A stretch of 64,000 nt of DNA from Candidatus Methanoperedens nitratireducens (GTDB lineage Archaea; Halobacteriota; Methanosarcinia; Methanosarcinales; Methanoperedenaceae): the NCBI RefSeq assembly GCF_000685155.1, contig NZ_JMIY01000007.1, positions 443,381-507,380 of the forward strand, given 5' to 3'. Positions within the stretch are counted from its first letter, which is position 1. Each line of letters starts with the position of its first letter. Positions 1 to 64,000 of the stretch are shown piece after piece. The position numbers and the translations under genes were made by a program. The notes under the pieces are model-generated. The model did not search any database. It saw only the letters and a list, made by a program, of their open reading frames with translations, and was not told the origin of the DNA.

Positions 1-62
1 ATGAAATAGTGAAAATCGAGGAATCAGGTAGCGATCTTACAGTGATTATAAGAAAACACTGA
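1..62 (+). CDS. TusA-family sulfur carrier, 3' end only (partial)
   Basis: The first 62 bases are identical to positions 10221-10282, the end of the TusA gene at 10064-10282, including its stop codon. Reading from base 3 gives EIVKIEESGSDLTVIIRKH and stop. Similarity ends right after the stop. This is either a recent duplicate of the tusA gene or an assembly joint at a repeat; the upstream part lies outside the window. The conserved cysteine region is not visible here. Confidence 0.75.
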   Translation, partial: EIVKIEESGSDLTVIIRKH

Positions 63-284
63 TTAGATACCGGGCAGTTGAAGACGCGGCTGGAGACCTT
101 CATCGAGATACTGAAATCATCGAAAGCAAAATCAAGGGCTACAGGTTGGTGCACCGAGGTCGTCCGTTAAATTGCCGTTGAGCACGGAAGTTGCCTGTAT
201 ATTGAAAGAGGAGATTAAATGAACAACGATTGCTTATTTTGCAATACTGCAATAGCATACTGAATTATAGGAGGCTTAATTTTT
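63..284 (+). other. Intergenic stretch with a weak coding relic
   Basis: No intact gene is seen. One frame (about 67-214) reads as plausible protein broken by a TAA, with residues resembling GWCTEVVR then IAVEHGSCLYIERGD. A 14-codon ORF at 219-263 follows a good ribosome binding site and starts MNNDCLFCNT, which recalls the start of HIT-family proteins, but it stops at once. Both are best read as decayed fragments; I cannot name the parent genes with confidence. Confidence 0.3.
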
Positions 285-755
285 ATGCTTGAAATATATA
301 TCCCCGATTTTGGTTCAGTAAAATTAGAGTACCTTGTTTCAGATTTTACTGGAACTCTATCGGTCGATGGCACGCTTCTGCCTAAAGTAAGGGAGAAATT
401 AAACGAAATAGCTCAGTTCCTGAAAATACATATACTGACTGCTGATATCTTTGAAAAAGCATGTACAGAGCTTGAAGGCATTAACTGCAAGATACACATT
501 ATTAAAGGCGAAAATCTGGATATTCAGAAAGAGGATTATGTAAAAAATCTGGGTGCTGAAAGAGTTGTTGCCCTGGGCAATGGGATAAACGATAGAAGAA
601 TGCTTAAAACCGCAAGGCTTGGAATCGCTGTTACAGAAGGCGAGGGTTGTGCGGTTGATGCGCTGATTGCAGCGGATGTACATGTCAGAAGTGCCAAAGA
701 GGGACTTGATCTTCTGCTTAATCCAAAGAGGTTCAAAGCAACACTGCGATTATAG
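285..755 (+). CDS. HAD-superfamily phosphatase-like protein (soluble P-type ATPase-like)
   Basis: A 156-residue cytosolic protein of the haloacid dehalogenase fold. The nucleophile motif DFTGT is at about residues 20-24 and the metal-binding motif GNGIND at about 98-103, with the lysine region between. The lack of membrane segments and a large cap matches the archaeal soluble P-type-ATPase-like family (COG4087), whose substrate is not established. AGGAGG at 269-274 supports the ATG at 285. It stands alone, with tusA remnants upstream and transposon/enolase relics downstream. The family assignment is firm; the substrate is unknown. Confidence 0.85.
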   Translation: MLEIYIPDFGSVKLEYLVSDFTGTLSVDGTLLPKVREKLNEIAQFLKIHILTADIFEKACTELEGINCKIHIIKGENLDIQKEDYVKNLGAERVVALGNGINDRRMLKTARLGIAVTEGEGCAVDALIAADVHVRSAKEGLDLLLNPKRFKATLRL

Positions 756-831
756 CGCCAAGGATATGATATGTCTCAGCACCCATACGCAGGGCTTCAG
801 AGTATGTCTTAGCGCCTCTTGGCTGAATCAT
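733..831 (-). pseudogene. Enolase fragment (relic)
   Basis: A minus-strand frame of 32 residues begins MIQPRGAKTYSEAL and continues RMGAETYHILG. This resembles the conserved enolase segment around the GA(K/S)..EALRMGAE helix. Nothing of the rest of enolase is present on either side, and the fragment overlaps the end of the HAD gene by 23 bases. I infer a decayed piece of enolase brought in by rearrangement. A chance match is possible because the fragment is short. Confidence 0.5.
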
Positions 832-865
832 AAATAGAGCTAAATGTCACATGAGCTATTGTAGC

Positions 866-991
866 CTAATTCCACACAACTGTTTGATTCAATCGGATTT
901 GTCTATTTTTGAGAGTATGCTTTTTCACAATCACGGGCTTAAATTCGCCGTCGATTTCTCTTGAAATATCGAGAGTTATTTCCCCGAATTG
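866..991 (-). pseudogene. IS256-family (mutator) transposase fragment
   Basis: The minus strand reads GEITLDISREIDGEFKPVIV then KKHTLKNRQI before running to a stop. This is close to the conserved IS256 transposase segment in which a 'GE..L.IPRDR.GEFEP.IVKK' pattern is followed by a helical stretch. About 40 codons remain and no inverted repeats are visible. It is a transposon relic next to the enolase fragment, showing that this gap was formed by insertion and deletion. Confidence 0.6.
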
Positions 992-1017
992 GCTTTTATT
1001 ATCTTTTTGGTGTGACC

Positions 1018-1058
1018 GTTATTTATAATATAAATAATTGAGGTTATTGAAGGGAGGT
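1018..1058 (+). promoter_or_regulatory. TATA box and ribosome binding site of the rubrerythrin gene
   Basis: An AT-rich archaeal TATA element (TTATTTATAATATAAA) lies at about 1020-1035. A Shine-Dalgarno sequence (AAGGGAGG) lies at about 1050-1057, followed by the ATG at 1065. Spacing suits a single-gene transcript with a short leader. Confidence 0.5.
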
Positions 1059-1064
1059 TTTTAA

Positions 1065-1613
1065 ATGAAGAAAATGACAGAACAGCATCTTATCAATGCA
1101 TTTGGAGGAGAAAGCCAGGCGCATATGAGGTATTTGCATTTTGCAAACCAAGCTGAAAAAGAAAAATTCAATAATGTGGCCCGCTTATTTCGAGCAATTG
1201 CTCATGCTGAATATATACATGCAGGAGACCATTACCGGGAGTTAAAACACTTGGATGGGGGATTTGTTGCAAATAGCATGGCAGCTTTTGGTCCGGGTGA
1301 TTCCAGGAAAAACCTTAAATTAGCCATTGCGGGTGAAACATTTGAAATTGAAGAAATGTATCCTGCATACATGGATGTAGCAAAATTCCAGGGAGAAAAA
1401 GGCGCACAGAGAAGTTTTGAATGGTCATACGGCACTGAAAAAATGCATAAGCAGCTTTATGAAAAAGCATTAGATTCAGTTAATTCGGGGAAGGACGTTA
1501 AACTCGGTCCTATCCAGGTTTGCGAAGTTTGCGGATATACCTTAGAAGGAGAAGCGCCCGATAAGTGTCCCTTATGCAATGCGTCCAAAGACAAATTTAC
1601 TGCTTTTAAATAG
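1065..1613 (+). CDS. rbr: Rubrerythrin
   Basis: A 182-residue non-haem di-iron protein that reduces hydrogen peroxide in anaerobes, taking electrons through a C-terminal rubredoxin-like centre. The N-terminal ferritin-like four-helix part carries the expected carboxylates and histidines (GESQAHMRY near 14-22, HAEYIHA near 47-53, E(I)EEMYP near 94-99). The C-terminus has CEVCGY (near 153) and CPLCN (near 168), the two CxxC pairs that bind the mononuclear iron. Length is normal for the family. It has its own promoter and is a free-standing oxidative stress gene. Confidence 0.95.
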   Translation: MKKMTEQHLINAFGGESQAHMRYLHFANQAEKEKFNNVARLFRAIAHAEYIHAGDHYRELKHLDGGFVANSMAAFGPGDSRKNLKLAIAGETFEIEEMYPAYMDVAKFQGEKGAQRSFEWSYGTEKMHKQLYEKALDSVNSGKDVKLGPIQVCEVCGYTLEGEAPDKCPLCNASKDKFTAFK

Positions 1614-1751
1614 GTGCTTATATGTGAGTCGATATTATTTAAATAGCAACACACCTGTTATTTTACCTGATAAAGCTCAATAAAACCAGAATCTTTAAGA
1701 CATAAAAATGCCAAAAGGTATCCTTTGATAGTAGTAAGCTTTTGTCTATTT

Positions 1752-2084
1752 CTATTTTACTTTACTCTCGCACTCTTTCTTCAGTTCCTGTATTCTCGTA
1801 TCAAGGTTAAGAAGAAACCGTTCAATTGCCTTTTCTTCGCTTTCTGATTCAAGCTTTCCATAGCCTTTCTGGAAACGTTTCGGTTCCATCTCAATGAGAT
1901 AAGTCTCAAAAAATATGCATGTTGTGTAAATCTCGTTGTAAATATCTTTCTTCTTTATCGATATACCTAGGTATTTCAGAAAGTTATTTACCTCTTGTCT
2001 CAAGTCCCTCACTATCTTCAAGATATCTTCAGACTCACCTTCCAGCTTAAGCCTAGTCTCAAACTGCTCCAGAGCGGCATCCAT
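1752..2084 (-). CDS. Hypothetical helical protein, candidate fluoride-responsive
   Basis: A 110-residue, charged, mostly helical protein with no cysteine pairs, membrane segment or signal peptide; I do not recognise it. The N-terminal half has heptad-like spacing (LEQFETRLKLEG, ILKIVRDLRQEV). It lies 154 bases downstream of the 139-residue gene on the same strand and may be co-transcribed with it from the riboswitch-headed promoter near 3020. The ribosome binding site is weak. No function is proposed beyond possible membership of that regulon. Confidence 0.6.
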   Translation of the reverse strand: MDAALEQFETRLKLEGESEDILKIVRDLRQEVNNFLKYLGISIKKKDIYNEIYTTCIFFETYLIEMEPKRFQKGYGKLESESEEKAIERFLLNLDTRIQELKKECESKVK

Positions 2085-2238
2085 AGATCCCAGGCGCGAT
2101 CCGAAGTAATTAACATGTTGAAGTTGAATTTATATCACCTCATTCTTGGGATAGCAAATAAAACAATTCTTTTAAGATAATTTTGCTGATCTTCTCCTTA
2201 ATTTCTGTTAGTAATAGACAGAAGAACTCATTAGGCTT

Positions 2239-2658
2239 TTACCTGAGAGCCGAAAGCATATCATTGACCATCCTCAGTAATCCCTGAATCTGAGGCCTCA
2301 GGAGTTCCTTATCTTTCTCAGTCAGTGGACCATACGCAGTGAGCCTCTCAGGTCTCAAATCTTCAAGAAGAGTCCATATCTCTATTAATAAGCTATAGAC
2401 TTCCTTCTCGATAGATTCCTTTCTAGTCCCCAACTCAGCCTCTTCTTTGACTCGCTTGATTTCTTGAAGCATAGATTGCACACCGCTCAATATCCTTGTT
2501 GCTTTCATTTGATCGATGTCGTTCACCTTGGAGTAAAAGATGGTATCTCTGGTTCCTCCAGCCCGCTGCAATTCACCGGCTATGTTGCGCAAATCTTTCT
2601 CAATTATGAGAAGGCTAGTGCTCAAAGCTCTCTTATGGTTATCGTCCAATGTGGTCAC
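2239..2658 (-). CDS. Hypothetical helical protein, first gene after fluoride riboswitch copy 1
   Basis: A 139-residue helical protein with no recognised domain and no membrane segment. The listed start is a GTG at 2658; a TTG three codons later (2649) has a better-placed AGGTGA and may be the true start. It is the first substantial gene downstream of the crcB-type aptamer at 2932-2993, about 270 bases away. By synteny with the second copy, which controls an antiporter, this gene is inferred to respond to fluoride. It is not similar to known fluoride channels (CrcB/Fluc, CLC-F). Confidence 0.6.
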   Translation of the reverse strand: MTTLDDNHKRALSTSLLIIEKDLRNIAGELQRAGGTRDTIFYSKVNDIDQMKATRILSGVQSMLQEIKRVKEEAELGTRKESIEKEVYSLLIEIWTLLEDLRPERLTAYGPLTEKDKELLRPQIQGLLRMVNDMLSALR

Positions 2659-2750
2659 CTATAATCATAATTCGGAAATGAATTATTTTACAACCTCCCC
2701 AGAAGGCTGTATTTCAAAGTTCCATGGACTTCCTCCTATAATTTAATCCC

Positions 2751-2907
2751 CTACTCTAAGCATATGATTTGGTGCCCGGCATGTATATTATTATCCTTGG
2801 AAACAACTGCCATTGACGAATAATATGGACTAGTAAATATACCACTTAACTCAATAACCCCTGATAAAAAATTCAAGATTCTCTCGATTGCTATATTCTT
2901 GGTTCAT
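2751..2907 (-). pseudogene. Degenerate copy of the riboswitch leader ORF
   Basis: Directly after riboswitch copy 1, an ATG at 2907 preceded by AAGGTG starts an 18-codon ORF (MNQEYSNREN...) that stops at about 2851. The DNA aligns with the 44-codon leader ORF at 5103-5237 but has one extra base near the start. In the shifted frame the conserved words return: LNF, VIELSGIF, SPYY, ending at a TAG at 2751. I read this as a frameshifted relic of the leader ORF; a shortened functional leader peptide is also possible. Confidence 0.6.
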
Positions 2908-2931
2908 TACGGTTCACCTTCTTACTTGAAA

Positions 2932-2993
2932 ATAGAAGTTATCAGTCTCGATCGAGACAATTTAGGCTAATACCAAGGCGAACCTCATCGCCC
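2932..2993 (-). promoter_or_regulatory. Fluoride (crcB) riboswitch, copy 1
   Basis: Read on the minus strand the RNA is GGGCGAUGAGGUUCGCC, a small GGU/GCC hairpin insert, AAAUUG, GUCUC-GAUC-GAGAC, then CUGAUAACUUCUA. This matches the fluoride aptamer layout (for example the Thermotoga petrophila RNA): P1 GGCG/CGCC, the AGGUU loop pairing with AACUU as pseudoknot, and the CUGAU element. A TATA box (CGTGTATATAT, about 3016-3026) places transcription start within a few bases of the aptamer. The hairpin stem and insert differ from copy 2 but keep base pairing. Confidence 0.87.
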
Positions 2994-3128
2994 ACATATA
3001 ATTTTAATGTGCATTCGTGTATATATCTTTAATGCCTGGTTGAGAATATCAAGTAACCCTGTATCACAGTCATACGTAGTCGTAGACGTTTGAAAAAATA
3101 ACATACTGAGCGAGTAATTCCTTGCTCT

Positions 3129-3467
3129 TCAATCAGCAGTCATTCTTTCCCTATCGTTACTTCGGTTGCCTTTACCAGTGTCATTACTTATCCTTTCTAA
3201 TGCCTCCAATGCGCTTTTCCTGACAGGAACCATGTCAAAAACGCTGGCTTGTTCTAATATTGGTATTGCCTTTTTACTACCTATCTTCCCAAGGGCTTCT
3301 GCAGCCGCAGCTCTGACATAAATATCTGGATCAGACCTGAGGCTTTCAATTATTTCACCCAGCAGCCAGGCAACTTCTTTTCGCTTTTGAGGCCGAGGAT
3401 GGGTCTTAAGGGAATTAATTAGTTTTGGTAAATAGACGTTATTGTTTTCCACTCTATCAGCGCCCAT
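3129..3467 (-). CDS. Small HEAT-repeat protein
   Basis: A 112-residue protein built of about two HEAT/PBS-lyase-type helical repeats: DPDIYVRAAAAEALGKIGS near residues 50-70 and a second repeat near 75-95 (VPVRKSALEALERI). Such proteins act as protein-binding scaffolds, and some archaeal members attach to phycocyanobilin-lyase-like families; no catalytic motif is present. It lies 60 bases after uspA on the same strand and is the likely last gene of the riboswitch-antiporter-uspA unit. The C-terminus is polar and probably disordered. Confidence 0.75.
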   Translation of the reverse strand: MGADRVENNNVYLPKLINSLKTHPRPQKRKEVAWLLGEIIESLRSDPDIYVRAAAAEALGKIGSKKAIPILEQASVFDMVPVRKSALEALERISNDTGKGNRSNDRERMTAD

Positions 3468-3527
3468 ATAATAATGAGGTTAAAAGTAAGACCAATATTA
3501 GCCTTGCAAACAGGTTTCTTTTGTTCA

Positions 3528-3944
3528 CTACCTTACGATCAATATCGGGCAGGGAGAAAAGTGGCTTATTTTATCTGATACGCTGCCGAGAAAGAAGCGC
3601 TTTGTGGTGCTGAGCCCGCGGCTTCCTACGACAATCAAATCGAAATTCTGAGATTTGGCATAATCTACAATTCTATCAGTCGGATGCCCATAAATTATAA
3701 CAGATTTAATTCCTACTTCGCCTTTTCTCGATTCGATAGCCTTGTTCTGTAACTCCTGGTAGAACTTGCCTTCTTCTTCCTGTACCTCAGCGACCTCGTT
3801 TTTGAGGACAGCATAATCAGGTAGCGTTATCACACTTACAAGATGTATTACTGAACCGAATTTTTTTGCGAGTTCAATCGCCGCATCTAATGCCTTTTCA
3901 GAGGGTTTGGAACCGTCAAATGCAACCAAGATTTTTTCAAACAT
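3528..3944 (-). CDS. Universal stress protein, UspA family
   Basis: A 138-residue nucleotide-binding stress protein. The ORF opens upstream at 3977, but the ATG at 3944 (MFEKILVAFDGS) has AGGTG about seven bases upstream and matches the usual family start, so I choose it. The ATP-binding signature GSRG, nine residues, GSVS sits at about 107-122 and the C-terminus ends in the typical CPILIVR strand. The gene starts 33 bases after the antiporter ends. UspA genes are known downstream neighbours of fluoride riboswitches, which agrees with this operon. Confidence 0.9.
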   Translation of the reverse strand: MFEKILVAFDGSKPSEKALDAAIELAKKFGSVIHLVSVITLPDYAVLKNEVAEVQEEEGKFYQELQNKAIESRKGEVGIKSVIIYGHPTDRIVDYAKSQNFDLIVVGSRGLSTTKRFFLGSVSDKISHFSPCPILIVR

Positions 3945-3977
3945 TTCATTACACCTCATTTTATTTATTATTTCCAT

Positions 3978-5096
3978 TTACTTGTTTATGATGTTGGTTG
4001 GAACGAATCGCTTGGCAATCAGAGTGGGTACAACAGCACTGAGTATCACAGCGGCGATGATTATTGAAAACTGTATATCTGAAAGGTATCCCAACTGACG
4101 TCCAAGTGTTGCTGTAATCGATCCAACAGTCAGGCCTGTGCTGAATAGCATAGTGGAAAACATTGGGGCTTCAGGGATACACTTCTTGCAAAGCCAATAC
4201 ACCCCAATGAATTTCGATAAAAGTTTCGCTCCCAGCAATCCAAATACCAGGATGATATTCGCGATAATTGCAGGCAGAGCGATCAACATGCCTGCCCGTA
4301 TGAAGAAAGCTGGAGCGAGGAGAGAGAATGTCACAGTTCTCATCTTCGAAAGGATTTCTTGATGCTGCTGAATGGTATTCGCAAAAATCAGGCCCAAGAC
4401 GAAGGCTCCAAACACCGAATGGAGACTAGCCTGATCTGCGAAGAACGAAATTGCGAACAGTATGGCAAGCACGAATCTTAATTCAATCTCAACCGCTTTC
4501 CTTCCAAAGTCCCGGACCACCTTCCTTAGCAGGATTGGGACCGTCGGGATAAGCGCGATCATGATTACAACGAAAGCAACGGTGACGAGGTCAAACGAAG
4601 TCTGGATAAAGTTAATCCCTAACAGGGTCAGAATATCGTTCACGAACGTTACCGCAATGATGGTTTTCGCAGTCGGAGTCTTGATCAATTCGTATTCCGT
4701 GAGAACAGCATAGACCACTGCAACCGACGTAGTAGTCAGGGCAAGGCCTCCGGCCAATTTTGCCTGCCAGCTCCAGTCGGTGAAAACTGTCAGAACGGTG
4801 ACGATGCCTACAAGAGGAGCCGCGAATGCCATCGTGCCGATTCCAAAGCTTTGTTTTGCCTGTCTTTTAAGAAGAGCGATCTCCACTTCTGCTCCTGCAA
4901 GAAATGTCAGAATCAGACCGCCAAACGTACCCAGAAAATCGAGCCAGGGTATGATTCCTATGCCGAGAGCGTTCGCAAGTACCATGCCAGCACCCACCTC
5001 AAAGATTGAGGAAGATATCTTCGTTTTTAGTCCTATGATGCCAGCTGCTGTTATCGCTACTGCAATTAATGCTGTTGGATATAGATCTACTGCCAT
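3978..5096 (-). CDS. Cation/proton antiporter, CPA2 (Kef/NapA-like) family
   Basis: A 372-residue integral membrane protein with about 11-12 hydrophobic segments and no C-terminal RCK domain. FLAGAEVE near residues 65-72 and TFVNDILTLLG near 150-160 mark the family core, the latter with the Asn-Asp pair typical of electrogenic exchangers. An in-frame TAG directly before the ATG fixes the start. There is almost no Shine-Dalgarno sequence, and the leader ORF stops six bases upstream, so translation is probably coupled to it. Riboswitch copy 2 precedes it, suggesting a role in fluoride or proton/sodium homeostasis; the transported ion is not shown by sequence. Confidence 0.9.
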   Translation of the reverse strand: MAVDLYPTALIAVAITAAGIIGLKTKISSSIFEVGAGMVLANALGIGIIPWLDFLGTFGGLILTFLAGAEVEIALLKRQAKQSFGIGTMAFAAPLVGIVTVLTVFTDWSWQAKLAGGLALTTTSVAVVYAVLTEYELIKTPTAKTIIAVTFVNDILTLLGINFIQTSFDLVTVAFVVIMIALIPTVPILLRKVVRDFGRKAVEIELRFVLAILFAISFFADQASLHSVFGAFVLGLIFANTIQQHQEILSKMRTVTFSLLAPAFFIRAGMLIALPAIIANIILVFGLLGAKLLSKFIGVYWLCKKCIPEAPMFSTMLFSTGLTVGSITATLGRQLGYLSDIQFSIIIAAVILSAVVPTLIAKRFVPTNIINK

Positions 5097-5102
5097 CTAG
5101 CA

Positions 5103-5237
5103 TCAACCCATACCAATTTCTTGTGGCGCTTCGTAGAAGTTATTATTTAAATAATAAGGACTGGCAAATATGCCACTCAATCCAATAACCTCCTGGCAAA
5201 AATTCAAAAACGTCTGTACTGCTATATTTTGGTTCAC
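5103..5237 (-). CDS. 44-residue riboswitch leader peptide, coupled to the antiporter
   Basis: A GTG-started ORF (VNQNIAVQTFLNF...LSGIFASPYYLNNN...) follows AAGGAGG by eight bases and ends six bases before the antiporter ATG. Its ribosome binding site sits inside GGAGGCGAACC, whose GGCGAACC is the exact complement of GGUUCGCC in the aptamer, so ligand binding could control access. The protein words LNF, VI.LSGIF and SPYY recur in the decayed copy near 2.8 kb. I do not recognise the peptide. Its likely job is translational coupling, though it could be a functional small protein. Confidence 0.6.
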   Translation of the reverse strand: MNQNIAVQTFLNFCQEVIGLSGIFASPYYLNNNFYEAPQEIGMG

Positions 5238-5258
5238 TTTGGTTCGCCTCCTTCTTAA

Positions 5259-5320
5259 AATAGAAGTTATCAGTCTCGAATGAGACAGTTTAGGTAAATA
5301 CCAAGGCGAACCTCATCGCC
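5259..5320 (-). promoter_or_regulatory. Fluoride (crcB) riboswitch, copy 2
   Basis: The minus-strand RNA begins GGCGAUGAGGUUCGCC, has a GGUA/UACC mini-hairpin insert, then AAACUG, the stem GUCUC-AUUC-GAGAC, and CUGAUAACUUCUA. All parts of the fluoride aptamer are present, including the AGGUU/AACUU pseudoknot. A TATA box (about 5343-5356) places the start at the aptamer's first bases. Downstream, CUUCU can pair with AGAAG and GGUUCGCC with GGCGAACC, giving an alternative fold that hides the leader ORF's ribosome binding site; this predicts an ON switch acting on translation. Confidence 0.9.
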
Positions 5321-5525
5321 AGATTTCCTATTGATGTGCATTCGTGTATATAATTTTAACTTTAATACCTAGTATTGCCTGTTGAGAAAAGCTTAATTTC
5401 TTGTAATGCAACTTGAGGCTGTGGTTTCCGTATTCTTGTATAGAAACAGGTGATGGAGTTCACCTTCAACCGCTTGATAGCTGATAACTCCTACCGATCA
5501 ATGTTATTGGAAGGAAATATCGGCT

Positions 5526-6353
5526 ATGGATGGATGCAAAGAACGGGCTGTCAATTATGTAATGGAACGTAAATGCAAAAAAGGTGGATTTTGCTTTTAC
5601 AGATTAGAAGAGCCAAATGCTTCAGATACTTATTATGCTTTATCGATCCTATACTTATTAAGTACCAATTTTAAAGACGAGAACACGCTGGCTTATTTAA
5701 GAAGTTTACAGAATAATCATGGCTCATATCAAAGTGTTTATTCGGCATTCTACTCGATTAAGAGTTTGTTATTGTTAAATGAAGAACTAAAGTGCGACCC
5801 AACACCGTACATAACAAGAAATCTAAGAATTTACAGCGTCGATAATCTGCCAGAGGAAAATACATCGATTTTTGAACCGATGTATTATTTAATCGATTTA
5901 TGCTTTGCTTTGAAAATTGGGCAATATGACAACTTCAAGAATGATATAACCGATTTCGTTTTAAATTTTCAAAAGGATGATAGAGGTTTTGGCTATACCC
6001 GCTCCACACTTATTGAAACTTCTCAGGCATTGGTGATCTTAAACTTGTTGAACTATCCAATAAATATTCTAAAGACAGAACACTTCATTAAAAAATGCGA
6101 AAATCCAATTTATGGTTTTGTGAATGTCCCTGACACATCTCCCTCGTTTATTGAACATATTTATGCTGGTGCTATAGCCTCTAATATAATCTCTTACAAA
6201 CCATGTTATATTAATCAATGCATTGAAATAATAAGAAAGTGTCAGAATAATAATGGAGGCTTTTCAAGAGCAGCAGATGGTGGAATATCTACGCTGGAAA
6301 ACACATATTATGCTATTCGTTCTTTAAAATTATTATCTGCATTAAAAATATGA
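5526..6353 (+). CDS. Prenyltransferase/squalene-cyclase-like helical barrel protein
   Basis: A 275-residue protein made of repeats of the (alpha/alpha)6 terpenoid-cyclase/prenyltransferase type: GGFCFYR near residue 20, DRGFGYTRSTLIETSQALVI near 151-170, and GGFSRAADGGIS near 240-251 before the final helix pair (ENTYYAIRSL). No catalytic DxDD or zinc-ligand set is evident, so enzyme activity is uncertain. It overlaps the ribosome binding site of the MFS gene, and the two form an operon. The AT content is higher than in the MFS neighbour. Confidence 0.7.
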   Translation: MDGCKERAVNYVMERKCKKGGFCFYRLEEPNASDTYYALSILYLLSTNFKDENTLAYLRSLQNNHGSYQSVYSAFYSIKSLLLLNEELKCDPTPYITRNLRIYSVDNLPEENTSIFEPMYYLIDLCFALKIGQYDNFKNDITDFVLNFQKDDRGFGYTRSTLIETSQALVILNLLNYPINILKTEHFIKKCENPIYGFVNVPDTSPSFIEHIYAGAIASNIISYKPCYINQCIEIIRKCQNNNGGFSRAADGGISTLENTYYAIRSLKLLSALKI

Positions 6354-6364
6354 GGAGGATATAG

Positions 6365-7549
6365 ATGGAGGCACCTGGAGAAGGTAACAGGTATAATGCA
6401 AAAGGAGCTGCACTGAAGTTTGTCATTTTACTTGGTGCGGTGAGCCTCTTTGCGGACACGACATACGAAGGGGCGCGCAGCATCACAGGTCCTTATCTTG
6501 CTATTCTTGGGGCAAGTGGAGCCGTCGTGGGAATTGTTGCAGGATTCGGTGAGTTGATCGGGTATGGTCTGCGCCTGGTCTCTGGCTACATAAGTGATAG
6601 AACAGGGAAATACTGGACAATAACTCTTTTTGGATACGGGATTAATCTCCTTGCAGTTCCTCTCCTGGCACTGGCAGGGCGGTGGGAAATTGCTTCCCTT
6701 CTCATGATTGCAGAGCGAATGGGAAAAGCGGTTCGCACTCCTGCCAGAGACGCTATGCTTTCACATGCTACTGTGAAAATGGGGCGAGGCTGGGGATTCG
6801 GCTTGCATGAGGCACTGGATCAGATAGGTGCGATGCTTGGCCCGCTCATTGTAGCTGGGGTTCTTTATTTCAGGGGAGGTTATCAGATGAGCTTTGGTGT
6901 CCTGCTTGTACCAGCCCTGCTGGCGCTAAGCGTTCTAGCCGCAGCGCGTCTGCTCTATCCACATCCCCGTGCTTTCGAAGTTGGCTCGGTCAAACTGGAG
7001 AGCAAAGTTTTCCCAAAAGTATTCTGGATATATCTTGGTGCAGTCGCTTTCATTGCAGCAGGGTATGTTGATTTTCCGCTAATTGCCTATCATTTCAAGA
7101 GGGTATCTATCGTTTCAGATGATTGGATTCCTGTGTTCTATGCTATTGCCATGGGAGTTGATGCACTCGCAGCGCTTATATTTGGGCGTTTATTTGACAG
7201 GATCGGTATTTCTGTCCTGATAGCTGCTGCCCTCATTTCTTCGATTTTTGCCCCGTTAGTCTTCTTGGGAGGATTTTATTTTGCTCTTCTGGGAATGGCT
7301 TTATGGGGTGTAGGCATGGGAGCTCAGGAATCCATTATGAGAGCCGCTATTGCAGGGATGGTTTCGATGGATAGACGTGGATCAGCGTATGGAATTTTTA
7401 ATACAGGTTACGGGATATTCTGGTTCTTAGGCAGCGCATTAATGGGGATTCTCTATGATATATCGATTCCATATCTAATTATATTCTCAGTAGCGGCGCA
7501 GCTTGCCTCTGTCCCCCCTCTTCTTCTGGTCAGAAAAGAGCCCGTATAA
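6365..7549 (+). CDS. Major facilitator superfamily transporter
   Basis: A 394-residue membrane protein with about 12 hydrophobic segments. The loop after helix 2 has SGYISDRTGKYW (near residues 73-84), the MFS signature, and a matching GRLFDRIG lies near 274-281 in the second half. It starts 11 bases after the barrel gene with a GAGGAGG that overlaps that gene's stop codon. The substrate cannot be told; related archaeal proteins are annotated only as MFS permeases. Confidence 0.85.
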   Translation: MEAPGEGNRYNAKGAALKFVILLGAVSLFADTTYEGARSITGPYLAILGASGAVVGIVAGFGELIGYGLRLVSGYISDRTGKYWTITLFGYGINLLAVPLLALAGRWEIASLLMIAERMGKAVRTPARDAMLSHATVKMGRGWGFGLHEALDQIGAMLGPLIVAGVLYFRGGYQMSFGVLLVPALLALSVLAAARLLYPHPRAFEVGSVKLESKVFPKVFWIYLGAVAFIAAGYVDFPLIAYHFKRVSIVSDDWIPVFYAIAMGVDALAALIFGRLFDRIGISVLIAAALISSIFAPLVFLGGFYFALLGMALWGVGMGAQESIMRAAIAGMVSMDRRGSAYGIFNTGYGIFWFLGSALMGILYDISIPYLIIFSVAAQLASVPPLLLVRKEPV

Positions 7550-7658
7550 ACTCAATGAAGAGGCAATATTTGCCTTGTTTTTAATCACTTTGCCGAGAAG
7601 CAAGCCATTAAAAGCATGCAGAGACTACTATTATTAATTGTATTTGGAGGCAATATGA

Positions 7659-8012
7659 ATGAAGAAAAGCTTAAAGATGGCAATCGCTTCAAGCGACGGC
7701 AAGGTTATTAACCAGCATTTCGGCAAAGCAATGAGATTTATTATAATAGAATCAGACGGTGAGGAAATCAAAGTCCTCGAAGTAAGAGAGAACAGTCCAG
7801 CCTGCGGTACTCTGGAATACGGCGGTCATGAAGATGAAGCATTGAATAATAGTGTTTCCCTCATCCATGATTGTGATGCTGTGCTCTGCAGCAGGATCGG
7901 TGGGGGTGCTGCCGAAGAACTGCTCAGCAGGGGAATAGAGCCGGTTGAAGCTCCCGGATTCATTGAGGAGAACGTCCTTGCCTATGCCAGATACAGATTG
8001 AAAGATTCGTAG
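7659..8012 (+). CDS. Dinitrogenase iron-molybdenum cofactor family protein (NifX/NifB C-terminal-like)
   Basis: A 117-residue RNase-H-like fold protein of the NifX/NafY/VnfX family (MKMAIASSDGKVINQHFGKAMRF type start, then DCDAVLCSRIGGGAAEELLSRGIEPV). Members bind metal clusters such as NifB-co. HFG near residue 26 and the GGGAAE loop near 88 are typical. No nif structural gene is nearby, so a general iron-sulfur or molybdenum cluster role is as likely as nitrogen fixation. GGAGG lies about eight bases before the ATG. Confidence 0.85.
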   Translation: MKKSLKMAIASSDGKVINQHFGKAMRFIIIESDGEEIKVLEVRENSPACGTLEYGGHEDEALNNSVSLIHDCDAVLCSRIGGGAAEELLSRGIEPVEAPGFIEENVLAYARYRLKDS

Positions 8013-8107
8013 ATAGCACGGCAATTATTGTTGTGATTTTTCTATCAATCTTTGCCGTATTCATTCTGTTCTTGTAATTTTCGTTACAACAATCGCCTGT
8101 TTCTCTG

Positions 8108-8168
8108 CATTTATATATATGCCTGATTATTTTGTATTTGCTTATTTAGCATAAACAGGAGGATCGAA
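8108..8168 (+). promoter_or_regulatory. Promoter and ribosome binding site of the sulfur-relay cluster
   Basis: A TATA element (TTTATATATATG, about 8110-8121) and AGGAGG (about 8158-8163) precede the ATG at 8169. This appears to be the main promoter for the following tightly packed genes up to 9731. Confidence 0.5.
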
Positions 8169-8394
8169 ATGAATCACATCAAAAGAAGGAATCGTCTTTG
8201 TCTCTAATAAAGATAAAGTACAGAAAACAACACCTGTTCTCGAGAAATTGAGGGAATGGCGTGAGTTTGAGTACTCACGAACGCAGAGGAGAACGCCGAT
8301 ACTTGAAACACTCGATGCTATGATTGCAAGAGTTGAGCAGGAACTGGTGGCTGGATCGAATAAGGAACAAATAATTTCTTTCAGAGGTAGATAA
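8169..8394 (+). pseudogene. Frameshifted small gene heading the DsrE/TusA cluster
   Basis: A strong promoter and AGGAGG lead into an ATG whose frame stops after 12 codons. One base over, an open frame runs ITSKEGIVFVSNKDKVQKTT ... to a TAA at 8392-8394, three bases before the next gene. Removing one A from ATGAATCAC would give MITSKEGIVFV and an intact protein of about 74 residues. So this is either a recent frameshift or a sequence error. The product is helical and basic with no cysteine; I do not recognise it. Confidence 0.6.
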
Positions 8395-8396
8395 AC

Positions 8397-8726
8397 ATGA
8401 CAAATCTATTACTGGTATTATCCAAAGACCCGTATACAACCGAGATACCGAATCTCGTGCTTGATATAGGGTTGAATGCCAGGGCAAAAAAAGGCAGCAA
8501 TGTATCCCTGTATCTTGTGGAGGATGGGGTTACTGCTGCAAGGAAAAGCGAATTCGGGAATAAACTACTGGATGCTAAAAAGAAAGGCATCAGAATTCTC
8601 GCAGATGATAAAGCTGTTCAGTCCCGGGGACTTGATGGCAACCTGATTCCGGGTGTGGATATCAAGGAAATAGGCACCCTCCTCGACCACATAGTTGAGG
8701 ACAACACGATAGTAGCCTGGTTCTGA
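8397..8726 (+). CDS. DsrE/DsrF-like protein (no cysteine)
   Basis: A 109-residue protein of the DsrE/F/H-like fold, with the alternating strand-helix pattern MTNLLLVLSKDP and GSNVSLYLVEDGV. The family takes part in cytosolic sulfur transfer with TusA. This member has no cysteine at all, so it may be a structural partner, as DsrF and TusC are in hetero-hexamers. It lies first in a run of three DsrE-like genes followed by tusA; the next gene's ribosome binding site overlaps its stop. Confidence 0.75.
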   Translation: MTNLLLVLSKDPYTTEIPNLVLDIGLNARAKKGSNVSLYLVEDGVTAARKSEFGNKLLDAKKKGIRILADDKAVQSRGLDGNLIPGVDIKEIGTLLDHIVEDNTIVAWF

Positions 8727-8736
8727 GGTGATAAAT

Positions 8737-9117
8737 ATGGCAAACAACGGCAATAGCAAAACCTTAACAATAGTATCCATAAACGGACCCTACCGCGACG
8801 AGGCAGCATACACGCTCATCAGGCTCGCCCACGCTGCAAAGGAGAAAGGGATTAACATCAACTTCTTCAACTACCTTGACGGAACAATAATCGGTCATCG
8901 CGACCAGGGACCAAAAGAGTTCCCCATCGTGGAGCAGCTTTTCGGCACTGTACTCAGGAAGGGGCTCAAAAACCCCAAAATCGATGCCATCGCATGCATC
9001 AAATGCACCGATGCCCGCGGTGTGACAAAGCAGCAGACCGAAGGTGTGGTCATCGGCGGACTATATGACCTTGCAGAATGGACAGCAGAATCAGACAAGA
9101 CCATATTATTGGGGTGA
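8737..9117 (+). CDS. DsrE-family sulfur transfer protein
   Basis: A 126-residue DsrE-like protein. I take the ATG at 8737 because GAGGTGA (8725-8731) sits six bases upstream; the earlier GTG at 8728 lies inside that site. Cysteines occur in ACIKCTDARG near residue 88, the position of the sulfur-carrying cysteine in active DsrE/TusD proteins. It is the only one of the three DsrE-like proteins here that has cysteine, so it is the likely persulfide carrier. The stop is five bases from the next gene's ATG. Confidence 0.8.
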   Translation: MANNGNSKTLTIVSINGPYRDEAAYTLIRLAHAAKEKGININFFNYLDGTIIGHRDQGPKEFPIVEQLFGTVLRKGLKNPKIDAIACIKCTDARGVTKQQTEGVVIGGLYDLAEWTAESDKTILLG

Positions 9118-9121
9118 GAAC

Positions 9122-9496
9122 ATGAGCAAGAAAGTAAACATAATCGTGACCCAGCCTCCTTACGGCAAGGAAGACTCATACAGTGCAATACCTCTTGCTG
9201 AGACGCAGGCTGCGGCAGGAAACTCTCCTTCAATCACTTTCGTGAGCGGAGGCGTGCATTCTGTGGTGAAGGGACAGAAGACCGGGTACGGTGATGCTGC
9301 TGTATGGCAGAAAGATGTACCTAGCGTAGAAGATACCATCATTAAGGCAATCGAGAGCGTTAAGTTCTATGCACTGGACGCCGATCTGAAGAAGAGGGGT
9401 GTAGCTGACAGCGAAATTATCGAAGGAATCGGAAAGCTTAGTATCGACGATCTCACAAACAGAATACTGGATAGCGAAGTAACACTTGTATTCTGA
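9122..9496 (+). CDS. DsrE-like protein (no cysteine)
   Basis: A 124-residue DsrE/F-type protein starting MSKKVNIIVTQPPYGKEDS. The ATG at 9122 follows GGGGTGAG; the longer ORF from 9044 is an artefact of overlap with the previous gene. It has the nucleotide-free Rossmann-like pattern (SPSITFVSGGVHSVVKG) but no cysteine. With its two neighbours it could form a DsrEFH- or TusBCD-like complex with a single active subunit. It overlaps the region of the tusA start. Confidence 0.75.
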   Translation: MSKKVNIIVTQPPYGKEDSYSAIPLAETQAAAGNSPSITFVSGGVHSVVKGQKTGYGDAAVWQKDVPSVEDTIIKAIESVKFYALDADLKKRGVADSEIIEGIGKLSIDDLTNRILDSEVTLVF

Positions 9497-9497
9497 G

Positions 9498-9731
9498 ATG
9501 GTAATAGTATACGACTTCGAGCTTGATGTAAGGGGCGAAGCATGCCCCTATCCTTTAATCAGAACAAAACAGCAGGTGGACAGGCTTCAAAAAGGTGAAG
9601 TACTCAAAGTCCTCGCCAGCGACCCTGTGGCACCTCAGAATATCGATGGGTGGGCAAAAAAATCAGGGAATGAATTGCTTGGGGTAGAAATAAACAACGG
9701 GACCTACAATATTTTTGTCCGCAAAGGTTAG
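9498..9731 (+). CDS. TusA-family sulfur carrier
   Basis: A 77-residue TusA/SirA protein that accepts persulfide on a conserved cysteine (DVRGEACPYPLIRTK, Cys near residue 15). The CPxP helix start and the final KVLASDP strand are intact. A start at 9486 is possible, but 9498 begins at the normal distance before the motif, just after the stop of the DsrE gene. It is the last rightward gene of the cluster and overlaps the end of a convergent tusA-like gene by four bases. Confidence 0.85.
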   Translation: MVIVYDFELDVRGEACPYPLIRTKQQVDRLQKGEVLKVLASDPVAPQNIDGWAKKSGNELLGVEINNGTYNIFVRKG

Positions 9732-9949
9732 CGCTTTTTTATTCTTACCTTCCAAAGGTGCTTCTCAACTTCTTCCACGCCCAGTATAGTATGCCCCTCA
9801 TTTTTCAGGCTGCGTGGCACGTTCTCGATTGCTGGCGCATGGTCGTATATTGCGATAAGTTCTTCTCCGCTTTCAAGTTCCTCAAGTTTCAGCTTTGTTT
9901 TCACAAACGTATAGAGGCAGACTTCGCCCCTCAAATCCAGTTCATCCAT
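9728..9949 (-). CDS. TusA-like protein with altered CPxP motif
   Basis: A 73-residue TusA-fold protein on the opposite strand. The cysteine is kept (DLRGEVCLYTFVKTK, Cys near residue 11) but the CPxP signature has become CLYT, so both prolines are lost. The rest of the fold matches (LEELESGEELIAIYDHAPA, then VRIKKR). It may carry sulfur with a different partner. It runs convergent to the cluster's tusA with a four-base overlap and presumably has its own promoter near 9960. Confidence 0.75.
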   Translation of the reverse strand: MDELDLRGEVCLYTFVKTKLKLEELESGEELIAIYDHAPAIENVPRSLKNEGHTILGVEEVEKHLWKVRIKKR

Positions 9950-10063
9950 AAATAATTATTTACAAGCAAGCATTTTGTCTTTAAGGTGATAGAAAGCCAA
10001 AGATTAAGAGCAATTTTTGCCTGAACACCAAATTACAATAAACCAGAATTCAATGGATTATTC

Positions 10064-10282
10064 ATGTACAAGTTAGATGCCAGAGGCAGGGTATGCCCGT
10101 TGCCGCTATTCTATACCAAGAAAAAGATAGATGAGTTAAAGACAGGGGAAGAGCTTGAAGTATTAACTGATGATGCCACCGCAAAAAATACGATTCCTCA
10201 ATGGAGCAGAGAACATGGGCATGAAATAGTGAAAATCGAGGAATCAGGTAGCGATCTTACAGTGATTATAAGAAAACACTGA
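10064..10282 (+). CDS. TusA-family sulfur carrier
   Basis: A 72-residue TusA protein with the standard motif DARGRVCPLPLFYTKKK (Cys near residue 11). Its last 62 bases are exactly repeated at the very start of the window. It lacks a clear ribosome binding site; the upstream sequence is AT rich and may allow a leaderless start. It is separate from the 8.2-9.7 kb transcript and may be the carrier for the nearby radical SAM gene's former pathway; this link is only positional. Confidence 0.85.
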   Translation: MYKLDARGRVCPLPLFYTKKKIDELKTGEELEVLTDDATAKNTIPQWSREHGHEIVKIEESGSDLTVIIRKH

Positions 10283-10445
10283 GTTATAAAAGGGCTGATT
10301 TTGCTTCTAACCTTTGCAATGTGAAATCAACGAGGAATAATTTGCCTGATTTATTCGGTTTTTGGAAGGATTTAGACAATAATTGGCGGTTTGTATACTG
10401 TTTTAAGCAATTATTTCCTTCTATAAGCAATCAGGAGGATTTTAT

Positions 10446-11070
10446 ACGGTTGAGAATTATCGATTAAATGGAAAAGAGATTGATTCAATTGAACTCAAGG
10501 CAGAACTGCTGGTCAACGGCGTGACACTGGATGACTCTGCACTCAAAGGAGTCGGTAAGAAATATAAGGAACAGATACACTGGTTGTTTGAATGGGATTT
10601 TGAACGGCACGATACAGGAAAAATACCTGATGATTTTGAGCTTCCAGATGGAACTATTGTGCAGCTTCGAAAATACAGCAAATCGCCTTTCGCTATAAAG
10701 GTAAACAATGGCTCACTTGCACTTGAGCACGAAGGAAAGTTCATTACAGAGGTAAAATGGCTTCCCAGACCCGAGTACTATTCAAATAAAACAGATGACG
10801 GTACCTCTATGTCCAGGGTCGCCCAGATACGGGGCGCAGATTGCCTGAGCATCTGCTACATGAACTACTGCGGTTACTTTAAAACTGATGATCAATGCAG
10901 GTTCTGCAATATAATAGTACCCACAAAAATGGAGAAAAAGGGTGACGTAGTGAGTCATAAATACGTGGAACAGATTGGATAGACCGCAGCGGCTGCGTTC
11001 AAAGATGTGGCAAAGCATGCGGTTCTAACTGGCGGATGGCTTCCTGATGGAAAGGAGATAAAACAGTGCA
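10446..11070 (+). pseudogene. Radical SAM protein, 5' part, inactivated
   Basis: After AGGAGG (10433-10438) the expected ATG is an ACG at 10446. The open frame then encodes TVENYRLNGKEIDSIELKAE and a normal-looking N-terminal region to a cysteine cluster (CLSICYMNYCGYF...CRFCNI, near codons 135-160) of a radical SAM enzyme. An in-frame TAG at 10980 is followed by more sensible coding (TAAAAFKDVAKHAVLTGGWL). The gene is cut off by the insertion sequence at 11071 and does not resume on the far side. Lost start, amber stop and truncation together indicate a pseudogene. Confidence 0.8.
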
Positions 11071-13134
11071 CACCGATTTTCGTCAGCCGTTTATATTCCA
11101 CAAAAAATTAACCACTTTTTCACCAAATCATCTCGAAGGATAACGTTTTTCAATAAATACCTTTACAGAATATGTTCTATTCATGGAACATAAAAATCTT
11201 GTGTTCCAACTATAGATTAACATATCATGGCAATTATGGTCTAGAAATCCACCTAATACAGCCATTTTACCCTAAAATATGCAATGAATAATACATTTTA
11301 ACAATAAATACTTAATATTATAAGTTCCATAATCAATACATATGACTGACGATGATGAATTCAATCCTATCGAGTATTTTCAAAACCCAAAAGAACCTGC
11401 ACAGAAACGATATGAAGCTCTAAGAGCATATTTCCTAGAATCATTAACTCAAAAAGAAGCTGCAAAAAGAGCAGGATATTCCATATCCACTTTTCAATCT
11501 CTCGTCAGCAATTTCCAAAACGGAAAAGTCGAATTCTTTTTAAAGCCACAATATGGACCCAATAGAAGACAAGCTTCGGATTTCATACATGAGAGAATCG
11601 TTTCACTCAGAAAATCTGGCTATTCAGTATACGAAATCAAAGACATCCTATCAAAAGAGGGATTTAACACAAGCATTCAGACAATAAACCGAATAATCAA
11701 GGATGAAGGATTTGCAAAATTACCACGTAGAACCAGGGAAGAACTTGGCATCACAAAAAAGAACATGATTTTACCACCAATCTCAACAGCAATAGATTTC
11801 GATCAATTTGAAAGCTACAGATTCGAATGTCAGGTCGGTGGAATATACTACTTCATACCGTATATTCTTCAAACCGGATTGTATGAACTGATATCATCAG
11901 CACCATTCCCGGAAACTTCGAAACTATCAAAGATCAATTCTATCTTTTCCATACTGGCTCTGAAGTTGATAGGGCATGAAAGATTATCCAAAATATCAAG
12001 CTACAATCATGATACAGGCTTTGGTTTCTTTGCCGGATTGAACGTTCCACCAAAAACAACTACCACATCAACATACTCTTACATGGTGGACAAAGAAACG
12101 ATCCAGTCTTTCATGAAAGAGTTCATATCACAAATGAGAACAACATATTCACAATACTATCAAGGGGACACCATCAACCTGGATTTCCACTCCATACCGC
12201 ACTACGGAGAAAAGTCAGAAATGAACGATAACTGGGTGGGTGCAAAGCATCAACGTTTGAAAAGTGCATTGACACTCTTTGCTCAGGATGGTGAATCCAG
12301 ACATCTTTTGTATGCAAATACGGACATCGATAGGGTAGATGAATCAAATGAGATCATGAACTTTGTGAACTACTGGACAAATGTGAAAGGGATTATCGAA
12401 CAGACGTTGGTTTTTGATTCCAAACTAACGACGTATGATATCTTGGAAGATCTTGATACCAGGGATATCAAGTTCATCACATTGAGGAGACGGGGTAAGA
12501 AGTTGATCGAGGATGCAAATAACATCCCGGAGAAAGATTGGATCAAAGTGGACCTGAAAAAAGAGAAACGTAAATTCAACAAGTTCAAGATGTATGAGAG
12601 TGAGATCACACTGCCACGGACAAATTTCAAGGTTCGCCAGGTGATCTTCAAAGACCATGGTCGACAAGTACCTACGTTTTTGGTTACAAATAATCGGGAC
12701 GTTGAATTGGAAACTCTGGCTTTGCATTATGCAAATCGTTGGTTGATAGAAAACAAATTCTCTGAGCTTGTTGATTTTTTCAATCTCAATGCATTGAGTT
12801 CTCCGTTTATGATAAGAATCTATTTTGATGTGGTTTTGACTGTTATTGCGGATACACTATACAGGTTGCTTGCAAAGGATTTGAAGAGATTTGAGGATTG
12901 TACACCAAAAACTATCTTTGCTGATGTTATCAACTGCAGATGTATTGGAGAAGTGGTCGGCGACGAGATTATAATCAAAATGAAGAAGAAGGCAACAACA
13001 CCTATTTTCAAGTCCAATGATGTTTTTCAGAAATCGTATCATATACCATGGTTAGGCAACAAGAGAATTCGCTTTGATTGGATATCCTGAATAGGGTTCA
13101 ATTATGAGACATAAACACTTGACGAAAATCGGTG
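11071..13134 (+). mobile_element. Complete insertion sequence with terminal inverted repeats (DDE, IS4/IS1634-like)
   Basis: CACCGATTTTCGTCA at 11071-11085 is exactly inverted at 13120-13134. Farther in, GTTTAT is also shared, so imperfect repeats of about 24 bp bound a 2064-bp element with one transposase. Immediate flanks (GTGCA left, GTAAA right) do not form a clear target duplication. The left end truncates a radical SAM gene and the right end adjoins an MNT nucleotidyltransferase relic, so deletion or recombination followed insertion. Confidence 0.85.
11342..13090 (+). CDS. DDE transposase, IS4/IS1634-like
   Basis: A 582-residue transposase. An N-terminal helix-turn-helix region (QKEAAKRAGYSISTFQSLV, residues 38-56) is followed by a second DNA-binding segment (SVYEIKDILSKEGFNTSIQT). 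The catalytic acids fit D in INLDFHSIPHYG (near 280), D in LVFDSKLTTYDIL (near 360) and E in the YxxRWxIE motif YANRWLIENKF (near 461-471). Length and motif order are those of the IS1634-type group of IS4-related elements. The frame is intact, so the element may be active. Confidence 0.85.
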   Translation: MTDDDEFNPIEYFQNPKEPAQKRYEALRAYFLESLTQKEAAKRAGYSISTFQSLVSNFQNGKVEFFLKPQYGPNRRQASDFIHERIVSLRKSGYSVYEIKDILSKEGFNTSIQTINRIIKDEGFAKLPRRTREELGITKKNMILPPISTAIDFDQFESYRFECQVGGIYYFIPYILQTGLYELISSAPFPETSKLSKINSIFSILALKLIGHERLSKISSYNHDTGFGFFAGLNVPPKTTTTSTYSYMVDKETIQSFMKEFISQMRTTYSQYYQGDTINLDFHSIPHYGEKSEMNDNWVGAKHQRLKSALTLFAQDGESRHLLYANTDIDRVDESNEIMNFVNYWTNVKGIIEQTLVFDSKLTTYDILEDLDTRDIKFITLRRRGKKLIEDANNIPEKDWIKVDLKKEKRKFNKFKMYESEITLPRTNFKVRQVIFKDHGRQVPTFLVTNNRDVELETLALHYANRWLIENKFSELVDFFNLNALSSPFMIRIYFDVVLTVIADTLYRLLAKDLKRFEDCTPKTIFADVINCRCIGEVVGDEIIIKMKKKATTPIFKSNDVFQKSYHIPWLGNKRIRFDWIS

Positions 13135-13402
13135 GTAAAGAATAAATATAGAGATAAAACGAGGGAAATCATCCTCTTCGGCAGTTATGCAAGGGGAGAA
13201 GCCGCAGAAGAAAGCGATATCGACATTCTTGTTATCACCAGCGGGTATATATTTGAAATAGCTGGATGAAGCTGAGCTGCTTATAGAAGAGACAGAATCC
13301 AGATTAGAATCTGCAAAAATCCTTTATTAAAAGAGAGGGGTTTATCGAAGAATACCATCTCAAAGCGATGAGCACCGCAAAGTCGATTATAAACTGTAGT
13401 TC
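13135..13402 (+). pseudogene. MNT nucleotidyltransferase / HEPN toxin-antitoxin relic
   Basis: Immediately after the right inverted repeat the plus strand reads KNKYRDKTREIILFGSYARG then EAAEESDIDILVIT, the core GSxxxG...DID of an MNT antitoxin, and stops at about 13267. A following frame reads LDEAELLIEETESRLESAKI, the start of a HEPN partner, and then breaks up (stops and frame changes to about 13400). Both genes of the module are degraded. Confidence 0.7.
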
Positions 13403-13467
13403 TTAGATTATAATGAAAAAGATACCAATAGAGTGGAAAACGGATTGCATGGATGACACGGATGCGC

Positions 13468-13512
13468 ACAGATTTTCACGGATACTGTTAGTCCGTGCGT
13501 ATCCGTGTTTCG
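13468..13512 (+). repeat. Hairpin-forming intergenic repeat
   Basis: CACGGATAC near 13477 and GTATCCGTG near 13501 form a nine-base-pair stem around a 13-base loop. The surrounding words (GGATGCGCACAGATTTTCACGG) belong to a kind of short repeat often seen between archaeal genes. It could serve as a terminator for either neighbour; there is no long T run. Confidence 0.4.
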
Positions 13513-13520
13513 CTCCATTC

Positions 13521-13709
13521 TCAGATTTCGTACGCCAGTATTATTTTGTTTTCTAAGAACGTGAAATGTAATGTCTTACCTTCCTGCTTTTCCTTCTGAA
13601 CGAAATGGGGTGTACCGTATCGGGCTACCAGTGCCTCCAATATCTTCCTCTCAACTATGATTGCATTTTTTTCTATGTTCGGGGCGTTGATTACCAGGTA
13701 TGCTGGCAT
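13521..13709 (-). CDS. Small hypothetical protein
   Basis: A 62-residue protein (MPAYLVINAPNIEKNAIIVE...) with no known motif. The AAAGGTGA seven bases before the ATG on the minus strand supports real translation. It may be a truncated or small antitoxin-like protein: it sits between a degraded MNT/HEPN module and an AbrB-type gene, which is divergent from it. Confidence 0.5.
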   Translation of the reverse strand: MPAYLVINAPNIEKNAIIVERKILEALVARYGTPHFVQKEKQEGKTLHFTFLENKIILAYEI

Positions 13710-13808
13710 GTTTTCACCTTTCTATGTTGGTTCTAATGGTTCTCTTAGTTCTTTTTATTCTTTATAGGACAAAATATTATTTATATTTATGGGAACATTT
13801 AGAACTTT

Positions 13809-13955
13809 ATGGCTATTTTGGGCACTACAAAGCTGACTAAAGGTGGGAAAATCACTCTGATCAAAGATGTACAAGAACGCTTGAACCTGAAGGAAGGTGA
13901 TATAATCGTTTTTGAGACTGATGATAAAGGGCATGTTATGATCAGAAAAGGGTAA
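13809..13955 (+). CDS. AbrB/MazE-like DNA-binding protein (small)
   Basis: A 48-residue swapped-hairpin protein (AILGTTKLTKGGKITLIKD, then LNLKEGDIIVFETDDKGHVMI). This is the AbrB/SpoVT N-terminal fold of many archaeal regulators and antitoxins. There is no ribosome binding site, but TTATTTATATTT about 27 bases upstream fits a leaderless transcript. Just downstream (13975-14073) a very basic 32-codon ORF (MLVTPALYGKRKRTKAKGIM...) could be a tail lost by frameshift. No toxin is adjacent. Confidence 0.65.
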   Translation: MAILGTTKLTKGGKITLIKDVQERLNLKEGDIIVFETDDKGHVMIRKG

Positions 13956-14073
13956 AACCTGGTCTGATGGTTCTATGTTAGTCACTCCGGCATTGTACGG
14001 AAAGCGCAAGAGGACAAAAGCTAAAGGTATTATGCGCGCCAGGACAACAAATAAAAAGAAGTTAGTGGACTGA

Positions 14074-14415
14074 GGCTCATAAATGCGTTATAGCGCATTT
14101 TCTTTATGGTCGGTAATACCTGAAATACCCCATATTTTCGACATATTTAACACTCTTAGCCTTATGGTGCTGGGGTTGCGACCCCAGACCTCTGGGGATG
14201 CGCCGCTCTGAGCGGGGTTTAACATAATATCACCTGTTTTAAAATGTAAATTTTCCAATAGGAAGAGCGGATTCACAGCCTTCCGCGGCGCCCTCATCCC
14301 GACAAGCTCAAGGAATCTATTTGAACCGCGTACACACTTATAATATATATACTACTACATACATATCTTACAGCACTTAAAGCAGCGCATTTTTGCTGGT
14401 GCGCATGAGGTATCT
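14074..14415 (+). other. Intergenic block with one palindromic repeat copy
   Basis: No gene is supported here. It holds one divergent copy of the GC-rich palindromic repeat (14169-14217) and, at about 14337-14355, an AT-rich TATA-like stretch before the cas1 relic. Confidence 0.5.
14169..14217 (-). repeat. GC-rich palindromic repeat, copy 1 (divergent)
   Basis: CTGGGGTTGCGACCCCAG forms one hairpin, followed by GCGCCGCTCTGAGCGGGG, which forms a weaker second one. It matches the family found at 26-35 kb and 57 kb but with several substitutions. Orientation is opposite to the copies at 26-31 kb. Confidence 0.65.
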
Positions 14416-14505
14416 ATGGACCGACTTGTGATTGACGGCTGGGGAAAATATATCGGCACAGACCATGAGCAGATCGTTGTAAAGTTTCATAGCAAATCCT
14501 TATAA
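14416..14505 (+). pseudogene. cas1 5' fragment (CRISPR integrase relic)
   Basis: A 29-codon ORF reads MDRLVIDGWGKYIGTDHEQI then VVKFHSKSL and stops. The first 22 residues look like the N-terminal strand of Cas1 proteins (R-LV-DG-GK-IG...E.IVV). The sequence then changes directly into what looks like a CRISPR repeat, so the remaining 300 codons of cas1 are missing. The assignment rests on a short segment and should be treated as probable, not certain. Confidence 0.5.
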
Positions 14506-14520
14506 AATGAGGATTGAAAG
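14484..14520 (+). CRISPR. Single CRISPR-repeat-like unit (array relic)
   Basis: These 37 bases start GTTTC and end GGATTGAAAG, and hold the inverted pair AATCCT / AGGATT around TATAAAATG. That is the layout of archaeal CRISPR repeats with a GATTGAAA-type 3' end. I find no second copy in the window, so it is a lone relic joined to the cas1 fragment, not a working array. Confidence 0.45.
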
Positions 14521-14654
14521 TTGTATGTTTGAGAAGTTCTTTCTGCTTTGTCCTTTATCTTCCGGGATCGAAGGGTAAAGAAGATCCATTCGTGAGCGGG
14601 AAGGGATGAATTTACCCCCTGGAATAATAACTATACTCATCCCCGGGGTAGTTT
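14521..14654 (+). other. Sequence after the CRISPR-like unit
   Basis: No ORF or second repeat is found. It includes CCCCGGGG-like short palindromes near the mutS stop (14641-14648). It could contain a last spacer followed by leader remnants, but nothing confirms that. Confidence 0.3.
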
Positions 14655-17300
14655 TCACCCTCCTGCCGTCTTTCTTTTAAGCGCAGAGAGCGTATTGAGG
14701 GCATCCAGCGGCGTCATTTCATCCAGATTGAGGTTTTTCAATTCCTCGATTACAGGTGATTCCTTTGCATTTGTATTTGCATCCCCCGGATCAAAAAGCA
14801 TAAGTTGCGTATATTTTGCTTCTTTTCCTTTGCTGATTGCGCTTCCGTTCTCAACCTCTTTTAATATCTCTTTTGCCCTCTGTATCACCTTTGGCGGTAC
14901 CCCTGCAAGTTTTGCAACATGTATTCCATAACTCCGATCTGTTGCGCCAGGAACTATTTTCCGAAGGAATACAAGATCGCCTCCTTCTTCTTTTACCGCG
15001 ATATGGTAGTTCTTCACACGCCGCAGAACCCCTTCAGTTGCCGTGAGCTGATGATAGTGTGTGGCAAAAAGGGACCGTACACCAGCATTGTCCTTATTAT
15101 GGATGAATTCAACGACTGCTCTGGCTATGCTGTATCCATCGTATGTGCTTGTGCCCCTGCCTATTTCATCAAGAAGGATGAGGCTCCTCGGGGTTGCGTT
15201 GTTCAGGATATTAGCAAGCTCAACCATCTCGATCATGAACGTGCTCTGCCCGCTGGCAAGATCATCAAAAGCCCCCACGCGTGTGAATATCCTGTCAACG
15301 ACTCCAACAGAGGCATACGAGGCAGGCACAAAACTTCCCATCTGCGCCAGGATTATTATCAGGGCAGTCTGCCTCATATAGGTTGATTTTCCTGCCATGT
15401 TAGGGCCTGTTATGAGCAAGAACTGGTGCTCCTGGCAGTCCATTCTGATATCGTTCGGAACAAAACCCGGAGGGACTGATCTCTCAACTACGGGATGCCT
15501 CCCATCGCGGATGAGTATATTGCAATTATCGTTCACCTCAGGCCTGGTATACCTGTTGTTTACAGCAACCTCTGCAAGGTTTGCTATCACATCAAGTTCA
15601 CCTATTGCCTGGGCCGTGGTCTGCAATTCCTTTGATCGGGATGCGATAGATGAGTTGATCTCATTGAAAAGCTCTAACTCAAGTGCCTTTCCTCGCTCAT
15701 CTGCAGAGAGGATCATCACCTCTTTCTCTTTGAGCGCTGGTGTATAGAAGCGCTCACCATTTGCAGTGGTCTGCTTTCTTATATAATCCTGGGGAACCTG
15801 TGAGAGATTTGGCTTTGTGACTTCTATATAGTACCCGAACACGGAATTATAGCCGATCTTGAGGGATTTTATACCTGTACGCTCCCGCTCATGCTGCTGC
15901 ATCTCTGCTATCCAGCCCTTGCCGTGGCTTGATAGTTTTTTAAGTTCATCCAGTTTCTCATTGTATCCCTCTTTAATAATCCCGCCATCACGCAGGCTCA
16001 CAGGTGGATCATCCACTATTGCACGCTCAAGCAGGGCGACTATATCAGTAAAATCTCCGAGCCTCTGGATAATATCCAGCAAGAGACCTGATTTGATATC
16101 GTTCTCTCCTGTGGCTTTTATGATCCGGGGTAATGCAGCCAGGGACAGACTCAGGGCTATAAGATCACGGGCATTTGAGTTACCGTAGACAACCCGCCCG
16201 ATAAGGCGCTCAATGTCGCGGATCTGGGAGAGGTGTGATCTTAGATCATACCGAAGCAGTGTTTTCTTAACAATCTCATCCACCGCATCAAGCCTCTCTG
16301 TTAATAAAATAACAGAGATGAGGGGTTTAAGGAGCATTTTATGCAGCAGTCGTCCTCCCATGGGTGTCTTTGTGTGATCGATCACCTCTAAAAGAGATGA
16401 GCCGTGTGATCTGTCCCGCAAACTGTCTCGCAGATTATTCCGCAGACCCTGTATAATCTCAAGGTTTCGAAGTGTTATCGAATCCAGTACCATGAACTCG
16501 TTCTCAAAATACGTTCTTATTGACTGTATATGGGCAAGGTCTCTCATCTGGGTTGTTCTGGCATACTCAAGAGCAGCGCCCGATGATGAGATGGCAAGGG
16601 GAAGTTTTTCGCAGCCCATGCCCTCAAGCGTCATAACCCCGAAGTGTGCAATAAGGTCCTGATACGCAGTCTTCGGGTCAAAAGCATCGGTATCGAATAT
16701 ATTGAGCGTGGCGCCAAGATCTTTTAAGCGGTCATGGAGTTTTTTATTCTCAAAAAGAGAAGATGGCAGAATGCACTCGGCCGGGCGCATCCTTGCAGCC
16801 TCGCTTATAATCCTGTCATAATCCTGGTTATCTGTGAACTGGGTTGTCAGGAACTCACCCGTGCTCACATCCAGAAACGACAGCCCAAATTCAAGTTCAT
16901 TCCCGGAGATCGACATGAGGTAGTTGTTCGCTTCCCCGGCAATAAGGGATGAATCGATAACAGTCCCCGGCGTGATTACCCTTACCACTCCTCTTTTGAC
17001 TATGCCTTTTGCGTTTTTCGGATCTTCCAGTTGTTCACAGATAGCGACTTTATAGCCTTTTCTGATAAGGCGGGGAAGATATGAGTCCACTGCATGGTAT
17101 GGGATTCCTGCAAGAGGCATATCCACACCCTCCCTGTCCCTGCCTCTTCTTGTGAGTGTTATATCAAGTTCCTTTGCTATGATCCTGGCATCATCGCCGA
17201 AGGATTCATAGAAATCGCCCATCCTGAAGAATATCAGGGCATCTTTATGTTTTTCTTTAGCTTCATAATACTGGCGCATGGCAGGGGTCATCTTGTCCAT
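14655..17300 (-). CDS. mutS: DNA mismatch repair protein MutS
   Basis: An 881-residue MutS. The mismatch-recognition Phe-x-Glu is seen in GDFYESFG (near residues 28-35), the clamp and lever domains follow, and the ATPase has Walker A GPNMAGKSTYMRQ (near 617-629) and Walker B DEIGRGTSTYDG. Length is typical of bacterial MutS1. Patchy presence of MutS in archaea, mostly Methanosarcinales and halophiles, indicates old transfer from bacteria. No mutL is in the window. The gene runs toward the CRISPR relic and starts 36 bases after the patatin gene ends, so they may be co-transcribed. Confidence 0.97.
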   Translation of the reverse strand: MDKMTPAMRQYYEAKEKHKDALIFFRMGDFYESFGDDARIIAKELDITLTRRGRDREGVDMPLAGIPYHAVDSYLPRLIRKGYKVAICEQLEDPKNAKGIVKRGVVRVITPGTVIDSSLIAGEANNYLMSISGNELEFGLSFLDVSTGEFLTTQFTDNQDYDRIISEAARMRPAECILPSSLFENKKLHDRLKDLGATLNIFDTDAFDPKTAYQDLIAHFGVMTLEGMGCEKLPLAISSSGAALEYARTTQMRDLAHIQSIRTYFENEFMVLDSITLRNLEIIQGLRNNLRDSLRDRSHGSSLLEVIDHTKTPMGGRLLHKMLLKPLISVILLTERLDAVDEIVKKTLLRYDLRSHLSQIRDIERLIGRVVYGNSNARDLIALSLSLAALPRIIKATGENDIKSGLLLDIIQRLGDFTDIVALLERAIVDDPPVSLRDGGIIKEGYNEKLDELKKLSSHGKGWIAEMQQHERERTGIKSLKIGYNSVFGYYIEVTKPNLSQVPQDYIRKQTTANGERFYTPALKEKEVMILSADERGKALELELFNEINSSIASRSKELQTTAQAIGELDVIANLAEVAVNNRYTRPEVNDNCNILIRDGRHPVVERSVPPGFVPNDIRMDCQEHQFLLITGPNMAGKSTYMRQTALIIILAQMGSFVPASYASVGVVDRIFTRVGAFDDLASGQSTFMIEMVELANILNNATPRSLILLDEIGRGTSTYDGYSIARAVVEFIHNKDNAGVRSLFATHYHQLTATEGVLRRVKNYHIAVKEEGGDLVFLRKIVPGATDRSYGIHVAKLAGVPPKVIQRAKEILKEVENGSAISKGKEAKYTQLMLFDPGDANTNAKESPVIEELKNLNLDEMTPLDALNTLSALKRKTAGG

Positions 17301-17336
17301 GCCGGGTTTCTCTGCATTTGAACGTGATATACATTT

Positions 17337-18557
17337 CTATGGCAAAAGCTCCTTATCGATCCACCATGTCTCAACATCGGGCGGAGTGGCAGTAGCACCT
17401 CCCAGTTGCTGGCGCTCATTGACCAGCGCCTTAAGATCCCGCTTCAGTTTGCGGACATCGCGCGGGTAACCAGGATCTGGCCAGGATGCCTTCTCACCGG
17501 GTTTTTGTTTGCCCCTGGTCGGGTGCTCTATATCCCATATCTTCAGCCGCAGCCGGATAATCTCATCAGAGATCCTTTTCAGATTCTCTACCTTCTTAGG
17601 ATCGCTCCCCCCCTCTACAATGTCGAAAGCCCGCATATAACCGTACGCCATACTTATCGATATCAGACCCGGATCGACGGTAAGGATACCGTGGACATCA
17701 AGAGCAGGCTGGATCAACTTCATATCTATCCCCCACCCGCGGGGCGGATTCGCTTCTTTTTGCTGGAGTTCATCGAACATGATATCTCTAATGGCACGGG
17801 ATGTAATATCCATCATGTTGCTACCATCGAATGATGGTGCAGGTTCACCCCCTGGCTTTGAGCAGGCGATGGCATAGACCTGTGTAGCTCCAAGATCAAC
17901 GGCAGCCTGAACAGGGAGCATCTCTCTTGTGCCCGCATCGACATAGTTTTCAGTATGCAGTTTAACCGGGGGGAATATAGAAGGGATTGCGGATGAGGCG
18001 AGAGCAGCATCGATCAGATCGACCGGTTGATCAGAGTTCCCGGAGAAGTACCCGGATTCGGTGATATATCGTAGCTTGCCGGTCTCAAGGCTCACCACTG
18101 CTATGCGCAGCCTGATATCCGACCTGTGCACCTTTTCAGGATCAAGCATGGCACGCAGTTTTGCTGCAATGGGTGAGGGGTTGAAGAAGGATTTTACCTG
18201 CCGGGATTTATAGACCATATCGTTTAGCCTTGCTAGCTCAATCCCAAAATTAAGTGTATCGCGGATAAGCATGGGGGGAAACAGTGTATACATTAATACA
18301 GGGGGGAACAGCATATGTTTTACAATCTTAAGCCAGGGCTCTTCCAGGTACACATCATCGTTATTTTTAAAACTCTGCCATAAGTTCACCAGTTTTTCTA
18401 TACTGCCTTCACCTTCAGCAAGCAGTAATCCATTGATCCCTCCAATAGAGCTACCGCAGATAATGTTCGGGCGAACTCCACTGCTGTACAGGTATTGTAG
18501 AGCCCCAGCCTGGAAATCACCCCGTGTCCCACCGGCACCAAGTACGATCGCTATAAT
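17337..18557 (-). CDS. Patatin-like phospholipase, non-AUG start
   Basis: The open frame extends well upstream of the GTG at 18389 and only the longer form has the active site: GAGGTRGDFQAG (oxyanion loop) and GSSIGG (nucleophile Ser) lie before it, and VDAGTREMLP (catalytic Asp; DAG instead of DGG) after. No ATG or GTG is available at the right place. AAGGGGG at 18565-18571 is seven bases from an ATT at 18557, so I set the start there (about 406 residues). A mutated ATG is the alternative. The C-terminal part has a charged coiled segment (DVRKLKRDLKALVNERQQLG). Confidence 0.8.
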   Translation of the reverse strand: MIAIVLGAGGTRGDFQAGALQYLYSSGVRPNIICGSSIGGINGLLLAEGEGSIEKLVNLWQSFKNNDDVYLEEPWLKIVKHMLFPPVLMYTLFPPMLIRDTLNFGIELARLNDMVYKSRQVKSFFNPSPIAAKLRAMLDPEKVHRSDIRLRIAVVSLETGKLRYITESGYFSGNSDQPVDLIDAALASSAIPSIFPPVKLHTENYVDAGTREMLPVQAAVDLGATQVYAIACSKPGGEPAPSFDGSNMMDITSRAIRDIMFDELQQKEANPPRGWGIDMKLIQPALDVHGILTVDPGLISISMAYGYMRAFDIVEGGSDPKKVENLKRISDEIIRLRLKIWDIEHPTRGKQKPGEKASWPDPGYPRDVRKLKRDLKALVNERQQLGGATATPPDVETWWIDKELLP

Positions 18558-18682
18558 AATAATACCCCCTTACTTCAACTCTATGATTATTCATTACCTC
18601 CAATCTTATTTAAGAATTATGCCATTGAGGAGACCATCCAATAATTAGATGGGATATTGGATGGGTTCGCCATTGAGGATAC

Positions 18683-18718
18683 TTTTTTATATCCATCTGG
18701 TCTTTAAATACATCAGAG
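18683..18718 (+). promoter_or_regulatory. Probable aglB promoter
   Basis: TTTTTTATATCC at about 18683-18694 sits about 25 bases upstream of the first ATG at 18719. There is no ribosome binding site, so a leaderless mRNA is likely. Confidence 0.4.
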
Positions 18719-21046
18719 ATGCAGTACATGAGTATACAACTGTTTACAGAGAAAAATAAAATCAAATTATTGCTACCGATACTGCTTCTGGCTCTGGTTG
18801 TTAGAGTATCTGTTTTTCCTGATGTGTTTTCTAACGGGAGTATAACATTTCTTGGTGCTGATACGTACTACCATGCACGGCGTATCTTATTCACAGTTTC
18901 ACATTTCCCGGATGCTCTTGCTTTTGATTCATACATTGATTTCCCGTATGGGGCAAAGATTGGCTGGATGCCACTGTATGACCAGTTTATTGCATTGATC
19001 GCGCTCATAGCAGGGCTTGGTAAGCCCTCGCTATACACAATAGAAGCAACAACAGCAGCAGTTCCGCCCGTGCTTGGAGTACTGACGGTGCTGCTTGTGT
19101 TTTTTACTGCAGAGAAGCTCTTTGATTGGCGTGTGGGGATTGTGAGCGCAGGGATTTTTGCAATAACCCCTGCCCATGTATATGTCTCACTTCTTGGATA
19201 TGCGGATCACCATGTTGCTGAGACCCTTCTCTCTACTGCTGCTTATCTTTTCTTCATTATTGCAATGAAGCGATTGCAGAAAGAAAATGCATCCCCTGGT
19301 ATGGTGAATTTTAAAAATACGCTATTCCCTGTACTTACAGGTATTGCTCTGGCGCTTTCAATATTCACATGGAACGGTGCACCTATCTTTGTTGGACTTA
19401 TCGGGGTGTTCATCATTGTTCAATTTATAATCGACCGCTGGTCAGGTCGTAATTCCGATTACCTTGTTATGGCAGGAGGTATGGCATTTCTTGTCTCGTT
19501 ATTGATTATCGCGCCTGTTGCCGTAACCGGGGGTATGGGGTTTGAGACCAATTCTTATTTACCCTCCCTGTTCCATGCCGGGTTTCTGGCAGCGTTTTTT
19601 TTCCTGTGCGTGATACTTGCATTAATGCAGAAGATACGATTTAAACAATGGTGGTATCACCCATTGGTATTGATTGTTATATTTACAGCAGCATTATACT
19701 CACTTGAGTCTCTTTTCCCACAGCTCTATCAGTCTGCAACCGATGGGATAATGTATCTCTTTGGCGGCGGGATACTTGCTACAATACAGGAGGCGGTTCC
19801 ATTATTTATCGATCCTGGCACCGGATTCACTCTGATTAATGTATGGAATGCATTTACACTCAGCTTTTTCATAGCGTTATTATCTTTTATAATCTTCATT
19901 AATAAAGAGGTGAGGAAAAAGTATGCTTCTGAAGCCGTATTTTTAGTCACATGGACTCTGATCGTACTGGTGCTTACGGTTCTTCAGAGGCGTTTTATTT
20001 ACCTGCTCGCTGTAAATATTGCAATATTCTCAGGATATTTTATCATCACTGTACTAAAATCATTCTCACCAGAGCCTGAAAAAACAGTAGTTAACAAAAA
20101 AAAGCGAAAGCGCCAGAGAACATCTGATTCTACATCCAGTACATGGGTAAGTACCGGTCTATTCCTGTTCCTGATTGCTCTTCTTTCAATCCCGAACATC
20201 ATTATCATAAAATCGATGGCAACTGAGAACATCCCTGCACCCGACCCTGATCTGCAGGAATCGTTTAAATGGTTGAGGGATAACACCCCCCCTACCAGTT
20301 ATTATGAAGACCCTGATAGACCTGCAGGGTATGGCATTATGAGCTGGTGGGATTACGGCAACTGGATACTATATTTCTCACAGCGTCCTGTTGTGGCTAA
20401 TAATTTTCAGACCGGGGTTGAGGATTCAGCACGCTTTTTGATAGAACATGATGAAAAAAAAGCAAATGAGATACTCAATATGAGGAAGGTTCGTTTTGTT
20501 GTTACCGATGCCCAGATGCTTAAACTCAAATTCAGATCTATTGCGGCTATGGCTGGCAGGAATCCGAATGATTATTATGGAGCAAGGGAGCCTTCTGAAG
20601 CCGTCCTGCGCAGTGTTAATGATGAAAATAATTATTTCTTCTCTACGATGCTGTCAAGGCTTCATGTTTTTGACGGTGATGGGTTAAGCAATTATCGCCT
20701 GGTCTATGAATCCAGGACTACTGCTATCAGAAGTCCGGATATCAAGTACGTTAAAATTTTTGAGTATGTCCAGGGAGCTACCATATCAGGAAAAACCTCT
20801 ACTGATGGGGATATTAAAATTACCCTGAATATCTTAACTGATCAGGGCAGAACATTCACATATACCCGGCAGGTAGCCGCAAAGGATGGAGAGTATGAGA
20901 TTAAAGTTCCCTATTCTACTGTAGGAAACAAATATGGAACCAGGCCCATGAATAATTATACTATTCAAAATGCCAATGTATCTAAGATCATCTCAGTAAG
21001 TGAAGAGGATGTAATTGAGGGAAGAGAACTTCAGGTGGATCTCTGA
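18719..21046 (+). CDS. aglB: Dolichyl-phosphooligosaccharide-protein glycotransferase AglB (STT3)
   Basis: A 775-residue membrane enzyme that moves lipid-linked glycan to Asn-x-Ser/Thr sites of surface proteins. About 13 hydrophobic segments fill the first 500 residues, with the acidic GADTYYHARR motif near residue 44. The catalytic signature WWDYGNW is near 544, and the remainder is an extracytoplasmic globular domain. It would glycosylate pilins and S-layer proteins such as those encoded at 31.5-33.8 kb. Length is somewhat below Methanosarcina AglB. A second ATG at 18728 is possible as start. Confidence 0.95.
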   Translation: MQYMSIQLFTEKNKIKLLLPILLLALVVRVSVFPDVFSNGSITFLGADTYYHARRILFTVSHFPDALAFDSYIDFPYGAKIGWMPLYDQFIALIALIAGLGKPSLYTIEATTAAVPPVLGVLTVLLVFFTAEKLFDWRVGIVSAGIFAITPAHVYVSLLGYADHHVAETLLSTAAYLFFIIAMKRLQKENASPGMVNFKNTLFPVLTGIALALSIFTWNGAPIFVGLIGVFIIVQFIIDRWSGRNSDYLVMAGGMAFLVSLLIIAPVAVTGGMGFETNSYLPSLFHAGFLAAFFFLCVILALMQKIRFKQWWYHPLVLIVIFTAALYSLESLFPQLYQSATDGIMYLFGGGILATIQEAVPLFIDPGTGFTLINVWNAFTLSFFIALLSFIIFINKEVRKKYASEAVFLVTWTLIVLVLTVLQRRFIYLLAVNIAIFSGYFIITVLKSFSPEPEKTVVNKKKRKRQRTSDSTSSTWVSTGLFLFLIALLSIPNIIIIKSMATENIPAPDPDLQESFKWLRDNTPPTSYYEDPDRPAGYGIMSWWDYGNWILYFSQRPVVANNFQTGVEDSARFLIEHDEKKANEILNMRKVRFVVTDAQMLKLKFRSIAAMAGRNPNDYYGAREPSEAVLRSVNDENNYFFSTMLSRLHVFDGDGLSNYRLVYESRTTAIRSPDIKYVKIFEYVQGATISGKTSTDGDIKITLNILTDQGRTFTYTRQVAAKDGEYEIKVPYSTVGNKYGTRPMNNYTIQNANVSKIISVSEEDVIEGRELQVDL

Positions 21047-21124
21047 AAGGGGAAAGGTAAGGGGAAAGGTTTATGAGCAAATGGGCTCATTGTGGAGCAG
21101 ACAAACTCACTGGAGGATAATTAC

Positions 21125-21301
21125 ATGGGAAAGACAGGCACAACGAAATGGGGCCGAATAAAACACAGAAAAGGACAGATAATAATGGTCCCGCAATCTG
21201 AGCTTGATTACAAACGCTCCGGCCCGGCACAGCGATATACATCTTCAGGTGCAAAGCGCAGGAAGATAGCGCGCTCACCTAAAGCTGTTGTCAAGGCATA
21301 A
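21125..21301 (+). CDS. DUF5350-like small basic protein
   Basis: A 58-residue, strongly basic protein (MGKTGTTKWGRIKHRKGQ..., then RSGPAQRYTSSGAKRRKIA). It looks like the small conserved methanogen family DUF5350, which I recall from pattern only. GGAGG about eight bases before the ATG at 21125 fixes the start. The composition suggests nucleic-acid binding. It lies 78 bases after aglB; the gap has two copies of GGGGAAAGGT. Confidence 0.6.
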   Translation: MGKTGTTKWGRIKHRKGQIIMVPQSELDYKRSGPAQRYTSSGAKRRKIARSPKAVVKA

Positions 21302-21446
21302 ATTTTTCATATTGGATAGACTGCCTCTGGCATCTATCTATTTTCAGCTTCTTTTTGAGTGGTTATGTTGTATCTCAGTTAATTATATGACTGATAAAAA
21401 CAGAGTTGGGGGCAAGCGGTTCTAGAAAACTGCTATATAAAACGAT

Positions 21447-22445
21447 ATGGTTAAATTAGAACTTATAGATCAGGAAATAATACTCAGGCAGACACGACCC
21501 CATCCACTGGCCTTCTATCATCTGTATGCCATCTGGCTATATTTAATAGCTGTAGGTCTTTTATTTATTCTATATTTTGATAATTTCATGAATAGTTTTA
21601 TTTCCATCCCCATCTTCGAAGGATCTAACCTGATAGTTAATGAGAATCCAAATTTTTACCAGGCCCTCTGGCTTTTCATCTTACTTATACCCTCAGTAAA
21701 GTCCAGATCTATTTTAGCATACGGGGGATACTTACTGGGTATGTACCTTGTTTCATTGCCCCTTCTTGGCAAAATAGTAGGCGAAACAGTAGAAAGCACG
21801 GTCACTCAATCATTATTCCAGGGTATCATAGTAGAGTATGAGCCAGGCCAGAAGCTTTATTTATTTGTGTGGCTGCTGTTGATAATTATACCCGGGATTA
21901 TTATAGCCCTGACAAGGATAAGCTTAAGATGGCTTTCTCTCTTCATAGCAATCGGATCAACCATAATATTACTGAGATATGCATACTCCCTGAGTACTTA
22001 CCAGATTAATCTTCTATTGATCGCAACAGGTTTCATTGGAGTAACAGGGACTGAGATCTGGCGCAGATCCCACAGGTACCATATAACCAATTTCAGGATA
22101 GTAACAGAGGTAATGGGCAAGAAAAGGGTAGTATTCTATAGCAAGATATCTGATCTGATTATGGAGACAAACCTGCTTGGAAGAATCTTCAGGTTCGGAT
22201 CTATAACACCACTCACAGGCTCTGGAATGGGTGTAGGAATGGATATAGCCCTGGCAGGAGCAGGGATGAGCAAGAACGCAGGAGGCAAATCTGTAGGGAT
22301 AGGTTTTGGAGGGGGTAAAACAATCTCGACACCAAGGTCGCGCTCATCATATATCCTGTTCGGAATCCCTGATCAGAAGAAGGAATATACAAGGATAATA
22401 GAACTGATCCACAGAAACATATTTTATAAAGAAGGTTCATGTTAG
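21447..22445 (+). CDS. Membrane protein with PH-like domain (bPH2/DUF304 type)
   Basis: A 332-residue protein with about six hydrophobic helices (residues 25-210) followed by a pleckstrin-like domain: RSHRYHITNFRIVTEVMG, then KISDLIMETNLLGRIFRFG. A glycine-rich loop (TGSGMGVGMDIALAGAGMS) interrupts the domain. It starts without a clear ribosome binding site and ends six bases before metG, so they are probably co-transcribed. Function unknown; related proteins are archaeal membrane proteins of unassigned role. Confidence 0.7.
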   Translation: MVKLELIDQEIILRQTRPHPLAFYHLYAIWLYLIAVGLLFILYFDNFMNSFISIPIFEGSNLIVNENPNFYQALWLFILLIPSVKSRSILAYGGYLLGMYLVSLPLLGKIVGETVESTVTQSLFQGIIVEYEPGQKLYLFVWLLLIIIPGIIIALTRISLRWLSLFIAIGSTIILLRYAYSLSTYQINLLLIATGFIGVTGTEIWRRSHRYHITNFRIVTEVMGKKRVVFYSKISDLIMETNLLGRIFRFGSITPLTGSGMGVGMDIALAGAGMSKNAGGKSVGIGFGGGKTISTPRSRSSYILFGIPDQKKEYTRIIELIHRNIFYKEGSC

Positions 22446-22451
22446 AAACCC

Positions 22452-24467
22452 ATGTCCAATTTTCCATCAAAAGAACCAGTACTTGTAACCTGCGGCCTTC
22501 CATATGCCAACGGCAGGTGTCATATAGGGCACTTGCGTACCTATATACCTGCTGATATCTTTGTCAGGGCTCTCAGGAAACAGTGCCAGGAGGCTGTATT
22601 TATCTGTGGATCTGATGCCCATGGAACCCCCATCGTTGTGAACGCGGAGGAACTTGGTATCACTCCCGGGGAACTTATCAGTACTTACCATAAGCATTTT
22701 GACAATATCTTCAAGATGATGGAAGTGGAATTCAATTTCTTTGGTAACACGGATTCACCCACAAACCATGCAAGAACTACCAGCATCGTTGAATCCTTGA
22801 TCGATGCCGGGTATGTGTATCCCCAGGTCATCAAACTGGCCTACTGTCCATATGATAAGCGGTTCCTTCCTGATAGGTACGTGGAAGGCATCTGCCCTTA
22901 TTGCGGTGCACTTGCGCGCGGTGATGAATGCGACCTTGGATGCGGGAGGCATCTTGAACCTGGCGAGATCAGGAATGCAAGATGTAAGATCTGCGGGAAC
23001 CCTGCCGAGTACAGGGAGCAGGAACATTTCTTTTTCAGGCTTTCTGCTTTTAGCGGATTTCTCTCAAAGTACCTTGAGACGCTCAGGGGAACGCCCAATG
23101 CCATAAACTATGCAAAGGAATGGGTCCGTGAACTGAAGGACTGGTGCATCACAAGGAACCTTGAATGGGGCGTGCGGTTCCCGGATCATGAGGACCTGGT
23201 TGTGTATGTCTGGGTGGATGCGCCCATAGGTTACATCTCATTCACAGAGGAATGGGCAAATACTACTGGCAATGACTGGGAGAGGTACTGGAAGGGGGAT
23301 TCACGCATTATTCATTTCATTGGCGAGGACATTACATACCATCACTGCATCTTCTGGCCTGCGATGCTAAAAGGCGCAGGCTACACCCTGCCCTGGGCGG
23401 TTGTTGCATCCGGCATGCTGAAGATAGAGGATAAGAAGTTCTCAAAGAGCAGGGGCTATGTGGTATGGGTGGATGAGGATTACCTTAATCATGGTTTCCA
23501 TCCTGATCTTTTGAGGTATTATATTGCAAGTTATACCTCCCACACAAAGGAGCTGAACTTCTCATGGAAGATCTTTCAGGATAAGGTAAATAACGAGCTT
23601 GTGGCTGCATTCGGAAATTTCCTGCACAGGACGCTGCATTTTGCCTACAAGAACTTTGGAGGGATTCCTGAGGGTGAGGTTGATAAAGAGATATTTGATA
23701 AGATCAGGTCGACCACAGACAGCGTAGTATCGGCACTGGATGAATATGAGTTCAAGAAGGCTGCTGATGATATTATGGAGCTTGCCCAGTACGGAAATGC
23801 GTATTTCCAGTCACATGAGCCATGGCAGTTGATTAAAAAAGATAAAGAAGCATGCGGGCATGTTTTGAAGAACAGCCTTCAGATTGCAAAAGCGCTTGTA
23901 CTGCTGTTTGAGCCTGTACTTCCAGGGAAGATGGAGAAGGCATGGAAGCAGCTATCTCTTCCAGGGGATATCCATGCCCTGAGGTTCGATGAGGCGCTGG
24001 TTGAGATCCCCTCTCAAAAGCTTGAGGCTCCAGAAATACTGTTCTCAAAAATAGAGGATAAGAAGATCAAGGAGATGGAATCTATCCTTGATAGGAGGAT
24101 AAAGGTGGCAATATCAAAAGAGAAAAAACAAGAGATTGAGGCTGAGAAGCCGGCTATAACATTTGAAGAGTTCCAGAAACTGGATATCAGGATCGGCACC
24201 GTGCTTGCGGCTGAGAATATCCCCGGTTCTGATAAATTATTGAAGCTTGAGGTCGATATCGGGGAGAAGCGCCAGGTTGTTGCAGGGATTGCGAAATCCC
24301 ATAAGCCGGATCAACTTGTGGGATGCCAGGTTGTGGTGCTTGCAAATATGAAACCTGCCAGGCTTTTCGGTGTTGAGTCAAGAGGAATGATACTTGCCGC
24401 AGATGGCGATGGCACAGTGCTCTTATTGCCAGAGAAAAAGATTAAGGAAGGTACGAAGGTGAGATAG
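22452..24467 (+). CDS. metG: Methionine-tRNA ligase
   Basis: A 671-residue methionyl-tRNA synthetase. The class I motif HIGH is at about residue 20-23, KFSKS (the KMSKS loop) near 329-333, and two zinc knuckles are visible at CPYCG...CDLGCG and CKICG. A C-terminal tRNA-binding (EMAP/Trbp111-like) domain begins near [12 protein letters not shown] (about 574), fused rather than separate. All expected motifs are intact. It follows the PH-domain gene with a six-base gap. Confidence 0.97.
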
Positions 24468-24938
24468 GCAAGCGCAAGCTGATTCCAATAAAAGCAGGGG
24501 CAATACGGAAACATCGGAGGGGATGGATGCGATGCCGAACTGCCCCCAGAGGCTATATAATTCTCTATACTTATAAATATTTCCTACTATTTGAGCCCGT
24601 CCATCAATTCCCAATAAATAAAAGCTCTTAATATAGAGCCTACAGAATACATCAGAAAGATCAGAGTAAAAGGTGAATTCTATTGAAACTAATTCTCGAC
24701 TCCGATGTTCTGGTTCATGCTCTTCGCTTCCCGAAGGAAGAAACATTGCCTGAGCAAATATCTGATATCTCAAATGGTTTAAGTCCAAAATGATGCTACG
24801 CATAGAGAATATGATATTAACCGGTTTTAAGATTTATAGTTATACGCCGAACTGGAATGAACTCAAAACGAACTTTTTCAGGAGTTCGTATCAGTTGCCT
24901 TAGTATCCTGTGACAATACTATACATTTTGAGATGTTA
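24468..24938 (+). other. Gene-free stretch with toxin-antitoxin debris
   Basis: It contains a 252-bp shortened duplicate of the 30.0-30.3 kb PIN module (24631-24882) and a GAACT-rich inverted repeat near 24856-24898. No intact gene is seen. An AT-rich TATA-like stretch lies at about 24555-24580. Confidence 0.5.
24631..24882 (+). pseudogene. PIN toxin relic, shortened duplicate of 30.0-30.3 kb
   Basis: The end of an antitoxin (YIRKIRVKGEFY-like) and the start of a PIN toxin (KLILDSDVLVHALRFPKEET) are recognisable, then about 90 bases present in the 30-kb copy are missing. Outside the gap the two copies differ at only a few positions. The duplicate ends in the same GAATGAACTCAAAACGAACT string. 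It cannot encode a working toxin. Confidence 0.75.
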
Positions 24939-25208
24939 TTATCGGTATGCCTTATCGTGATGTTCAAACTCAAGGAAAGTTACAATCTCGTTTTCCTTAT
25001 CAATCGAATAAAAAAGAACAAATGAACCAACATGAATTCTCCGTTTACCTTTTAATACATTTCTGAGAGGTTTGCCCAACTCGGGATTTTTGCTGATCTC
25101 GATTATTTTGTGGATTACCCTCTGATAAAGAGAATTATCCTTCTTTTTAAGTTTATCCAGCTTTGTCTCCAGGGCAGTATCAAGTTGGATCGTATAAGGC
25201 ATGATCAA
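24939..25208 (-). CDS. RelE/ParE-family toxin
   Basis: An 89-residue mRNA interferase-type fold (YTIQLDTALETKLDKLKKKD, then GKPLRNVLKGKRRIHVGSFV and a final FLEFEHHDKAYR). The basic patch and the C-terminal His-x-x-x-Tyr are as in archaeal RelE. It overlaps the upstream antitoxin by four bases, the usual coupling. Fragments of this gene's 5' end recur at 29.64 and 30.35 kb. Activity would be ribosome-dependent mRNA cleavage. Confidence 0.85.
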   Translation of the reverse strand: MIMPYTIQLDTALETKLDKLKKKDNSLYQRVIHKIIEISKNPELGKPLRNVLKGKRRIHVGSFVLFYSIDKENEIVTFLEFEHHDKAYR

Positions 25209-25429
25209 AGAAACTTTTTTTCAAACTCTTCTGTGGTGTATCTTGAAAATTTACCCTCTTTCACCCTTCGCTCAGCTTCTTCAACCTTTTTTATGAATTC
25301 CTTACGAATTTTTTCTTCAGGAGGATAAAACTCGTCTCTGATTATATCAAGAACCTCTGCCAGAATCTCCTGCCTCAGTTCCCTTTTTATTTCTAATTTT
25401 AACTCATCCAGATTGGCAACAGTGTTCAT
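25205..25429 (-). CDS. Antitoxin partner of RelE
   Basis: A 74-residue, highly charged helical protein (LKLEIKRELRQEILAEVLDI...RYTTEEFEKKFL). It lacks a classical DNA-binding head. Gene order antitoxin-toxin with four-base overlap identifies the role. Its ATG overlaps the end of the truncated PIN gene, which suggests fusion of two modules into one transcript. Confidence 0.7.
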   Translation of the reverse strand: MNTVANLDELKLEIKRELRQEILAEVLDIIRDEFYPPEEKIRKEFIKKVEEAERRVKEGKFSRYTTEEFEKKFL

Positions 25430-25770
25430 GAGAGTAAATAGAATTTCATGGATTTTAAAGCTTTCATATATTCACCATATTCTCTCATAAGCTTATAAAT
25501 CAGCGAAGAGAACTCCGCTTTCTTCATTTCTTTTTTCAGGTTCCATATATTGAATTTTTCAATGTGCTGAGAGGCTTCTGCAACCAGTATCTTGAACAAG
25601 ACTTCATCCATGATGAGGGGAGTGATTACTCCCTTTATTCGATTTGTTTCAACCAACCTTAAGAAATCAGAACACGCTTCCGCGTAGTTTGGATCGTCTA
25701 AAGCGTTATAAATGAATATATTTGCATCAATAAATATGCGCTCTTCCCCGAAGAATTCACTCAAGAACAC
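25426..25770 (-). CDS. PIN-domain toxin, C-terminally altered
   Basis: A 114-residue PIN protein with the first acidic site in FIDANIFIYNAL (near residue 14) and the second in MDEVLF (near 59). The usual third and fourth acids (a ...DA...AAT...D.DF pattern) are absent: the protein ends in GEYMKALKSMKFYLLS, merging into the next antitoxin's start. So the nuclease is probably truncated by the recombination that joined the RelE module. It is adjacent to the AbrB antitoxin. Confidence 0.7.
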   Translation of the reverse strand: MFLSEFFGEERIFIDANIFIYNALDDPNYAEACSDFLRLVETNRIKGVITPLIMDEVLFKILVAEASQHIEKFNIWNLKKEMKKAEFSSLIYKLMREYGEYMKALKSMKFYLLS

Positions 25771-25995
25771 CTACACACCTTTCGAGGCATGGTAAAGCTC
25801 ATCTAAATTTTCTACAGTGAAGCGTGTCTTTTTTACTATCCCTCGAACTCTATCCGTCATAGATTTTGGTTTGATGACAATGGTATGGTCTTTGGTCAAT
25901 ACATCTACTTCTTCCCCAATTCCCGCTCTCTGTAATAAGTTGCGAGAAATAATTAAGCCATCTTTTTTCATCTGGTAATCTTTTATAACTTCCAT
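25771..25995 (-). CDS. AbrB-family antitoxin
   Basis: A 74-residue protein with an AbrB/MazE swapped-hairpin domain (MKKDGLIISRNLLQRAGIG, then EEVDVLTKDHTIVIKPK) and a toxin-wrapping tail (VRGIVKKTRFTVENLDELYH). It abuts the PIN gene with no spacing, so they form one VapBC-type pair. It would repress its own promoter near 26000-26040. Confidence 0.75.
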   Translation of the reverse strand: MEVIKDYQMKKDGLIISRNLLQRAGIGEEVDVLTKDHTIVIKPKSMTDRVRGIVKKTRFTVENLDELYHASKGV

Positions 25996-26108
25996 CTCAA
26001 ATCACGAGAATCTAATCGGTATAAAAGTGTATAATTCTTATGGTCTGTGAAAATGTATCTGAACTTTCAGGTCTTTAAGCACTGGGTATCCGCATATGCA
26101 AACTTGCG

Positions 26109-26173
26109 CAGAGTTTTCATACTCCGCCTTCAGCGGCGCTTCTCCGGGGTCTTGGGCTTGCCCCAGCGCAGGT
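26109..26173 (+). repeat. GC-rich palindromic repeat, copy 2
   Basis: The unit has GAGT...ACTC-like, CGCC...GGCG and GGGCTTGCCC hairpins in the order seen in copies 3-7. It lies in the 325-base gap between two leftward toxin-antitoxin pairs; the rest of that gap holds no gene I can support. Confidence 0.75.
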
Positions 26174-26320
26174 AATAAATAGAATTTGATGGACTTTAAA
26201 GATTTTTATTGGTGTTAAAATGGGGGTTATTATACCAAAAGGGGAGACTTTTCTACACAACCATAATCACCACCTGCCCGCTACCCTCCTATGTACTCAA
26301 ACTATGAGACTTCCAAATTA

Positions 26321-26719
26321 TTAAAGCCAATTCTCAATTTTTAGATTTTTTATCCTTTTAAAATGATCTATATTATTTGTAACCAGCACACTATCATTAT
26401 CTAAAACAGTAGCTGCAATAAGAATATCCGCATCACTTATAAGTTCTCCATTTTTTCTGAGATCCGCATATATTTTACCAGCTCTCTTTTCTATATCCTC
26501 ATCAAGCTGAAAAACCTCAACATGCTCTATAAATTCTTCCACTTCTTGCTCTCTTTGTCTTTCTCCAATGAAAGATGTGCCTTTGTATAATTCGTACACA
26601 GTAAGACCTGTGATGCAAATATAGGTCTCAAGAGGAAGATTATTCATCTTTTTTATTACCTTCTCGTTTCCCCTCAGCACCTCTATAACTATATCGGTAT
26701 CCAGAGTAAAACTAGCCAA
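26321..26719 (-). CDS. VapC-family PIN toxin
   Basis: A 132-residue PIN ribonuclease with all acidic sites: LDTDIVIEVL (Asp near 7), VYELYKG (Glu near 43), ISDADILIAA (Asp near 95) and NIDHFKRI (Asp near 117). The substrate RNA cannot be told. Its start overlaps the antitoxin's end by eight bases. The protein is complete and likely active. Confidence 0.88.
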   Translation of the reverse strand: MASFTLDTDIVIEVLRGNEKVIKKMNNLPLETYICITGLTVYELYKGTSFIGERQREQEVEEFIEHVEVFQLDEDIEKRAGKIYADLRKNGELISDADILIAATVLDNDSVLVTNNIDHFKRIKNLKIENWL

Positions 26720-26966
26720 AAAAAGCCCTTCCTTTGCTGAATTTTTCGCGCTCTTTCAAAATGTTTGAAAATATTTCCAACTTATCCTGTGGCATATCTT
26801 TCCAGATTCCCGCAAGTTTAAGGACTTCTGTTACATCCCCACGCTTCTCCTTGAGAATTTCTTCTTTAAAGAAATGCACGGTCTTGATAACTTTGCGCAA
26901 GTCGCTATCCGAGAGTTCTTGAATCTCTTTTAATAAAAGCTTTTCATAATTGTTTCTTGAGATCAT
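26712..26966 (-). CDS. VapB-like antitoxin
   Basis: An 84-residue helical protein (SDSDLRKVIKTVHFFKEEIL, then DVTEVLKLAGIWKDMP). The 'LAGIWKD' tail is typical of archaeal VapB-type antitoxins that bind PIN toxins. It lies directly upstream of vapC with an eight-base overlap. Confidence 0.75.
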   Translation of the reverse strand: MISRNNYEKLLLKEIQELSDSDLRKVIKTVHFFKEEILKEKRGDVTEVLKLAGIWKDMPQDKLEIFSNILKEREKFSKGRAFFG

Positions 26967-27288
26967 TCAGTTTCACCAATTTAGTATTGGTAACTGCTAC
27001 ATATATGTTTCTACATTTTAAACCGCTCAGAGTATGAAAACTCAGCTCATGAGCGGCGCTTCTCCGGGGTCTGGGGCTTGCCCCAGCGCAGGCAAGAGAT
27101 AGAGGTACAGGACAGATTACGGGATAAATTAGGAAGGTGCGCCCTGGCTGTGGACATCAATCCCGATGCTGTAATGGTCGCGCACAACAGGTTTCTTTTA
27201 TACATAGTAATATAAGTGTGAATCCACTATATCTAATAGGCTAACCCTTCACCCGGTATTTCATACCGTCCAGTTACTGAGGTGCAAA
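26967..27288 (+). other. Divergent gap with palindromic repeat and coding relic
   Basis: This 322-base gap separates leftward vapBC from the rightward DUF433 pair. It contains repeat copy 3. At about 27100-27225 one frame reads VQDRLRDKLGRCALAVDINP then DAVMVAHNRF, plausible coding sequence without start or known family; it may be a gene relic. Confidence 0.4.
27021..27097 (+). repeat. GC-rich palindromic repeat, copy 3 (full length)
   Basis: A 77-bp unit with three stem-loops: GAGTATGAAAACTC, GCTCATGAGC and CTGGGGCTTGCCCCAG. It is nearly identical to copy 7 at 31.2 kb over its whole length, starting at ACCGCTCAGAG. Confidence 0.85.
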
Positions 27289-27510
27289 ATGCAGAAAAAA
27301 TTGATTGTATCCGACCCTAAAATAATGATGGGCAAACCTGTCATCGCAGGGACCCGCATCACAGTGGAGATGATCTTGGAAAAGCTTTCCGCAGGCGAAA
27401 CAGTGGAACAGATCAGGCTGACGCGTGAAGCTATACTGGCAGCTCTTGCATTTGCTGCACAGGCTTTACGCGCTGATGTGATATACCCGGTCGCTGAGGC
27501 GGTCTCGTGA
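27289..27510 (+). CDS. DUF433 antitoxin-like protein
   Basis: A 73-residue DUF433 protein (VSDPKIMMGKPVIAGTRITV, then EMILEKLSAGETVEQI). DUF433 proteins are winged-helix-like partners of DUF5615 PIN-like toxins. The four-base overlap with the next ORF shows the usual coupling. The C-terminus is normal, so this half of the pair is intact. Confidence 0.85.
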   Translation: MQKKLIVSDPKIMMGKPVIAGTRITVEMILEKLSAGETVEQIRLTREAILAALAFAAQALRADVIYPVAEAVS

Positions 27511-27905
27511 ATTTTCTGGCGGATGAGAACATTGACAGGCAAATCGCTGATTGTCCTCGATTGATGGGACATAATGTAGAGTACGTTGCTGAAAAGGACG
27601 CCGGGATTTCTGACGATGAAGTGCTTGAGATGGCTAATGAGAAAACTGCACTGTTAGAAAAAAAAGAAATCCATGACGAACTCTATTTACCGCCTGTATT
27701 CAGCAGGGTAGCAACTGATGATTATTATGAATTCAACAAAAAATTCGATATTGGTCTAGATTATCTTGAGGGAATAAAAACTGATACCGGCGATATGAAA
27801 GATACTCTTGCCAATATAAATACAACACTTGAAGCATTTGTAATAAGGCAAGACGGTCACAACCAGCGCCTTGAGAAGATTCTTGAAAAGCTCGCTGAGC
27901 GATAG
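27507..27905 (+). CDS. Chimeric ORF: DUF5615 PIN-like N-terminus joined to an unrelated tail
   Basis: Residues 1-50 (MNFLADENIDRQIAD...GHNVEYVAEKDAGISDDEVL) are the start of a DUF5615 toxin. At about residue 50 the expected TxDKDFG segment is replaced by EKKEIHDELYLPPVFSRVAT and a helical tail (KTDTGDMKDTLANINTTLEA...RLEKILEKLAER) like those at the ends of archaeal acylphosphatase-type or coiled-coil proteins. The catalytic acids beyond the first are lost. I infer an in-frame deletion or fusion; the product is probably not a working toxin. Confidence 0.65.
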   Translation: MNFLADENIDRQIADCPRLMGHNVEYVAEKDAGISDDEVLEMANEKTALLEKKEIHDELYLPPVFSRVATDDYYEFNKKFDIGLDYLEGIKTDTGDMKDTLANINTTLEAFVIRQDGHNQRLEKILEKLAER

Positions 27906-27969
27906 CTTGCACTATATCATCGCATTCGGATTGATAAGAGTGATATAAACCAGTGGATCGCTTATAAAT

Positions 27970-28037
27970 CAGAGAATGAAAACTCCGCCTTGGGCGGCGC
28001 TTCTCCGGGGTCTGAGGCTTGCCCCAGCGCAGGCAAG
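27970..28037 (+). repeat. GC-rich palindromic repeat, copy 4
   Basis: CAGAGAATGAAAACTCCGCC leads into CGCCTTGGGCGGCG and GGCTTGCCCCAGCGC. The central palindrome uses CGCC/GGCG in place of GCTCATGAGC, a paired change that keeps the hairpin. Confidence 0.8.
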
Positions 28038-28063
28038 ATGATGATAGTGATCTAAGTTCTGAA

Positions 28064-28816
28064 TCAAGAAAACGCATCCAAAATCTCCTTTGCAGTCTTT
28101 TCAAAATTGGGAATAAAACTAACCAGAGGTTTAAGTTCTTTCTCCCATATTCTATTTTTATCCATTAAACTCGCAGTAAACGCATCCAGATCAAAAACCA
28201 TACCGTAATACTCCAGCTTTTTGTTTATAAGTTCAGGATTAATGGGGATTTTCTTCTTAATTAAAAACCGCGTATCATAGACATCTCTTGCTTTATTCCT
28301 TGTCATAATAGCCCTGACCTTTTCAGATAAGATCTCTTCAGGATTCATCATAGTAAGAAGGTACGGCTGGAGATCTGGGTAAACAGGAACCACCTCATGA
28401 ATTTCTTCTTTCAGGATAACTCTCTCCCTCAGACTCACTTCCACCCTTTGCACAGCCATGCTTCTTGGAGTTCCATCGTAAAGGGGACCTTTTATACTGT
28501 AAACGATTACTTCGCTTACATTCTCCATCCTGTTTATTTTCAATTCATTTTCAAGTCCGAATATGGCTAAATCAGTCTTGATCCCGTGGGCTATCTCTTC
28601 AAGATCCTCTTTTTTGGATGTAAAATCCAGGTCGTCACTGAACCTGTTAAGCCCGTATGCTTTTTGTAGAGCGGTGCCGCCTTTAAAAACCAGCCAGGTG
28701 CCTGCGCGCTTTGATAGGAAGAGAAGTAAAATGTGCTGGAGGTAATCGCTCTCTACCTGGCCCAGGTTATATCCCAGAACTGACTTCATAGATTCTAGAT
28801 TTTTTCTACTCAGCAT
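28064..28816 (-). CDS. AbiEii/AbiGii-type nucleotidyltransferase toxin
   Basis: A 250-residue DUF1814 nucleotidyltransferase. The motifs are clear: FKGGTAL (near 44), RFSDDLDF (near 57), EKVRAIM (near 165) and ARDVYD (near 176). In type IV toxin-antitoxin and phage-abortive AbiE systems this enzyme modifies tRNA or other targets. It overlaps the upstream AbiEi gene by 11 bases. The protein appears complete. Confidence 0.9.
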   Translation of the reverse strand: MLSRKNLESMKSVLGYNLGQVESDYLQHILLLFLSKRAGTWLVFKGGTALQKAYGLNRFSDDLDFTSKKEDLEEIAHGIKTDLAIFGLENELKINRMENVSEVIVYSIKGPLYDGTPRSMAVQRVEVSLRERVILKEEIHEVVPVYPDLQPYLLTMMNPEEILSEKVRAIMTRNKARDVYDTRFLIKKKIPINPELINKKLEYYGMVFDLDAFTASLMDKNRIWEKELKPLVSFIPNFEKTAKEILDAFS

Positions 28817-29537
28817 CGGAGAACACCTCGTTTATAATAAGTCTCCATTTAATGTTCTTCTCTCCTTTTTTCGGAAGAAGAGGATTGAGAAGGTCGTATT
28901 TCTTGTTAAGTCTGAGTTTCAACCGCTCATAGACATCTATCCCTTTTTTTTCAAGAAGATAGCCAAGCCTCTTGATTGTCACAACCGAATCCATCCTAAG
29001 GCCATATTCCACAAGGGTATCTATATTTAGTTTTTCATCTCCCATGGCACTGTAAATCTCATCAACAGGACAATACCTGGGAAGAAATAATGAATCAACG
29101 ATGAGTTTTTCTTTTTCTGCCACAAATACGAATTTGCCCTGAAATCTTTCTCTGGTGTATCCGAAAAATCGTTCCTTCTTTAATTTGATAAACTCCAGCG
29201 AGTATCCCTTCAGTGTAAGGCTCTTTTTTGACCTGGTGGAAGCTATGTAAATAATTCCGGGTATCTGGGTTGTTGCCCCGTAATAATAAAGAGCTGTTAA
29301 AAAAGACATGTATGATGGAAACACTAAATTAGTGGCTGCAACGTATGGATGAGTACCGGCAAGAACGTATTTGTTACGCTCCACTGCTTCCACAACACCC
29401 TTGGCCTTTAATCTATTAAGGTAAATGCGGGCGTATTTTTTATCAGCATCGATAACCTTTGATACTTCGTTCACTGTGAAGACAGGCTTTTCGTATGTTT
29501 CAAGGGTTCTAATAAAGTCCAAGAGCTTCACATACAT
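28806..29537 (-). CDS. AbiEi-family antitoxin / transcriptional regulator
   Basis: A 243-residue protein with an N-terminal winged helix (FTVNEVSKVIDADKKYARIY, then LNRLKAKGVVEAVERNKYVL) and an AbiEi C-terminal domain (STRSKKSLTLKGYSLEFIKL...KLIVDSLFLPRY). The ORF is open to 29588, but MYVKLLDFI at 29537 is the likelier start; there is no ribosome binding site, so the message may be leaderless. It represses its own operon in studied systems and counters the AbiEii toxin. Confidence 0.87.
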   Translation of the reverse strand: MYVKLLDFIRTLETYEKPVFTVNEVSKVIDADKKYARIYLNRLKAKGVVEAVERNKYVLAGTHPYVAATNLVFPSYMSFLTALYYYGATTQIPGIIYIASTRSKKSLTLKGYSLEFIKLKKERFFGYTRERFQGKFVFVAEKEKLIVDSLFLPRYCPVDEIYSAMGDEKLNIDTLVEYGLRMDSVVTIKRLGYLLEKKGIDVYERLKLRLNKKYDLLNPLLPKKGEKNIKWRLIINEVFSDAE

Positions 29538-29588
29538 TAAATGAACTTTTGATGGTTTAAAGTTATCGTTTTTGATAATTATACACAA

Positions 29589-29846
29589 TCAAAAGTTTGA
29601 GACTTTCCACTATGGAGATGATCCACAGGCCCCGCAGTTTGGATCGTATAAGGCATGACTCCGCTCATGAGCGGCGCTTCTCCGGGGTCTTGGGCTTGCC
29701 CCAGCGCAGGCAAGATAATGATGGTGAGATCGTTTTTTTTTGAGCTTTTTTGCTTCAGTAAGCCATGCTCTTGCTATCGATTTAATCTCATATCCTCCAA
29801 AAATTATACAATAAAGCTTAGATAGTATTATCGACTATTATATTAC
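29589..29846 (+). other. Gap with RelE 5' fragment and palindromic repeat
   Basis: GTTTGGATCGTATAAGGCATGA at about 29637-29658 matches the complement of the RelE toxin's first codons (25185-25205) and runs straight into repeat copy 5. No gene is supported. A weak TATA-like stretch near 29800-29820 may serve the next antitoxin. Confidence 0.5.
29656..29714 (+). repeat. GC-rich palindromic repeat, copy 5
   Basis: Contains CCGCTCATGAGCGG and GGGCTTGCCCCAGCGC. The left flank is a piece of the RelE gene start rather than the GAGT..ACTC hairpin, so the element is shorter here. Confidence 0.8.
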
Positions 29847-30059
29847 TTGATGCAGAAACAGACATTCCAAGTAGATAAAAAAATAAAGGCTCTTGAAGAG
29901 CAGATCGAATTACTCAAATCTTTTATTTCTAAAAAGGAGCCGTTGGTTACTATAGAAGATTACAGGAAATATCTTGCTAAAACCAAAAAGGCAGTTGTAG
30001 AATATATAGAGCCTACAGAATACATCAGAAAGACCAGAGTAAAAGGTGAATTTTATTGA
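29847..30059 (+). CDS. Antitoxin-like protein upstream of a PIN relic
   Basis: A 70-residue coiled-coil protein (VDKKIKALEEQIELLKSFIS) with a conserved tail (YIEPTEYIRKTRVKGEFY). The tail's coding DNA is repeated at 24.63 kb. Its stop overlaps the TTG start of the truncated PIN gene in the usual toxin-antitoxin way. It looks like a surviving antitoxin whose toxin is broken. Confidence 0.6.
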   Translation: MMQKQTFQVDKKIKALEEQIELLKSFISKKEPLVTIEDYRKYLAKTKKAVVEYIEPTEYIRKTRVKGEFY

Positions 30060-30338
30060 GACTAATTCTCGACTCCGATGTTCTGGTTCATGCTCTTCGC
30101 TTCCCGAAGGAAGAAACATTGCTCTCTCTTCATAAAAAGGCATCTCAAATGGTACACAGCATGGAAAACAGGTATTTCATCGTATTGGTTATCTGGTCTA
30201 ACCACTGAGCAAATATCTGATATCTCAAATGGTTTAAGTCCAAAATGATGCTGCGCAATAGAGAATATGATATTAACCAGATTTAAGATTTATAGTTATA
30301 CGCCGAACTGGAATGAACTCAAAACGAACTTTTGCAGG
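30004..30338 (+). repeat. Duplicated toxin-antitoxin segment (long copy)
   Basis: This 335-bp stretch matches 24631-24882 apart from about 90 bases deleted there and scattered substitutions. It covers the antitoxin end, the PIN start and non-coding sequence up to GAACTCAAAACGAACT. Immediately after it, 30338-30377 matches the RelE start region (25165-25204). Confidence 0.8.
30056..30208 (+). pseudogene. Truncated PIN toxin
   Basis: A TTG-started frame of 50 residues (RLILDSDVLVHALRFPKEET...SMENRYFIVLVIWSNH) has only the first PIN acid (LDSDVLVHAL). The rest of the domain is missing, with a TGA at 30206. It is the long form of the relic at 24.7 kb. Confidence 0.7.
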
Positions 30339-30379
30339 TCTCCAGGGCAGTATCAAGCTGGATCGTATAAGGCATGATT

Positions 30380-30434
30380 TCGCTCATGAGCAGCGCTTCT
30401 CTTGGGTCTGGGGCTTGCCCCAGCGCAGGCAAGA
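30380..30434 (+). repeat. GC-rich palindromic repeat, copy 6
   Basis: CGCTCATGAGCAGCG and GGGGCTTGCCCCAGCGC are present with a few substitutions. As with copy 5, the left flank is the RelE start fragment (GGATCGTATAAGGCATGA at 30359-30376). Confidence 0.8.
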
Positions 30435-30540
30435 TGATAGGCTGAGCCGTAACTTTTTCGAAATAAACTCTCAGAGAAAACGTTAAGTTAATATAATTCC
30501 AAAAGTTTAATCTATAAGCGTAAAATCTGATGGTAAAATT

Positions 30541-30831
30541 ATGCGAACAATTGAAGATGTAAAAAGCATTTTATCAAGGCATAAAGAAAAGTTAAGACAA
30601 AATTATAAAGTTAAAGAAATAGGGATTTTCGGTTCATATGCGAGAGGAGAACAGAAAGAAATAAGCGATGTTGATATCATGGTAGAATTTGAAGAACCTG
30701 TTGGGTTTGGATTTATTCACTTAGCAGATTTCTTAGAAAATCTCCTGGGAGTTAAAGTTGATCTTACTACCAGGGATGCAATTAAACCGAATAGATGGAA
30801 ATATATAAAAGATGATTTGATTTATGTCTAA
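30541..30831 (+). CDS. mntA: MNT-type nucleotidyltransferase antitoxin
   Basis: A 96-residue minimal nucleotidyltransferase. The catalytic pattern GSYARGEQKEISDVDIMVEF (GSx10DxD) is at about 32-51. MntA antitoxins AMPylate the tyrosine of HEPN partners and so silence them (type VII). The gene overlaps the HEPN gene by eight bases. Confidence 0.88.
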   Translation: MRTIEDVKSILSRHKEKLRQNYKVKEIGIFGSYARGEQKEISDVDIMVEFEEPVGFGFIHLADFLENLLGVKVDLTTRDAIKPNRWKYIKDDLIYV

Positions 30832-31168
30832 AAGAGATTGGAAACTTTTTGTTGAAGATATCCTGGAGAGTATTGGATGGATTGAACAATACGTTAATAA
30901 TATGGACCTTAAGGGTTTTAAAACCGATAGAAAAACTATAGATGCTGTTGTAAGAAATTTTGAAATAATTGGTGAAGCCTCCAAGTTTATACCAGAAGAT
31001 ATAAAGAAGAAATATCAAAATGTGGATTGGAAAGGAATAGTCGGCCTTCGAAACAGGATAGCCCATGAGTATTTTGGAATAAGTACTGTAATTATATGGC
31101 ATATTATAAAAGAGGAGCTTCCGCTACTGAAAAGCCAAATGGAACAGATTTTAACGAGCAAGAAGTGA
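30824..31168 (+). CDS. hepT: HEPN-family toxin (HepT, DUF86)
   Basis: A 114-residue four-helix HEPN ribonuclease. The active site Rx4HxYF appears as RNRIAHEYF near residues 71-79, and the EIIGEASKFIP helix near 45-55 is typical. The tyrosine in that motif is the known AMPylation site in related systems. It is paired with mntA and appears intact. Two further MNT-HEPN modules lie at 57 and 63 kb. Confidence 0.9.
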   Translation: MSKRDWKLFVEDILESIGWIEQYVNNMDLKGFKTDRKTIDAVVRNFEIIGEASKFIPEDIKKKYQNVDWKGIVGLRNRIAHEYFGISTVIIWHIIKEELPLLKSQMEQILTSKK

Positions 31169-31180
31169 CAATCAGTTTTA

Positions 31181-31257
31181 AAACGCTCAGAGTATGAAAA
31201 CTCCGCTCATGAGCGGCGCTTCTCCGGGGTCTGGGGCTTGCCCCAGCGCAGGCAAGA
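31181..31257 (+). repeat. GC-rich palindromic repeat, copy 7 (full length)
   Basis: A 77-bp unit nearly identical to copy 3, with all three stem-loops (GAGTATGAAAACTC, CCGCTCATGAGCGG, CTGGGGCTTGCCCCAG). It starts 12 bases after the HEPN stop codon and could end its transcript. Confidence 0.85.
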
Positions 31258-31485
31258 AATAGAATTGACTTAATCTATTTTTAATAAATGTAGACTCCGG
31301 GTATATAGTTAAAACATATGCTCCAGCTACAGAGTATTCCTACTAATTATTTCTACTGAGCATTACTTCTTCATGATTTATAATGTATAGAGTTATTTTG
31401 AAAGTATCCACTAGGCATCCGGTACATGTATGTTGTATATGTGGCTCGGATATGTGTAACTAGGGAGTATAAGGAGGTTAGATAT

Positions 31486-31923
31486 ATGAAAAACTTTAAA
31501 AATGAGGAAGCAGTATCACCGGTCATCGGTGTTATCCTGATGGTAGTGATCACTGTTATAATCGCAGCTATCATGGCTGTATTCGCATTTGGAATAGGAG
31601 CGCCGGATAAGACGCCACAGGCGAATTTAAAATTCACTGCTACAGCTACGGATTTCAAAATCAGTCATTCAGGCGGGGAACCATTAATATTGGCAAATGA
31701 GAAAATAATCATAGAGGATGCTGTTACTAGTGGTACCTATTATGATACTACAGCAGCTGGAGCATTACTTAGCACTTTCACCGGCGTAACGACACTAGCA
31801 CCTGGGGCAAGTGCAACACATACTTGGATAAGCGGACCGTCATCAGGCGATATTATAATAGTACAAGTTGTAGACATTCCTACTGGTCAGCTTATTTCAG
31901 ATACCAAAGTTACAGTCCAGTAA
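31486..31923 (+). CDS. Archaeal type IV pilin (DUF1628)
   Basis: A 145-residue pilin. The start at 31486 follows AGGAGG; the longer ORF to 31426 is not needed. A class III prepilin signal (MKNFKNEEAVSPVIGVILMV) is cut before or within the EEAVSPVIG region and leads into one hydrophobic helix, then a beta-rich head (DFKISHSGGEPLILANEK). It forms surface pili or adhesins. No assembly ATPase is nearby. A TATA-like element lies near 31425-31445. Confidence 0.88.
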   Translation: MKNFKNEEAVSPVIGVILMVVITVIIAAIMAVFAFGIGAPDKTPQANLKFTATATDFKISHSGGEPLILANEKIIIEDAVTSGTYYDTTAAGALLSTFTGVTTLAPGASATHTWISGPSSGDIIIVQVVDIPTGQLISDTKVTVQ

Positions 31924-32145
31924 ATCCTGCCCCTTTTCTTTTTTTCTTGGGGCACTTTACCTTTCTTTTTTATGAATCTCGCTGTTAACAGAAGTCTTGC
32001 TGAATACCGCTTAAAATTGATAATCATTATAATGATAAAAAGCTTTAAATACTTTTAAACATATTAAATATAATTGAAGAATCCAATTACGGATTCTAAA
32101 AACAGTGTGGTTACTGAAAAATATTATATCGGGAAGGGATTAGAA

Positions 32146-33813
32146 ATGAGAATATACATAGCAGTAATTGTTATTCTCTGGTCTGTAAACCTTGCATCAG
32201 CAGCAGGTTTCAATACAGAGGAGATACAGTGGGGCGCTGGAGTTACAGGTACGCTCTACAGAGACGGGACATTGACTAATGGGGAATACACGATCAAGGT
32301 AATGGAGTTCACCTCCCATGTGCAGGGAGTTAAATCCATACAGGATAAAACTATAAAGATCGTCCCCGAAAACCCGGTTGAACCCATGGTCTATCTTGAG
32401 GTCTATAAGAACGGTACCTTCATCAGGGACGTTGTCCTGAACATGGTAAATGATATTTATACAGATCCTGATTATGAATTCAGGGTATCGGCTGTCGAAT
32501 TTCCATCAAAGAGTGCTACAGAATGGGTGATGGAGTACTACAACCCGTGGGCAAAGATATCACTTCAAAAAAGAGGAAAGCCAGATTTTGAAGTAACGTT
32601 TAAATTTACGCCTGATAGAACGACTTTCTTTAACGGTGAGACGGTTATCGCAAGTATTACCTTGAAGAACAAGGGCGAGGCATTCGCTAAAAACGTGGAT
32701 GTGAACCTTGATGCAGTACCGCTAAAACCCTGGGCTGGCGAGATAAGCAAGCTTCACAAGTATTACAGCAAAATAGAAAAAGATGAAAGCCAGAGCTTTG
32801 AGGTTGCACTTATCGTTCCTGAACTGCTCGGGGAGCAGGAATTCAATTTCAGCACGAACAAGAAATTCTACGATGCTAAAGGCATAGAATACAGAGTAAC
32901 GAACTCAACTCCAATTACGGTCTCACCCAGGCTGATCAATATAAGCAAGGCAATAAAAGATCGCGTATATCTGAAGGATACCTCCACAGTACTTCTTACC
33001 GTATCAAACAGGGGGACGTTCGATATATACAATATTCATCTCAACGACACCATGCATGAGAACTTCGAGCTGAGATCGAACACATCCCTTGAGTGGAACA
33101 TACCCGTGCTCAGGGTCGGGGAGGAGTGGAGCACGATCTACTCAGTCAGGCCCCTTGAGGCAAGCCTGAGCGGATATACAGTACCGGCTGCTACTGCTCA
33201 GTTCACGGTCAATAATAGACAGTATAACGCATCTTCCCAGACCACCACAGTCGTGGTCAACGGCCCGAAGATCATCCTGAACAAGACAGTGAGCAAATCC
33301 GTCGCGAATATAAGCGAATTTGTAAACGTTACAGTGAAGATCAGCAACATAGGGAACATAGGCACGCGGTTTGAGGTAAAAGACTCGCTGCCCGACAGCG
33401 TCAGCGTTGCGCGCGGCTCGATCTCACTGACAGGCTGGTCTGATCATGATTCGGTACAGGAGTTCAACTATACTATCCGCATGAACAGAGAGGGAGAAGC
33501 TCTCCTGCCTGCTGCGGTCTTAAATTATACCAATGTCGAGTACAGGGGGACAGCGCGGTCTGTGCTGAGCTCTGATAATCCTGTCATAACCGTTGTCGAT
33601 CCGAGCAAGCCCGGCAGCATCTCGTTTGCCCCGCCTGTGGTCTCATCGAACGAGAGCGCCGCTCTACCGGTGCAGGAGGTTACAGCAGCGCCGACAGATG
33701 CTCCGGCAGATGCCCTCAATCCTGAGCCTACCGCTTATGTCCCTGGCTTTGGTGGCATATCCACGCTCATCATGCTGCTGTTCGCGTTCGCGGTGGCATT
33801 CAGGCGCAGGTGA
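32146..33813 (+). CDS. Secreted surface protein with PGF-CTERM anchor
   Basis: A 555-residue exported protein. The ATG at 32146 begins a signal peptide (MRIYIAVIVILWSVNLASA); the earlier TTG would spoil it. The middle has CARDB/DUF11-like beta domains (FFNGETVIASITLKNKGEAF near 180, VYLKDTSTVLLTVSNRGTFD near 280) rich in Asn-x-Ser/Thr sites. The end is PGFGGISTLIMLLFAFAVAF plus basic residues, the PGF-CTERM signal cut by archaeosortase A and replaced by a lipid. It is a likely AglB substrate. Confidence 0.85.
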   Translation: MRIYIAVIVILWSVNLASAAGFNTEEIQWGAGVTGTLYRDGTLTNGEYTIKVMEFTSHVQGVKSIQDKTIKIVPENPVEPMVYLEVYKNGTFIRDVVLNMVNDIYTDPDYEFRVSAVEFPSKSATEWVMEYYNPWAKISLQKRGKPDFEVTFKFTPDRTTFFNGETVIASITLKNKGEAFAKNVDVNLDAVPLKPWAGEISKLHKYYSKIEKDESQSFEVALIVPELLGEQEFNFSTNKKFYDAKGIEYRVTNSTPITVSPRLINISKAIKDRVYLKDTSTVLLTVSNRGTFDIYNIHLNDTMHENFELRSNTSLEWNIPVLRVGEEWSTIYSVRPLEASLSGYTVPAATAQFTVNNRQYNASSQTTTVVVNGPKIILNKTVSKSVANISEFVNVTVKISNIGNIGTRFEVKDSLPDSVSVARGSISLTGWSDHDSVQEFNYTIRMNREGEALLPAAVLNYTNVEYRGTARSVLSSDNPVITVVDPSKPGSISFAPPVVSSNESAALPVQEVTAAPTDAPADALNPEPTAYVPGFGGISTLIMLLFAFAVAFRRR

Positions 33814-33867
33814 ATCTGGCATCCGGCAAAAAGATGGGGTCTGCAAAGGCGGCGCTGAGTTAAAGAT

Positions 33868-33917
33868 AGCGCTGGGGCTTGCGCCCCGGACCCCAAGAGG
33901 CGCCGCTCATGAGCGGA
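33868..33917 (-). repeat. GC-rich palindromic repeat, copy 8
   Basis: In inverted orientation: GCGCTGGGGCTTGCGCCCC, ACCCCAAGAGGCGCC and GCTCATGAGC. It lies between the surface protein and the next toxin-antitoxin pair. Confidence 0.8.
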
Positions 33918-33978
33918 GGTCTTGTTGAAGTTCGAAGAAGTTGCGAAGTATTATATTGAGAGAAGAGTATTGAGAATT

Positions 33979-34185
33979 ATGCCAAAAATTATAGAATGCA
34001 TATATGAAAATGGCATGTTCAAACCGCTTGAGAAAGTTGAGTTAAAAGGTGGAAAAAAAGTGAAAATACTTTTGAGAGAGGATAGGGAAGATATCCTGGA
34101 TAAGTACGCTGGTATTGTAAAAATTGGAAGGTTTGCGAGGATAGAGGATATTCTTGAGTCTGAAGGTGAAACTTGGCTGTATTAA
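33979..34185 (+). CDS. DUF104 (AF2212-like) antitoxin
   Basis: A 68-residue protein with the DUF104 start MPKIIECIYENGMFKPLEKV followed by a short beta segment (KVKILLRED) and a helical tail. Members are antitoxins of PIN toxins in archaea. I use the ATG at 33979 because the homologous region begins there. It overlaps the PIN gene by 13 bases. Confidence 0.8.
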   Translation: MPKIIECIYENGMFKPLEKVELKGGKKVKILLREDREDILDKYAGIVKIGRFARIEDILESEGETWLY

Positions 34186-34613
34186 TCGATTCCAATGTTA
34201 TTATCTCACTCTTAATTCAATCAGAAAAGACGCAAGACGCAAAGGAGATACTTCTTAAGGTTACTGACCAGCCTGTTACTATCTTGAATGTAATAGAAGA
34301 AGTCATATACGTTGGTCTATCATTAATTTATGACTGTAGGGGGTTTAAGCTGAGAGATGAGATTAGAAAGGGCTTGAATGATCAATCAACATTCTTTTTG
34401 AATAATTTAAGATACTTTATAGAAGAATTTGAAATTAAACTGATATATCCGCCTGATGATTTAAACTTGCTTTTTGATACCATTACGACATACCGCTTGC
34501 TTCCTAATGATGCCCTAATAGCTGCAACTTGCAAACATTATGGGATAAAAAAGATAGCTACCTTTGATGATGATTTTAAGAGGGTTGACTTTCTTGAGGT
34601 TATAGAGGTATGA
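34173..34613 (+). CDS. PIN-domain toxin
   Basis: A 146-residue PIN ribonuclease starting at a TTG inside the antitoxin's end. All acidic positions are seen: LIDSNVIISLL (Asp near 6), NVIEEVIY (Glu near 42), LPNDALIAATC (Asp near 111) and TFDDDFKRV (Asp near 130). It looks intact and is paired with the DUF104 antitoxin. Confidence 0.87.
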   Translation: MAVLIDSNVIISLLIQSEKTQDAKEILLKVTDQPVTILNVIEEVIYVGLSLIYDCRGFKLRDEIRKGLNDQSTFFLNNLRYFIEEFEIKLIYPPDDLNLLFDTITTYRLLPNDALIAATCKHYGIKKIATFDDDFKRVDFLEVIEV

Positions 34614-34650
34614 AAACGATGAACAAGAAAATGATGAACAAGAATCGAAA

Positions 34651-34872
34651 ATGAGAATAAAAGTCGATCTAGAAAGTAATGCGCTCTACTTCAGAATAAG
34701 CGATGACCCAATAGAAGAGAGCGAGGAAGTAAGTAAAGGTCTTATTGTAGACTACGATGCCAGCGGCAGGGTTGTAGGAATAGAAATACTTAATGTAAAG
34801 GAAAAATTCAAAATGGAAGATCTGACCGGTTTTAAATTGGAAATGCCTGCTTCTCTAAGGGCGGAAGCATAA
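34651..34872 (+). CDS. DUF2283 protein
   Basis: A 73-residue beta-rich protein (MRIKVDLESNALYFRISDDP, then GLIVDYDASGRVVGIEIL), the DUF2283 pattern often found beside toxin genes. It follows the PIN gene by 37 bases in the same direction and may belong to that transcript. Function is unproven. Its stop touches repeat copy 9. Confidence 0.8.
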   Translation: MRIKVDLESNALYFRISDDPIEESEEVSKGLIVDYDASGRVVGIEILNVKEKFKMEDLTGFKLEMPASLRAEA

Positions 34873-34920
34873 GCGCTGGGGCAAGCCCCAGACCCCAAGA
34901 GGCGCCGCTCATGAGCGGAG
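34872..34920 (-). repeat. GC-rich palindromic repeat, copy 9
   Basis: GCGCTGGGGCAAGCCCCAG, ACCCCAAGAGGCGCC and GCTCATGAGC in the same orientation as copy 8. It directly adjoins the DUF2283 stop codon and precedes the UPF0175 promoter. Confidence 0.85.
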
Positions 34921-35000
34921 GATCAGAAAAGACTAAAGACGCAAGATAGCTTTAATAAACTGTAAGGTAATTTAGAATTTAGAAAATTGAGTGAGAACAG

Positions 35001-35282
35001 ATGGCATGGGTAATTGAGGAACTGCAGAAACTCAGTGAGATTAAACCTGAGGCAATAGAGAGGATACTGGAAGATGTTAAAAACAGAAGTCCAGACATTT
35101 TTAAATCCTTAGTTATAAGTGCCTATTTAGATGAAAAGATAAGCATGGGCAAGGCTGCCGAGATGCTTGGGATAACAAGAATTGAACTTCAAAAGGAATT
35201 TAATGAAAAAGGGATACCGGTAAGAGTAATCTCTAAAGAAGATGTGATCGCAGAAGTAGAAGCAATGAGAGCATGGAAATAG
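35001..35282 (+). CDS. UPF0175 antitoxin
   Basis: A 93-residue protein with the UPF0175 helix-turn-helix core (YLDEKISMGKAAEMLGITRI near 53-72, then QKEFNEKGIPV). These are DNA-binding antitoxins of DUF3368 toxins. It overlaps the toxin gene by 10 bases. Confidence 0.85.
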   Translation: MAWVIEELQKLSEIKPEAIERILEDVKNRSPDIFKSLVISAYLDEKISMGKAAEMLGITRIELQKEFNEKGIPVRVISKEDVIAEVEAMRAWK

Positions 35283-35740
35283 CTGATACAACTGTTATAT
35301 CGAACTTTACATTGATTAACAGGCTAGATATTCTTGCAAACACAATCAAGCTGTGCACCACAGAAGAGGTAATTGAAGAACTAAAAGCTTGTGCCGAAAA
35401 AGGAATTTTGATGTTTGAATTTGATGTTGATATCAAGATTATTAGTATGGATGATGAGGAGAGATTGGCTTTCCTCAAATTAACTGAAAAATTTGGAAGA
35501 GGAGAGGCTTCCTGCCTTGCTATTGGGATGCACAGGAAAGTCAGTATACTTACGGATGATTTCGATGCAAGAAGATTTGCGCAAAGAACAGGGATACCGG
35601 TCTCTGGAACAATAGGTGTTCTTGTGAATGCTGTTGATAGAGGGATTATATCAAAAGAAGAGGGGAATGAACTGCTCAATAGAATGATCGAGAAAGGGTT
35701 CTATTCGCCATTCGAAACGCTTGATCAGCTTTTATTGTAA
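35273..35740 (+). CDS. DUF3368 PIN-like toxin
   Basis: A 155-residue PIN-like nuclease (IADTTVISNFTLINRLDIL, then GRGEASCLAIGMHRKVSILT and DDFDARRFAQ). The DUF3368 signature 'GEa..laia' and the final helix region (IGVLVNAVDRGIISKEEGNE) are all present. It is paired with the UPF0175 gene and closes the toxin-antitoxin island. Confidence 0.87.
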   Translation: MEIADTTVISNFTLINRLDILANTIKLCTTEEVIEELKACAEKGILMFEFDVDIKIISMDDEERLAFLKLTEKFGRGEASCLAIGMHRKVSILTDDFDARRFAQRTGIPVSGTIGVLVNAVDRGIISKEEGNELLNRMIEKGFYSPFETLDQLLL

Positions 35741-35876
35741 GCACTGAAATCACACCTTCCTCACACTTCTGTTTATATACATGAGCTCTCAGATACAATA
35801 TGGATCTCCTCATGATATCCACTTCACCAAGAATAGCTGAGGGATAACAATTTCGATAGGATTTATTGATACACTC

Positions 35877-36296
35877 ATGTCGACAGAATTTATTGATACA
35901 TTCGTAGAGATCTATAATGTGGAGGCTGCTATAGCCATGATCTTCTTCTGTGGACTTATCATTGTGCGGGTGCGTAAAATAGATATTGGTCTACTAAAAG
36001 CCAGGCTATTTCTTAATAATGCCATTATACAGCAGGCCTGGATGTATATTTCGATTGGTGTAGTATTCCTTGCCCTTAATACTCTTATGAAGTTTATGAA
36101 TAGGGTCACAGCAATAGAGAATATATTAAATCGCTACTATATTGTTGAGTTGACCCAGGTCATTTTCCTGATGGCCTTCACCCTTTCAATCTATAATTTA
36201 CATTTATTCATAAACAGTAGTGTTAAAAATAAGAGTAATAGTACTCAATACAGCAGAACTGAGGTAGCTAATATAGAAAGAGAGAAGAGCGTGTGA
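35877..36296 (+). CDS. Small membrane protein, three predicted helices
   Basis: A 139-residue protein with hydrophobic helices at about 16-32, 52-68 and 90-108 and a polar tail. I do not recognise a family. Nearby, ATTTATTGATACA is repeated (about 35858 and 35888) across the ATG, a duplication of the first codons; the ribosome binding site is poor. It may be a sensor-like or signalling membrane protein; no evidence decides. Confidence 0.5.
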   Translation: MSTEFIDTFVEIYNVEAAIAMIFFCGLIIVRVRKIDIGLLKARLFLNNAIIQQAWMYISIGVVFLALNTLMKFMNRVTAIENILNRYYIVELTQVIFLMAFTLSIYNLHLFINSSVKNKSNSTQYSRTEVANIEREKSV

Positions 36297-36359
36297 ATAA
36301 CAGGAAAGTCTTGCATGGACGAGAGATTCCTGATCCTTATATTTCATCATTATGAGTAT

Positions 36360-36440
36360 TAAGCTAATTATTATTTATATGCATAAATATATATACTTAG
36401 GGATTGTACATGTGTAGTGTACACATAGATTGTACATATA
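36360..36440 (+). promoter_or_regulatory. Promoter-like region with three TGTACA sites at 13-bp spacing
   Basis: TTTATATGCATAAATATATA (about 36374-36393) resembles TATA boxes. TGTACA occurs at 36405, 36418 and 36431, exactly 13 bases apart, the middle one in GTGTACAC. It lies between two convergent genes, so it does not serve either in an obvious way. It may drive a short RNA to the right. Confidence 0.4.
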
Positions 36441-36508
36441 CCTGACAGATCGGCAGGTTGGGAAGTGGTCATCGGGGGGTGGGGGGGTTACCCACATACT
36501 CATAGATA

Positions 36509-37336
36509 TTACACACCAAGCCTGATGCTAACCCTGTCACCAGATGAGAGCGGTATATCGCCGTATTTTTCAGGAATAACCTTGATCCTGGGCTCATTGA
36601 ACGATAGACAAAAAGCAACACCAGAGCATTTTACTTCTGAATCCCCTGCTGTGATCTCAAGCATTGATATTCCCGGATGGGAATATCCCTGCGGTTTGAT
36701 AATACCAGAAAATCCACCTTCCGGGTCTTGAGTGATGTATCCATCAAGAAACCCGCCATCCATCGCAAATCCCCTGACATCGCCGCATGTATCGTAATTC
36801 GTGCGAAGGAGGGAGTATCTCTTATTTATTTCTTCAACACGGCATTCAAGTTCTATAGTTCTACATGAGGAATATGAGGAAAGCCTGCTCCATTTAATAT
36901 TGGGCGTAAGGCTAAGATTGTTAGAGGCGCGCAGGTAATCACCGGGCCGCCTGACCTCGACATGCATCGGAGGATCGTTCCAGAATGTAAAATATCCATT
37001 ATGTATGAATGTCCCGATCCTGTCCCCTTTTGAAATATTCTCGCCGATTGAGACATCGGGTTTTATGTGCAGTATCTTAATGACATGCTCGCCCTGGCGT
37101 ATGGCCGTGATGTATTCTGTAAAATCACGATCCTTGAAAGGAGTGGGTGTACTAAAACATCGAGTATCGATTATTTCCCCATCAGCAGGTGAGTATGCCT
37201 CGCCTGCAAAATCTCCATAGTAAATATCCACGGCGCTGTGGGTGAGATGCGCTGCGTAAGGGCTTTTAAGAAAGGAGAATCTTGAATTATCAGGAGCAAA
37301 GATATCGACATCCTCATGGCTTGCTATCTTCTTCAT
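36509..37336 (-). CDS. M23/LytM-like fold protein of unknown function
   Basis: A 275-residue protein with a duplicated-hybrid-motif-like core: HLTHSAVDIYYG (near 30-41), YSPADGEIID, ISKGDRIGTFIHNGYF and MHVEVRRPGD (near 124-133). Histidines and aspartate resemble M23 peptidase metal ligands, but cytosolic location and no signal peptide argue against wall hydrolysis. The true start is the ATG at 37336, four bases inside the radical SAM gene's end; the pair is one operon. The C-terminal half is unrecognised. Confidence 0.6.
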   Translation of the reverse strand: MKKIASHEDVDIFAPDNSRFSFLKSPYAAHLTHSAVDIYYGDFAGEAYSPADGEIIDTRCFSTPTPFKDRDFTEYITAIRQGEHVIKILHIKPDVSIGENISKGDRIGTFIHNGYFTFWNDPPMHVEVRRPGDYLRASNNLSLTPNIKWSRLSSYSSCRTIELECRVEEINKRYSLLRTNYDTCGDVRGFAMDGGFLDGYITQDPEGGFSGIIKPQGYSHPGISMLEITAGDSEVKCSGVAFCLSFNEPRIKVIPEKYGDIPLSSGDRVSIRLGV

Positions 37337-38283
37337 ATTGATGCACCGTATGAGCAGCACATTTGTGGTACCTCTGTAATATTCAGTCCAAGTTCCCTGC
37401 TTATCGTATAGGCTTTTCTTGAAGGCACGGCGATCCTGTCAATTCCGCAGAGAATAGCATACATATCAAGCTCTGAGCGGTACCTTCCCCCGGGACGCAC
37501 GCAGCTCAGCGACAGCGGGCAATCGAACATCTGCCGTGCCTCTGTTATGACCCTGGCAACATCCTGGATATCGGGCGGGCGTATCCCCTCAAGTACTGTT
37601 CCTTTTGTGGGGATGAACACCACTATCACGACAACATCAGGCTTGAACCTCTCAACGATCCTGAGTGCCCTGAACTCCCCTTTGAGCCTGCCGTTATGCA
37701 GCCCGACAATGATATGCGGGGCAAGGGGTATGCCAGAAGATGAGAGATATTCCAGCGACCTCTCATAGTCCCTGGCATGGGCATCAAGGCCGAGTATATC
37801 ATGTATTGTCTCATCATCGCCTATTATGTCCACAAGCGCCATATCCAGATAATCGGAGAGCTTCTGCGCCTGTACCTCGTTCACTAAGCCCGTATGCGCG
37901 CTGATTTTTAGTTTTTTATCCTGTTTGATATTTTTAATATCATCGGCCAGCGCATATGTCGGGACACTCCCATCTTCAGCACTTCCTCCGCTCAGCAGTA
38001 TCCCTTTTGCGCCCCTGTCTTCTAAAAAAGAGACCTGTGAATATAACCTGCCACCAGAGCCATCGAGCATGTGGCGCAGGTAATGCGAATCGCAGTGCCT
38101 GCATTTAAGAGAGCATCCTGTACCCGTAATTGATATCGGGGTAAAGGGCTCGTTGAAAAAAGAGATATCAATACCGAAGAGCTCAACCCTGCGCATGAAT
38201 GCTTTTAGCATTAAGGCTTTTATATCCTGGTCGGCATCAAGGGCAGCGATAATGTGTTTTGCGCCAGATAGGTCATAATGCAT
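37333..38283 (-). CDS. Radical SAM enzyme, function unassigned
   Basis: A 316-residue radical SAM protein with the cluster motif CSLKCRHCDS (Cx3Cx2C, near residues 57-64) and a GGSAEDG glycine-rich element near 97. The end has CVRPGGRYRSELD and a late cysteine pair (PQMCCSYG), possibly a second cluster. It is translationally coupled to the M23-like protein. Related archaeal pairs of radical SAM genes include lipoyl synthases (LipS1/LipS2), but I cannot tell whether this is one. Confidence 0.75.
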   Translation of the reverse strand: MHYDLSGAKHIIAALDADQDIKALMLKAFMRRVELFGIDISFFNEPFTPISITGTGCSLKCRHCDSHYLRHMLDGSGGRLYSQVSFLEDRGAKGILLSGGSAEDGSVPTYALADDIKNIKQDKKLKISAHTGLVNEVQAQKLSDYLDMALVDIIGDDETIHDILGLDAHARDYERSLEYLSSSGIPLAPHIIVGLHNGRLKGEFRALRIVERFKPDVVVIVVFIPTKGTVLEGIRPPDIQDVARVITEARQMFDCPLSLSCVRPGGRYRSELDMYAILCGIDRIAVPSRKAYTISRELGLNITEVPQMCCSYGASI

Positions 38284-38338
38284 AATGTCAGGAGAGTTAA
38301 CCTTTTATAATTAAGTTACTATGAGATAACAAGTTAAG

Positions 38339-39790
38339 GTGAGCAATTTGGATATAACCCTTGATCTTGGAGATATTAGTAAGTTCGTTGGAAGATACTC
38401 GCTGGGCAAAGACAACGGCATGGGCTCGCTCCACTTCCTGAGGATCAAGATCCCTGCAGGCAGGATAAGCGCTGGCAATCTTTTTGAGATCGCCAACATA
38501 TCAAGAGAGTACGGTAGAGGCTATGCTGAGATCACTGATAGACAGGATATCCATCTCCACTGGATAGACGGTGATAAGGCTTTAGAAGTATTCGAGAGGC
38601 TTTATAAGCTTGGCTACACCACTGACATGTGCGGCCAGGGATTCCCCGGGGCCTGCTATGGGGATGTAAGGAACATAGTCTCATGCCCGCTTGGCGGAAA
38701 GGTAAATGATTTTGATGCATCAGAGTATGCAGTTAAACTCACCAGTTTCTTCTCTGGAAACCCGGAGTATAATGATTTACCCAAGAAGTTCAAGATAGGC
38801 ATTACAGCCTGCGGCAGTGACTGCGTCAGGCTTGGAGTAAATGACCTGGCCCTGATCGGTATTGAAAAGGAAGGTGAGAGAGGCTTTGTCCCTCTCATAG
38901 GCGGCGGTGTGGGGTTGACCAGGCCTGGACCAATGCTTGCCAGGAATATGGCGGTCTTCGTACCTGCTAGCAGGTTGTTCGATTTTGTAAAAGCTGTTGT
39001 TGGGATCCACCGCGATCATACCAGCAGGGAGAGCAAAGCAATGGCCAGGTTCAAGAACCTCGTAGCAGCATGGGGTGTTGATAAGGTAAGGAAGGTTGTT
39101 GAGGATAAAATCGGGGAACTTGAGGACTTCACAGAGCCACTCAACCTCGGAGGAGATGTACATAACGGCTCTGGCAGGCAGAGGGATGGACGTCATTATT
39201 TCACCCTTCCACTGGTTGGAGGAGTGCTTGATGCTGATAAACTGGACAGGATCGCAGAGCTCTCAGAGATGCACGGGGGCGGAGAGATAAGGCTCACACC
39301 GACCCAGAACGTGACATTTGTAGATGTAGAAGATGTAAATGCCCTGAGATCCGGGCTTGAGAAGCACTTTGGGCTCTATGATAGTGAGGCTTTCTATAAC
39401 TCTATAGGCTGCACATCCAGATTCTGCGGCAGGACTAATGATACTCATGCCAAGGACATGCTTGGAGAGTTCCTTGGTGTACTGGATAAGCACGGGATAA
39501 AGGAAGATGTGAGAATCCATATCTCTGGCTGCATTAATGCATGCGGCTGCCATCAGGTGGCTCACTTCGGCCTGGTCGGGAAGCAGATAAGACGGAGCAA
39601 TGAGATTGTTCAGGTATATGATCTCTACACTGGAGGCGACTCAAGGAAGCTCAAAATGGCAGAACTCTACAGAGACTCCCTGATGCCAGAGGAGGCCACA
39701 GGGCTCTTTGATGAGATAATGAGCAGGTATAGATCATCAGGCAAATCTCTTGATGAATTTCTGGAGGTATTAAATGGAGTTAAAGCTTAA
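38339..39790 (+). CDS. Sulfite/nitrite reductase family protein (sirohaem, ferredoxin-linked)
   Basis: A 483-residue protein with two NIR/SIR half-domains (GMGSLHFLRIKIPAGRISAG near 28-47; GRQRDGRHYFTLPLVGGVLD near 279-298). The cluster ligands appear as GCTSRFCGR (near 358-366) and SGCINACGCH (near 397-406). The first pair is Cx4C, one residue shorter than the usual Cx5C. It starts at a GTG with a TATA box near 38305. It overlaps the following tusA by 17 bases; together they suggest sulfur assimilation or sulfite detoxification feeding a sulfur carrier. Confidence 0.85.
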   Translation: MSNLDITLDLGDISKFVGRYSLGKDNGMGSLHFLRIKIPAGRISAGNLFEIANISREYGRGYAEITDRQDIHLHWIDGDKALEVFERLYKLGYTTDMCGQGFPGACYGDVRNIVSCPLGGKVNDFDASEYAVKLTSFFSGNPEYNDLPKKFKIGITACGSDCVRLGVNDLALIGIEKEGERGFVPLIGGGVGLTRPGPMLARNMAVFVPASRLFDFVKAVVGIHRDHTSRESKAMARFKNLVAAWGVDKVRKVVEDKIGELEDFTEPLNLGGDVHNGSGRQRDGRHYFTLPLVGGVLDADKLDRIAELSEMHGGGEIRLTPTQNVTFVDVEDVNALRSGLEKHFGLYDSEAFYNSIGCTSRFCGRTNDTHAKDMLGEFLGVLDKHGIKEDVRIHISGCINACGCHQVAHFGLVGKQIRRSNEIVQVYDLYTGGDSRKLKMAELYRDSLMPEEATGLFDEIMSRYRSSGKSLDEFLEVLNGVKA

Positions 39791-40016
39791 GGAGTTAGAA
39801 AAGGAGAGATACGAGCTCGATGTCAGGGGCAATACATGCCCATTCCCGCAGGTGTTTACAGACCTTGCTTTAAAAAAGATAGGCAGTGCGGTTCTTGAGG
39901 TAATAACTGACAATCCCCCATCTGTACGGGATGTTCCAGCAATGCTGGAGACAAAGGGCTATAAAGTAGAAACTAAAAAAGAGAATGGCCACTGGAGACT
40001 TATTATAAGAGCATAG
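39774..40016 (+). CDS. TusA-family sulfur carrier
   Basis: An 80-residue TusA protein with intact motif DVRGNTCPFPQVF (Cys near residue 22) and an extra charged N-terminal helix. It overlaps the end of the sulfite reductase gene and ends five bases before the next ORF, so it is part of that operon. This is the fourth tusA-like full gene in the window. Confidence 0.87.
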   Translation: MELKLKELEKERYELDVRGNTCPFPQVFTDLALKKIGSAVLEVITDNPPSVRDVPAMLETKGYKVETKKENGHWRLIIRA

Positions 40017-40021
40017 TTAAT

Positions 40022-41011
40022 ATGGTGGATAACCAGGTTCTCTGGCTCAATAAAAAAGAAGTTGAATCGCTTCTTGATATGAGAGGGACGCTTGCAGCCG
40101 TGGAGGAGGCATTCAGGCAGCACGGTCTTAAGAGGGTCCAGATGCCTTCCAAACTGTATCTTTATTTCAAGAAGCATAATGGTGATCTAAGGACAATGCC
40201 TGCGTATCTTGAAGAACAGGATATTACAGGAGTGAAGATAGTAAACGTCCATCCTGATAATCCAAAGAGGGGACTTCCCACTGTTATGGCGCTTGTTGTT
40301 CTGAATTCTGCCAGGACAGGTGCACCTGTTGCAGTTATGGATGGTACTTATTTAACCGATATGAGAACAGGGGCTTCAGGCGGGGTTGCTGTGAAATACC
40401 TTGCACGCAGGAACTCCAGAACCGTTGGTTTTGTAGGTGCGGGAAATCAGGCAAAAACCCAGCTTCTGGCAATAAATGAGGTTATCGGTATTGACGAGGT
40501 CAAAGCCACAAGTGTTTCAGAAAAAAGTACCCTTGCTTTTAAAGAGGAGATGGAAAAAAGAATCAACTGCGATATATCTCCTAAGAAAAGTATCAAAGAG
40601 GTATGCGACTGCGATATCCTGGTTACAACCACGCCCTCAAGAGAGCCGATAGTGATGAACGACTGGATAGCTGAGGGGACCCATATCAATGCAATAGGAG
40701 CAGATGCGCCTGGAAAAGAGGAGCTTGACCCACAGATATTGAAGCGCTCCAGGATAGTAGTGGATGATATCCCCCAGGCTTCGCATTCAGGTGAGATAAA
40801 CGTGCCTCTATCAAAGGGATTGATCACAGAAAAGGATATTGTCTGCGAACTGGGCGAGGTAATTACAGGTAATAAAAAAGCCAGAACAGGTGATTCGGAT
40901 ATCACTGTGTTTGATTCAACCGGCCTTGCAATCCAGGATATTGCAGTGGCAGATCTGGTTTATCAACTGGCAGTTAAAGAAAAAATAGGTATAAGGTTAC
41001 AGCAATTCTGA
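40022..41011 (+). CDS. Ornithine cyclodeaminase / alanine dehydrogenase family protein
   Basis: A 329-residue Rossmann enzyme of the mu-crystallin fold (archaeal Ala dehydrogenase AF1665-like or ornithine cyclodeaminase). Substrate region residues VQMPSKLYLYF and NVHPDNP (near 38-84), TYLTDMRTGASGGVA near 107-121, and the nucleotide loop VGFVGAGNQAKTQL near 133-146 are complete. Sequence alone does not choose between the two reactions. It may be co-transcribed with the sulfite reductase and tusA. Confidence 0.87.
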   Translation: MVDNQVLWLNKKEVESLLDMRGTLAAVEEAFRQHGLKRVQMPSKLYLYFKKHNGDLRTMPAYLEEQDITGVKIVNVHPDNPKRGLPTVMALVVLNSARTGAPVAVMDGTYLTDMRTGASGGVAVKYLARRNSRTVGFVGAGNQAKTQLLAINEVIGIDEVKATSVSEKSTLAFKEEMEKRINCDISPKKSIKEVCDCDILVTTTPSREPIVMNDWIAEGTHINAIGADAPGKEELDPQILKRSRIVVDDIPQASHSGEINVPLSKGLITEKDIVCELGEVITGNKKARTGDSDITVFDSTGLAIQDIAVADLVYQLAVKEKIGIRLQQF

Positions 41012-41078
41012 ACCAAAACATTTAAACAGGAATAAAAACACTAAGCAGTTACAGGAGTAAAAAGAGGAGCAAAGAACT

Positions 41079-41288
41079 ATGGCAGTAAAGAAATATGAAG
41101 CCGTCGTGACCATTGAGATAGATGAAGACAAGTGTATTGGGGCCGGGGAATGTGTTAACGTCTGCCCTACCAATGTTTTTGATCTCGTTGAAGGTAAATC
41201 GCATGCAACACGTGTGGAAGATTGCATCGAATGCTGTGCATGTGTGGATGCATGTCCCACAAAGGCTATTAAGCACAGCACATGTTAG
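41079..41288 (+). CDS. Ferredoxin with two iron-sulfur clusters
   Basis: A 69-residue ferredoxin. The second site is a classical CIECCACVDACP motif (Cx2C..Cx3CP). The first reads CIGAGECVNVCP, with five residues between the first two visible cysteines instead of two, so its cluster may be 3Fe-4S or have another ligand. Position after the sulfite reductase operon suggests it supplies electrons there. AGGAGTAAAAAGAGG precedes the ATG. Confidence 0.85.
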   Translation: MAVKKYEAVVTIEIDEDKCIGAGECVNVCPTNVFDLVEGKSHATRVEDCIECCACVDACPTKAIKHSTC

Positions 41289-41348
41289 TAGCGTTAGTAG
41301 CCGATTCTTAACCTGAGAGCGAGTAAATAGTTATAACAGTTGTTCTTG

Positions 41349-42326
41349 ATGAGACAAGTCAGGGCCTCTATGGGAACGCTGGGTGTGCTGGGGCTTGAGC
41401 TTGTACAGATGGATACACCCCCCACCACTGCGTATCTCCAGATCTATACTGATAAGCGCTGCAGGGCAAATTGTCTTTTCTGTGCGCAGGCATCTGGCTC
41501 AAGCGCAGGGCTTACCCATATAGCCAGGGGCATGTATATACCCGCCGACCTTGATGCTGTAGTATCACGTCTTAAGGTGGCATATGAGAGGGGCTACCTT
41601 GGGCGTGCCTGCATCCAGACAGCGCTCTATGATGCATGGTGGGATGATACGGTATATCTGATCGAACGGATACGTGAGGTAAGTGGTATTCCTCTGTCGC
41701 TTTCTGTTTTCCCGCTTGGCGATGAGCGATACAGGGAATTGAGTAAGTCAGGAGTGAACGAACTTGTAATACCGCTTGATGCCTGCACACAGGAGCTGTT
41801 TGATAAAATAAAAGGGAAAAGCGCAGGCGGACCGTACTCATGGGAAGGGCATCTTGATGGTATAAAAAGAGGCGCCCGCATATTCAGGAACGCAGGTACA
41901 CACCTTATTATCGGTCTTGGAGAGACTGATGAGGATGCTGTAAAGATTATTGATGAATTACATGGGTATAAGGTAAATACTGCTCTTTTTGCATATACCT
42001 ACATTCCCGGTGCTCAACTTGAACCTGAGAACAATAAGGATAGTATAAGGCATTACCGCACTGTGCAACTGGCAAGATATCTGATTGAAGAGGGAGTCGC
42101 ATCTTATTTAGATATGCAGTTCCTGGATGGCACTCTTTGCGACTTCGGGATAAGCAGGGATGCGATCCTCAGGATAATCGAAGAAGGAAGGGCTTTTCAG
42201 ACATCCGGGTGTCATGGGTGCAACCGTCCGATGGCAAATGAAACGTTCTCTAAGATCTATAATTTTCCAAGAAAACCGAATGATGAAGAGATAGCATCTA
42301 TTAAGAGAGATCTGGGATTAGATTAG
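41349..42326 (+). CDS. Radical SAM enzyme, function unassigned
   Basis: A 325-residue radical SAM protein with CRANCLFCAQA (Cx3Cx2C near 40-47) and a late cysteine pair SGCHGCNRP near 288, reminiscent of biotin/lipoyl-synthase-like enzymes with an auxiliary cluster. A TATA-like AAATAGTTATAA upstream suggests a leaderless message; the ATG at 41370 is an alternative start. With the radical SAM gene at 37.3 kb it flanks the sulfite reductase-tusA-ferredoxin operon, so a sulfur-insertion reaction is possible but unproven. Confidence 0.75.
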   Translation: MRQVRASMGTLGVLGLELVQMDTPPTTAYLQIYTDKRCRANCLFCAQASGSSAGLTHIARGMYIPADLDAVVSRLKVAYERGYLGRACIQTALYDAWWDDTVYLIERIREVSGIPLSLSVFPLGDERYRELSKSGVNELVIPLDACTQELFDKIKGKSAGGPYSWEGHLDGIKRGARIFRNAGTHLIIGLGETDEDAVKIIDELHGYKVNTALFAYTYIPGAQLEPENNKDSIRHYRTVQLARYLIEEGVASYLDMQFLDGTLCDFGISRDAILRIIEEGRAFQTSGCHGCNRPMANETFSKIYNFPRKPNDEEIASIKRDLGLD

Positions 42327-42412
42327 TGCAAGTCAGTTCAAATTTGATTATAAAACAATAAATGTTTTGAAAACTCATCACTTTTATTACCCTCTACTCT
42401 AATACCCCATAT

Positions 42413-42748
42413 ATGGAGAATCTACTGATCAGATTCTTGATAGGCGGAGCGGTGGTATCAGGAATAACATGGATTGCAGAATATTTTGACCCAAAACTTG
42501 GGGGGATAATTGCAAGCATACCCTTTGCAACGGTCTTAAGCCTGCTGATTGTAAACGAGGTCCTGGGTAAAAAAGGAGTAATCGCTTTTGCAGAGGGGAT
42601 TGTGATAGGGAACATACCATGGTATGGCTATATTCTCGCTGTTATCCTTCTCACCCAGCGAATAGGCCTTGTAAAAAGTCTTGCAGTTGGAATAACAATC
42701 TGGCTTTTACTCGTGCCGATCACCTGGCGGTTATCCCAACCGGTTTAA
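42413..42748 (+). CDS. Small membrane protein (DUF3147-like)
   Basis: A 111-residue protein with three to four hydrophobic helices (residues 6-20, 30-47, 60-80, 88-107). FDPKLGGIIASIPFATVLSL resembles the repeated motif of DUF3147/GlpM-like membrane proteins. No partner gene is adjacent. Function unknown. Confidence 0.6.
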   Translation: MENLLIRFLIGGAVVSGITWIAEYFDPKLGGIIASIPFATVLSLLIVNEVLGKKGVIAFAEGIVIGNIPWYGYILAVILLTQRIGLVKSLAVGITIWLLLVPITWRLSQPV

Positions 42749-42858
42749 ACGCCGATGACAGATAAATATAATCTCCAACATAACATCTGACAATAGTATA
42801 TAAACCAAAGAGTCGGCTATGAATGCGGTTCATAGATAACAATGAAAAAGACGATTAA

Positions 42859-42928
42859 CAACGAACTCAAAACGAACTTAAACGAACTCATCAGCCCGAG
42901 TTCGTATCGAGTTTGTACCAGTTCGTTG
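42859..42928 (+). repeat. Inverted repeat of ACGAACT units
   Basis: Three left units (AACGAACTC, AACGAACTT, AACGAACTC) face three right units (GAGTTCGTATC, GAGTTTGTACC, AGTTCGTT) around ATCAGCCC. The arms can pair nearly end to end. Related shorter forms occur at 24856-24898 and 30310-30335. Confidence 0.7.
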
Positions 42929-43256
42929 TTTATATTATCTGAACCACATCGGAACCTAAGATGCGATATAGTTGAACTTTTTCATACCAGGCAATTATCA
43001 GGAAAACATGCGCGGAAATGGATATCAAAATCATAGATATTGCCGTTCAAGCAGGATATTGAAACCGGAATTTCCACATCTCAGAGATTGGTGTGAAGAT
43101 CGTCTCCGGGCTCCTGGTTGCTATCATGGCTCGGTTGGGCAGGGCTGGGAAGTGGTTGAAAATACATTTCCACCCAGAACTGTACTAGCGGCGAAAAAGC
43201 TTAATAGGCAAAAAACGCTAACAAGCCCTGTACCATTCAAGTACGGGGTATAGTGA

Positions 43257-43318
43257 CTTTCAACTTATGGGTTCATACTTTCAACTTATGAGTTCTTGCT
43301 TTCAACTTATGGTTCCAA
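43257..43318 (+). repeat. Tandem repeat, 21 bp x 3
   Basis: CTTTCAACTTATGGGTTCATA and two close variants start at 43257, 43278 and 43299. It lies in the gene-free block; no ORF uses it. Confidence 0.85.
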
Positions 43319-43523
43319 TTCACAGCTTTTTCATATTCATTTATTAACCGCGTTCATAGCCAACTCTGTGGTTGATTATCTTGTCTTGGCTCATTTTAAT
43401 AAAGCTGCCAATATTTTTTAATACTATTTATATTAAGTTTTGTGGATAACTATAGCATAATCCTTAGATTCTCGTAATACGTTAACCACAGATGAACGCC
43501 CCGAGTTGCGCATCAGGAGGGCG

Positions 43524-43714
43524 CATCCACGTCGACTGTCACGCCAGTCGATTGCGTATCCACGTCGACTGTCACGCCAGTCGATTGCGTATCCACGTCG
43601 ACTGTCACGCCAGTCGATTACGTATCCACGTATTGCTTCGCAATACGTGTGTGCGTCCTCAAGGGGCGCAACCCTTGATACGTGTCTGCGTCCTCAAGGG
43701 GCACGACCCTTGAT
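43524..43714 (+). repeat. Array of six consecutive stem-loops
   Basis: Three perfect copies of CGACTGTCACGCCAGTCG (43533, 43566, 43599; 33-bp period, linker ATTGCGTATCCACGT), then TATTGCTTCGCAATA (43631-43645), then two copies of TCAAGGG...CCCTTGA (43659, 43694; 35-bp period, linker TGTGCGTCC-like). Each unit is a hairpin with a similar linker but the stem sequences differ. Confidence 0.85.
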
Positions 43715-43748
43715 ATGTGTCTATGAATAGCGGCGGGCATGACGCCTA

Positions 43749-43781
43749 TAAACGCCGATGAGCGCAGCGTTCATCGGCGTT
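43749..43781 (-). terminator. Hairpin at the end of the beta-propeller gene
   Basis: AAACGCCGATGA and TCATCGGCGTTT form a 12-base-pair stem with a GCGCAGCG-like loop, ending at the gene's stop codon on the minus strand. There is no long T run, so it may protect the transcript end rather than terminate by itself. Confidence 0.5.
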
Positions 43782-45991
43782 TATCTCCATCCATACTCAT
43801 AGTATTGATTTCTCTCAAACGGGAGATCGATGCTGTTTATCTCGGTAGTATTGGTAAGACTGTTCATCAGAATCTTCCGTGCTGAAACAGTATAGAGCAC
43901 ATCATCCATGTACAGTGATCTGCGCACAGCACCGGGTGAATCCCAGTAATACATCTCTTCCTCATAGCCATCAAGATGGGATATCTTGCCTCTGAGTTTA
44001 AAACCATCCTCAGGGGTAATTCCAAAGACATAGGCGCCCTGCCATACTCGTGGCATGTAGCCGTATACTCTATCTAATCGCTCAGTTTCTCTAATTTCCC
44101 TGATCGGGATCACGAGTAGGTCCTTCTCTTTATCAAATAAGAACGCCCTGTGGTCCCGCAGCGCCTCGGAATCTGTGCCTGCACTGCCTATCTCATATGT
44201 ATCGATCTGCTTTGGCTTCTCTACATCAGAGACATCAAACAGCGAGAGCTTAACACCTTTAATCGATACTCCACCCCATTCGTTACCTCCTGTTTCCTTG
44301 CCAACACCGATTATGTGGTTCTCATCATACGGGTGCAAATAATCAGAAAAGCCGGGTATCTTGAGTTCGCCCAGTACTTTTGGATCTTTCGGATCTGACA
44401 GATCTATAACGAACAGGGGATCGATCTGCTTGAACGTTACCATGTAGAGCCTGTTCCCGATGAATCTTGTTGAATATATTCTTTCATCCTGAGCAATCTC
44501 TTCTAACTTCCCAACAATGCTGAGGTCTTTATCCATCACATACACATTGTTGTACTGCCCGGAACTACCTCTTGTCCAGAACTGGGTTGTAGTGGCAACC
44601 CTGAAGTAATCATTGAATTCATCCATAGAGAACTGGTTCAGCAGACTGCCCGGTACCTCGCCTTTTGTCTCATATTCAATATTCCCCTTATCAATCCTGA
44701 TCTTCTGGATTACGGTCTTCTCTAATTCCTGCGCTATTTTTATCTCATATTCCTCAACTGCTTTCTCAACATTTTTGATATAATCCTGTTTTTGTTTTTC
44801 ACTCATGCTGTTGTAGGTCTCTTCCAGGATAGATGAGATCTTATCCCACTTCTCGTAAGAGCTGAGGTTGCTATCCCTGATTGCGTTTATCCTGTCCTGA
44901 GCATCCTTCGGAAGCTGCGGCATAATAACTTTATAGAACCGCTCCTCACGCTGCACCTCATAGTACCTTACAGGCAGGTTCTTTCGGTATGTTATGTATA
45001 TATTGTTACCTGATACATACACATTATCAGAGTAGCCCATCATGAATGATTTTGCATCGATGTCTTTATCAGATTTTATGTTGATTGACGCAATTATATG
45101 GAATACATAATTCTGCTCCGGGTTATCAAAATAATACACATCAGGTGACATTATCTTCACTGAACCCTGTTTTATCACTGGTACATCGATCACGTCATCG
45201 CGATAATAGGCGCTATCCTTTACAATGAGATATACATAGTCTCCTATCATCCTTGATCTGAAATAGTTTCCATTGATACTGTAATTCGCCACTTGCTCTG
45301 GCTTTTTCCTGTCAGTGATATCATAGATAAATGCGCTCGTTTTTGCGGTGTACCTCGGCATCGGCCTGTAGCCGTATTCAGGATAAATATAGACCTCATC
45401 GTTCTCTTCTGTGAAGACTATGAGCCTGTCATCGTTCACAAACATCTCTTTTGGCCTGCCGTTTATCGTTATCGTAGAAAGCGTCCCTGCATCGACTGCA
45501 GGGTATGCATCAACAATGACCAGTTTGTTCTGCGCCAGGACATAGATGTACTTGCCGTCGTTCTTTACAAAATCTGCTTCATCTACGCCCTCTACCTGGA
45601 TGTTTGTTTTCGAGTAATCCGATGTACCCTGGCTCCCTGCATACGCTGGAGCAGGCACAGGTACGCCTTCAGATACTGCCGCTGGCACTATTTTTGGAGC
45701 TGCACCTGATGAATCTACCATGCCAAAATCTCCACTACCCCTAAGATCATACCAGCCGAACCTGTTATAATTTGAATTATAGGCACTGGCCTTGAGGAAT
45801 TCGCGAATTTCCTGGACTGATAAGAATTTCTTCAATTCCTGCGTTGATTCAAATTGAGATATCGCTATATCAGAGGTATTGCCTGTGATCTTATCTATGC
45901 CAACTGTACTGCTGGATTGAATACATCCGCTAAAGATCGTTATTCCAATAACCGAGAATAAAACCATCAGAATGGCAGTTTTCTTTATCAT
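43781..45991 (-). CDS. Beta-propeller lipoprotein (PF09826-type)
   Basis: A 736-residue secreted protein. The signal ends in a lipobox-like SGC (MIKKTAIL...IFSGCIQ, Cys near 23), suggesting lipid anchoring. The rest is the archaeal C-terminal beta-propeller family, with repeated blades such as IYVLAQNKLVIVDAYP and RLYMVTFKQIDPLFVIDLSD. A helical insert lies near residues 355-425. Function of the family is unknown. It is monocistronic, with a repeat region downstream. Confidence 0.85.
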   Translation of the reverse strand: MIKKTAILMVLFSVIGITIFSGCIQSSSTVGIDKITGNTSDIAISQFESTQELKKFLSVQEIREFLKASAYNSNYNRFGWYDLRGSGDFGMVDSSGAAPKIVPAAVSEGVPVPAPAYAGSQGTSDYSKTNIQVEGVDEADFVKNDGKYIYVLAQNKLVIVDAYPAVDAGTLSTITINGRPKEMFVNDDRLIVFTEENDEVYIYPEYGYRPMPRYTAKTSAFIYDITDRKKPEQVANYSINGNYFRSRMIGDYVYLIVKDSAYYRDDVIDVPVIKQGSVKIMSPDVYYFDNPEQNYVFHIIASINIKSDKDIDAKSFMMGYSDNVYVSGNNIYITYRKNLPVRYYEVQREERFYKVIMPQLPKDAQDRINAIRDSNLSSYEKWDKISSILEETYNSMSEKQKQDYIKNVEKAVEEYEIKIAQELEKTVIQKIRIDKGNIEYETKGEVPGSLLNQFSMDEFNDYFRVATTTQFWTRGSSGQYNNVYVMDKDLSIVGKLEEIAQDERIYSTRFIGNRLYMVTFKQIDPLFVIDLSDPKDPKVLGELKIPGFSDYLHPYDENHIIGVGKETGGNEWGGVSIKGVKLSLFDVSDVEKPKQIDTYEIGSAGTDSEALRDHRAFLFDKEKDLLVIPIREIRETERLDRVYGYMPRVWQGAYVFGITPEDGFKLRGKISHLDGYEEEMYYWDSPGAVRRSLYMDDVLYTVSARKILMNSLTNTTEINSIDLPFERNQYYEYGWR

Positions 45992-46094
45992 ATTCCGTCA
46001 CCTTGTTTGATAGATAAATAGCATGCTTAATAAAATTATGCTTAACTTCGAATTAAATTGAAGTTATAATAGGTTATTTGTTTTTCTTAGCGAG

Positions 46095-46444
46095 TATAAA
46101 AGTGTTAGCTACTGAGTAACCAATGCATAAATTTATTAGTTGCCATGCTAAAACATTAATTGGGGGGTGAATATAATGGCGTGGGAATTGGATTGCGAAT
46201 CTGCTGGTATAGCATGCCCATTCATGATTAGGGTTGAAGATAAGAATGAACTGGCATCTATTGTTCAGCAGCATCTTAAGTATACACACCAAAAGAGTAT
46301 GTCAAAAGAAGAAATACTCAGTAGTGCAAAAGAGGTGTAGGCTTAATAGCCTATATCCTTAGTAGCTAACACTTTTTCACATTTCGGCAGTAACCATGAG
46401 AGTCTAAAGTAATCATCTACTTGATACAAAAGTGTTAGCTACTG
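46095..46444 (+). repeat. Three copies of an AAAAGTGTTAGCTACT repeat around a small gene
   Basis: Direct copies lie at 46095-46114 and 46426-46444 and an inverted copy at 46361-46376. They flank the DUF1059 gene, and the last copy overlaps the open frame ahead of nth. A TAGGCT/AGCCTA hairpin at 46338-46353 ends the small gene. Confidence 0.75.
46176..46340 (+). CDS. DUF1059 small protein
   Basis: A 54-residue protein (MAWELDCESAGIACPFMIRV, then SMSKEEILSSAKEV). The two cysteines and the final helix fit DUF1059, a small archaeal and bacterial family of unknown role. GGGGGGTGA before the ATG is a strong ribosome binding site. The gene is enclosed by three copies of an 16-19-bp repeat. Confidence 0.75.
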   Translation: MAWELDCESAGIACPFMIRVEDKNELASIVQQHLKYTHQKSMSKEEILSSAKEV

Positions 46445-46485
46445 GAATACCCTATCTTTATTACTCATCGTGCCGAATTACCCGC

Positions 46486-47112
46486 ATGACCGTTGATATG
46501 ATTATGGAGCGCCTGAAAAAACGGTATCCTCCAGGCAAATTCGAATCAAACGATCCTTTCCGGGTACTTATATCCACTGTTCTATCCCAGCGTACCCGTG
46601 ATGAGGTCACTGACAGGGCAGCAGAGAAACTATTTGCCAGATATGGCACACCTGGTGCACTTGCGGATGCAGATGTTGATGATATAGAGGAATTGATACG
46701 CGAGGTGGGGTTCTATCGTGTGAAGGCACCGCGCCTGAAGGAAATAGCCCGGATAATCGATAATGATTTTCAGGGCAGGGTCCCTGCTGATATGGATACT
46801 CTTCTCTTGCTTCCGGGTGTTGGCAGGAAGACTGCCAATTGCGTGCTTGTTTATGGCTTTGGTCTTGATGCTATAGCCGTAGATACCCATGTTCACAGGA
46901 TCTCAAACAGGCTGGGACTTGTAAGCACAAAAACACCAGAAGAAACCGAGATAAAACTTCGCTCTGCCCTTCCAAAAGAACACTGGCGACATATCAATGA
47001 GCTGCTGGTGAGATTCGGACGGGATATATGCAGGCCGATATCTCCGAAGTGCGGCCTGTGCCCGATCATTGATCTATGTCAGGGCAGGAGGGATACTAAG
47101 ACTTTTGTTTAG
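46486..47112 (+). CDS. nth: Endonuclease III (DNA glycosylase/AP lyase)
   Basis: A 208-residue base-excision enzyme for oxidised pyrimidines. The helix-hairpin-helix LLPGVGRKTANCVLVYGFG holds the catalytic lysine, and AVDTHVHRISNRLG the catalytic aspartate. The [4Fe-4S] ligands fit Cx6Cx2Cx5C in CRPISPKCGLCPIIDLC. The frame is open to a GTG in the upstream repeat (46432), but MTVDMIMERL at 46486 gives the normal N-terminus. No ribosome binding site is seen. Confidence 0.93.
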   Translation: MTVDMIMERLKKRYPPGKFESNDPFRVLISTVLSQRTRDEVTDRAAEKLFARYGTPGALADADVDDIEELIREVGFYRVKAPRLKEIARIIDNDFQGRVPADMDTLLLLPGVGRKTANCVLVYGFGLDAIAVDTHVHRISNRLGLVSTKTPEETEIKLRSALPKEHWRHINELLVRFGRDICRPISPKCGLCPIIDLCQGRRDTKTFV

Positions 47113-47162
47113 ATAAGTTTTATAATCAATACTTACTATAAAGCTTAGCATAGGGGGACGAC

Positions 47163-47843
47163 ATGAACTACGGGCAAATGCACTGGTCAAACATCTTTTT
47201 TGTGCACTGGCGCGTGTCTTCATCACAGCTCCTGCCACATATCCCGCCCGGCCTTCAGATTGATCTGTTCAAAGGTGATGCTTATGTCAGTCTTGTGGCG
47301 CTGCATGTAACCGGGCCAGCACCATGGCCGCTTATGCCATTGAGCAGAACCCTGCTTGACTACAACCAGCTTAATGTGCGCACCTATGCCACTGGCGGTC
47401 CGGGGCCCGGGATAGTGCTGCTTGATACCCTTGTTGACCGCTATCTTCCATCTCTTGGCGCACGTCTGCTCGGCATGCCGTACCGATTCGCCCGCGATCT
47501 TGACCTGAAGGTGCATGATGGCCATGTGCTTCTGCACGCATTCGGTCAGGATATTGAGGGTGAGGTTGATGATGTTGTCACTGCAACTGTACCAGCCGGC
47601 AGCCTTGATAGCTTCCTGGTCGATCGTTTCTGGGTCTATGCATGCATGCCGGGCGGCATGACCTATGGCGTACGCATTGAACATGCGCCCTGGCGCCTGC
47701 GCTCTGTACGCCTGGCGAGGCAACTTTCGCCGTCTGCGGCCGGCATAGATGGTATAGTAGAACCTGTGAGGGTGCATCTGGCCGAGAAACTGGATATATC
47801 AATCGTAGAGACGGCTTCAGTGCGGTGGCCGCTAGGCGTCTAA
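47163..47843 (+). CDS. DUF2071 (YqjF-like) protein
   Basis: A 226-residue protein with the DUF2071 pattern: FFVHWRVSSSQLLPHIPPGL near the N-terminus, AYVSLVALHVTGP, and TYATGGPGPGIVLLDTLVD. The family is cytosolic and of unknown role. GGGGGA precedes the ATG by several bases. It is GC-richer than its neighbours, perhaps a sign of transfer. Confidence 0.8.
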   Translation: MNYGQMHWSNIFFVHWRVSSSQLLPHIPPGLQIDLFKGDAYVSLVALHVTGPAPWPLMPLSRTLLDYNQLNVRTYATGGPGPGIVLLDTLVDRYLPSLGARLLGMPYRFARDLDLKVHDGHVLLHAFGQDIEGEVDDVVTATVPAGSLDSFLVDRFWVYACMPGGMTYGVRIEHAPWRLRSVRLARQLSPSAAGIDGIVEPVRVHLAEKLDISIVETASVRWPLGV

Positions 47844-47896
47844 GAGCCTGTCTTAAATGCCTGAATTGTTAAACGGATGGCAGTATCCGTTAATAG

Positions 47897-48874
47897 TTAT
47901 TGATTAATCCCTGTCACAATATCAATATCGAAATCAAAAACCGCCGTACTCTCGCCATCGCAGCATATATCAAGCCTGGATGTATCTTCTATACTGCCAA
48001 TACCTGCTGCCCTGTATCCTGCATTTTCAAAAAGACTGATCACTTCAGATTCATCCTCAGGCAGGGATGTTACTACAAAACCAATCGCAGGATGGATCTT
48101 TAACCACTGTATAAAATCAATGCCTGCTGGAGCCGGTATCTCTGTAAGATCAACGCGTGCCCCCACATGACTTGTCTCAATAAGCATCCCCAGCGTTCCG
48201 ATCAGGCCAGGATTGCTGATATCCTTTCCAGATGTAACAAGACCGCGCTCTCCGAGTATCTGCATCACCCTGTACCTCCTGCGTACTTCCTCTGCTTCTT
48301 TCATGGTCGTGGAGTCAAAACTGTATGGCGAATTCGGCCCCACTCTTCCATCCATATCATAGGCTGCAATTATTGTGTCACCCACCCGCGCAGTACTGCT
48401 TCTGATCTCACATCCCTTCTTCACTGTACCGATAATAGCCACTGAAAGCGATGTATACGGTGTATCGGGATGCATATGACCTCCAACCATTGGAACGCCA
48501 AACTTGGCTATCCCGTCCCTGATACCTCCAAGAAGCTCTTTGCACGCCTCTTTATTAGCCGAAGAGAGCACATTCACCATGGCAACGGGTTTACCGCCCA
48601 TGGCTGCTATGTCGTTGACATTAACAAGCACAGAGCTATATCCAGCCCACCACATGCTCGCATTGATGAGCCGGGCCCAGATGCCGTCTGCGGCAAACAG
48701 TATGTAATCATCTCCCCCTATATCAACAACCGCGGCATCATCACCAAAATCCACAACAGAATTTGAATACTCACATCGCACGCTCTCGAATACATTAATG
48801 ATTTCAGCAATAGGCTTCTTACGGGTTACGCCCTCGAATTCCCTGATCTCTCTTGCTATTCTCTGTAAGTCCAT
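47897..48874 (-). CDS. Methanogenesis marker protein 2 (AIR synthase-like)
   Basis: A 325-residue PurM/SelD-fold protein restricted to methanogens and related methane oxidisers. VDFGDDAAVVDIGGDDYILF near residue 40 is the ATP-site glycine/aspartate region, and MVGGHMHPDTPYTSLSVAII near 128-147 the second strand set. The ORF runs further to 48937, but MDLQRIAREIREFEG at 48874 is the family start. The reaction is not known. This is the best single marker of methane metabolism in the window. Confidence 0.85.
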   Translation of the reverse strand: MDLQRIAREIREFEGVTRKKPIAEIINVFESVRCEYSNSVVDFGDDAAVVDIGGDDYILFAADGIWARLINASMWWAGYSSVLVNVNDIAAMGGKPVAMVNVLSSANKEACKELLGGIRDGIAKFGVPMVGGHMHPDTPYTSLSVAIIGTVKKGCEIRSSTARVGDTIIAAYDMDGRVGPNSPYSFDSTTMKEAEEVRRRYRVMQILGERGLVTSGKDISNPGLIGTLGMLIETSHVGARVDLTEIPAPAGIDFIQWLKIHPAIGFVVTSLPEDESEVISLFENAGYRAAGIGSIEDTSRLDICCDGESTAVFDFDIDIVTGINQ

Positions 48875-48978
48875 GGTACACAGAACATGCGGGTTATTAA
48901 TTATAGTTTTTGGAAAACATATGTTTAAATTTTTCACGTTCCCATAGATTTAATACCCTTTACGCCAATTGTAAACCC

Positions 48979-49338
48979 ATGGTTAAGCTGGATCAAATAA
49001 ATATCTCTAACACGGGTCTAACTAAGTTCTTCAGTCCTATAGAAGCCAAAATCCTGAGGACTTTATGGGCTGAAGGGGAGATGATGACATCAGAGCTGAC
49101 CGAAAGGACAAATATTCCGCTAACAAGCATAGCAGGTACTCTTGATCGTCTGGTCAAGGCAGGGTACGCAACCAGACGGATCGACAACATAAACGGCAGA
49201 GTGCGCTATGTGTATGCTCCCGCTTTTTCTGAGGAGGAAGTTGCCAGTGAGATCACCAGGAAAATCCTGGACAGCCTTGTGGATACATTCGGTCCTCTTG
49301 CACTTGAGAATTTCTCAAAGTACAGTGATAAGAAATGA
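48979..49338 (+). CDS. BlaI/MecI-like transcriptional repressor
   Basis: A 119-residue winged-helix protein (FFSPIEAKILRTLWAEGEMM, then TSELTERTNIPLTSIAGTLD RLVKAGYATRR). It fits the penicillinase-repressor family, dimeric repressors cleaved or released by BlaR1-like membrane metalloproteases. The stop overlaps the start of just such a membrane protease gene by four bases. I use the ATG at 48979; the longer frame to 48910 reads into promoter sequence. Confidence 0.8.
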   Translation: MVKLDQINISNTGLTKFFSPIEAKILRTLWAEGEMMTSELTERTNIPLTSIAGTLDRLVKAGYATRRIDNINGRVRYVYAPAFSEEEVASEITRKILDSLVDTFGPLALENFSKYSDKK

Positions 49339-50015
49339 ACATTCTCGGTGAAATAAGCTGCTTTGGTCTGTGCCTTGAATCATCCCATCTTGCTCCTTTT
49401 GTAGTGTCTCTTGTGGTTATTTCAATATCTTTACTGGCAGCAAGCCTCATGGTCAGGGGACCAAAACACAGGCTTTTGATATTTGTATCTGCCCAGATTA
49501 CGGTACTTCTGGCTATCATTGCTACCTTCTATCTGATGAAGTGCGATGGAATGCTGACGACCTATCTTTACCTGATCTATGCAGCCATGTCCAGTATCCT
49601 GGTGTTCGGAGTACATCGGTTCTATGACAGGGTAATGATCAGGCGACTCAATGCAAAACCAGCAGGTAACATAGTGGAATGGGTACAGGGATTTGTGAGC
49701 CAGCTGACAGCTGCCACTGTGTACTACTACGATTCAGCAGCACCAAGGGCTTTTGCTGCAGGCAGGTCTATCTTTATATCAATCGGGCTTCTTGAGATAT
49801 TGAATGATGATGAATTGAGAGCTGTACTGGCGCATGAGGCGTGGCATATCCGTAACAACTCAAGGATGCCGTATCTGAGACAGCTTGCTCTTATGACTTT
49901 TTCTTCGCATAAAAAATCTGAGCTTGAGTATATGGCAGATTGTTTTGCAGCAGAGATCGCAGGCAGTGAAGCGCTCTCTTCTGCCCATGATAAGTTGGAT
50001 AAAGTATTTATTTAA
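49335..50015 (+). CDS. Membrane metalloprotease, M56/M48-like (BlaR1-like)
   Basis: A 226-residue protein with three N-terminal hydrophobic helices (about 20-95), a cytosolic segment and the zinc motif AVLAHEAWHIRNNS (HExxH near 164-170). A downstream Glu is offered by KSELEYMADCFAAEIAG. It is coupled to the BlaI-like repressor and followed 22 bases later by HtpX. No penicillin-sensor domain is present, so the signal sensed must be different. Confidence 0.75.
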   Translation: MNILGEISCFGLCLESSHLAPFVVSLVVISISLLAASLMVRGPKHRLLIFVSAQITVLLAIIATFYLMKCDGMLTTYLYLIYAAMSSILVFGVHRFYDRVMIRRLNAKPAGNIVEWVQGFVSQLTAATVYYYDSAAPRAFAAGRSIFISIGLLEILNDDELRAVLAHEAWHIRNNSRMPYLRQLALMTFSSHKKSELEYMADCFAAEIAGSEALSSAHDKLDKVFI

Positions 50016-50037
50016 GTATAAATAAAGGAGATAGAAT

Positions 50038-51000
50038 ATGTGGCTTAAATTGAGATTGTATCTAGTAATGGCAGCAATGTTTGCCATAGTCTATGGACTT
50101 GTAGTATTTGCAGCTAATCGTATCGGAATAAGTGATCTTTGGATCTTCTACGGTATTCTGGCATCTTTTATGATGTTCATCCAGTACATGCTGGGCCCAA
50201 AGATGGTAGAGTGGTCTATGGGCGTGAAATATGTTAACGAACAGGAGTATCCTGCTCTTCACAGGATGGTAGCTGAACTTGCCAGAGATGCAAGGATACC
50301 AAAACCGAAGATAGGCATTGCAAGAATACCGATACCCAATGCTTTCGCATTCGGGCGATGGGCAAAGGACGGACGTGTATGCGTCACTGAAGGGATAATG
50401 AACCTTCTTAATGAGAGGGAGCTCAGGGCAGTACTGGCTCATGAGGTATCGCACCTGAAGCACAGAGATGTGGCAGTTATAACGATGATAAGCGTTATCC
50501 CTATGATAGCCTGGTATCTGGCATGGAACTCGCTGTTCTCAGGCGGGAGAGACCGCGGAAACAATATACTCATCGGCATAGCGGCTTTTGCTGTATATTT
50601 CCTGACAAACCTTCTTGTGCTGTATGTGTCAAGGATCAGGGAATACTCTGCGGATGAGGGTGCGGTAAAGCTTGGGAACAGTCCGCACCAGCTTGCATCA
50701 GCACTGTATAAACTCGTCTACGGCAGCGCCAGAATACCAAAGGAGTCATTAAAGCAGGTCGAAGGTATGAAGGCATTTTTCGCCAGTGACCCGTCCCGCG
50801 CAAGCCGTGAGATAAGGGAGCTATCCCAGATTGACCTTGACGGGAGCGGCACCATCGATGCAACTGAACTGGCCGCGCTCAGGACAAGACCAATTAAAGT
50901 AAACACTGCGGATAAGCTCATGGAGATGCTGAGCACACATCCCAATATGCTAAAACGCATCCAGCGGTTATCCTCACTTCAAGGGGTATCCGCTTATTAA
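50038..51000 (+). CDS. htpX: HtpX-like membrane protease (M48) with EF-hand insert
   Basis: A 320-residue membrane zinc protease for quality control of membrane proteins. Helices lie near 10-55 and 150-205; the zinc site is VLAHEVSHLKHRD (HExxH near 137-141) with the third ligand in REYSADEGAVK. Residues 266-277 (DLDGSGTIDATEL) form a perfect calcium-binding EF-hand loop, an unusual addition. The third gene of the BlaI-protease operon; AAAGGAG lies before the ATG. Confidence 0.88.
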   Translation: MWLKLRLYLVMAAMFAIVYGLVVFAANRIGISDLWIFYGILASFMMFIQYMLGPKMVEWSMGVKYVNEQEYPALHRMVAELARDARIPKPKIGIARIPIPNAFAFGRWAKDGRVCVTEGIMNLLNERELRAVLAHEVSHLKHRDVAVITMISVIPMIAWYLAWNSLFSGGRDRGNNILIGIAAFAVYFLTNLLVLYVSRIREYSADEGAVKLGNSPHQLASALYKLVYGSARIPKESLKQVEGMKAFFASDPSRASREIRELSQIDLDGSGTIDATELAALRTRPIKVNTADKLMEMLSTHPNMLKRIQRLSSLQGVSAY

Positions 51001-51137
51001 TTTTTTAGAATATATTATTAGAATATTTTAATTTTGGGCACGCCAAACTCAGGGTTTGAAGCGTGTGGTAATTTTAGTTATGAGTTTAAAGAAATAGAAT
51101 TGAATGCCAGGTCTTGGCATTCAATATTTTCAACACC

Positions 51138-51413
51138 TTATGGACACTGCGTTGCATCGACACCGTCAACTGTAGCTAAGAAGGAGCCTAAATCGCTGAC
51201 ATGATCGAACCCGAACAGTCTGGCGATGTTGCCCAGCCCAGCGCGGGGCTCTTCCTGGTTCGAAGCATGCTCACCGACGCCACCCTCTTTTGCCAGTTGC
51301 GACGTCACAACACCCCAGCACTGGGGATTTGCAGGTGCATCTGCCAGAGCCTGCTGAGCGCTGATAGCCGCAAATAATGCTACGAGGATAGAGATAAGCA
51401 CTATCTTTCTCAT
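51138..51413 (-). CDS. Small secreted protein
   Basis: A 91-residue protein with a signal peptide (MRKIVLISILVALFAAISA...ALA) and a mature part NPQCWGVVTSQLAKEGGVGE that ends with DATQCP. The two cysteines may form a disulfide. The 'GVGEH.S' and 'R.GLGN.A' words occur in other archaeal secreted small proteins, but the role is unknown. GGGAGGTGAG upstream is a strong ribosome binding site. Confidence 0.65.
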   Translation of the reverse strand: MRKIVLISILVALFAAISAQQALADAPANPQCWGVVTSQLAKEGGVGEHASNQEEPRAGLGNIARLFGFDHVSDLGSFLATVDGVDATQCP

Positions 51414-51488
51414 ACCGTTCTCACCTCCCGTTTGCTTAATTGATTCACTTCGTTATGTTTAAACTTTTCCCTGATACGATCGCCTCTC

Positions 51489-51504
51489 TAACCGTCGACG
51501 GTTA
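51489..51504. promoter_or_regulatory. 16-bp perfect palindrome, possible operator
   Basis: TAACCGTCGACGGTTA is a perfect dyad 76 bases upstream of the small secreted protein's start. The rest of the gap to 51670 has no gene. Confidence 0.4.
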
Positions 51505-51670
51505 CCACTAATGCCTCGCTACAATAGGTGAACTCAAGCAAAGTAAATTCAAGGAATGGTATGAGGTGGGGAATAAGTGAGGGGTGTTGCTGTAGTTATT
51601 TTAACCCCTCAGTCAAAAAGTCCATAACCCAACTCTAATGAGTTGAGACTATGGTAGTTCACAAATATTA

Positions 51671-52063
51671 TTATGAGCTAATGGGTGCAATATTTCCCAA
51701 CTCCTTTAATCGTTCGATCTTTAGCAGCGCTTCATCAACAGCTTTTTTCTTCTGTCTTTCAAGCTGGGCCACTATCTCACTGAAGCCGATTTTAAGTGAG
51801 TGTATCTTATATGGTCTTCCCTTACCTGGCTTTTTCTCTTCCCTCTCGTTTACCCAGTCATGTTCCTTTAACTCTCTCATAGCAATGCTAACTTCAGGCT
51901 GGCGCAATCCCGTGCCTCTCTCAAGTTCCGTAGATGTAGCCTCATCCACATGTTTAAGATAGCTCAGGATCCTGGCAATAGGTCTTCTCATTCCCAAATA
52001 CATAAGCATATCTGCAATTTCTTCGTTCTTTTCGTTGAATTGTTTGATAGTGATAGTCTTCAT
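51671..52063 (-). CDS. Winged-helix transcriptional regulator
   Basis: A 130-residue regulator. GGGAG five bases before the ATG at 52063 fixes the start; the longer TTG-started frame is unlikely. The DNA-binding core is RRPIARILSYLKHVDEATST, ELERGTGLRQPEVSIAMREL, followed by a basic wing (REEKKPGKGRPYKIHSL) and a coiled C-terminus. It resembles archaeal MarR/TrmB-type regulators. Targets unknown. Confidence 0.75.
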   Translation of the reverse strand: MKTITIKQFNEKNEEIADMLMYLGMRRPIARILSYLKHVDEATSTELERGTGLRQPEVSIAMRELKEHDWVNEREEKKPGKGRPYKIHSLKIGFSEIVAQLERQKKKAVDEALLKIERLKELGNIAPISS

Positions 52064-52237
52064 GGTGACTCCCAAGCGATATTGTGCCTTGTTATTATTT
52101 TAATCTTTCGATAACAATCAAGGAGACAGGAAGACAGGAATGGAAGAAAGCGATTTCATCAATAATTCTTTTTTGATTTCGATAAAGGTAGCAACTGGCT
52201 GCAAAATATAGTGGATAAAGGCTCTCATAAAAACAGG

Positions 52238-52278
52238 TAAAAAATCCTGAATGCTCCAATTCATACAGCATTCAGGAT
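52238..52278 (-). terminator. Intrinsic-like terminator after groEL
   Basis: ATCCTGAATGCT and AGCATTCAGGAT form a perfect 12-bp stem with an 11-base loop; on the minus strand it is followed by TTTTTT. It lies 26 bases beyond the groEL stop. Confidence 0.75.
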
Positions 52279-52303
52279 CTTGTATAGCTACTACTTTTTG
52301 AAA

Positions 52304-54200
<1,897 letters not shown>

Positions 54201-54257
54201 AAATAGCCTCCTTTACATATTAATTATTTAACAGTACGGGTTTTTCATTGTTTGCAC

Positions 54258-54275
54258 TTCTATATATACTTTTCT
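54258..54275 (-). promoter_or_regulatory. groES-groEL promoter
   Basis: AAAAGTATATATAG on the minus strand is a strong TATA box with a purine-rich element ahead. Start of transcription is expected near 54236, giving a leader of about 36 bases. No CIRCE element is seen. Confidence 0.6.
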
Positions 54276-54368
54276 TATCATAATTATAATAAAATTTTAT
54301 TAAAAATCTGATTTATAGTCAGGCTATTAAATAATCACAACTCTAAAAAAGCTGCAAATATGGACTTA

Positions 54369-55226
54369 TTAGCGGCTCTTTCTCTTCCTGTGGTAATCCA
54401 TTATAATAAGCAGGGTAACTACAAACAGACATCCAATAAAGAACATAATGCCAGGATGAGTTACAATCGTATCAGCTATCCTCGTAAGAATATCAGGCGT
54501 AACTCTTTCTGCCGCATCGTATGCAGTTGCTGGCGTTACCGTAGTGTCGTTCAGGATATCTGTCGTTGGTGGCGCATAAACGATTGGTTCGGGTATCTCA
54601 GATGGAGTTATAGATTCTGTTATATCTGCAGGCACAGGAGTAACCGTGGGCATAGCATCGATTGTATCGTAACTTCCTGCATCTTTTATGGTCTCGCTCA
54701 GAATCCCTTCAGGCATGGATGTAGCGTTTGCCGATAGATCGGATGCTGGATATTGCACTCTCAATGTGCCGTCTGTATTTTGCGCAAATTTTGCATTCCT
54801 GTCCTTTCTCATGAAGAACTCGATCATACCTGAAGCAGACGCACCTGCAAATATTACACCAAGATACTTTCTTAGCATATCAACTACGGATCTTCTATCA
54901 GCCTTCTCCGGCACAACGACAATGAGCTTTCTCACAGGCGCATAGATTTTGACTTCCCGACCCTTCTCGCTGTATTTAATCTTATCTATCCTTATAAGTC
55001 CAACGTCCTCCAGGTTCTCAAGATTATAAACAATCGTTGATATTGGAGCATGTAAGTGCTCTGCGATATCCGAGGCAGAGAGCGGTACATCAGCCAGAAG
55101 CTCGATTATTTGTCGTGCAGTATCATTTGATATAACCTGTGTTATCCTCTTGGACTCCTCACCAAGGGGCAGTATGAGGAGTTTCTCATCACCCGTGCTG
55201 GCATCGTTCTCTGGCATTGTTATCAT
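54369..55226 (-). CDS. ArsR-like regulator with C-terminal membrane anchor
   Basis: A 285-residue protein. An N-terminal winged helix (SNDTARQIIELLADVPLSAS, then DIAEHLHAPISTIVYNLENL) is followed by a long Thr/Pro-rich, probably extracytoplasmic or flexible segment and a last hydrophobic helix (GIMFFIGCLFVVTLLIIMDY) with a basic end. Such membrane-tethered regulators are common in Methanosarcinales. Whether it controls groESL, which points the same way downstream, is unknown. Confidence 0.75.
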   Translation of the reverse strand: MITMPENDASTGDEKLLILPLGEESKRITQVISNDTARQIIELLADVPLSASDIAEHLHAPISTIVYNLENLEDVGLIRIDKIKYSEKGREVKIYAPVRKLIVVVPEKADRRSVVDMLRKYLGVIFAGASASGMIEFFMRKDRNAKFAQNTDGTLRVQYPASDLSANATSMPEGILSETIKDAGSYDTIDAMPTVTPVPADITESITPSEIPEPIVYAPPTTDILNDTTVTPATAYDAAERVTPDILTRIADTIVTHPGIMFFIGCLFVVTLLIIMDYHRKRKSR

Positions 55227-55452
55227 TGATTAGCATGGATACTAAAAGAGATTGCTATAACTGCGAATCAATTCGTAGTATTGGTGGCAATTTTTTATGA
55301 AGCCAACAGAGTCGCAGAGGCACGGAGAGCTTTTTTGGATATATTTCTCTGTGTCAACAACACCATAACTCTTTTATAGGCAAAATATTAAAGGTAATTA
55401 TGTTAGGACATATTATCCAGCAGAGTATATGGGGTTAAAGAGGGTGATTAGA

Positions 55453-56991
55453 ATGGTAGAAAAGAAAAATAAACCAAAAAGCCAGTATGGACTGGCTGGT
55501 AGAGCGAAATCGTTCTGGATAGCAAGTACTCCCGAAACTGACTTTCCCTCATTGCCGGAGAATATCTCCGTTGATGTTGCAGTTCTGGGAGGAGGGATAG
55601 CAGGTATAACCTCGGCATTATTCTTGAAAGATGCAGGCCTGACGGTTGCCGTTGTTGAGGCTGGCAGGATCTTAGAAGGGGTTACAGGACATACAACTGC
55701 CCATATCTCTTCGGCCCATAATATTATTTACCGCTACCTTATCGACCATTTTGGTAAAGAGGGTGCAAAGCAGTATGCTGATGCCAATCAGATGGCCATA
55801 GAGAGGATCGCACGGCTGGTGGGGGATAACAGCATTGCCTGTGATTTTAGAAGAACATCAGAATACATTTACGCAGAGAACAGAGACGACCTGGATAAAC
55901 TTAAAACCGAGTTCGAAGCTGCTGAAAGTCTTGGCCTTCCTGTATCCTTCCTGGATGCAGCGCCTCTTCCGTTTAAGACATATGGTGCTATTCATTACCA
56001 GAACCAGGCGCAGTTCCACCCGCGTAAGTACCTCCTGGCCCTGGCAAAGTTGATCCCGGGCGATGGCAGCTTCATATTTGAGAATACACGTGCTCTTGAT
56101 GTTGGGGCAGGTGAACCGCATAGAATTGAAACCGATAAGGGCTACTTAACAGCAAAGAATGTTATCGTTGCTACTCACTATCCCATTCTTAACGAGGGAC
56201 TGCTCTTTATGCGTATGGCGCCCTACCGCTCGTATGTCCTGGGCATACGGGTTGCTGATGAGATCCCGGAAGAGATGTTTGACAGCAGTGAGTACCCGTC
56301 TCATTACATACGCACCCAGCCCACTCCTTATGGTCCCCTGATCATTGTTGGAGGAGAGGATCACGCCACAGGCCATGTGACCGATACGGCTGAACATTAT
56401 AAGAGGCTTGAGCGATTTGCCCGCGATCATTTCCAGGTCAAATCGATCGATTACCGCTGGTCTACCTAGGATAATTATTCGTTTGACAGGGTTCCTTTTA
56501 TTGGAAGATTTATCCCGGGCAGCAGGCACTTCTATGTAGCCACTGCCTTTAAGGGCTGGGGTATGACACACGGTACGATCGCCGGTATGCTCTTATCTGA
56601 TCTGATCCTTGGCAGACCCAACCCTTATTATGAACTGTATGATCCGGGCCGCCTGAAACTCATGACCACAGGAGCGAAACTGATCACACAGAATATACAT
56701 ATCGCTGAAACCCTCATAAGAGGCAGGCTCTCAAGACCTGAGAAACTTACTCCTCTTGATGTGGGTGAGGCCAAAGTCGCAGAGATCGATGACAGGGAAG
56801 CTGCTGTGTACAAAGACGATAGAGGGGAGATACATGCACTTTCTCCTGTCTGCACTCATATGGGGTGTATCGTTAGCTGGAACAACGCAGAGAGATCCTG
56901 GGACTGTCCCTGTCACGGTTCGCGTTTTAATTTCGATGGGAAAATCCTCCACTGTCCGACTGTAAAGAAACTTGAGAAAAGGCAGATTTAA
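55453..56991 (+). pseudogene. FAD oxidoreductase with Rieske domain, in-frame amber stop
   Basis: One continuous frame of about 512 codons has a TAG at 56467-56469. Upstream lies a DAO-type FAD domain (DVAVLGGGIAGITSALFLKD; HTTAHISSAHN). Downstream it continues FDRVPFIGRF and GWGMTHGTIAGMLLSDLI, then a Rieske centre VCTHMGC...CPCHGSRF. Family members commonly have Gln at the stop (WSTQD), so CAG to TAG is the simple explanation. The two halves are otherwise undamaged, so the change is recent, or a sequence error, or readthrough occurs. Confidence 0.8.
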
Positions 56992-57019
56992 AATATCCTT
57001 CAATCTTTCTCGGTAATAG

Positions 57020-57069
57020 CTGCGCTGGGCTTCGCCCAGACCCGGGGAGGCGCCGCTTGCAAGCGGAGT
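57020..57069 (-). repeat. GC-rich palindromic repeat, copy 10
   Basis: GCGCTGGGCTTCGCCCAG and CCGCTTGCAAGCGG form hairpins in the copy 8/9 orientation. The stems keep pairing while bases differ (GCTTGCAAGC for GCTCATGAGC). It again sits directly upstream of a toxin-antitoxin pair. Confidence 0.75.
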
Positions 57070-57134
57070 TTAGCTTTAGCGTACGATGTGAATCTGGCTA
57101 TCTTTAAATATAAACATAACATAAAAAGCCTTAA

Positions 57135-57530
57135 ATGAAAGACGAAATAGAAGAGATTGTTTCAAGGCTAAAGCAGTTTAGTTTTATTCACTCGATTGTT
57201 CTGTTTGGTTCCAAGGCTAAGGGGACTGGAAGAGCGGAAAGCGATGTGGATATATGCATCGTACCAAAGCCGGAGGCTGATGTGAGCTTAAAGGAGAGAA
57301 TTGCTCTTAATAATATAGTGCCTGAGAGCATAGATATCTCATTACTCAGCGAATTGCCAGTATATATACGCAAAAGAGTTTTTCTTGAAGGGAAGGTGCT
57401 TTACACGGAAGATCCCTATTACGTATTGACCCTTGCGAAGGAAAATGATCTCGAATACGTCAGGTACCAGAGGATGAAAAGGGATTATCATACAGGCGTT
57501 ATGAAGCGTGTCAGGTTAAAGCTGAGATGA
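57135..57530 (+). CDS. mntA: MNT-type nucleotidyltransferase antitoxin
   Basis: A 131-residue nucleotidyltransferase with GSKAKGTGRAESDVDICIVP (GSx10DxD) near 26-45. The C-terminal extension (YVLTLAKENDLEYVRYQRMK) is longer than in the 30-kb gene. It overlaps the HEPN gene by four bases. Confidence 0.85.
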   Translation: MKDEIEEIVSRLKQFSFIHSIVLFGSKAKGTGRAESDVDICIVPKPEADVSLKERIALNNIVPESIDISLLSELPVYIRKRVFLEGKVLYTEDPYYVLTLAKENDLEYVRYQRMKRDYHTGVMKRVRLKLR

Positions 57531-57970
57531 TTGACTTGGACAACGAAAGATTGATTGAAAAAATGGATGAACTGGAAAATTACCTGAGAGAGCTTGAGGA
57601 ATACCTTCCTGAAGATGAAGATGATTATTTAAAAAGCGGGATGAGGAAAAGGGCATGCGAAAGGGCATTCCAGTTGGCATGCGAGAATTTGTTAGATATC
57701 TGCAACTTAATAATATCGGAGGAAGGGTTTGGAATTCCTGCCGACAGTAAAGATACGGTAAAAAAGCTTGCCGAACACGGTGTAATATCAAAATACCTGG
57801 GATCAAGACTTGAGGAGCTTGTCGGCTTTCGAAATCTGCTGGTTCATCTATATGGAAAAGTGGATGATTCCAGAGCATATAATTATTTACATGCAGATTC
57901 AAAAGATTTTTACGAGTTCCTTGAAGCCGTTGAGAATTATATTACTTCTAAAAGCAAATCAAAAAAATAA
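57527..57970 (+). CDS. hepT: HEPN-family toxin (HepT, DUF86)
   Basis: A 147-residue HEPN protein. The active site RNLLVHLYG (Rx4HxY) is near 103-111, and RAFQLACENLLDICNLIISE forms the central helix. It is the YutE-like longer branch of the family. Paired with the nucleotidyltransferase upstream, and its end almost touches the convergent thrC. Confidence 0.88.
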   Translation: MIDLDNERLIEKMDELENYLRELEEYLPEDEDDYLKSGMRKRACERAFQLACENLLDICNLIISEEGFGIPADSKDTVKKLAEHGVISKYLGSRLEELVGFRNLLVHLYGKVDDSRAYNYLHADSKDFYEFLEAVENYITSKSKSKK

Positions 57971-57972
57971 AA

Positions 57973-59112
57973 TCACATCAGCCCGTACATATCCTTCAAT
58001 CCGTGTCCTGTTGCAAGGCAAACAACTGTGCCTGATAACTCCTTTTTCATAATGCCAGCGTATGCCACAGCCCCGCTTGGCTCAACAAAAATTCCGTTCC
58101 TTGCAAGCTTATCCCGTGCATCAAGCGCCTCTTTATCAGAGACTCGCAGGGCTTCACCGCCTGAATCCCGGATCGCCTTAAGTGCTGCAAGACCATATGT
58201 GGGATCACCGCATGCTATGGCAGTTGCTACTGTATCAGGGTTGCGGACAGGTATAATCTCATTAAGGTCGTTCTCCCATGCATGAACCACAGGAGCGCAG
58301 TTCTCAACCTGCACACCTGTTATACCGGGTATTTTATCTGTTATCCCCACAAGCACAAGCTCGCGGAAGGCCTCAGAAATACTCCATATAAGCGTGCCGT
58401 TGCCCACAGGCACTACAATATGATCCGGGACACGCCAGTATAACTGATCCGCTATCTCAAATCCCACGGTTTTAGTACCCTCGCTGCGCCATGTATAATC
58501 ACCTGTTAAAAATGATTCAGTATGGGATGCAACATATTCCTCAGCCTGTTTGATTGCAGCAGAGTAATCTCCTTCTACATCTATTATCCCGGCACCGTAA
58601 GCCTTTATCTGCGTTATCTTTTCTTTACCCACTATATCCGGGATGTATACCCTGCACTCAAGCCCTGCATAAGCCGCATACGCAGCCACGCTTGCTCCCA
58701 TGTTACCGGTAGAGGCAAGAGCGACCTTGCATTTTCCAGACTCAAGCGCTTTGGTTATCTCAAGGGATGAACCCCTGTCTTTAAAAGAACCTGTGGGATT
58801 TGCTGCTTCATACTTTATAAGCAATCGCTCGCCCTTACCAAGCCTCTTGTTCTCAAGCAGGGGAGTATTCCCCTCTCCCATTGTTATAATCCTGGAGAGA
58901 TCTTTTACAGGCATAAACGCCCAGTATTTCCAGTGTGCGGGCTTTGCGCGCATAAAATCATCCCGCAGAATAACCCTCTGTATAGATTTGTAATCATATT
59001 CAGCATCAAGAGCAGAGCCGCACTCACATCTCGGAATTGGCAGACGTTCTATCTCATTGGGCTTATGTTTTCTCCCGCAGCGAAAACACCTGTAACTGGT
59101 GACATATACCAT
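57973..59112 (-). CDS. thrC: Threonine synthase
   Basis: A 379-residue PLP enzyme converting O-phosphohomoserine to threonine. An N-terminal zinc-ribbon-like segment (CFRCGRKHK...CECGS) is typical of this branch. The PLP lysine lies in PTGSFKDRGSSLE (near 107-115), ALASTGNMGASVAAYAA follows, and the phosphate loop VPVGNGTL is near 237. It has no homoserine-pathway neighbours here. Confidence 0.92.
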   Translation of the reverse strand: MVYVTSYRCFRCGRKHKPNEIERLPIPRCECGSALDAEYDYKSIQRVILRDDFMRAKPAHWKYWAFMPVKDLSRIITMGEGNTPLLENKRLGKGERLLIKYEAANPTGSFKDRGSSLEITKALESGKCKVALASTGNMGASVAAYAAYAGLECRVYIPDIVGKEKITQIKAYGAGIIDVEGDYSAAIKQAEEYVASHTESFLTGDYTWRSEGTKTVGFEIADQLYWRVPDHIVVPVGNGTLIWSISEAFRELVLVGITDKIPGITGVQVENCAPVVHAWENDLNEIIPVRNPDTVATAIACGDPTYGLAALKAIRDSGGEALRVSDKEALDARDKLARNGIFVEPSGAVAYAGIMKKELSGTVVCLATGHGLKDMYGLM

Positions 59113-59203
59113 AGAGATTAATTCACATGCCTCTGTTAAATATTATTCGGAGCACAAGGCTTATTATTTTAAAAAACCCAACTAAATATGGGGAGTTAAA
59201 TTC

Positions 59204-59668
59204 GTGTTGATCACAGAGGGAATATTAATATCTCACGTCCTGTTCGGCGTACTGGGAATACTTGGAGGCGTCTGGGTATTCGCAGAGGTCTTAAATGTAA
59301 GTGAGAGCAATATAAAAAGAATAAAATATGCAAGTATAGCAGTTGCCCTGTTTATATGGTTATCCTACCTGCTCGGAGGATACTGGTATGTGGAATATTA
59401 TGGAGCTGATAGGGATATAATACTGGCAGGTCCCTGGCCATGGGCACACTCGTTCTTTATGGAGGTAAAGGAGCATGTATTCTTCTCATTGCTCTTTCTC
59501 AGTACATTCCTGCCGGTTGCAGTGTACAACAGCAACCTTCACGCTGATAGAAGTGCCAGGAATCTGGTGCTGACAGTTGCAGGACTGATCATGCTCCTTG
59601 GACTTACCATGGAAGGATTCGGGGCTGTGATATCCATGGGAGTAAGGATGGGACTTTTGCCCGGGTGA
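59204..59668 (+). CDS. Membrane protein, four helices, possible haem-type
   Basis: A 154-residue protein with four hydrophobic helices (about 6-25, 42-62, 88-105, 125-148). Histidines in ISHVLFG, WAHSFFM and KEHVFFS are placed at helix starts, a pattern compatible with haem or metal binding but not proof. Not recognised. It is followed by a second membrane protein after five bases; the pair is an operon. Confidence 0.6.
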   Translation: MLITEGILISHVLFGVLGILGGVWVFAEVLNVSESNIKRIKYASIAVALFIWLSYLLGGYWYVEYYGADRDIILAGPWPWAHSFFMEVKEHVFFSLLFLSTFLPVAVYNSNLHADRSARNLVLTVAGLIMLLGLTMEGFGAVISMGVRMGLLPG

Positions 59669-59673
59669 TATAA

Positions 59674-59997
59674 ATGGTAAGCAGATCGATCGGAAAATAT
59701 ACTAAAGGATTCACTCTGTCGCTTATAGTAGTGAGCCTGTTCAATGCTCTGCTTGTTATTGCAAAAGAGTTAGATGAAGCATTGAAGGAGTGGATGGGAG
59801 CTGCAACAGGCCACCACTGGACAACCCATGGAGTTGCGGTCATAATCCTGTTCATTGTACTAGGGCTTGTATTCTCTACCAGGGATACGGGAAAGAGACT
59901 GACTGCCCTGACAGCGCTGGTATCAATCCTGGTGGTGACCATAATCAGCGGATTGATAATCGCAGGCTTTTATTTTCTGGAGATATGGTTTGAGTAA
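59674..59997 (+). CDS. Small membrane protein, partner of the preceding gene
   Basis: A 107-residue protein with three hydrophobic helices (about 12-30, 50-66, 78-100). GHHWTTHG between the first two adds three histidines. It resembles small DUF-type cytochrome-associated proteins, but no family is certain. Confidence 0.55.
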   Translation: MVSRSIGKYTKGFTLSLIVVSLFNALLVIAKELDEALKEWMGAATGHHWTTHGVAVIILFIVLGLVFSTRDTGKRLTALTALVSILVVTIISGLIIAGFYFLEIWFE

Positions 59998-60056
59998 TTG
60001 GTGAAATCCTTATTTGAAGTAGAGCTTATTAATGCCTATTCGCTTCGTATCTATTG

Positions 60057-61241
60057 CTAAGGCACTATATTCCCTTTCATTGTCTGAGCGATCACTGTTT
60101 TTAATCCTGTACTGTTTAAAATCTCCTTTACTTCTTTCATCTCCTGAATGTCAGGAGCAGCCATTTCCCTTCTAAACGCCCGCCTGTAATCAAGCACACA
60201 GACCTGCACATCTTTGCTTATATCTGCTATTCTCAGCCCCATATCGTAGATTTCTTCTTTTGAGATAAGTGCCTTATTGTAAGGGATACCAATGCCTGTA
60301 AAAACCTCTGGATGGTTCTCGATCATATATCTTGCAGAAAACCATTCATTCTCAAGATATGTTTTTGCAGTTTTTCCATCAGTGCCTGTTATTTTCTCAA
60401 AGGTATCCAGATGCAGTGACTTTATATCTATACCGATATCAGTCATGCCTGCTAAGACAAGCTCCTCAAGGTAATCCTTTGTAAATATCGAGGCATTGGT
60501 ATCTACATGAATTCTTGCCTTCTTATCTTTATTCAGCTCTTTAAGATGCCTTATTGCACCTGTAAGCCACTGCCTGTTAAGGGTACATTCTCCGCCTGAG
60601 AATGCCATTCTATTCACCTTATACATCGAACGCACACTTGTGAGCACCTCAGCAGCAGTTTCTGGAGAAATTGCCATTCCTCCTGTGAATGCCATCACAT
60701 TATTCTGGCATTGAGGACAGCGAAAATTACAGCCATGAGTGAAGCATGCTACTTCTATGTATGATGAATAGCTTTTCAAATAATAGGGCGTTCCCACGCC
60801 TCCAACCATATGCGGTACAAAACCTGTCACAACCCTTAAAGGCTTACTTGCAGGGCTCAGTTTCATCCCATCTTTTATTTCGGTGATACAGGAAGGAACA
60901 ACTTCTCCATCAGCAGAAACCGCACAGCAGTAGCAGCCGCCCGCATTGCAGGGTGAATATAAGCCATCTGGCAGCTCTGAGAATCTTATTCCAGCATATT
61001 CCAGAGCCTTTTTTATTGTTATTCTTTCAGGCGCCTCAAGAACTCTGTTGTTGAACTCGAATTTTATAGTATTTCTCTGCCTTTTATCCTCAACCATTTC
61101 TATGGCTTCTCCTGAGCATGCAAGCATACAGGCTCCGCAGCCTATGCAGTTCTCTGAAAAAAGCCCGGCAGGACATGCTACGTGGTTTATGCATACACCA
61201 CAGAAGCAGCATTTTTCTGGATTCTTCTTAGCAATATACAT
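60057..61241 (-). CDS. Iron-sulfur radical SAM protein (PflA-like, COG1180)
   Basis: A 394-residue redox radical SAM protein. It starts with a two-cluster ferredoxin (CCFCGVCINHVACP; CIGCGACMLACSG), then a 2Fe-2S-like region (CNAGGCYCCAVSADGEVVPSC), then the radical SAM core GCNFRCPQCQN (near 174-184) with FSGGECTL (near 219). This order differs from simple glycyl-radical activases. No glycyl-radical enzyme is adjacent. The function is unassigned; it might modify a redox protein or take electrons through the N-terminal clusters. Confidence 0.8.
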   Translation of the reverse strand: MYIAKKNPEKCCFCGVCINHVACPAGLFSENCIGCGACMLACSGEAIEMVEDKRQRNTIKFEFNNRVLEAPERITIKKALEYAGIRFSELPDGLYSPCNAGGCYCCAVSADGEVVPSCITEIKDGMKLSPASKPLRVVTGFVPHMVGGVGTPYYLKSYSSYIEVACFTHGCNFRCPQCQNNVMAFTGGMAISPETAAEVLTSVRSMYKVNRMAFSGGECTLNRQWLTGAIRHLKELNKDKKARIHVDTNASIFTKDYLEELVLAGMTDIGIDIKSLHLDTFEKITGTDGKTAKTYLENEWFSARYMIENHPEVFTGIGIPYNKALISKEEIYDMGLRIADISKDVQVCVLDYRRAFRREMAAPDIQEMKEVKEILNSTGLKTVIAQTMKGNIVP

Positions 61242-61354
61242 GTGCTCTGTATAGATTGCGAAGGCAACTTATATCCTTCACCCTTCTTGAGAGGTTGGAA
61301 TTAGTGGATGGGCTCCAGTCAGCCAAAAAGATTTTAGGATACATTCAGGGCTAA

Positions 61355-61380
61355 TCCCCTCCTTTGAAAAGGAGGGATAC
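61355..61380 (+). other. Hairpin upstream of the TnpB gene
   Basis: CCCTCCTTTGAAAAGGAGGG is a nine-base-pair stem with a tiny loop. It may be an end structure of an IS200/IS605-type element or a terminator. The element's exact ends are not visible. Confidence 0.4.
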
Positions 61381-61464
61381 AGCCCGTACAAAAACCATAA
61401 TAAGAATAATTTCACATCGCTTACATGAGGTTATTATATTATAAAACACATAAGGAAAAAGGCT

Positions 61465-62805
61465 ATGCGGATTCAGAAAACCATTAAAGTTCCAGTTCAT
61501 TATGATACAACAAACACTAAACTAGGCATACTGGACCGACTCACCGCAAGAATTACCTACTGCATCATGCTGATTTCAGAACTCATCACAGAAGAAACCG
61601 AGATAGACCGCCACACAATAAGAAAACTGGTAAAAGACAACAACATAGCTTTGAGAACAGGTCTATCAGCCGGTTTCATAGACCAGTGTGTAGATAAAGT
61701 CATATGGGCATGGAGATCATACAAAAAGCATCATAAGAAGTGGGAAGCAAAAGTAAAGAGGGCAGAAGAAAGGGTAGCCTCTTCAAGAGACGAAAAAGAA
61801 AGGGCAAAGAGGGAGAAATTCCTTGAAAAACTGTTCAAGAGAGAGCCTTCAAAACCTTCCTTCAATGAAAAGACCCCATGCAGATTCGATTACAGGACAG
61901 GAAACGTAGAAATGGGTAAAGGCAAATTCTCACCGCTCTGGATACATATCTCTACACTTGAAAAAAGAAAAACAATAGACATACCCTTAAATCCGTCTCA
62001 GTATCACCTGAACCAACTTAAGAATGCAGAGATAAACGATTTCGAGATAATCAAACACGGTAAGAAATATTATATTCATATCTCTATCACGAAAATGGTA
62101 GAGGATAAACCAATAAGTTCCATCGGAGGAATAGACCAGGGTTTAAACAGAACCGTAGCAGTCGTACTGTTAAGAGGGCCTTTTCCTCGTGAAGAGCATT
62201 TATTGGATGCAGCAAAAAGAGACCTTCTTGACAAATACGATGCTATAATAGCATCGTTACAGGAAGCCGAGAAATGGGATAAGCTAAGAGAACTTCGGAA
62301 CAAGAGAGCCAACGTATCAACATACTACGACTGGTGCCTTGCCAATCAGGTAGCCGAATTCACAGAAGGTTCTATGATCGCAATAGGCGATACGAATTTC
62401 AGACAGACGCAGTTCAGAGGCAACGGTATGCCTTCCCTGAGAAAACGAATAGGCAAGTGGTCATACAGCAGACAGAGAGAGTTCATAGCACTGAAAAGAG
62501 CGGAGAACGGTTATCCCACGCTAATGACGGATGAATACAATACATCAAGGCGGTGCCATATCTGCGGCTCTATGCTGACAACAAGGAAATGGGTGTATGG
62601 CTACTCATATATCCTCTGTCATAGCTGCAAAGCCAAGATTGATGCTGATTTCAATGCTGCATACAATATATCACATAAGATCGATGCTACTGCAATCTGG
62701 ATGTATAACAGTAGTATAGAACGATACAATGCTCTTCAATGCCGAGATGACTGGCTGAAAGTGCAGATGAACATGGAAGGAGAAAAACCCCATGCGAGTG
62801 CATAA
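61465..62805 (+). CDS. tnpB: TnpB-family RNA-guided nuclease-like protein (IS605 OrfB)
   Basis: A 446-residue protein. RuvC-like residues are GGIDQGLNRTVA (Asp near 213) and AKIDADFNAAYNI (Asp near 394), with the zinc ribbon CHICGS...CHSC between. At the middle acid position, usually Glu in IVxEDL, this protein has MIAIGDTNFRQ, so Gly replaces Glu unless the following Asp serves. No TnpA is nearby. The N-terminal part is longer and more charged than usual. It overlaps a small ORF at its end. Confidence 0.85.
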   Translation: MRIQKTIKVPVHYDTTNTKLGILDRLTARITYCIMLISELITEETEIDRHTIRKLVKDNNIALRTGLSAGFIDQCVDKVIWAWRSYKKHHKKWEAKVKRAEERVASSRDEKERAKREKFLEKLFKREPSKPSFNEKTPCRFDYRTGNVEMGKGKFSPLWIHISTLEKRKTIDIPLNPSQYHLNQLKNAEINDFEIIKHGKKYYIHISITKMVEDKPISSIGGIDQGLNRTVAVVLLRGPFPREEHLLDAAKRDLLDKYDAIIASLQEAEKWDKLRELRNKRANVSTYYDWCLANQVAEFTEGSMIAIGDTNFRQTQFRGNGMPSLRKRIGKWSYSRQREFIALKRAENGYPTLMTDEYNTSRRCHICGSMLTTRKWVYGYSYILCHSCKAKIDADFNAAYNISHKIDATAIWMYNSSIERYNALQCRDDWLKVQMNMEGEKPHASA

Positions 62806-62965
62806 GATGGATGCCCGCCAATTTATTGGTGGGAGAAGGTCACAAAAAGAGAGTCTGAAAACCATCGAAAAGGTTTACGGCGCCCTGAGCAGCGATAAAG
62901 AGATTCAGGCGCGGATCGAGAAGATAAAAACGCATGAGTGGGTTAAGATAATAGAAGGAGTATAG
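62792..62965 (+). CDS. Small protein between TnpB and the MNT-HEPN module
   Basis: A 57-residue charged protein (MRVHKMDARQFIGGRRSQKE...HEWVKIIEGV). AAGGAG about nine bases before the ATG supports it. It overlaps the tnpB end by 14 bases and ends three bases before the next gene. It might be the rest of a gene cut by the TnpB element or a third component of the downstream module. Not recognised. Confidence 0.5.
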   Translation: MRVHKMDARQFIGGRRSQKESLKTIEKVYGALSSDKEIQARIEKIKTHEWVKIIEGV

Positions 62966-62967
62966 AA

Positions 62968-63258
62968 ATGAACGACCAGATAACTGAGATAAAAAACAAA
63001 ATCATGCCCATACTTAAAAAATATGGTATAAAAAGGTCAGGAATTTTTGGCTCTATTGTGAGAGGCGAGGCAAGAGAAGATAGCGATGTGGATATTCTGG
63101 TAGAGATTGAAAGAGATGATATAAGTCTCCTTGATTTCGTGGGAATTAAATTAGAACTTGAGGAAGCCCTCGGCAGGAAGGTTGATTTGGTTGAATACTC
63201 CACAATTAAGCCACTTATCAGGGAACAAATATTGAGCGAGGAGGTGGCTATCCTATGA
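62968..63258 (+). CDS. mntA: MNT-type nucleotidyltransferase antitoxin
   Basis: A 96-residue nucleotidyltransferase with GSIVRGEAREDSDVDILVEI (GSx10DxD) near 28-47. GGAGTATAGAA provides the ribosome binding site. It overlaps the HEPN gene by four bases. It is more like the 30-kb antitoxin than the 57-kb one. Confidence 0.88.
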   Translation: MNDQITEIKNKIMPILKKYGIKRSGIFGSIVRGEAREDSDVDILVEIERDDISLLDFVGIKLELEEALGRKVDLVEYSTIKPLIREQILSEEVAIL

Positions 63259-63599
63259 AAAGGGATGTAAAGCTCTATCTTCAGGATATCTGGGAAAGCA
63301 TACTTGCAATAGAGGAATACACAGGTACGCTTACAGAGGAAGAATTTTATAAGAATCGTCAGGTCCAGGATGCGGTTTTGAGAAGATTGGAGATTATTGG
63401 TGAGGCTGTCAAAAATATAGATAAACATTTCAGAAATAGATATCCAGATATAGCCTGGAAAAAGATTGCAGGCATGAGGGATGTTTTAATTCACGCATAT
63501 TTTGGGATAAATATGAAAAGGGTTTGGGGTGTGGTAAAAAAAGATATTCCTGAACTGAAGCAAGAGATTCTTTTTATTATGGAGAACAAAGATGTCTGA
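63255..63599 (+). CDS. hepT: HEPN-family toxin (HepT, DUF86)
   Basis: A 114-residue HEPN protein with RDVLIHAYFG (Rx4HxYF) near 75-84 and the RRLEIIGEAVKNI helix near 43-55. Intact. It overlaps the next nucleotidyltransferase gene by eight bases, so two MNT-HEPN modules are joined in one transcript. Confidence 0.9.
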   Translation: MKRDVKLYLQDIWESILAIEEYTGTLTEEEFYKNRQVQDAVLRRLEIIGEAVKNIDKHFRNRYPDIAWKKIAGMRDVLIHAYFGINMKRVWGVVKKDIPELKQEILFIMENKDV

Positions 63600-63933
63600 T
63601 AAAGAAATGGACAGCAAACAAGAGATTTCGGATAAATTAAAACGCATATTATCTGATCTGAACATTAAATACTCCAAAATTCTATTATTCGGCAGCAGAG
63701 CAAGAGGAGACTTTAGAGAGGAAAGCGACTGGGATCTCCTGATAGTCCTGAAGAAACCTTTGGATGCAAAAACAAAAAAGGAACTGTGGTTTGAAATTTA
63801 CAAAAAGCTGCACGAGTTTTATCCTTTTATTTCATTTGATATAATTTTAAAAGATGCTGAATCGTTTGAAGAGGAAAAAACCATTGCAAATACCATCTCC
63901 AACGAAGTCTATTTAGAAGGGATTGAGGCATGA
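63592..63933 (+). CDS. MNT-type nucleotidyltransferase, second module
   Basis: A 113-residue nucleotidyltransferase with GSRARGDFREESDWDLLIVL near 37-56; the middle residue of DxD is Trp. The C-terminal part (LWFEIYKKLHEFYPFISFDI) fits the type paired with HEPN-domain (not DUF86) proteins. It overlaps the next ORF by four bases. Confidence 0.87.
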   Translation: MSDKEMDSKQEISDKLKRILSDLNIKYSKILLFGSRARGDFREESDWDLLIVLKKPLDAKTKKELWFEIYKKLHEFYPFISFDIILKDAESFEEEKTIANTISNEVYLEGIEA

Positions 63934-64000
63934 AAGAGGATATAGTCTTGCGAGGGATTGGAAAAGCGGATAATGACCTCAAGGCAGTTAAGTATCTGCT
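63930..64000 (+). CDS. HEPN-domain protein, 5' end (runs off the window)
   Basis: The first 23 codons (MKEDIVLRGIGKADNDLKAV KYL) look like the first helix of a HEPN-domain protein. It overlaps the nucleotidyltransferase stop by four bases. The catalytic motif would lie beyond the window. Confidence 0.6.
   Translation, partial: MKEDIVLRGIGKADNDLKAVKYL

Follow-up and report, generated by a model that had tools for sequence, protein, structure and literature searches.

Fluoride riboswitches of the crcB motif (RF01734) are known to precede genes coding for exporters, Na+/H+ antiporters, pyrophosphatase, HAD proteins, enolase and formate hydrogen lyase (PMC11139923), and the linkage of such a riboswitch to an Na+/H+ antiporter operon, as in copy A described below, is also already known (PMC11139923). 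The word dynamin is absent from that review, the open-access literature yielded no paper linking fluoride riboswitches with dynamin, and none of the open-access titles and abstracts was visibly on fluoride riboswitches in Methanoperedens. The riboswitch of the present locus is of this known kind; the family of small helical proteins encoded behind it (HEL) and the tie of that family to fluoride are undescribed as far as the open literature shows.

The window, i.e., the whole stretch of 64,000 nucleotides that was analyzed, belongs to the 3.2-Mb genome of Candidatus Methanoperedens nitratireducens (10 contigs), the genus being represented by 31 genomes in the comparison set. The features of the locus, in window positions, are the following.

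1752–2084, minus strand: P2, HEL-family protein of 110 aa, distantly paralogous to P1 (alignment, profile match); may begin upstream at ~2129
2239–2658, minus strand: P1, 139-aa helical-bundle protein of the HEL family (profile match, structure model); groups with the homologue from genome G381
2851–2907, minus strand: 18-codon leader ORF (MNQEYSNRENLEFFIRGY), predicted to be directly controlled by the expression platform; its frame is shifted with respect to the leader ORF of copy A (sequence and alignment)
2911–2920, minus strand: AAGGUGAACC, containing the Shine-Dalgarno GGUGA (2914–2918), sequestered by 2975–2984 in the predicted fold; the A copy pairs equivalently
2926–3001 (core 2932–2992), minus strand: fluoride riboswitch aptamer, copy B (RF01734)
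2975–2984, minus strand: anti-Shine-Dalgarno strand GGUUCGCCUU within the aptamer, pairing with 2911–2920 in the predicted fluoride-free fold
3020–3025, minus strand: TATA box (TATATA) of the copy B promoter, predicted transcript start ~2997 (sequence; identical TATATACACGAATGCACAT block in copy A)
3129–3467, minus strand: HEAT-repeat protein of operon A (PF13646)
3528–3977, minus strand: universal stress protein of operon A (PF00582)
3978–5096, minus strand: Kef-type CPA2 Na+(K+)/H+ antiporter, first main gene of operon A (PF00999, E 6e-36)
5103–5237, minus strand: copy A leader ORF, 44 codons, with 6 nt between its end and the start codon of Kef (sequence)
5254–5329, minus strand: copy A of the fluoride riboswitch, from which copy B derives or to which it is sister (RF01734, 44.1 bits)
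5440–5500, plus strand: third fluoride riboswitch, copy C, divergent from copy A (RF01734, 59.9 bits)
5526–6353, plus strand: toroid (prenyltransferase-fold) protein behind copy C (PF00432), with homologues in HEL islands
6365–7549, plus strand: MFS transporter under copy C (PF07690); an MFS gene recurs in HEL islands

Covariance search using cmscan placed copy B above the Rfam gathering score (36.7 vs 34 bits; E 1.6e-6 over the whole window), and the second fluoride riboswitch proposed at this site by the first-pass annotation was found to be real. The element aligned to the whole length of the model, 11 nt being inserted between the P1 stem and the next strand, and its P1 hairpin, pseudoknot strands and UGAU...CUAU core were intact. 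It carries the hallmarks of the aptamer, i.e., a P1 stem with a GAUG loop, a pseudoknot to the CU(U/C)CUA strand and the UGAU core (GGCGAUGAGGUUCGCC ... CUGAUAACUUCUAU). By its covariance score, the element at 2926–3001 on the minus strand is a genuine fluoride riboswitch, for which fluoride binding and switching are predicted. Like other members of the crcB motif, copy B scores above the gathering threshold and keeps the P1 stem, pseudoknot and core nucleotides; it differs in the 11-nt insert between P1 and P3, in heading genes of an undescribed family and in controlling, to begin with, a short leader ORF. RF01734 matched the 3.2-Mb genome at three places only (copies A, B and C), all inside the window. 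A divergent riboswitch pair before toroid and MFS genes, arranged as in the window, was also observed in another genome of the genus (G029, locus L031). In the weak partner of that pair (6238–6308, plus strand, 27.9 bits), which lies 36 nt from the contig end, the insert hairpin is GGC/GCC and the off-state helix CAUGCCUG/CAGGCAUG.

Copies A and B share 81% identity across 210 bp. The homology covers the TATA box, the aptamer, the Shine-Dalgarno sequestrator and the start of the leader ORF and stops short of the genes; hence, copy B represents a duplicated leader placed ahead of different genes. The earlier description of a paralogous aptamer with a kept promoter, P1 stem and pseudoknot was borne out by the A/B alignment and by cmscan. 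The two copies differ in 5 of 61 aptamer columns and in 30 of 112 columns of the downstream leader (Fisher p = 0.003), and the lower divergence of the aptamer fits purifying selection acting on it. The insert hairpin, GGUA-UU-UACC in copy A and GGU-AUUA-GCC in copy B, was rejected as proof of covariation, since one A-U pair is lost and one U-A pair has become U-G, which is not compensatory. Structure is better supported by the off-state helix, which both copies retain and in which GGUUCGCCUU pairs with AAGGUGAACC in copy B and with GGCGAACC in copy A, two changes preserving the pairing. The covariation argument from the insert hairpin proved weak.

The expression platform was examined by predicted folding. 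Pairing between the aptamer strand GGUUCGCC(UU) and the Shine-Dalgarno region is possible in copy A as well as in copy B and gives a multibranched off-state, with z-scores against shuffled sequences of -3.5 (B) and -5.3 (A). The length of the arm-pairing was reached in ~3% of the shuffles, so that the pairing is suggestive taken alone and stronger within the full fold. According to this model, fluoride should turn translation on (ON switch). In most riboswitch-bearing relatives within the genus, a Kef-type antiporter gene comes directly after the aptamer, and most of the predicted folds of those relatives have the pseudoknot strand CUCC paired with the Shine-Dalgarno. A one-base shift in copy B shortens the equivalent leader ORF from 44 codons (A) to 18, and the P1 start lies ~190 nt beyond that ORF. 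As the copy B switch governs the 18-codon ORF, simple unmasking of the P1 start codon does not apply, and fluoride control of protein P1 itself is likely. A TATA-like sequence, TAAAATAA, is present at 2683–2690, 24 nt before the GTG of P1; it could yield a fluoride-independent leaderless transcript and is a possible bypass. Short ORFs between a fluoride aptamer and the main gene were observed in several leaders (window 5103–5237 and 2851–2907; L097 ~5380–5480; L111 ~4620–4790). Those of copy A and L097 end at or overlap the next start codon, an arrangement that suggests translational coupling, possible in copy A between the leader ORF and the Kef gene. The copy A leader peptide as a conserved small protein was rejected by homologue search. 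The Kef gene matched TIGR00932 with E 4e-30, yet with 105.3 bits against a cut-off of 238.3. In many archaea, homologues of the toroid protein are riboswitch-led or belong to HEL islands; in the genus, the protein is confined to the window and G029.

Both P1 and P2 are open reading frames for which the annotated frame was the best of six by codon usage, with a strong score for the 110-aa ORF (0.20) and a modest one for the 139-aa ORF (0.074, the 95th percentile of spurious ORFs being 0.065). Their local alignment scored 70 (shuffle mean 32, sd 5.4), a value reached in 0 of 500 shuffles, and by this alignment the two are distant paralogues. A strong Shine-Dalgarno, GAGGTGAT (2134–2141, minus strand), is placed for an ATT codon at 2127–2129, a possible non-canonical start of P2 that would add 15 residues. 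For P1 and P2, Pfam and NCBIfam gave nothing above threshold and PHROGs and PADLOC nothing significant, and the search of the genus revealed no relative in its 30 other genomes. The absence of CrcB/Fluc or CLC matches in Pfam and NCBIfam agreed with the earlier view that they are unlike known fluoride exporters; with the CrcB/Fluc and CLC-F exporters they share the regulatory element, whereas they themselves are small helical proteins without exporter similarity. The structure model of P1 is a helical bundle with pLDDT 81, built from only two sequences; a structure search with it returned generic helical bundles only, none with E < 0.001. The P2 model (pLDDT 55) was unusable. Profile matches to PDB sequences were confined to coiled-coil or designed-helix entries (best E 3e-4 over 28 residues) and were read as compositional.

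Single-sequence searches returned nothing usable in 100 relatives, genome contigs, viral contigs, plasmids or phages; a match in G062 was an unrelated 255-aa protein and was rejected as a homologue. A two-sequence profile restricted to the class gave weak matches only (E 1e-3 or worse). A first profile built from P1 and P2 only, and hence blind to RNA, was searched against 393 genomes of the phylum; at E ≤ 0.001, it had non-self matches in G381 (E 6.7e-24), G272 (2.3e-7), G254 (1.9e-6) and G343 (3.8e-4). An Rfam scan following this protein search revealed RF01734 at all four non-self loci (L064, L065, L066 and L067), with two riboswitches in L066 and four within 16 kb in L067. Locus L064 has one of 44.6 bits on the plus strand and one, just sub-threshold, of 30.1 bits on the same strand as and upstream of the operon of the homologue. 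A second profile of six sequences detected the domain in 27 of the 232 genomes in the class of G343, G343 included. RF01734 was present at 24 of its 26 new loci, within the 3–10 kb of DNA examined; the two loci without it were L105, cut near a contig end, and L114, a 3.2-kb contig. None of 14 control regions (10 kb each, mostly 50–100 kb away, in genomes of the same set) contained RF01734. The difference between 24/26 and 0/14 (Fisher p = 5e-9) is indicative, as the controls are unmatched for contig end and gene content and related genomes are non-independent, yet the loci span several families. Across 32 HEL genes, 27 have a riboswitch upstream on the same strand.

The search in the class of G343 could be objected to as a transitive chain. 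This objection is answered by a profile-profile comparison, in which the core set matched the G343-class set (hhalign probability 97.4, E 1.3e-11, 134 columns), together with the independent loci of the first profile. P1 and P2 match the HEL profile over their full length, including the region (L/M)(R/E/K)P-x-(R/K/H)-x-x-G-(Y/F)-G, the family being defined in the present analysis by a full-length profile match and a fluoride-riboswitch locus. In the phylogenetic tree, P1 grouped with the G381 homologue (99/96) and P2 weakly with the G254/G272 type (90/57), on long branches; hence, two subtypes seem to be represented in the window, by one protein each. These profile comparisons place P1 and P2 in an undescribed family, made up of small helical proteins associated with fluoride. 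The first-pass annotation had put them forward as candidates for a new fluoride response and had named the occurrence of homologues near fluoride riboswitches in other archaea as one of the checks. Such homologues, found by protein alone, do lie there, and a prediction made from raw sequence was later confirmed by comparative genomics.

The loci in other archaea take the form of gene islands. Recurring neighbours are enolase, a dynamin-like GTPase, the toroid protein and MFS or Kef-type transporters; a manual map count over the 30 non-window HEL loci gave a dynamin-like GTPase in 23, enolase in 21 and the toroid protein in 16. Riboswitch, dynamin, toroid, enolase and HEL frequently follow one another in this order (L115, L117, L119 and L120), and HEL often lies ~4 nt after enolase or overlaps it (L099, L100, L103, L106 and L113–L115). 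In L066, one strand carries a riboswitch, MFS gene, helical protein, riboswitch and dynamin-like GTPase in that order. Fusions with HEL N-terminal to dynamin were found in L067, L100, L103, L107, L108, L111 and probably L104. In L067, the helical domain forms the N-terminal part of a riboswitch-led 755-aa dynamin-like GTPase, beside which lie enolase, MFS, a second riboswitch-led dynamin-like GTPase and a riboswitch-led homologue of the toroid protein of the window. Side observations in these islands include a P-type proton-ATPase-like gene adjoining the riboswitch-led dynamin-like gene of L066 (2055–6463, G254) and, within L067 (1–16001, G343; four fluoride riboswitches, two dynamin-like GTPases), a DUF92-like protein besides the enolase, MFS and toroid genes. 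L064 (2379–4853) contains two divergent DUF6062 genes, each behind a fluoride riboswitch (one just sub-threshold), a gene pair that would tie this uncharacterized family to fluoride.

The island GTPases resemble Leo dynamin-like proteins (PADLOC). In relation to prokaryotic dynamin-like GTPases (PF00350; LeoA/LeoBC-type), HEL is fused to or beside such GTPases in many related islands, whereas P1 and P2 have no Dynamin_N GTPase domain (Pfam) and no PADLOC anti-phage defence match, the resemblance to Leo GTPases being confined to the GTPases of their relatives. No dynamin or enolase homologue was detected in the 1.65 Mb (~half) of the source genome searched; hence, an adaptor role of HEL would have no partner in this genome so far, and the partner may be located elsewhere or may have been lost.

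The reading that we consider probable is that P1 and P2 are riboswitch-led and respond to fluoride. Copy B arose when the leader of the Kef antiporter operon next to it was duplicated, and it would now head the two-gene unit P1-P2. Without fluoride, the pairing of the aptamer strand with the Shine-Dalgarno region would block initiation; fluoride-Mg would stabilize the P1 stem and pseudoknot and free the Shine-Dalgarno. In copy B, the freed site would start the 18-codon leader ORF, and P1/P2 output could rise via ribosome occupancy or coupling. Alternatively, copy B could be a decaying duplicate, with P1 and P2 expressed from their own promoter (the TATA-like box at 2683–2690), so that a fluoride-linked family would yet be fluoride-independent here. 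The frameshifted leader ORF, the long gap ahead of P1, the T6 run at 2866–2871, which could terminate transcription, and the TATA-like box before the GTG all agree with decay. This is nevertheless unlikely, as the aptamer is significantly better conserved than the leader, the copy B core is intact and its off-state folds, HEL genes elsewhere are usually riboswitch-led (once 27 nt behind the aptamer, in L097) and short ORFs precede the main gene in several leaders of the same set. Still less probable is that HEL genes are hitchhiking passengers of the fluoride island with a function unrelated to fluoride. The islands are indeed gene-rich and rearranged between species; however, HEL is directly riboswitch-led in several lineages with differing neighbours (window, L097, L104, L109, L111 and L067), and the linkage persists over very deep sequence divergence.

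With regard to function, P1 and P2 are members of HEL, a family that would be part of a Halobacteriota fluoride-stress island together with enolase, the dynamin-like GTPase, the toroid protein and MFS or Kef-type transporters, and the HEL domain could be an adaptor of the membrane-acting dynamin-like GTPase, serving tolerance rather than fluoride export. The adaptor role is proposed tentatively, at somewhat less than an even chance, because no other functional link seen is as strong as the fusion; the absence of transporter features suggests tolerance and not export. The main rival of the adaptor role, which appears rather doubtful, is that HEL works with enolase instead, as a protecting or assembly factor. 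Enolase is a classic fluoride-inhibited enzyme, and its presence at 21 of the 30 non-window loci, with HEL often immediately behind or overlapping, speaks for such a role. Against it, HEL fusions involve dynamin and none was seen with enolase, and HEL has no enolase near it in L064, L097, L110, L118 and the window.

P1, P2 and their relatives in about 30 other archaeal genomes suggest that the response to fluoride stress has a part as yet undescribed. A new family of small proteins is added to the fluoride regulon, as are, in archaea, the dynamin-like GTPases and the toroid proteins; together they provide a concrete gene set for testing how cells survive once fluoride is inside. It is about equally likely to be true or not that HEL, the dynamin-like GTPase, the toroid protein and the riboswitch-driven enolase constitute an undescribed, export-independent fluoride-tolerance system of Halobacteriota, probably acting in membrane protection or remodelling, of which the window would hold a reduced version comprising HEL, the toroid protein, the MFS transporter and the Kef antiporter.
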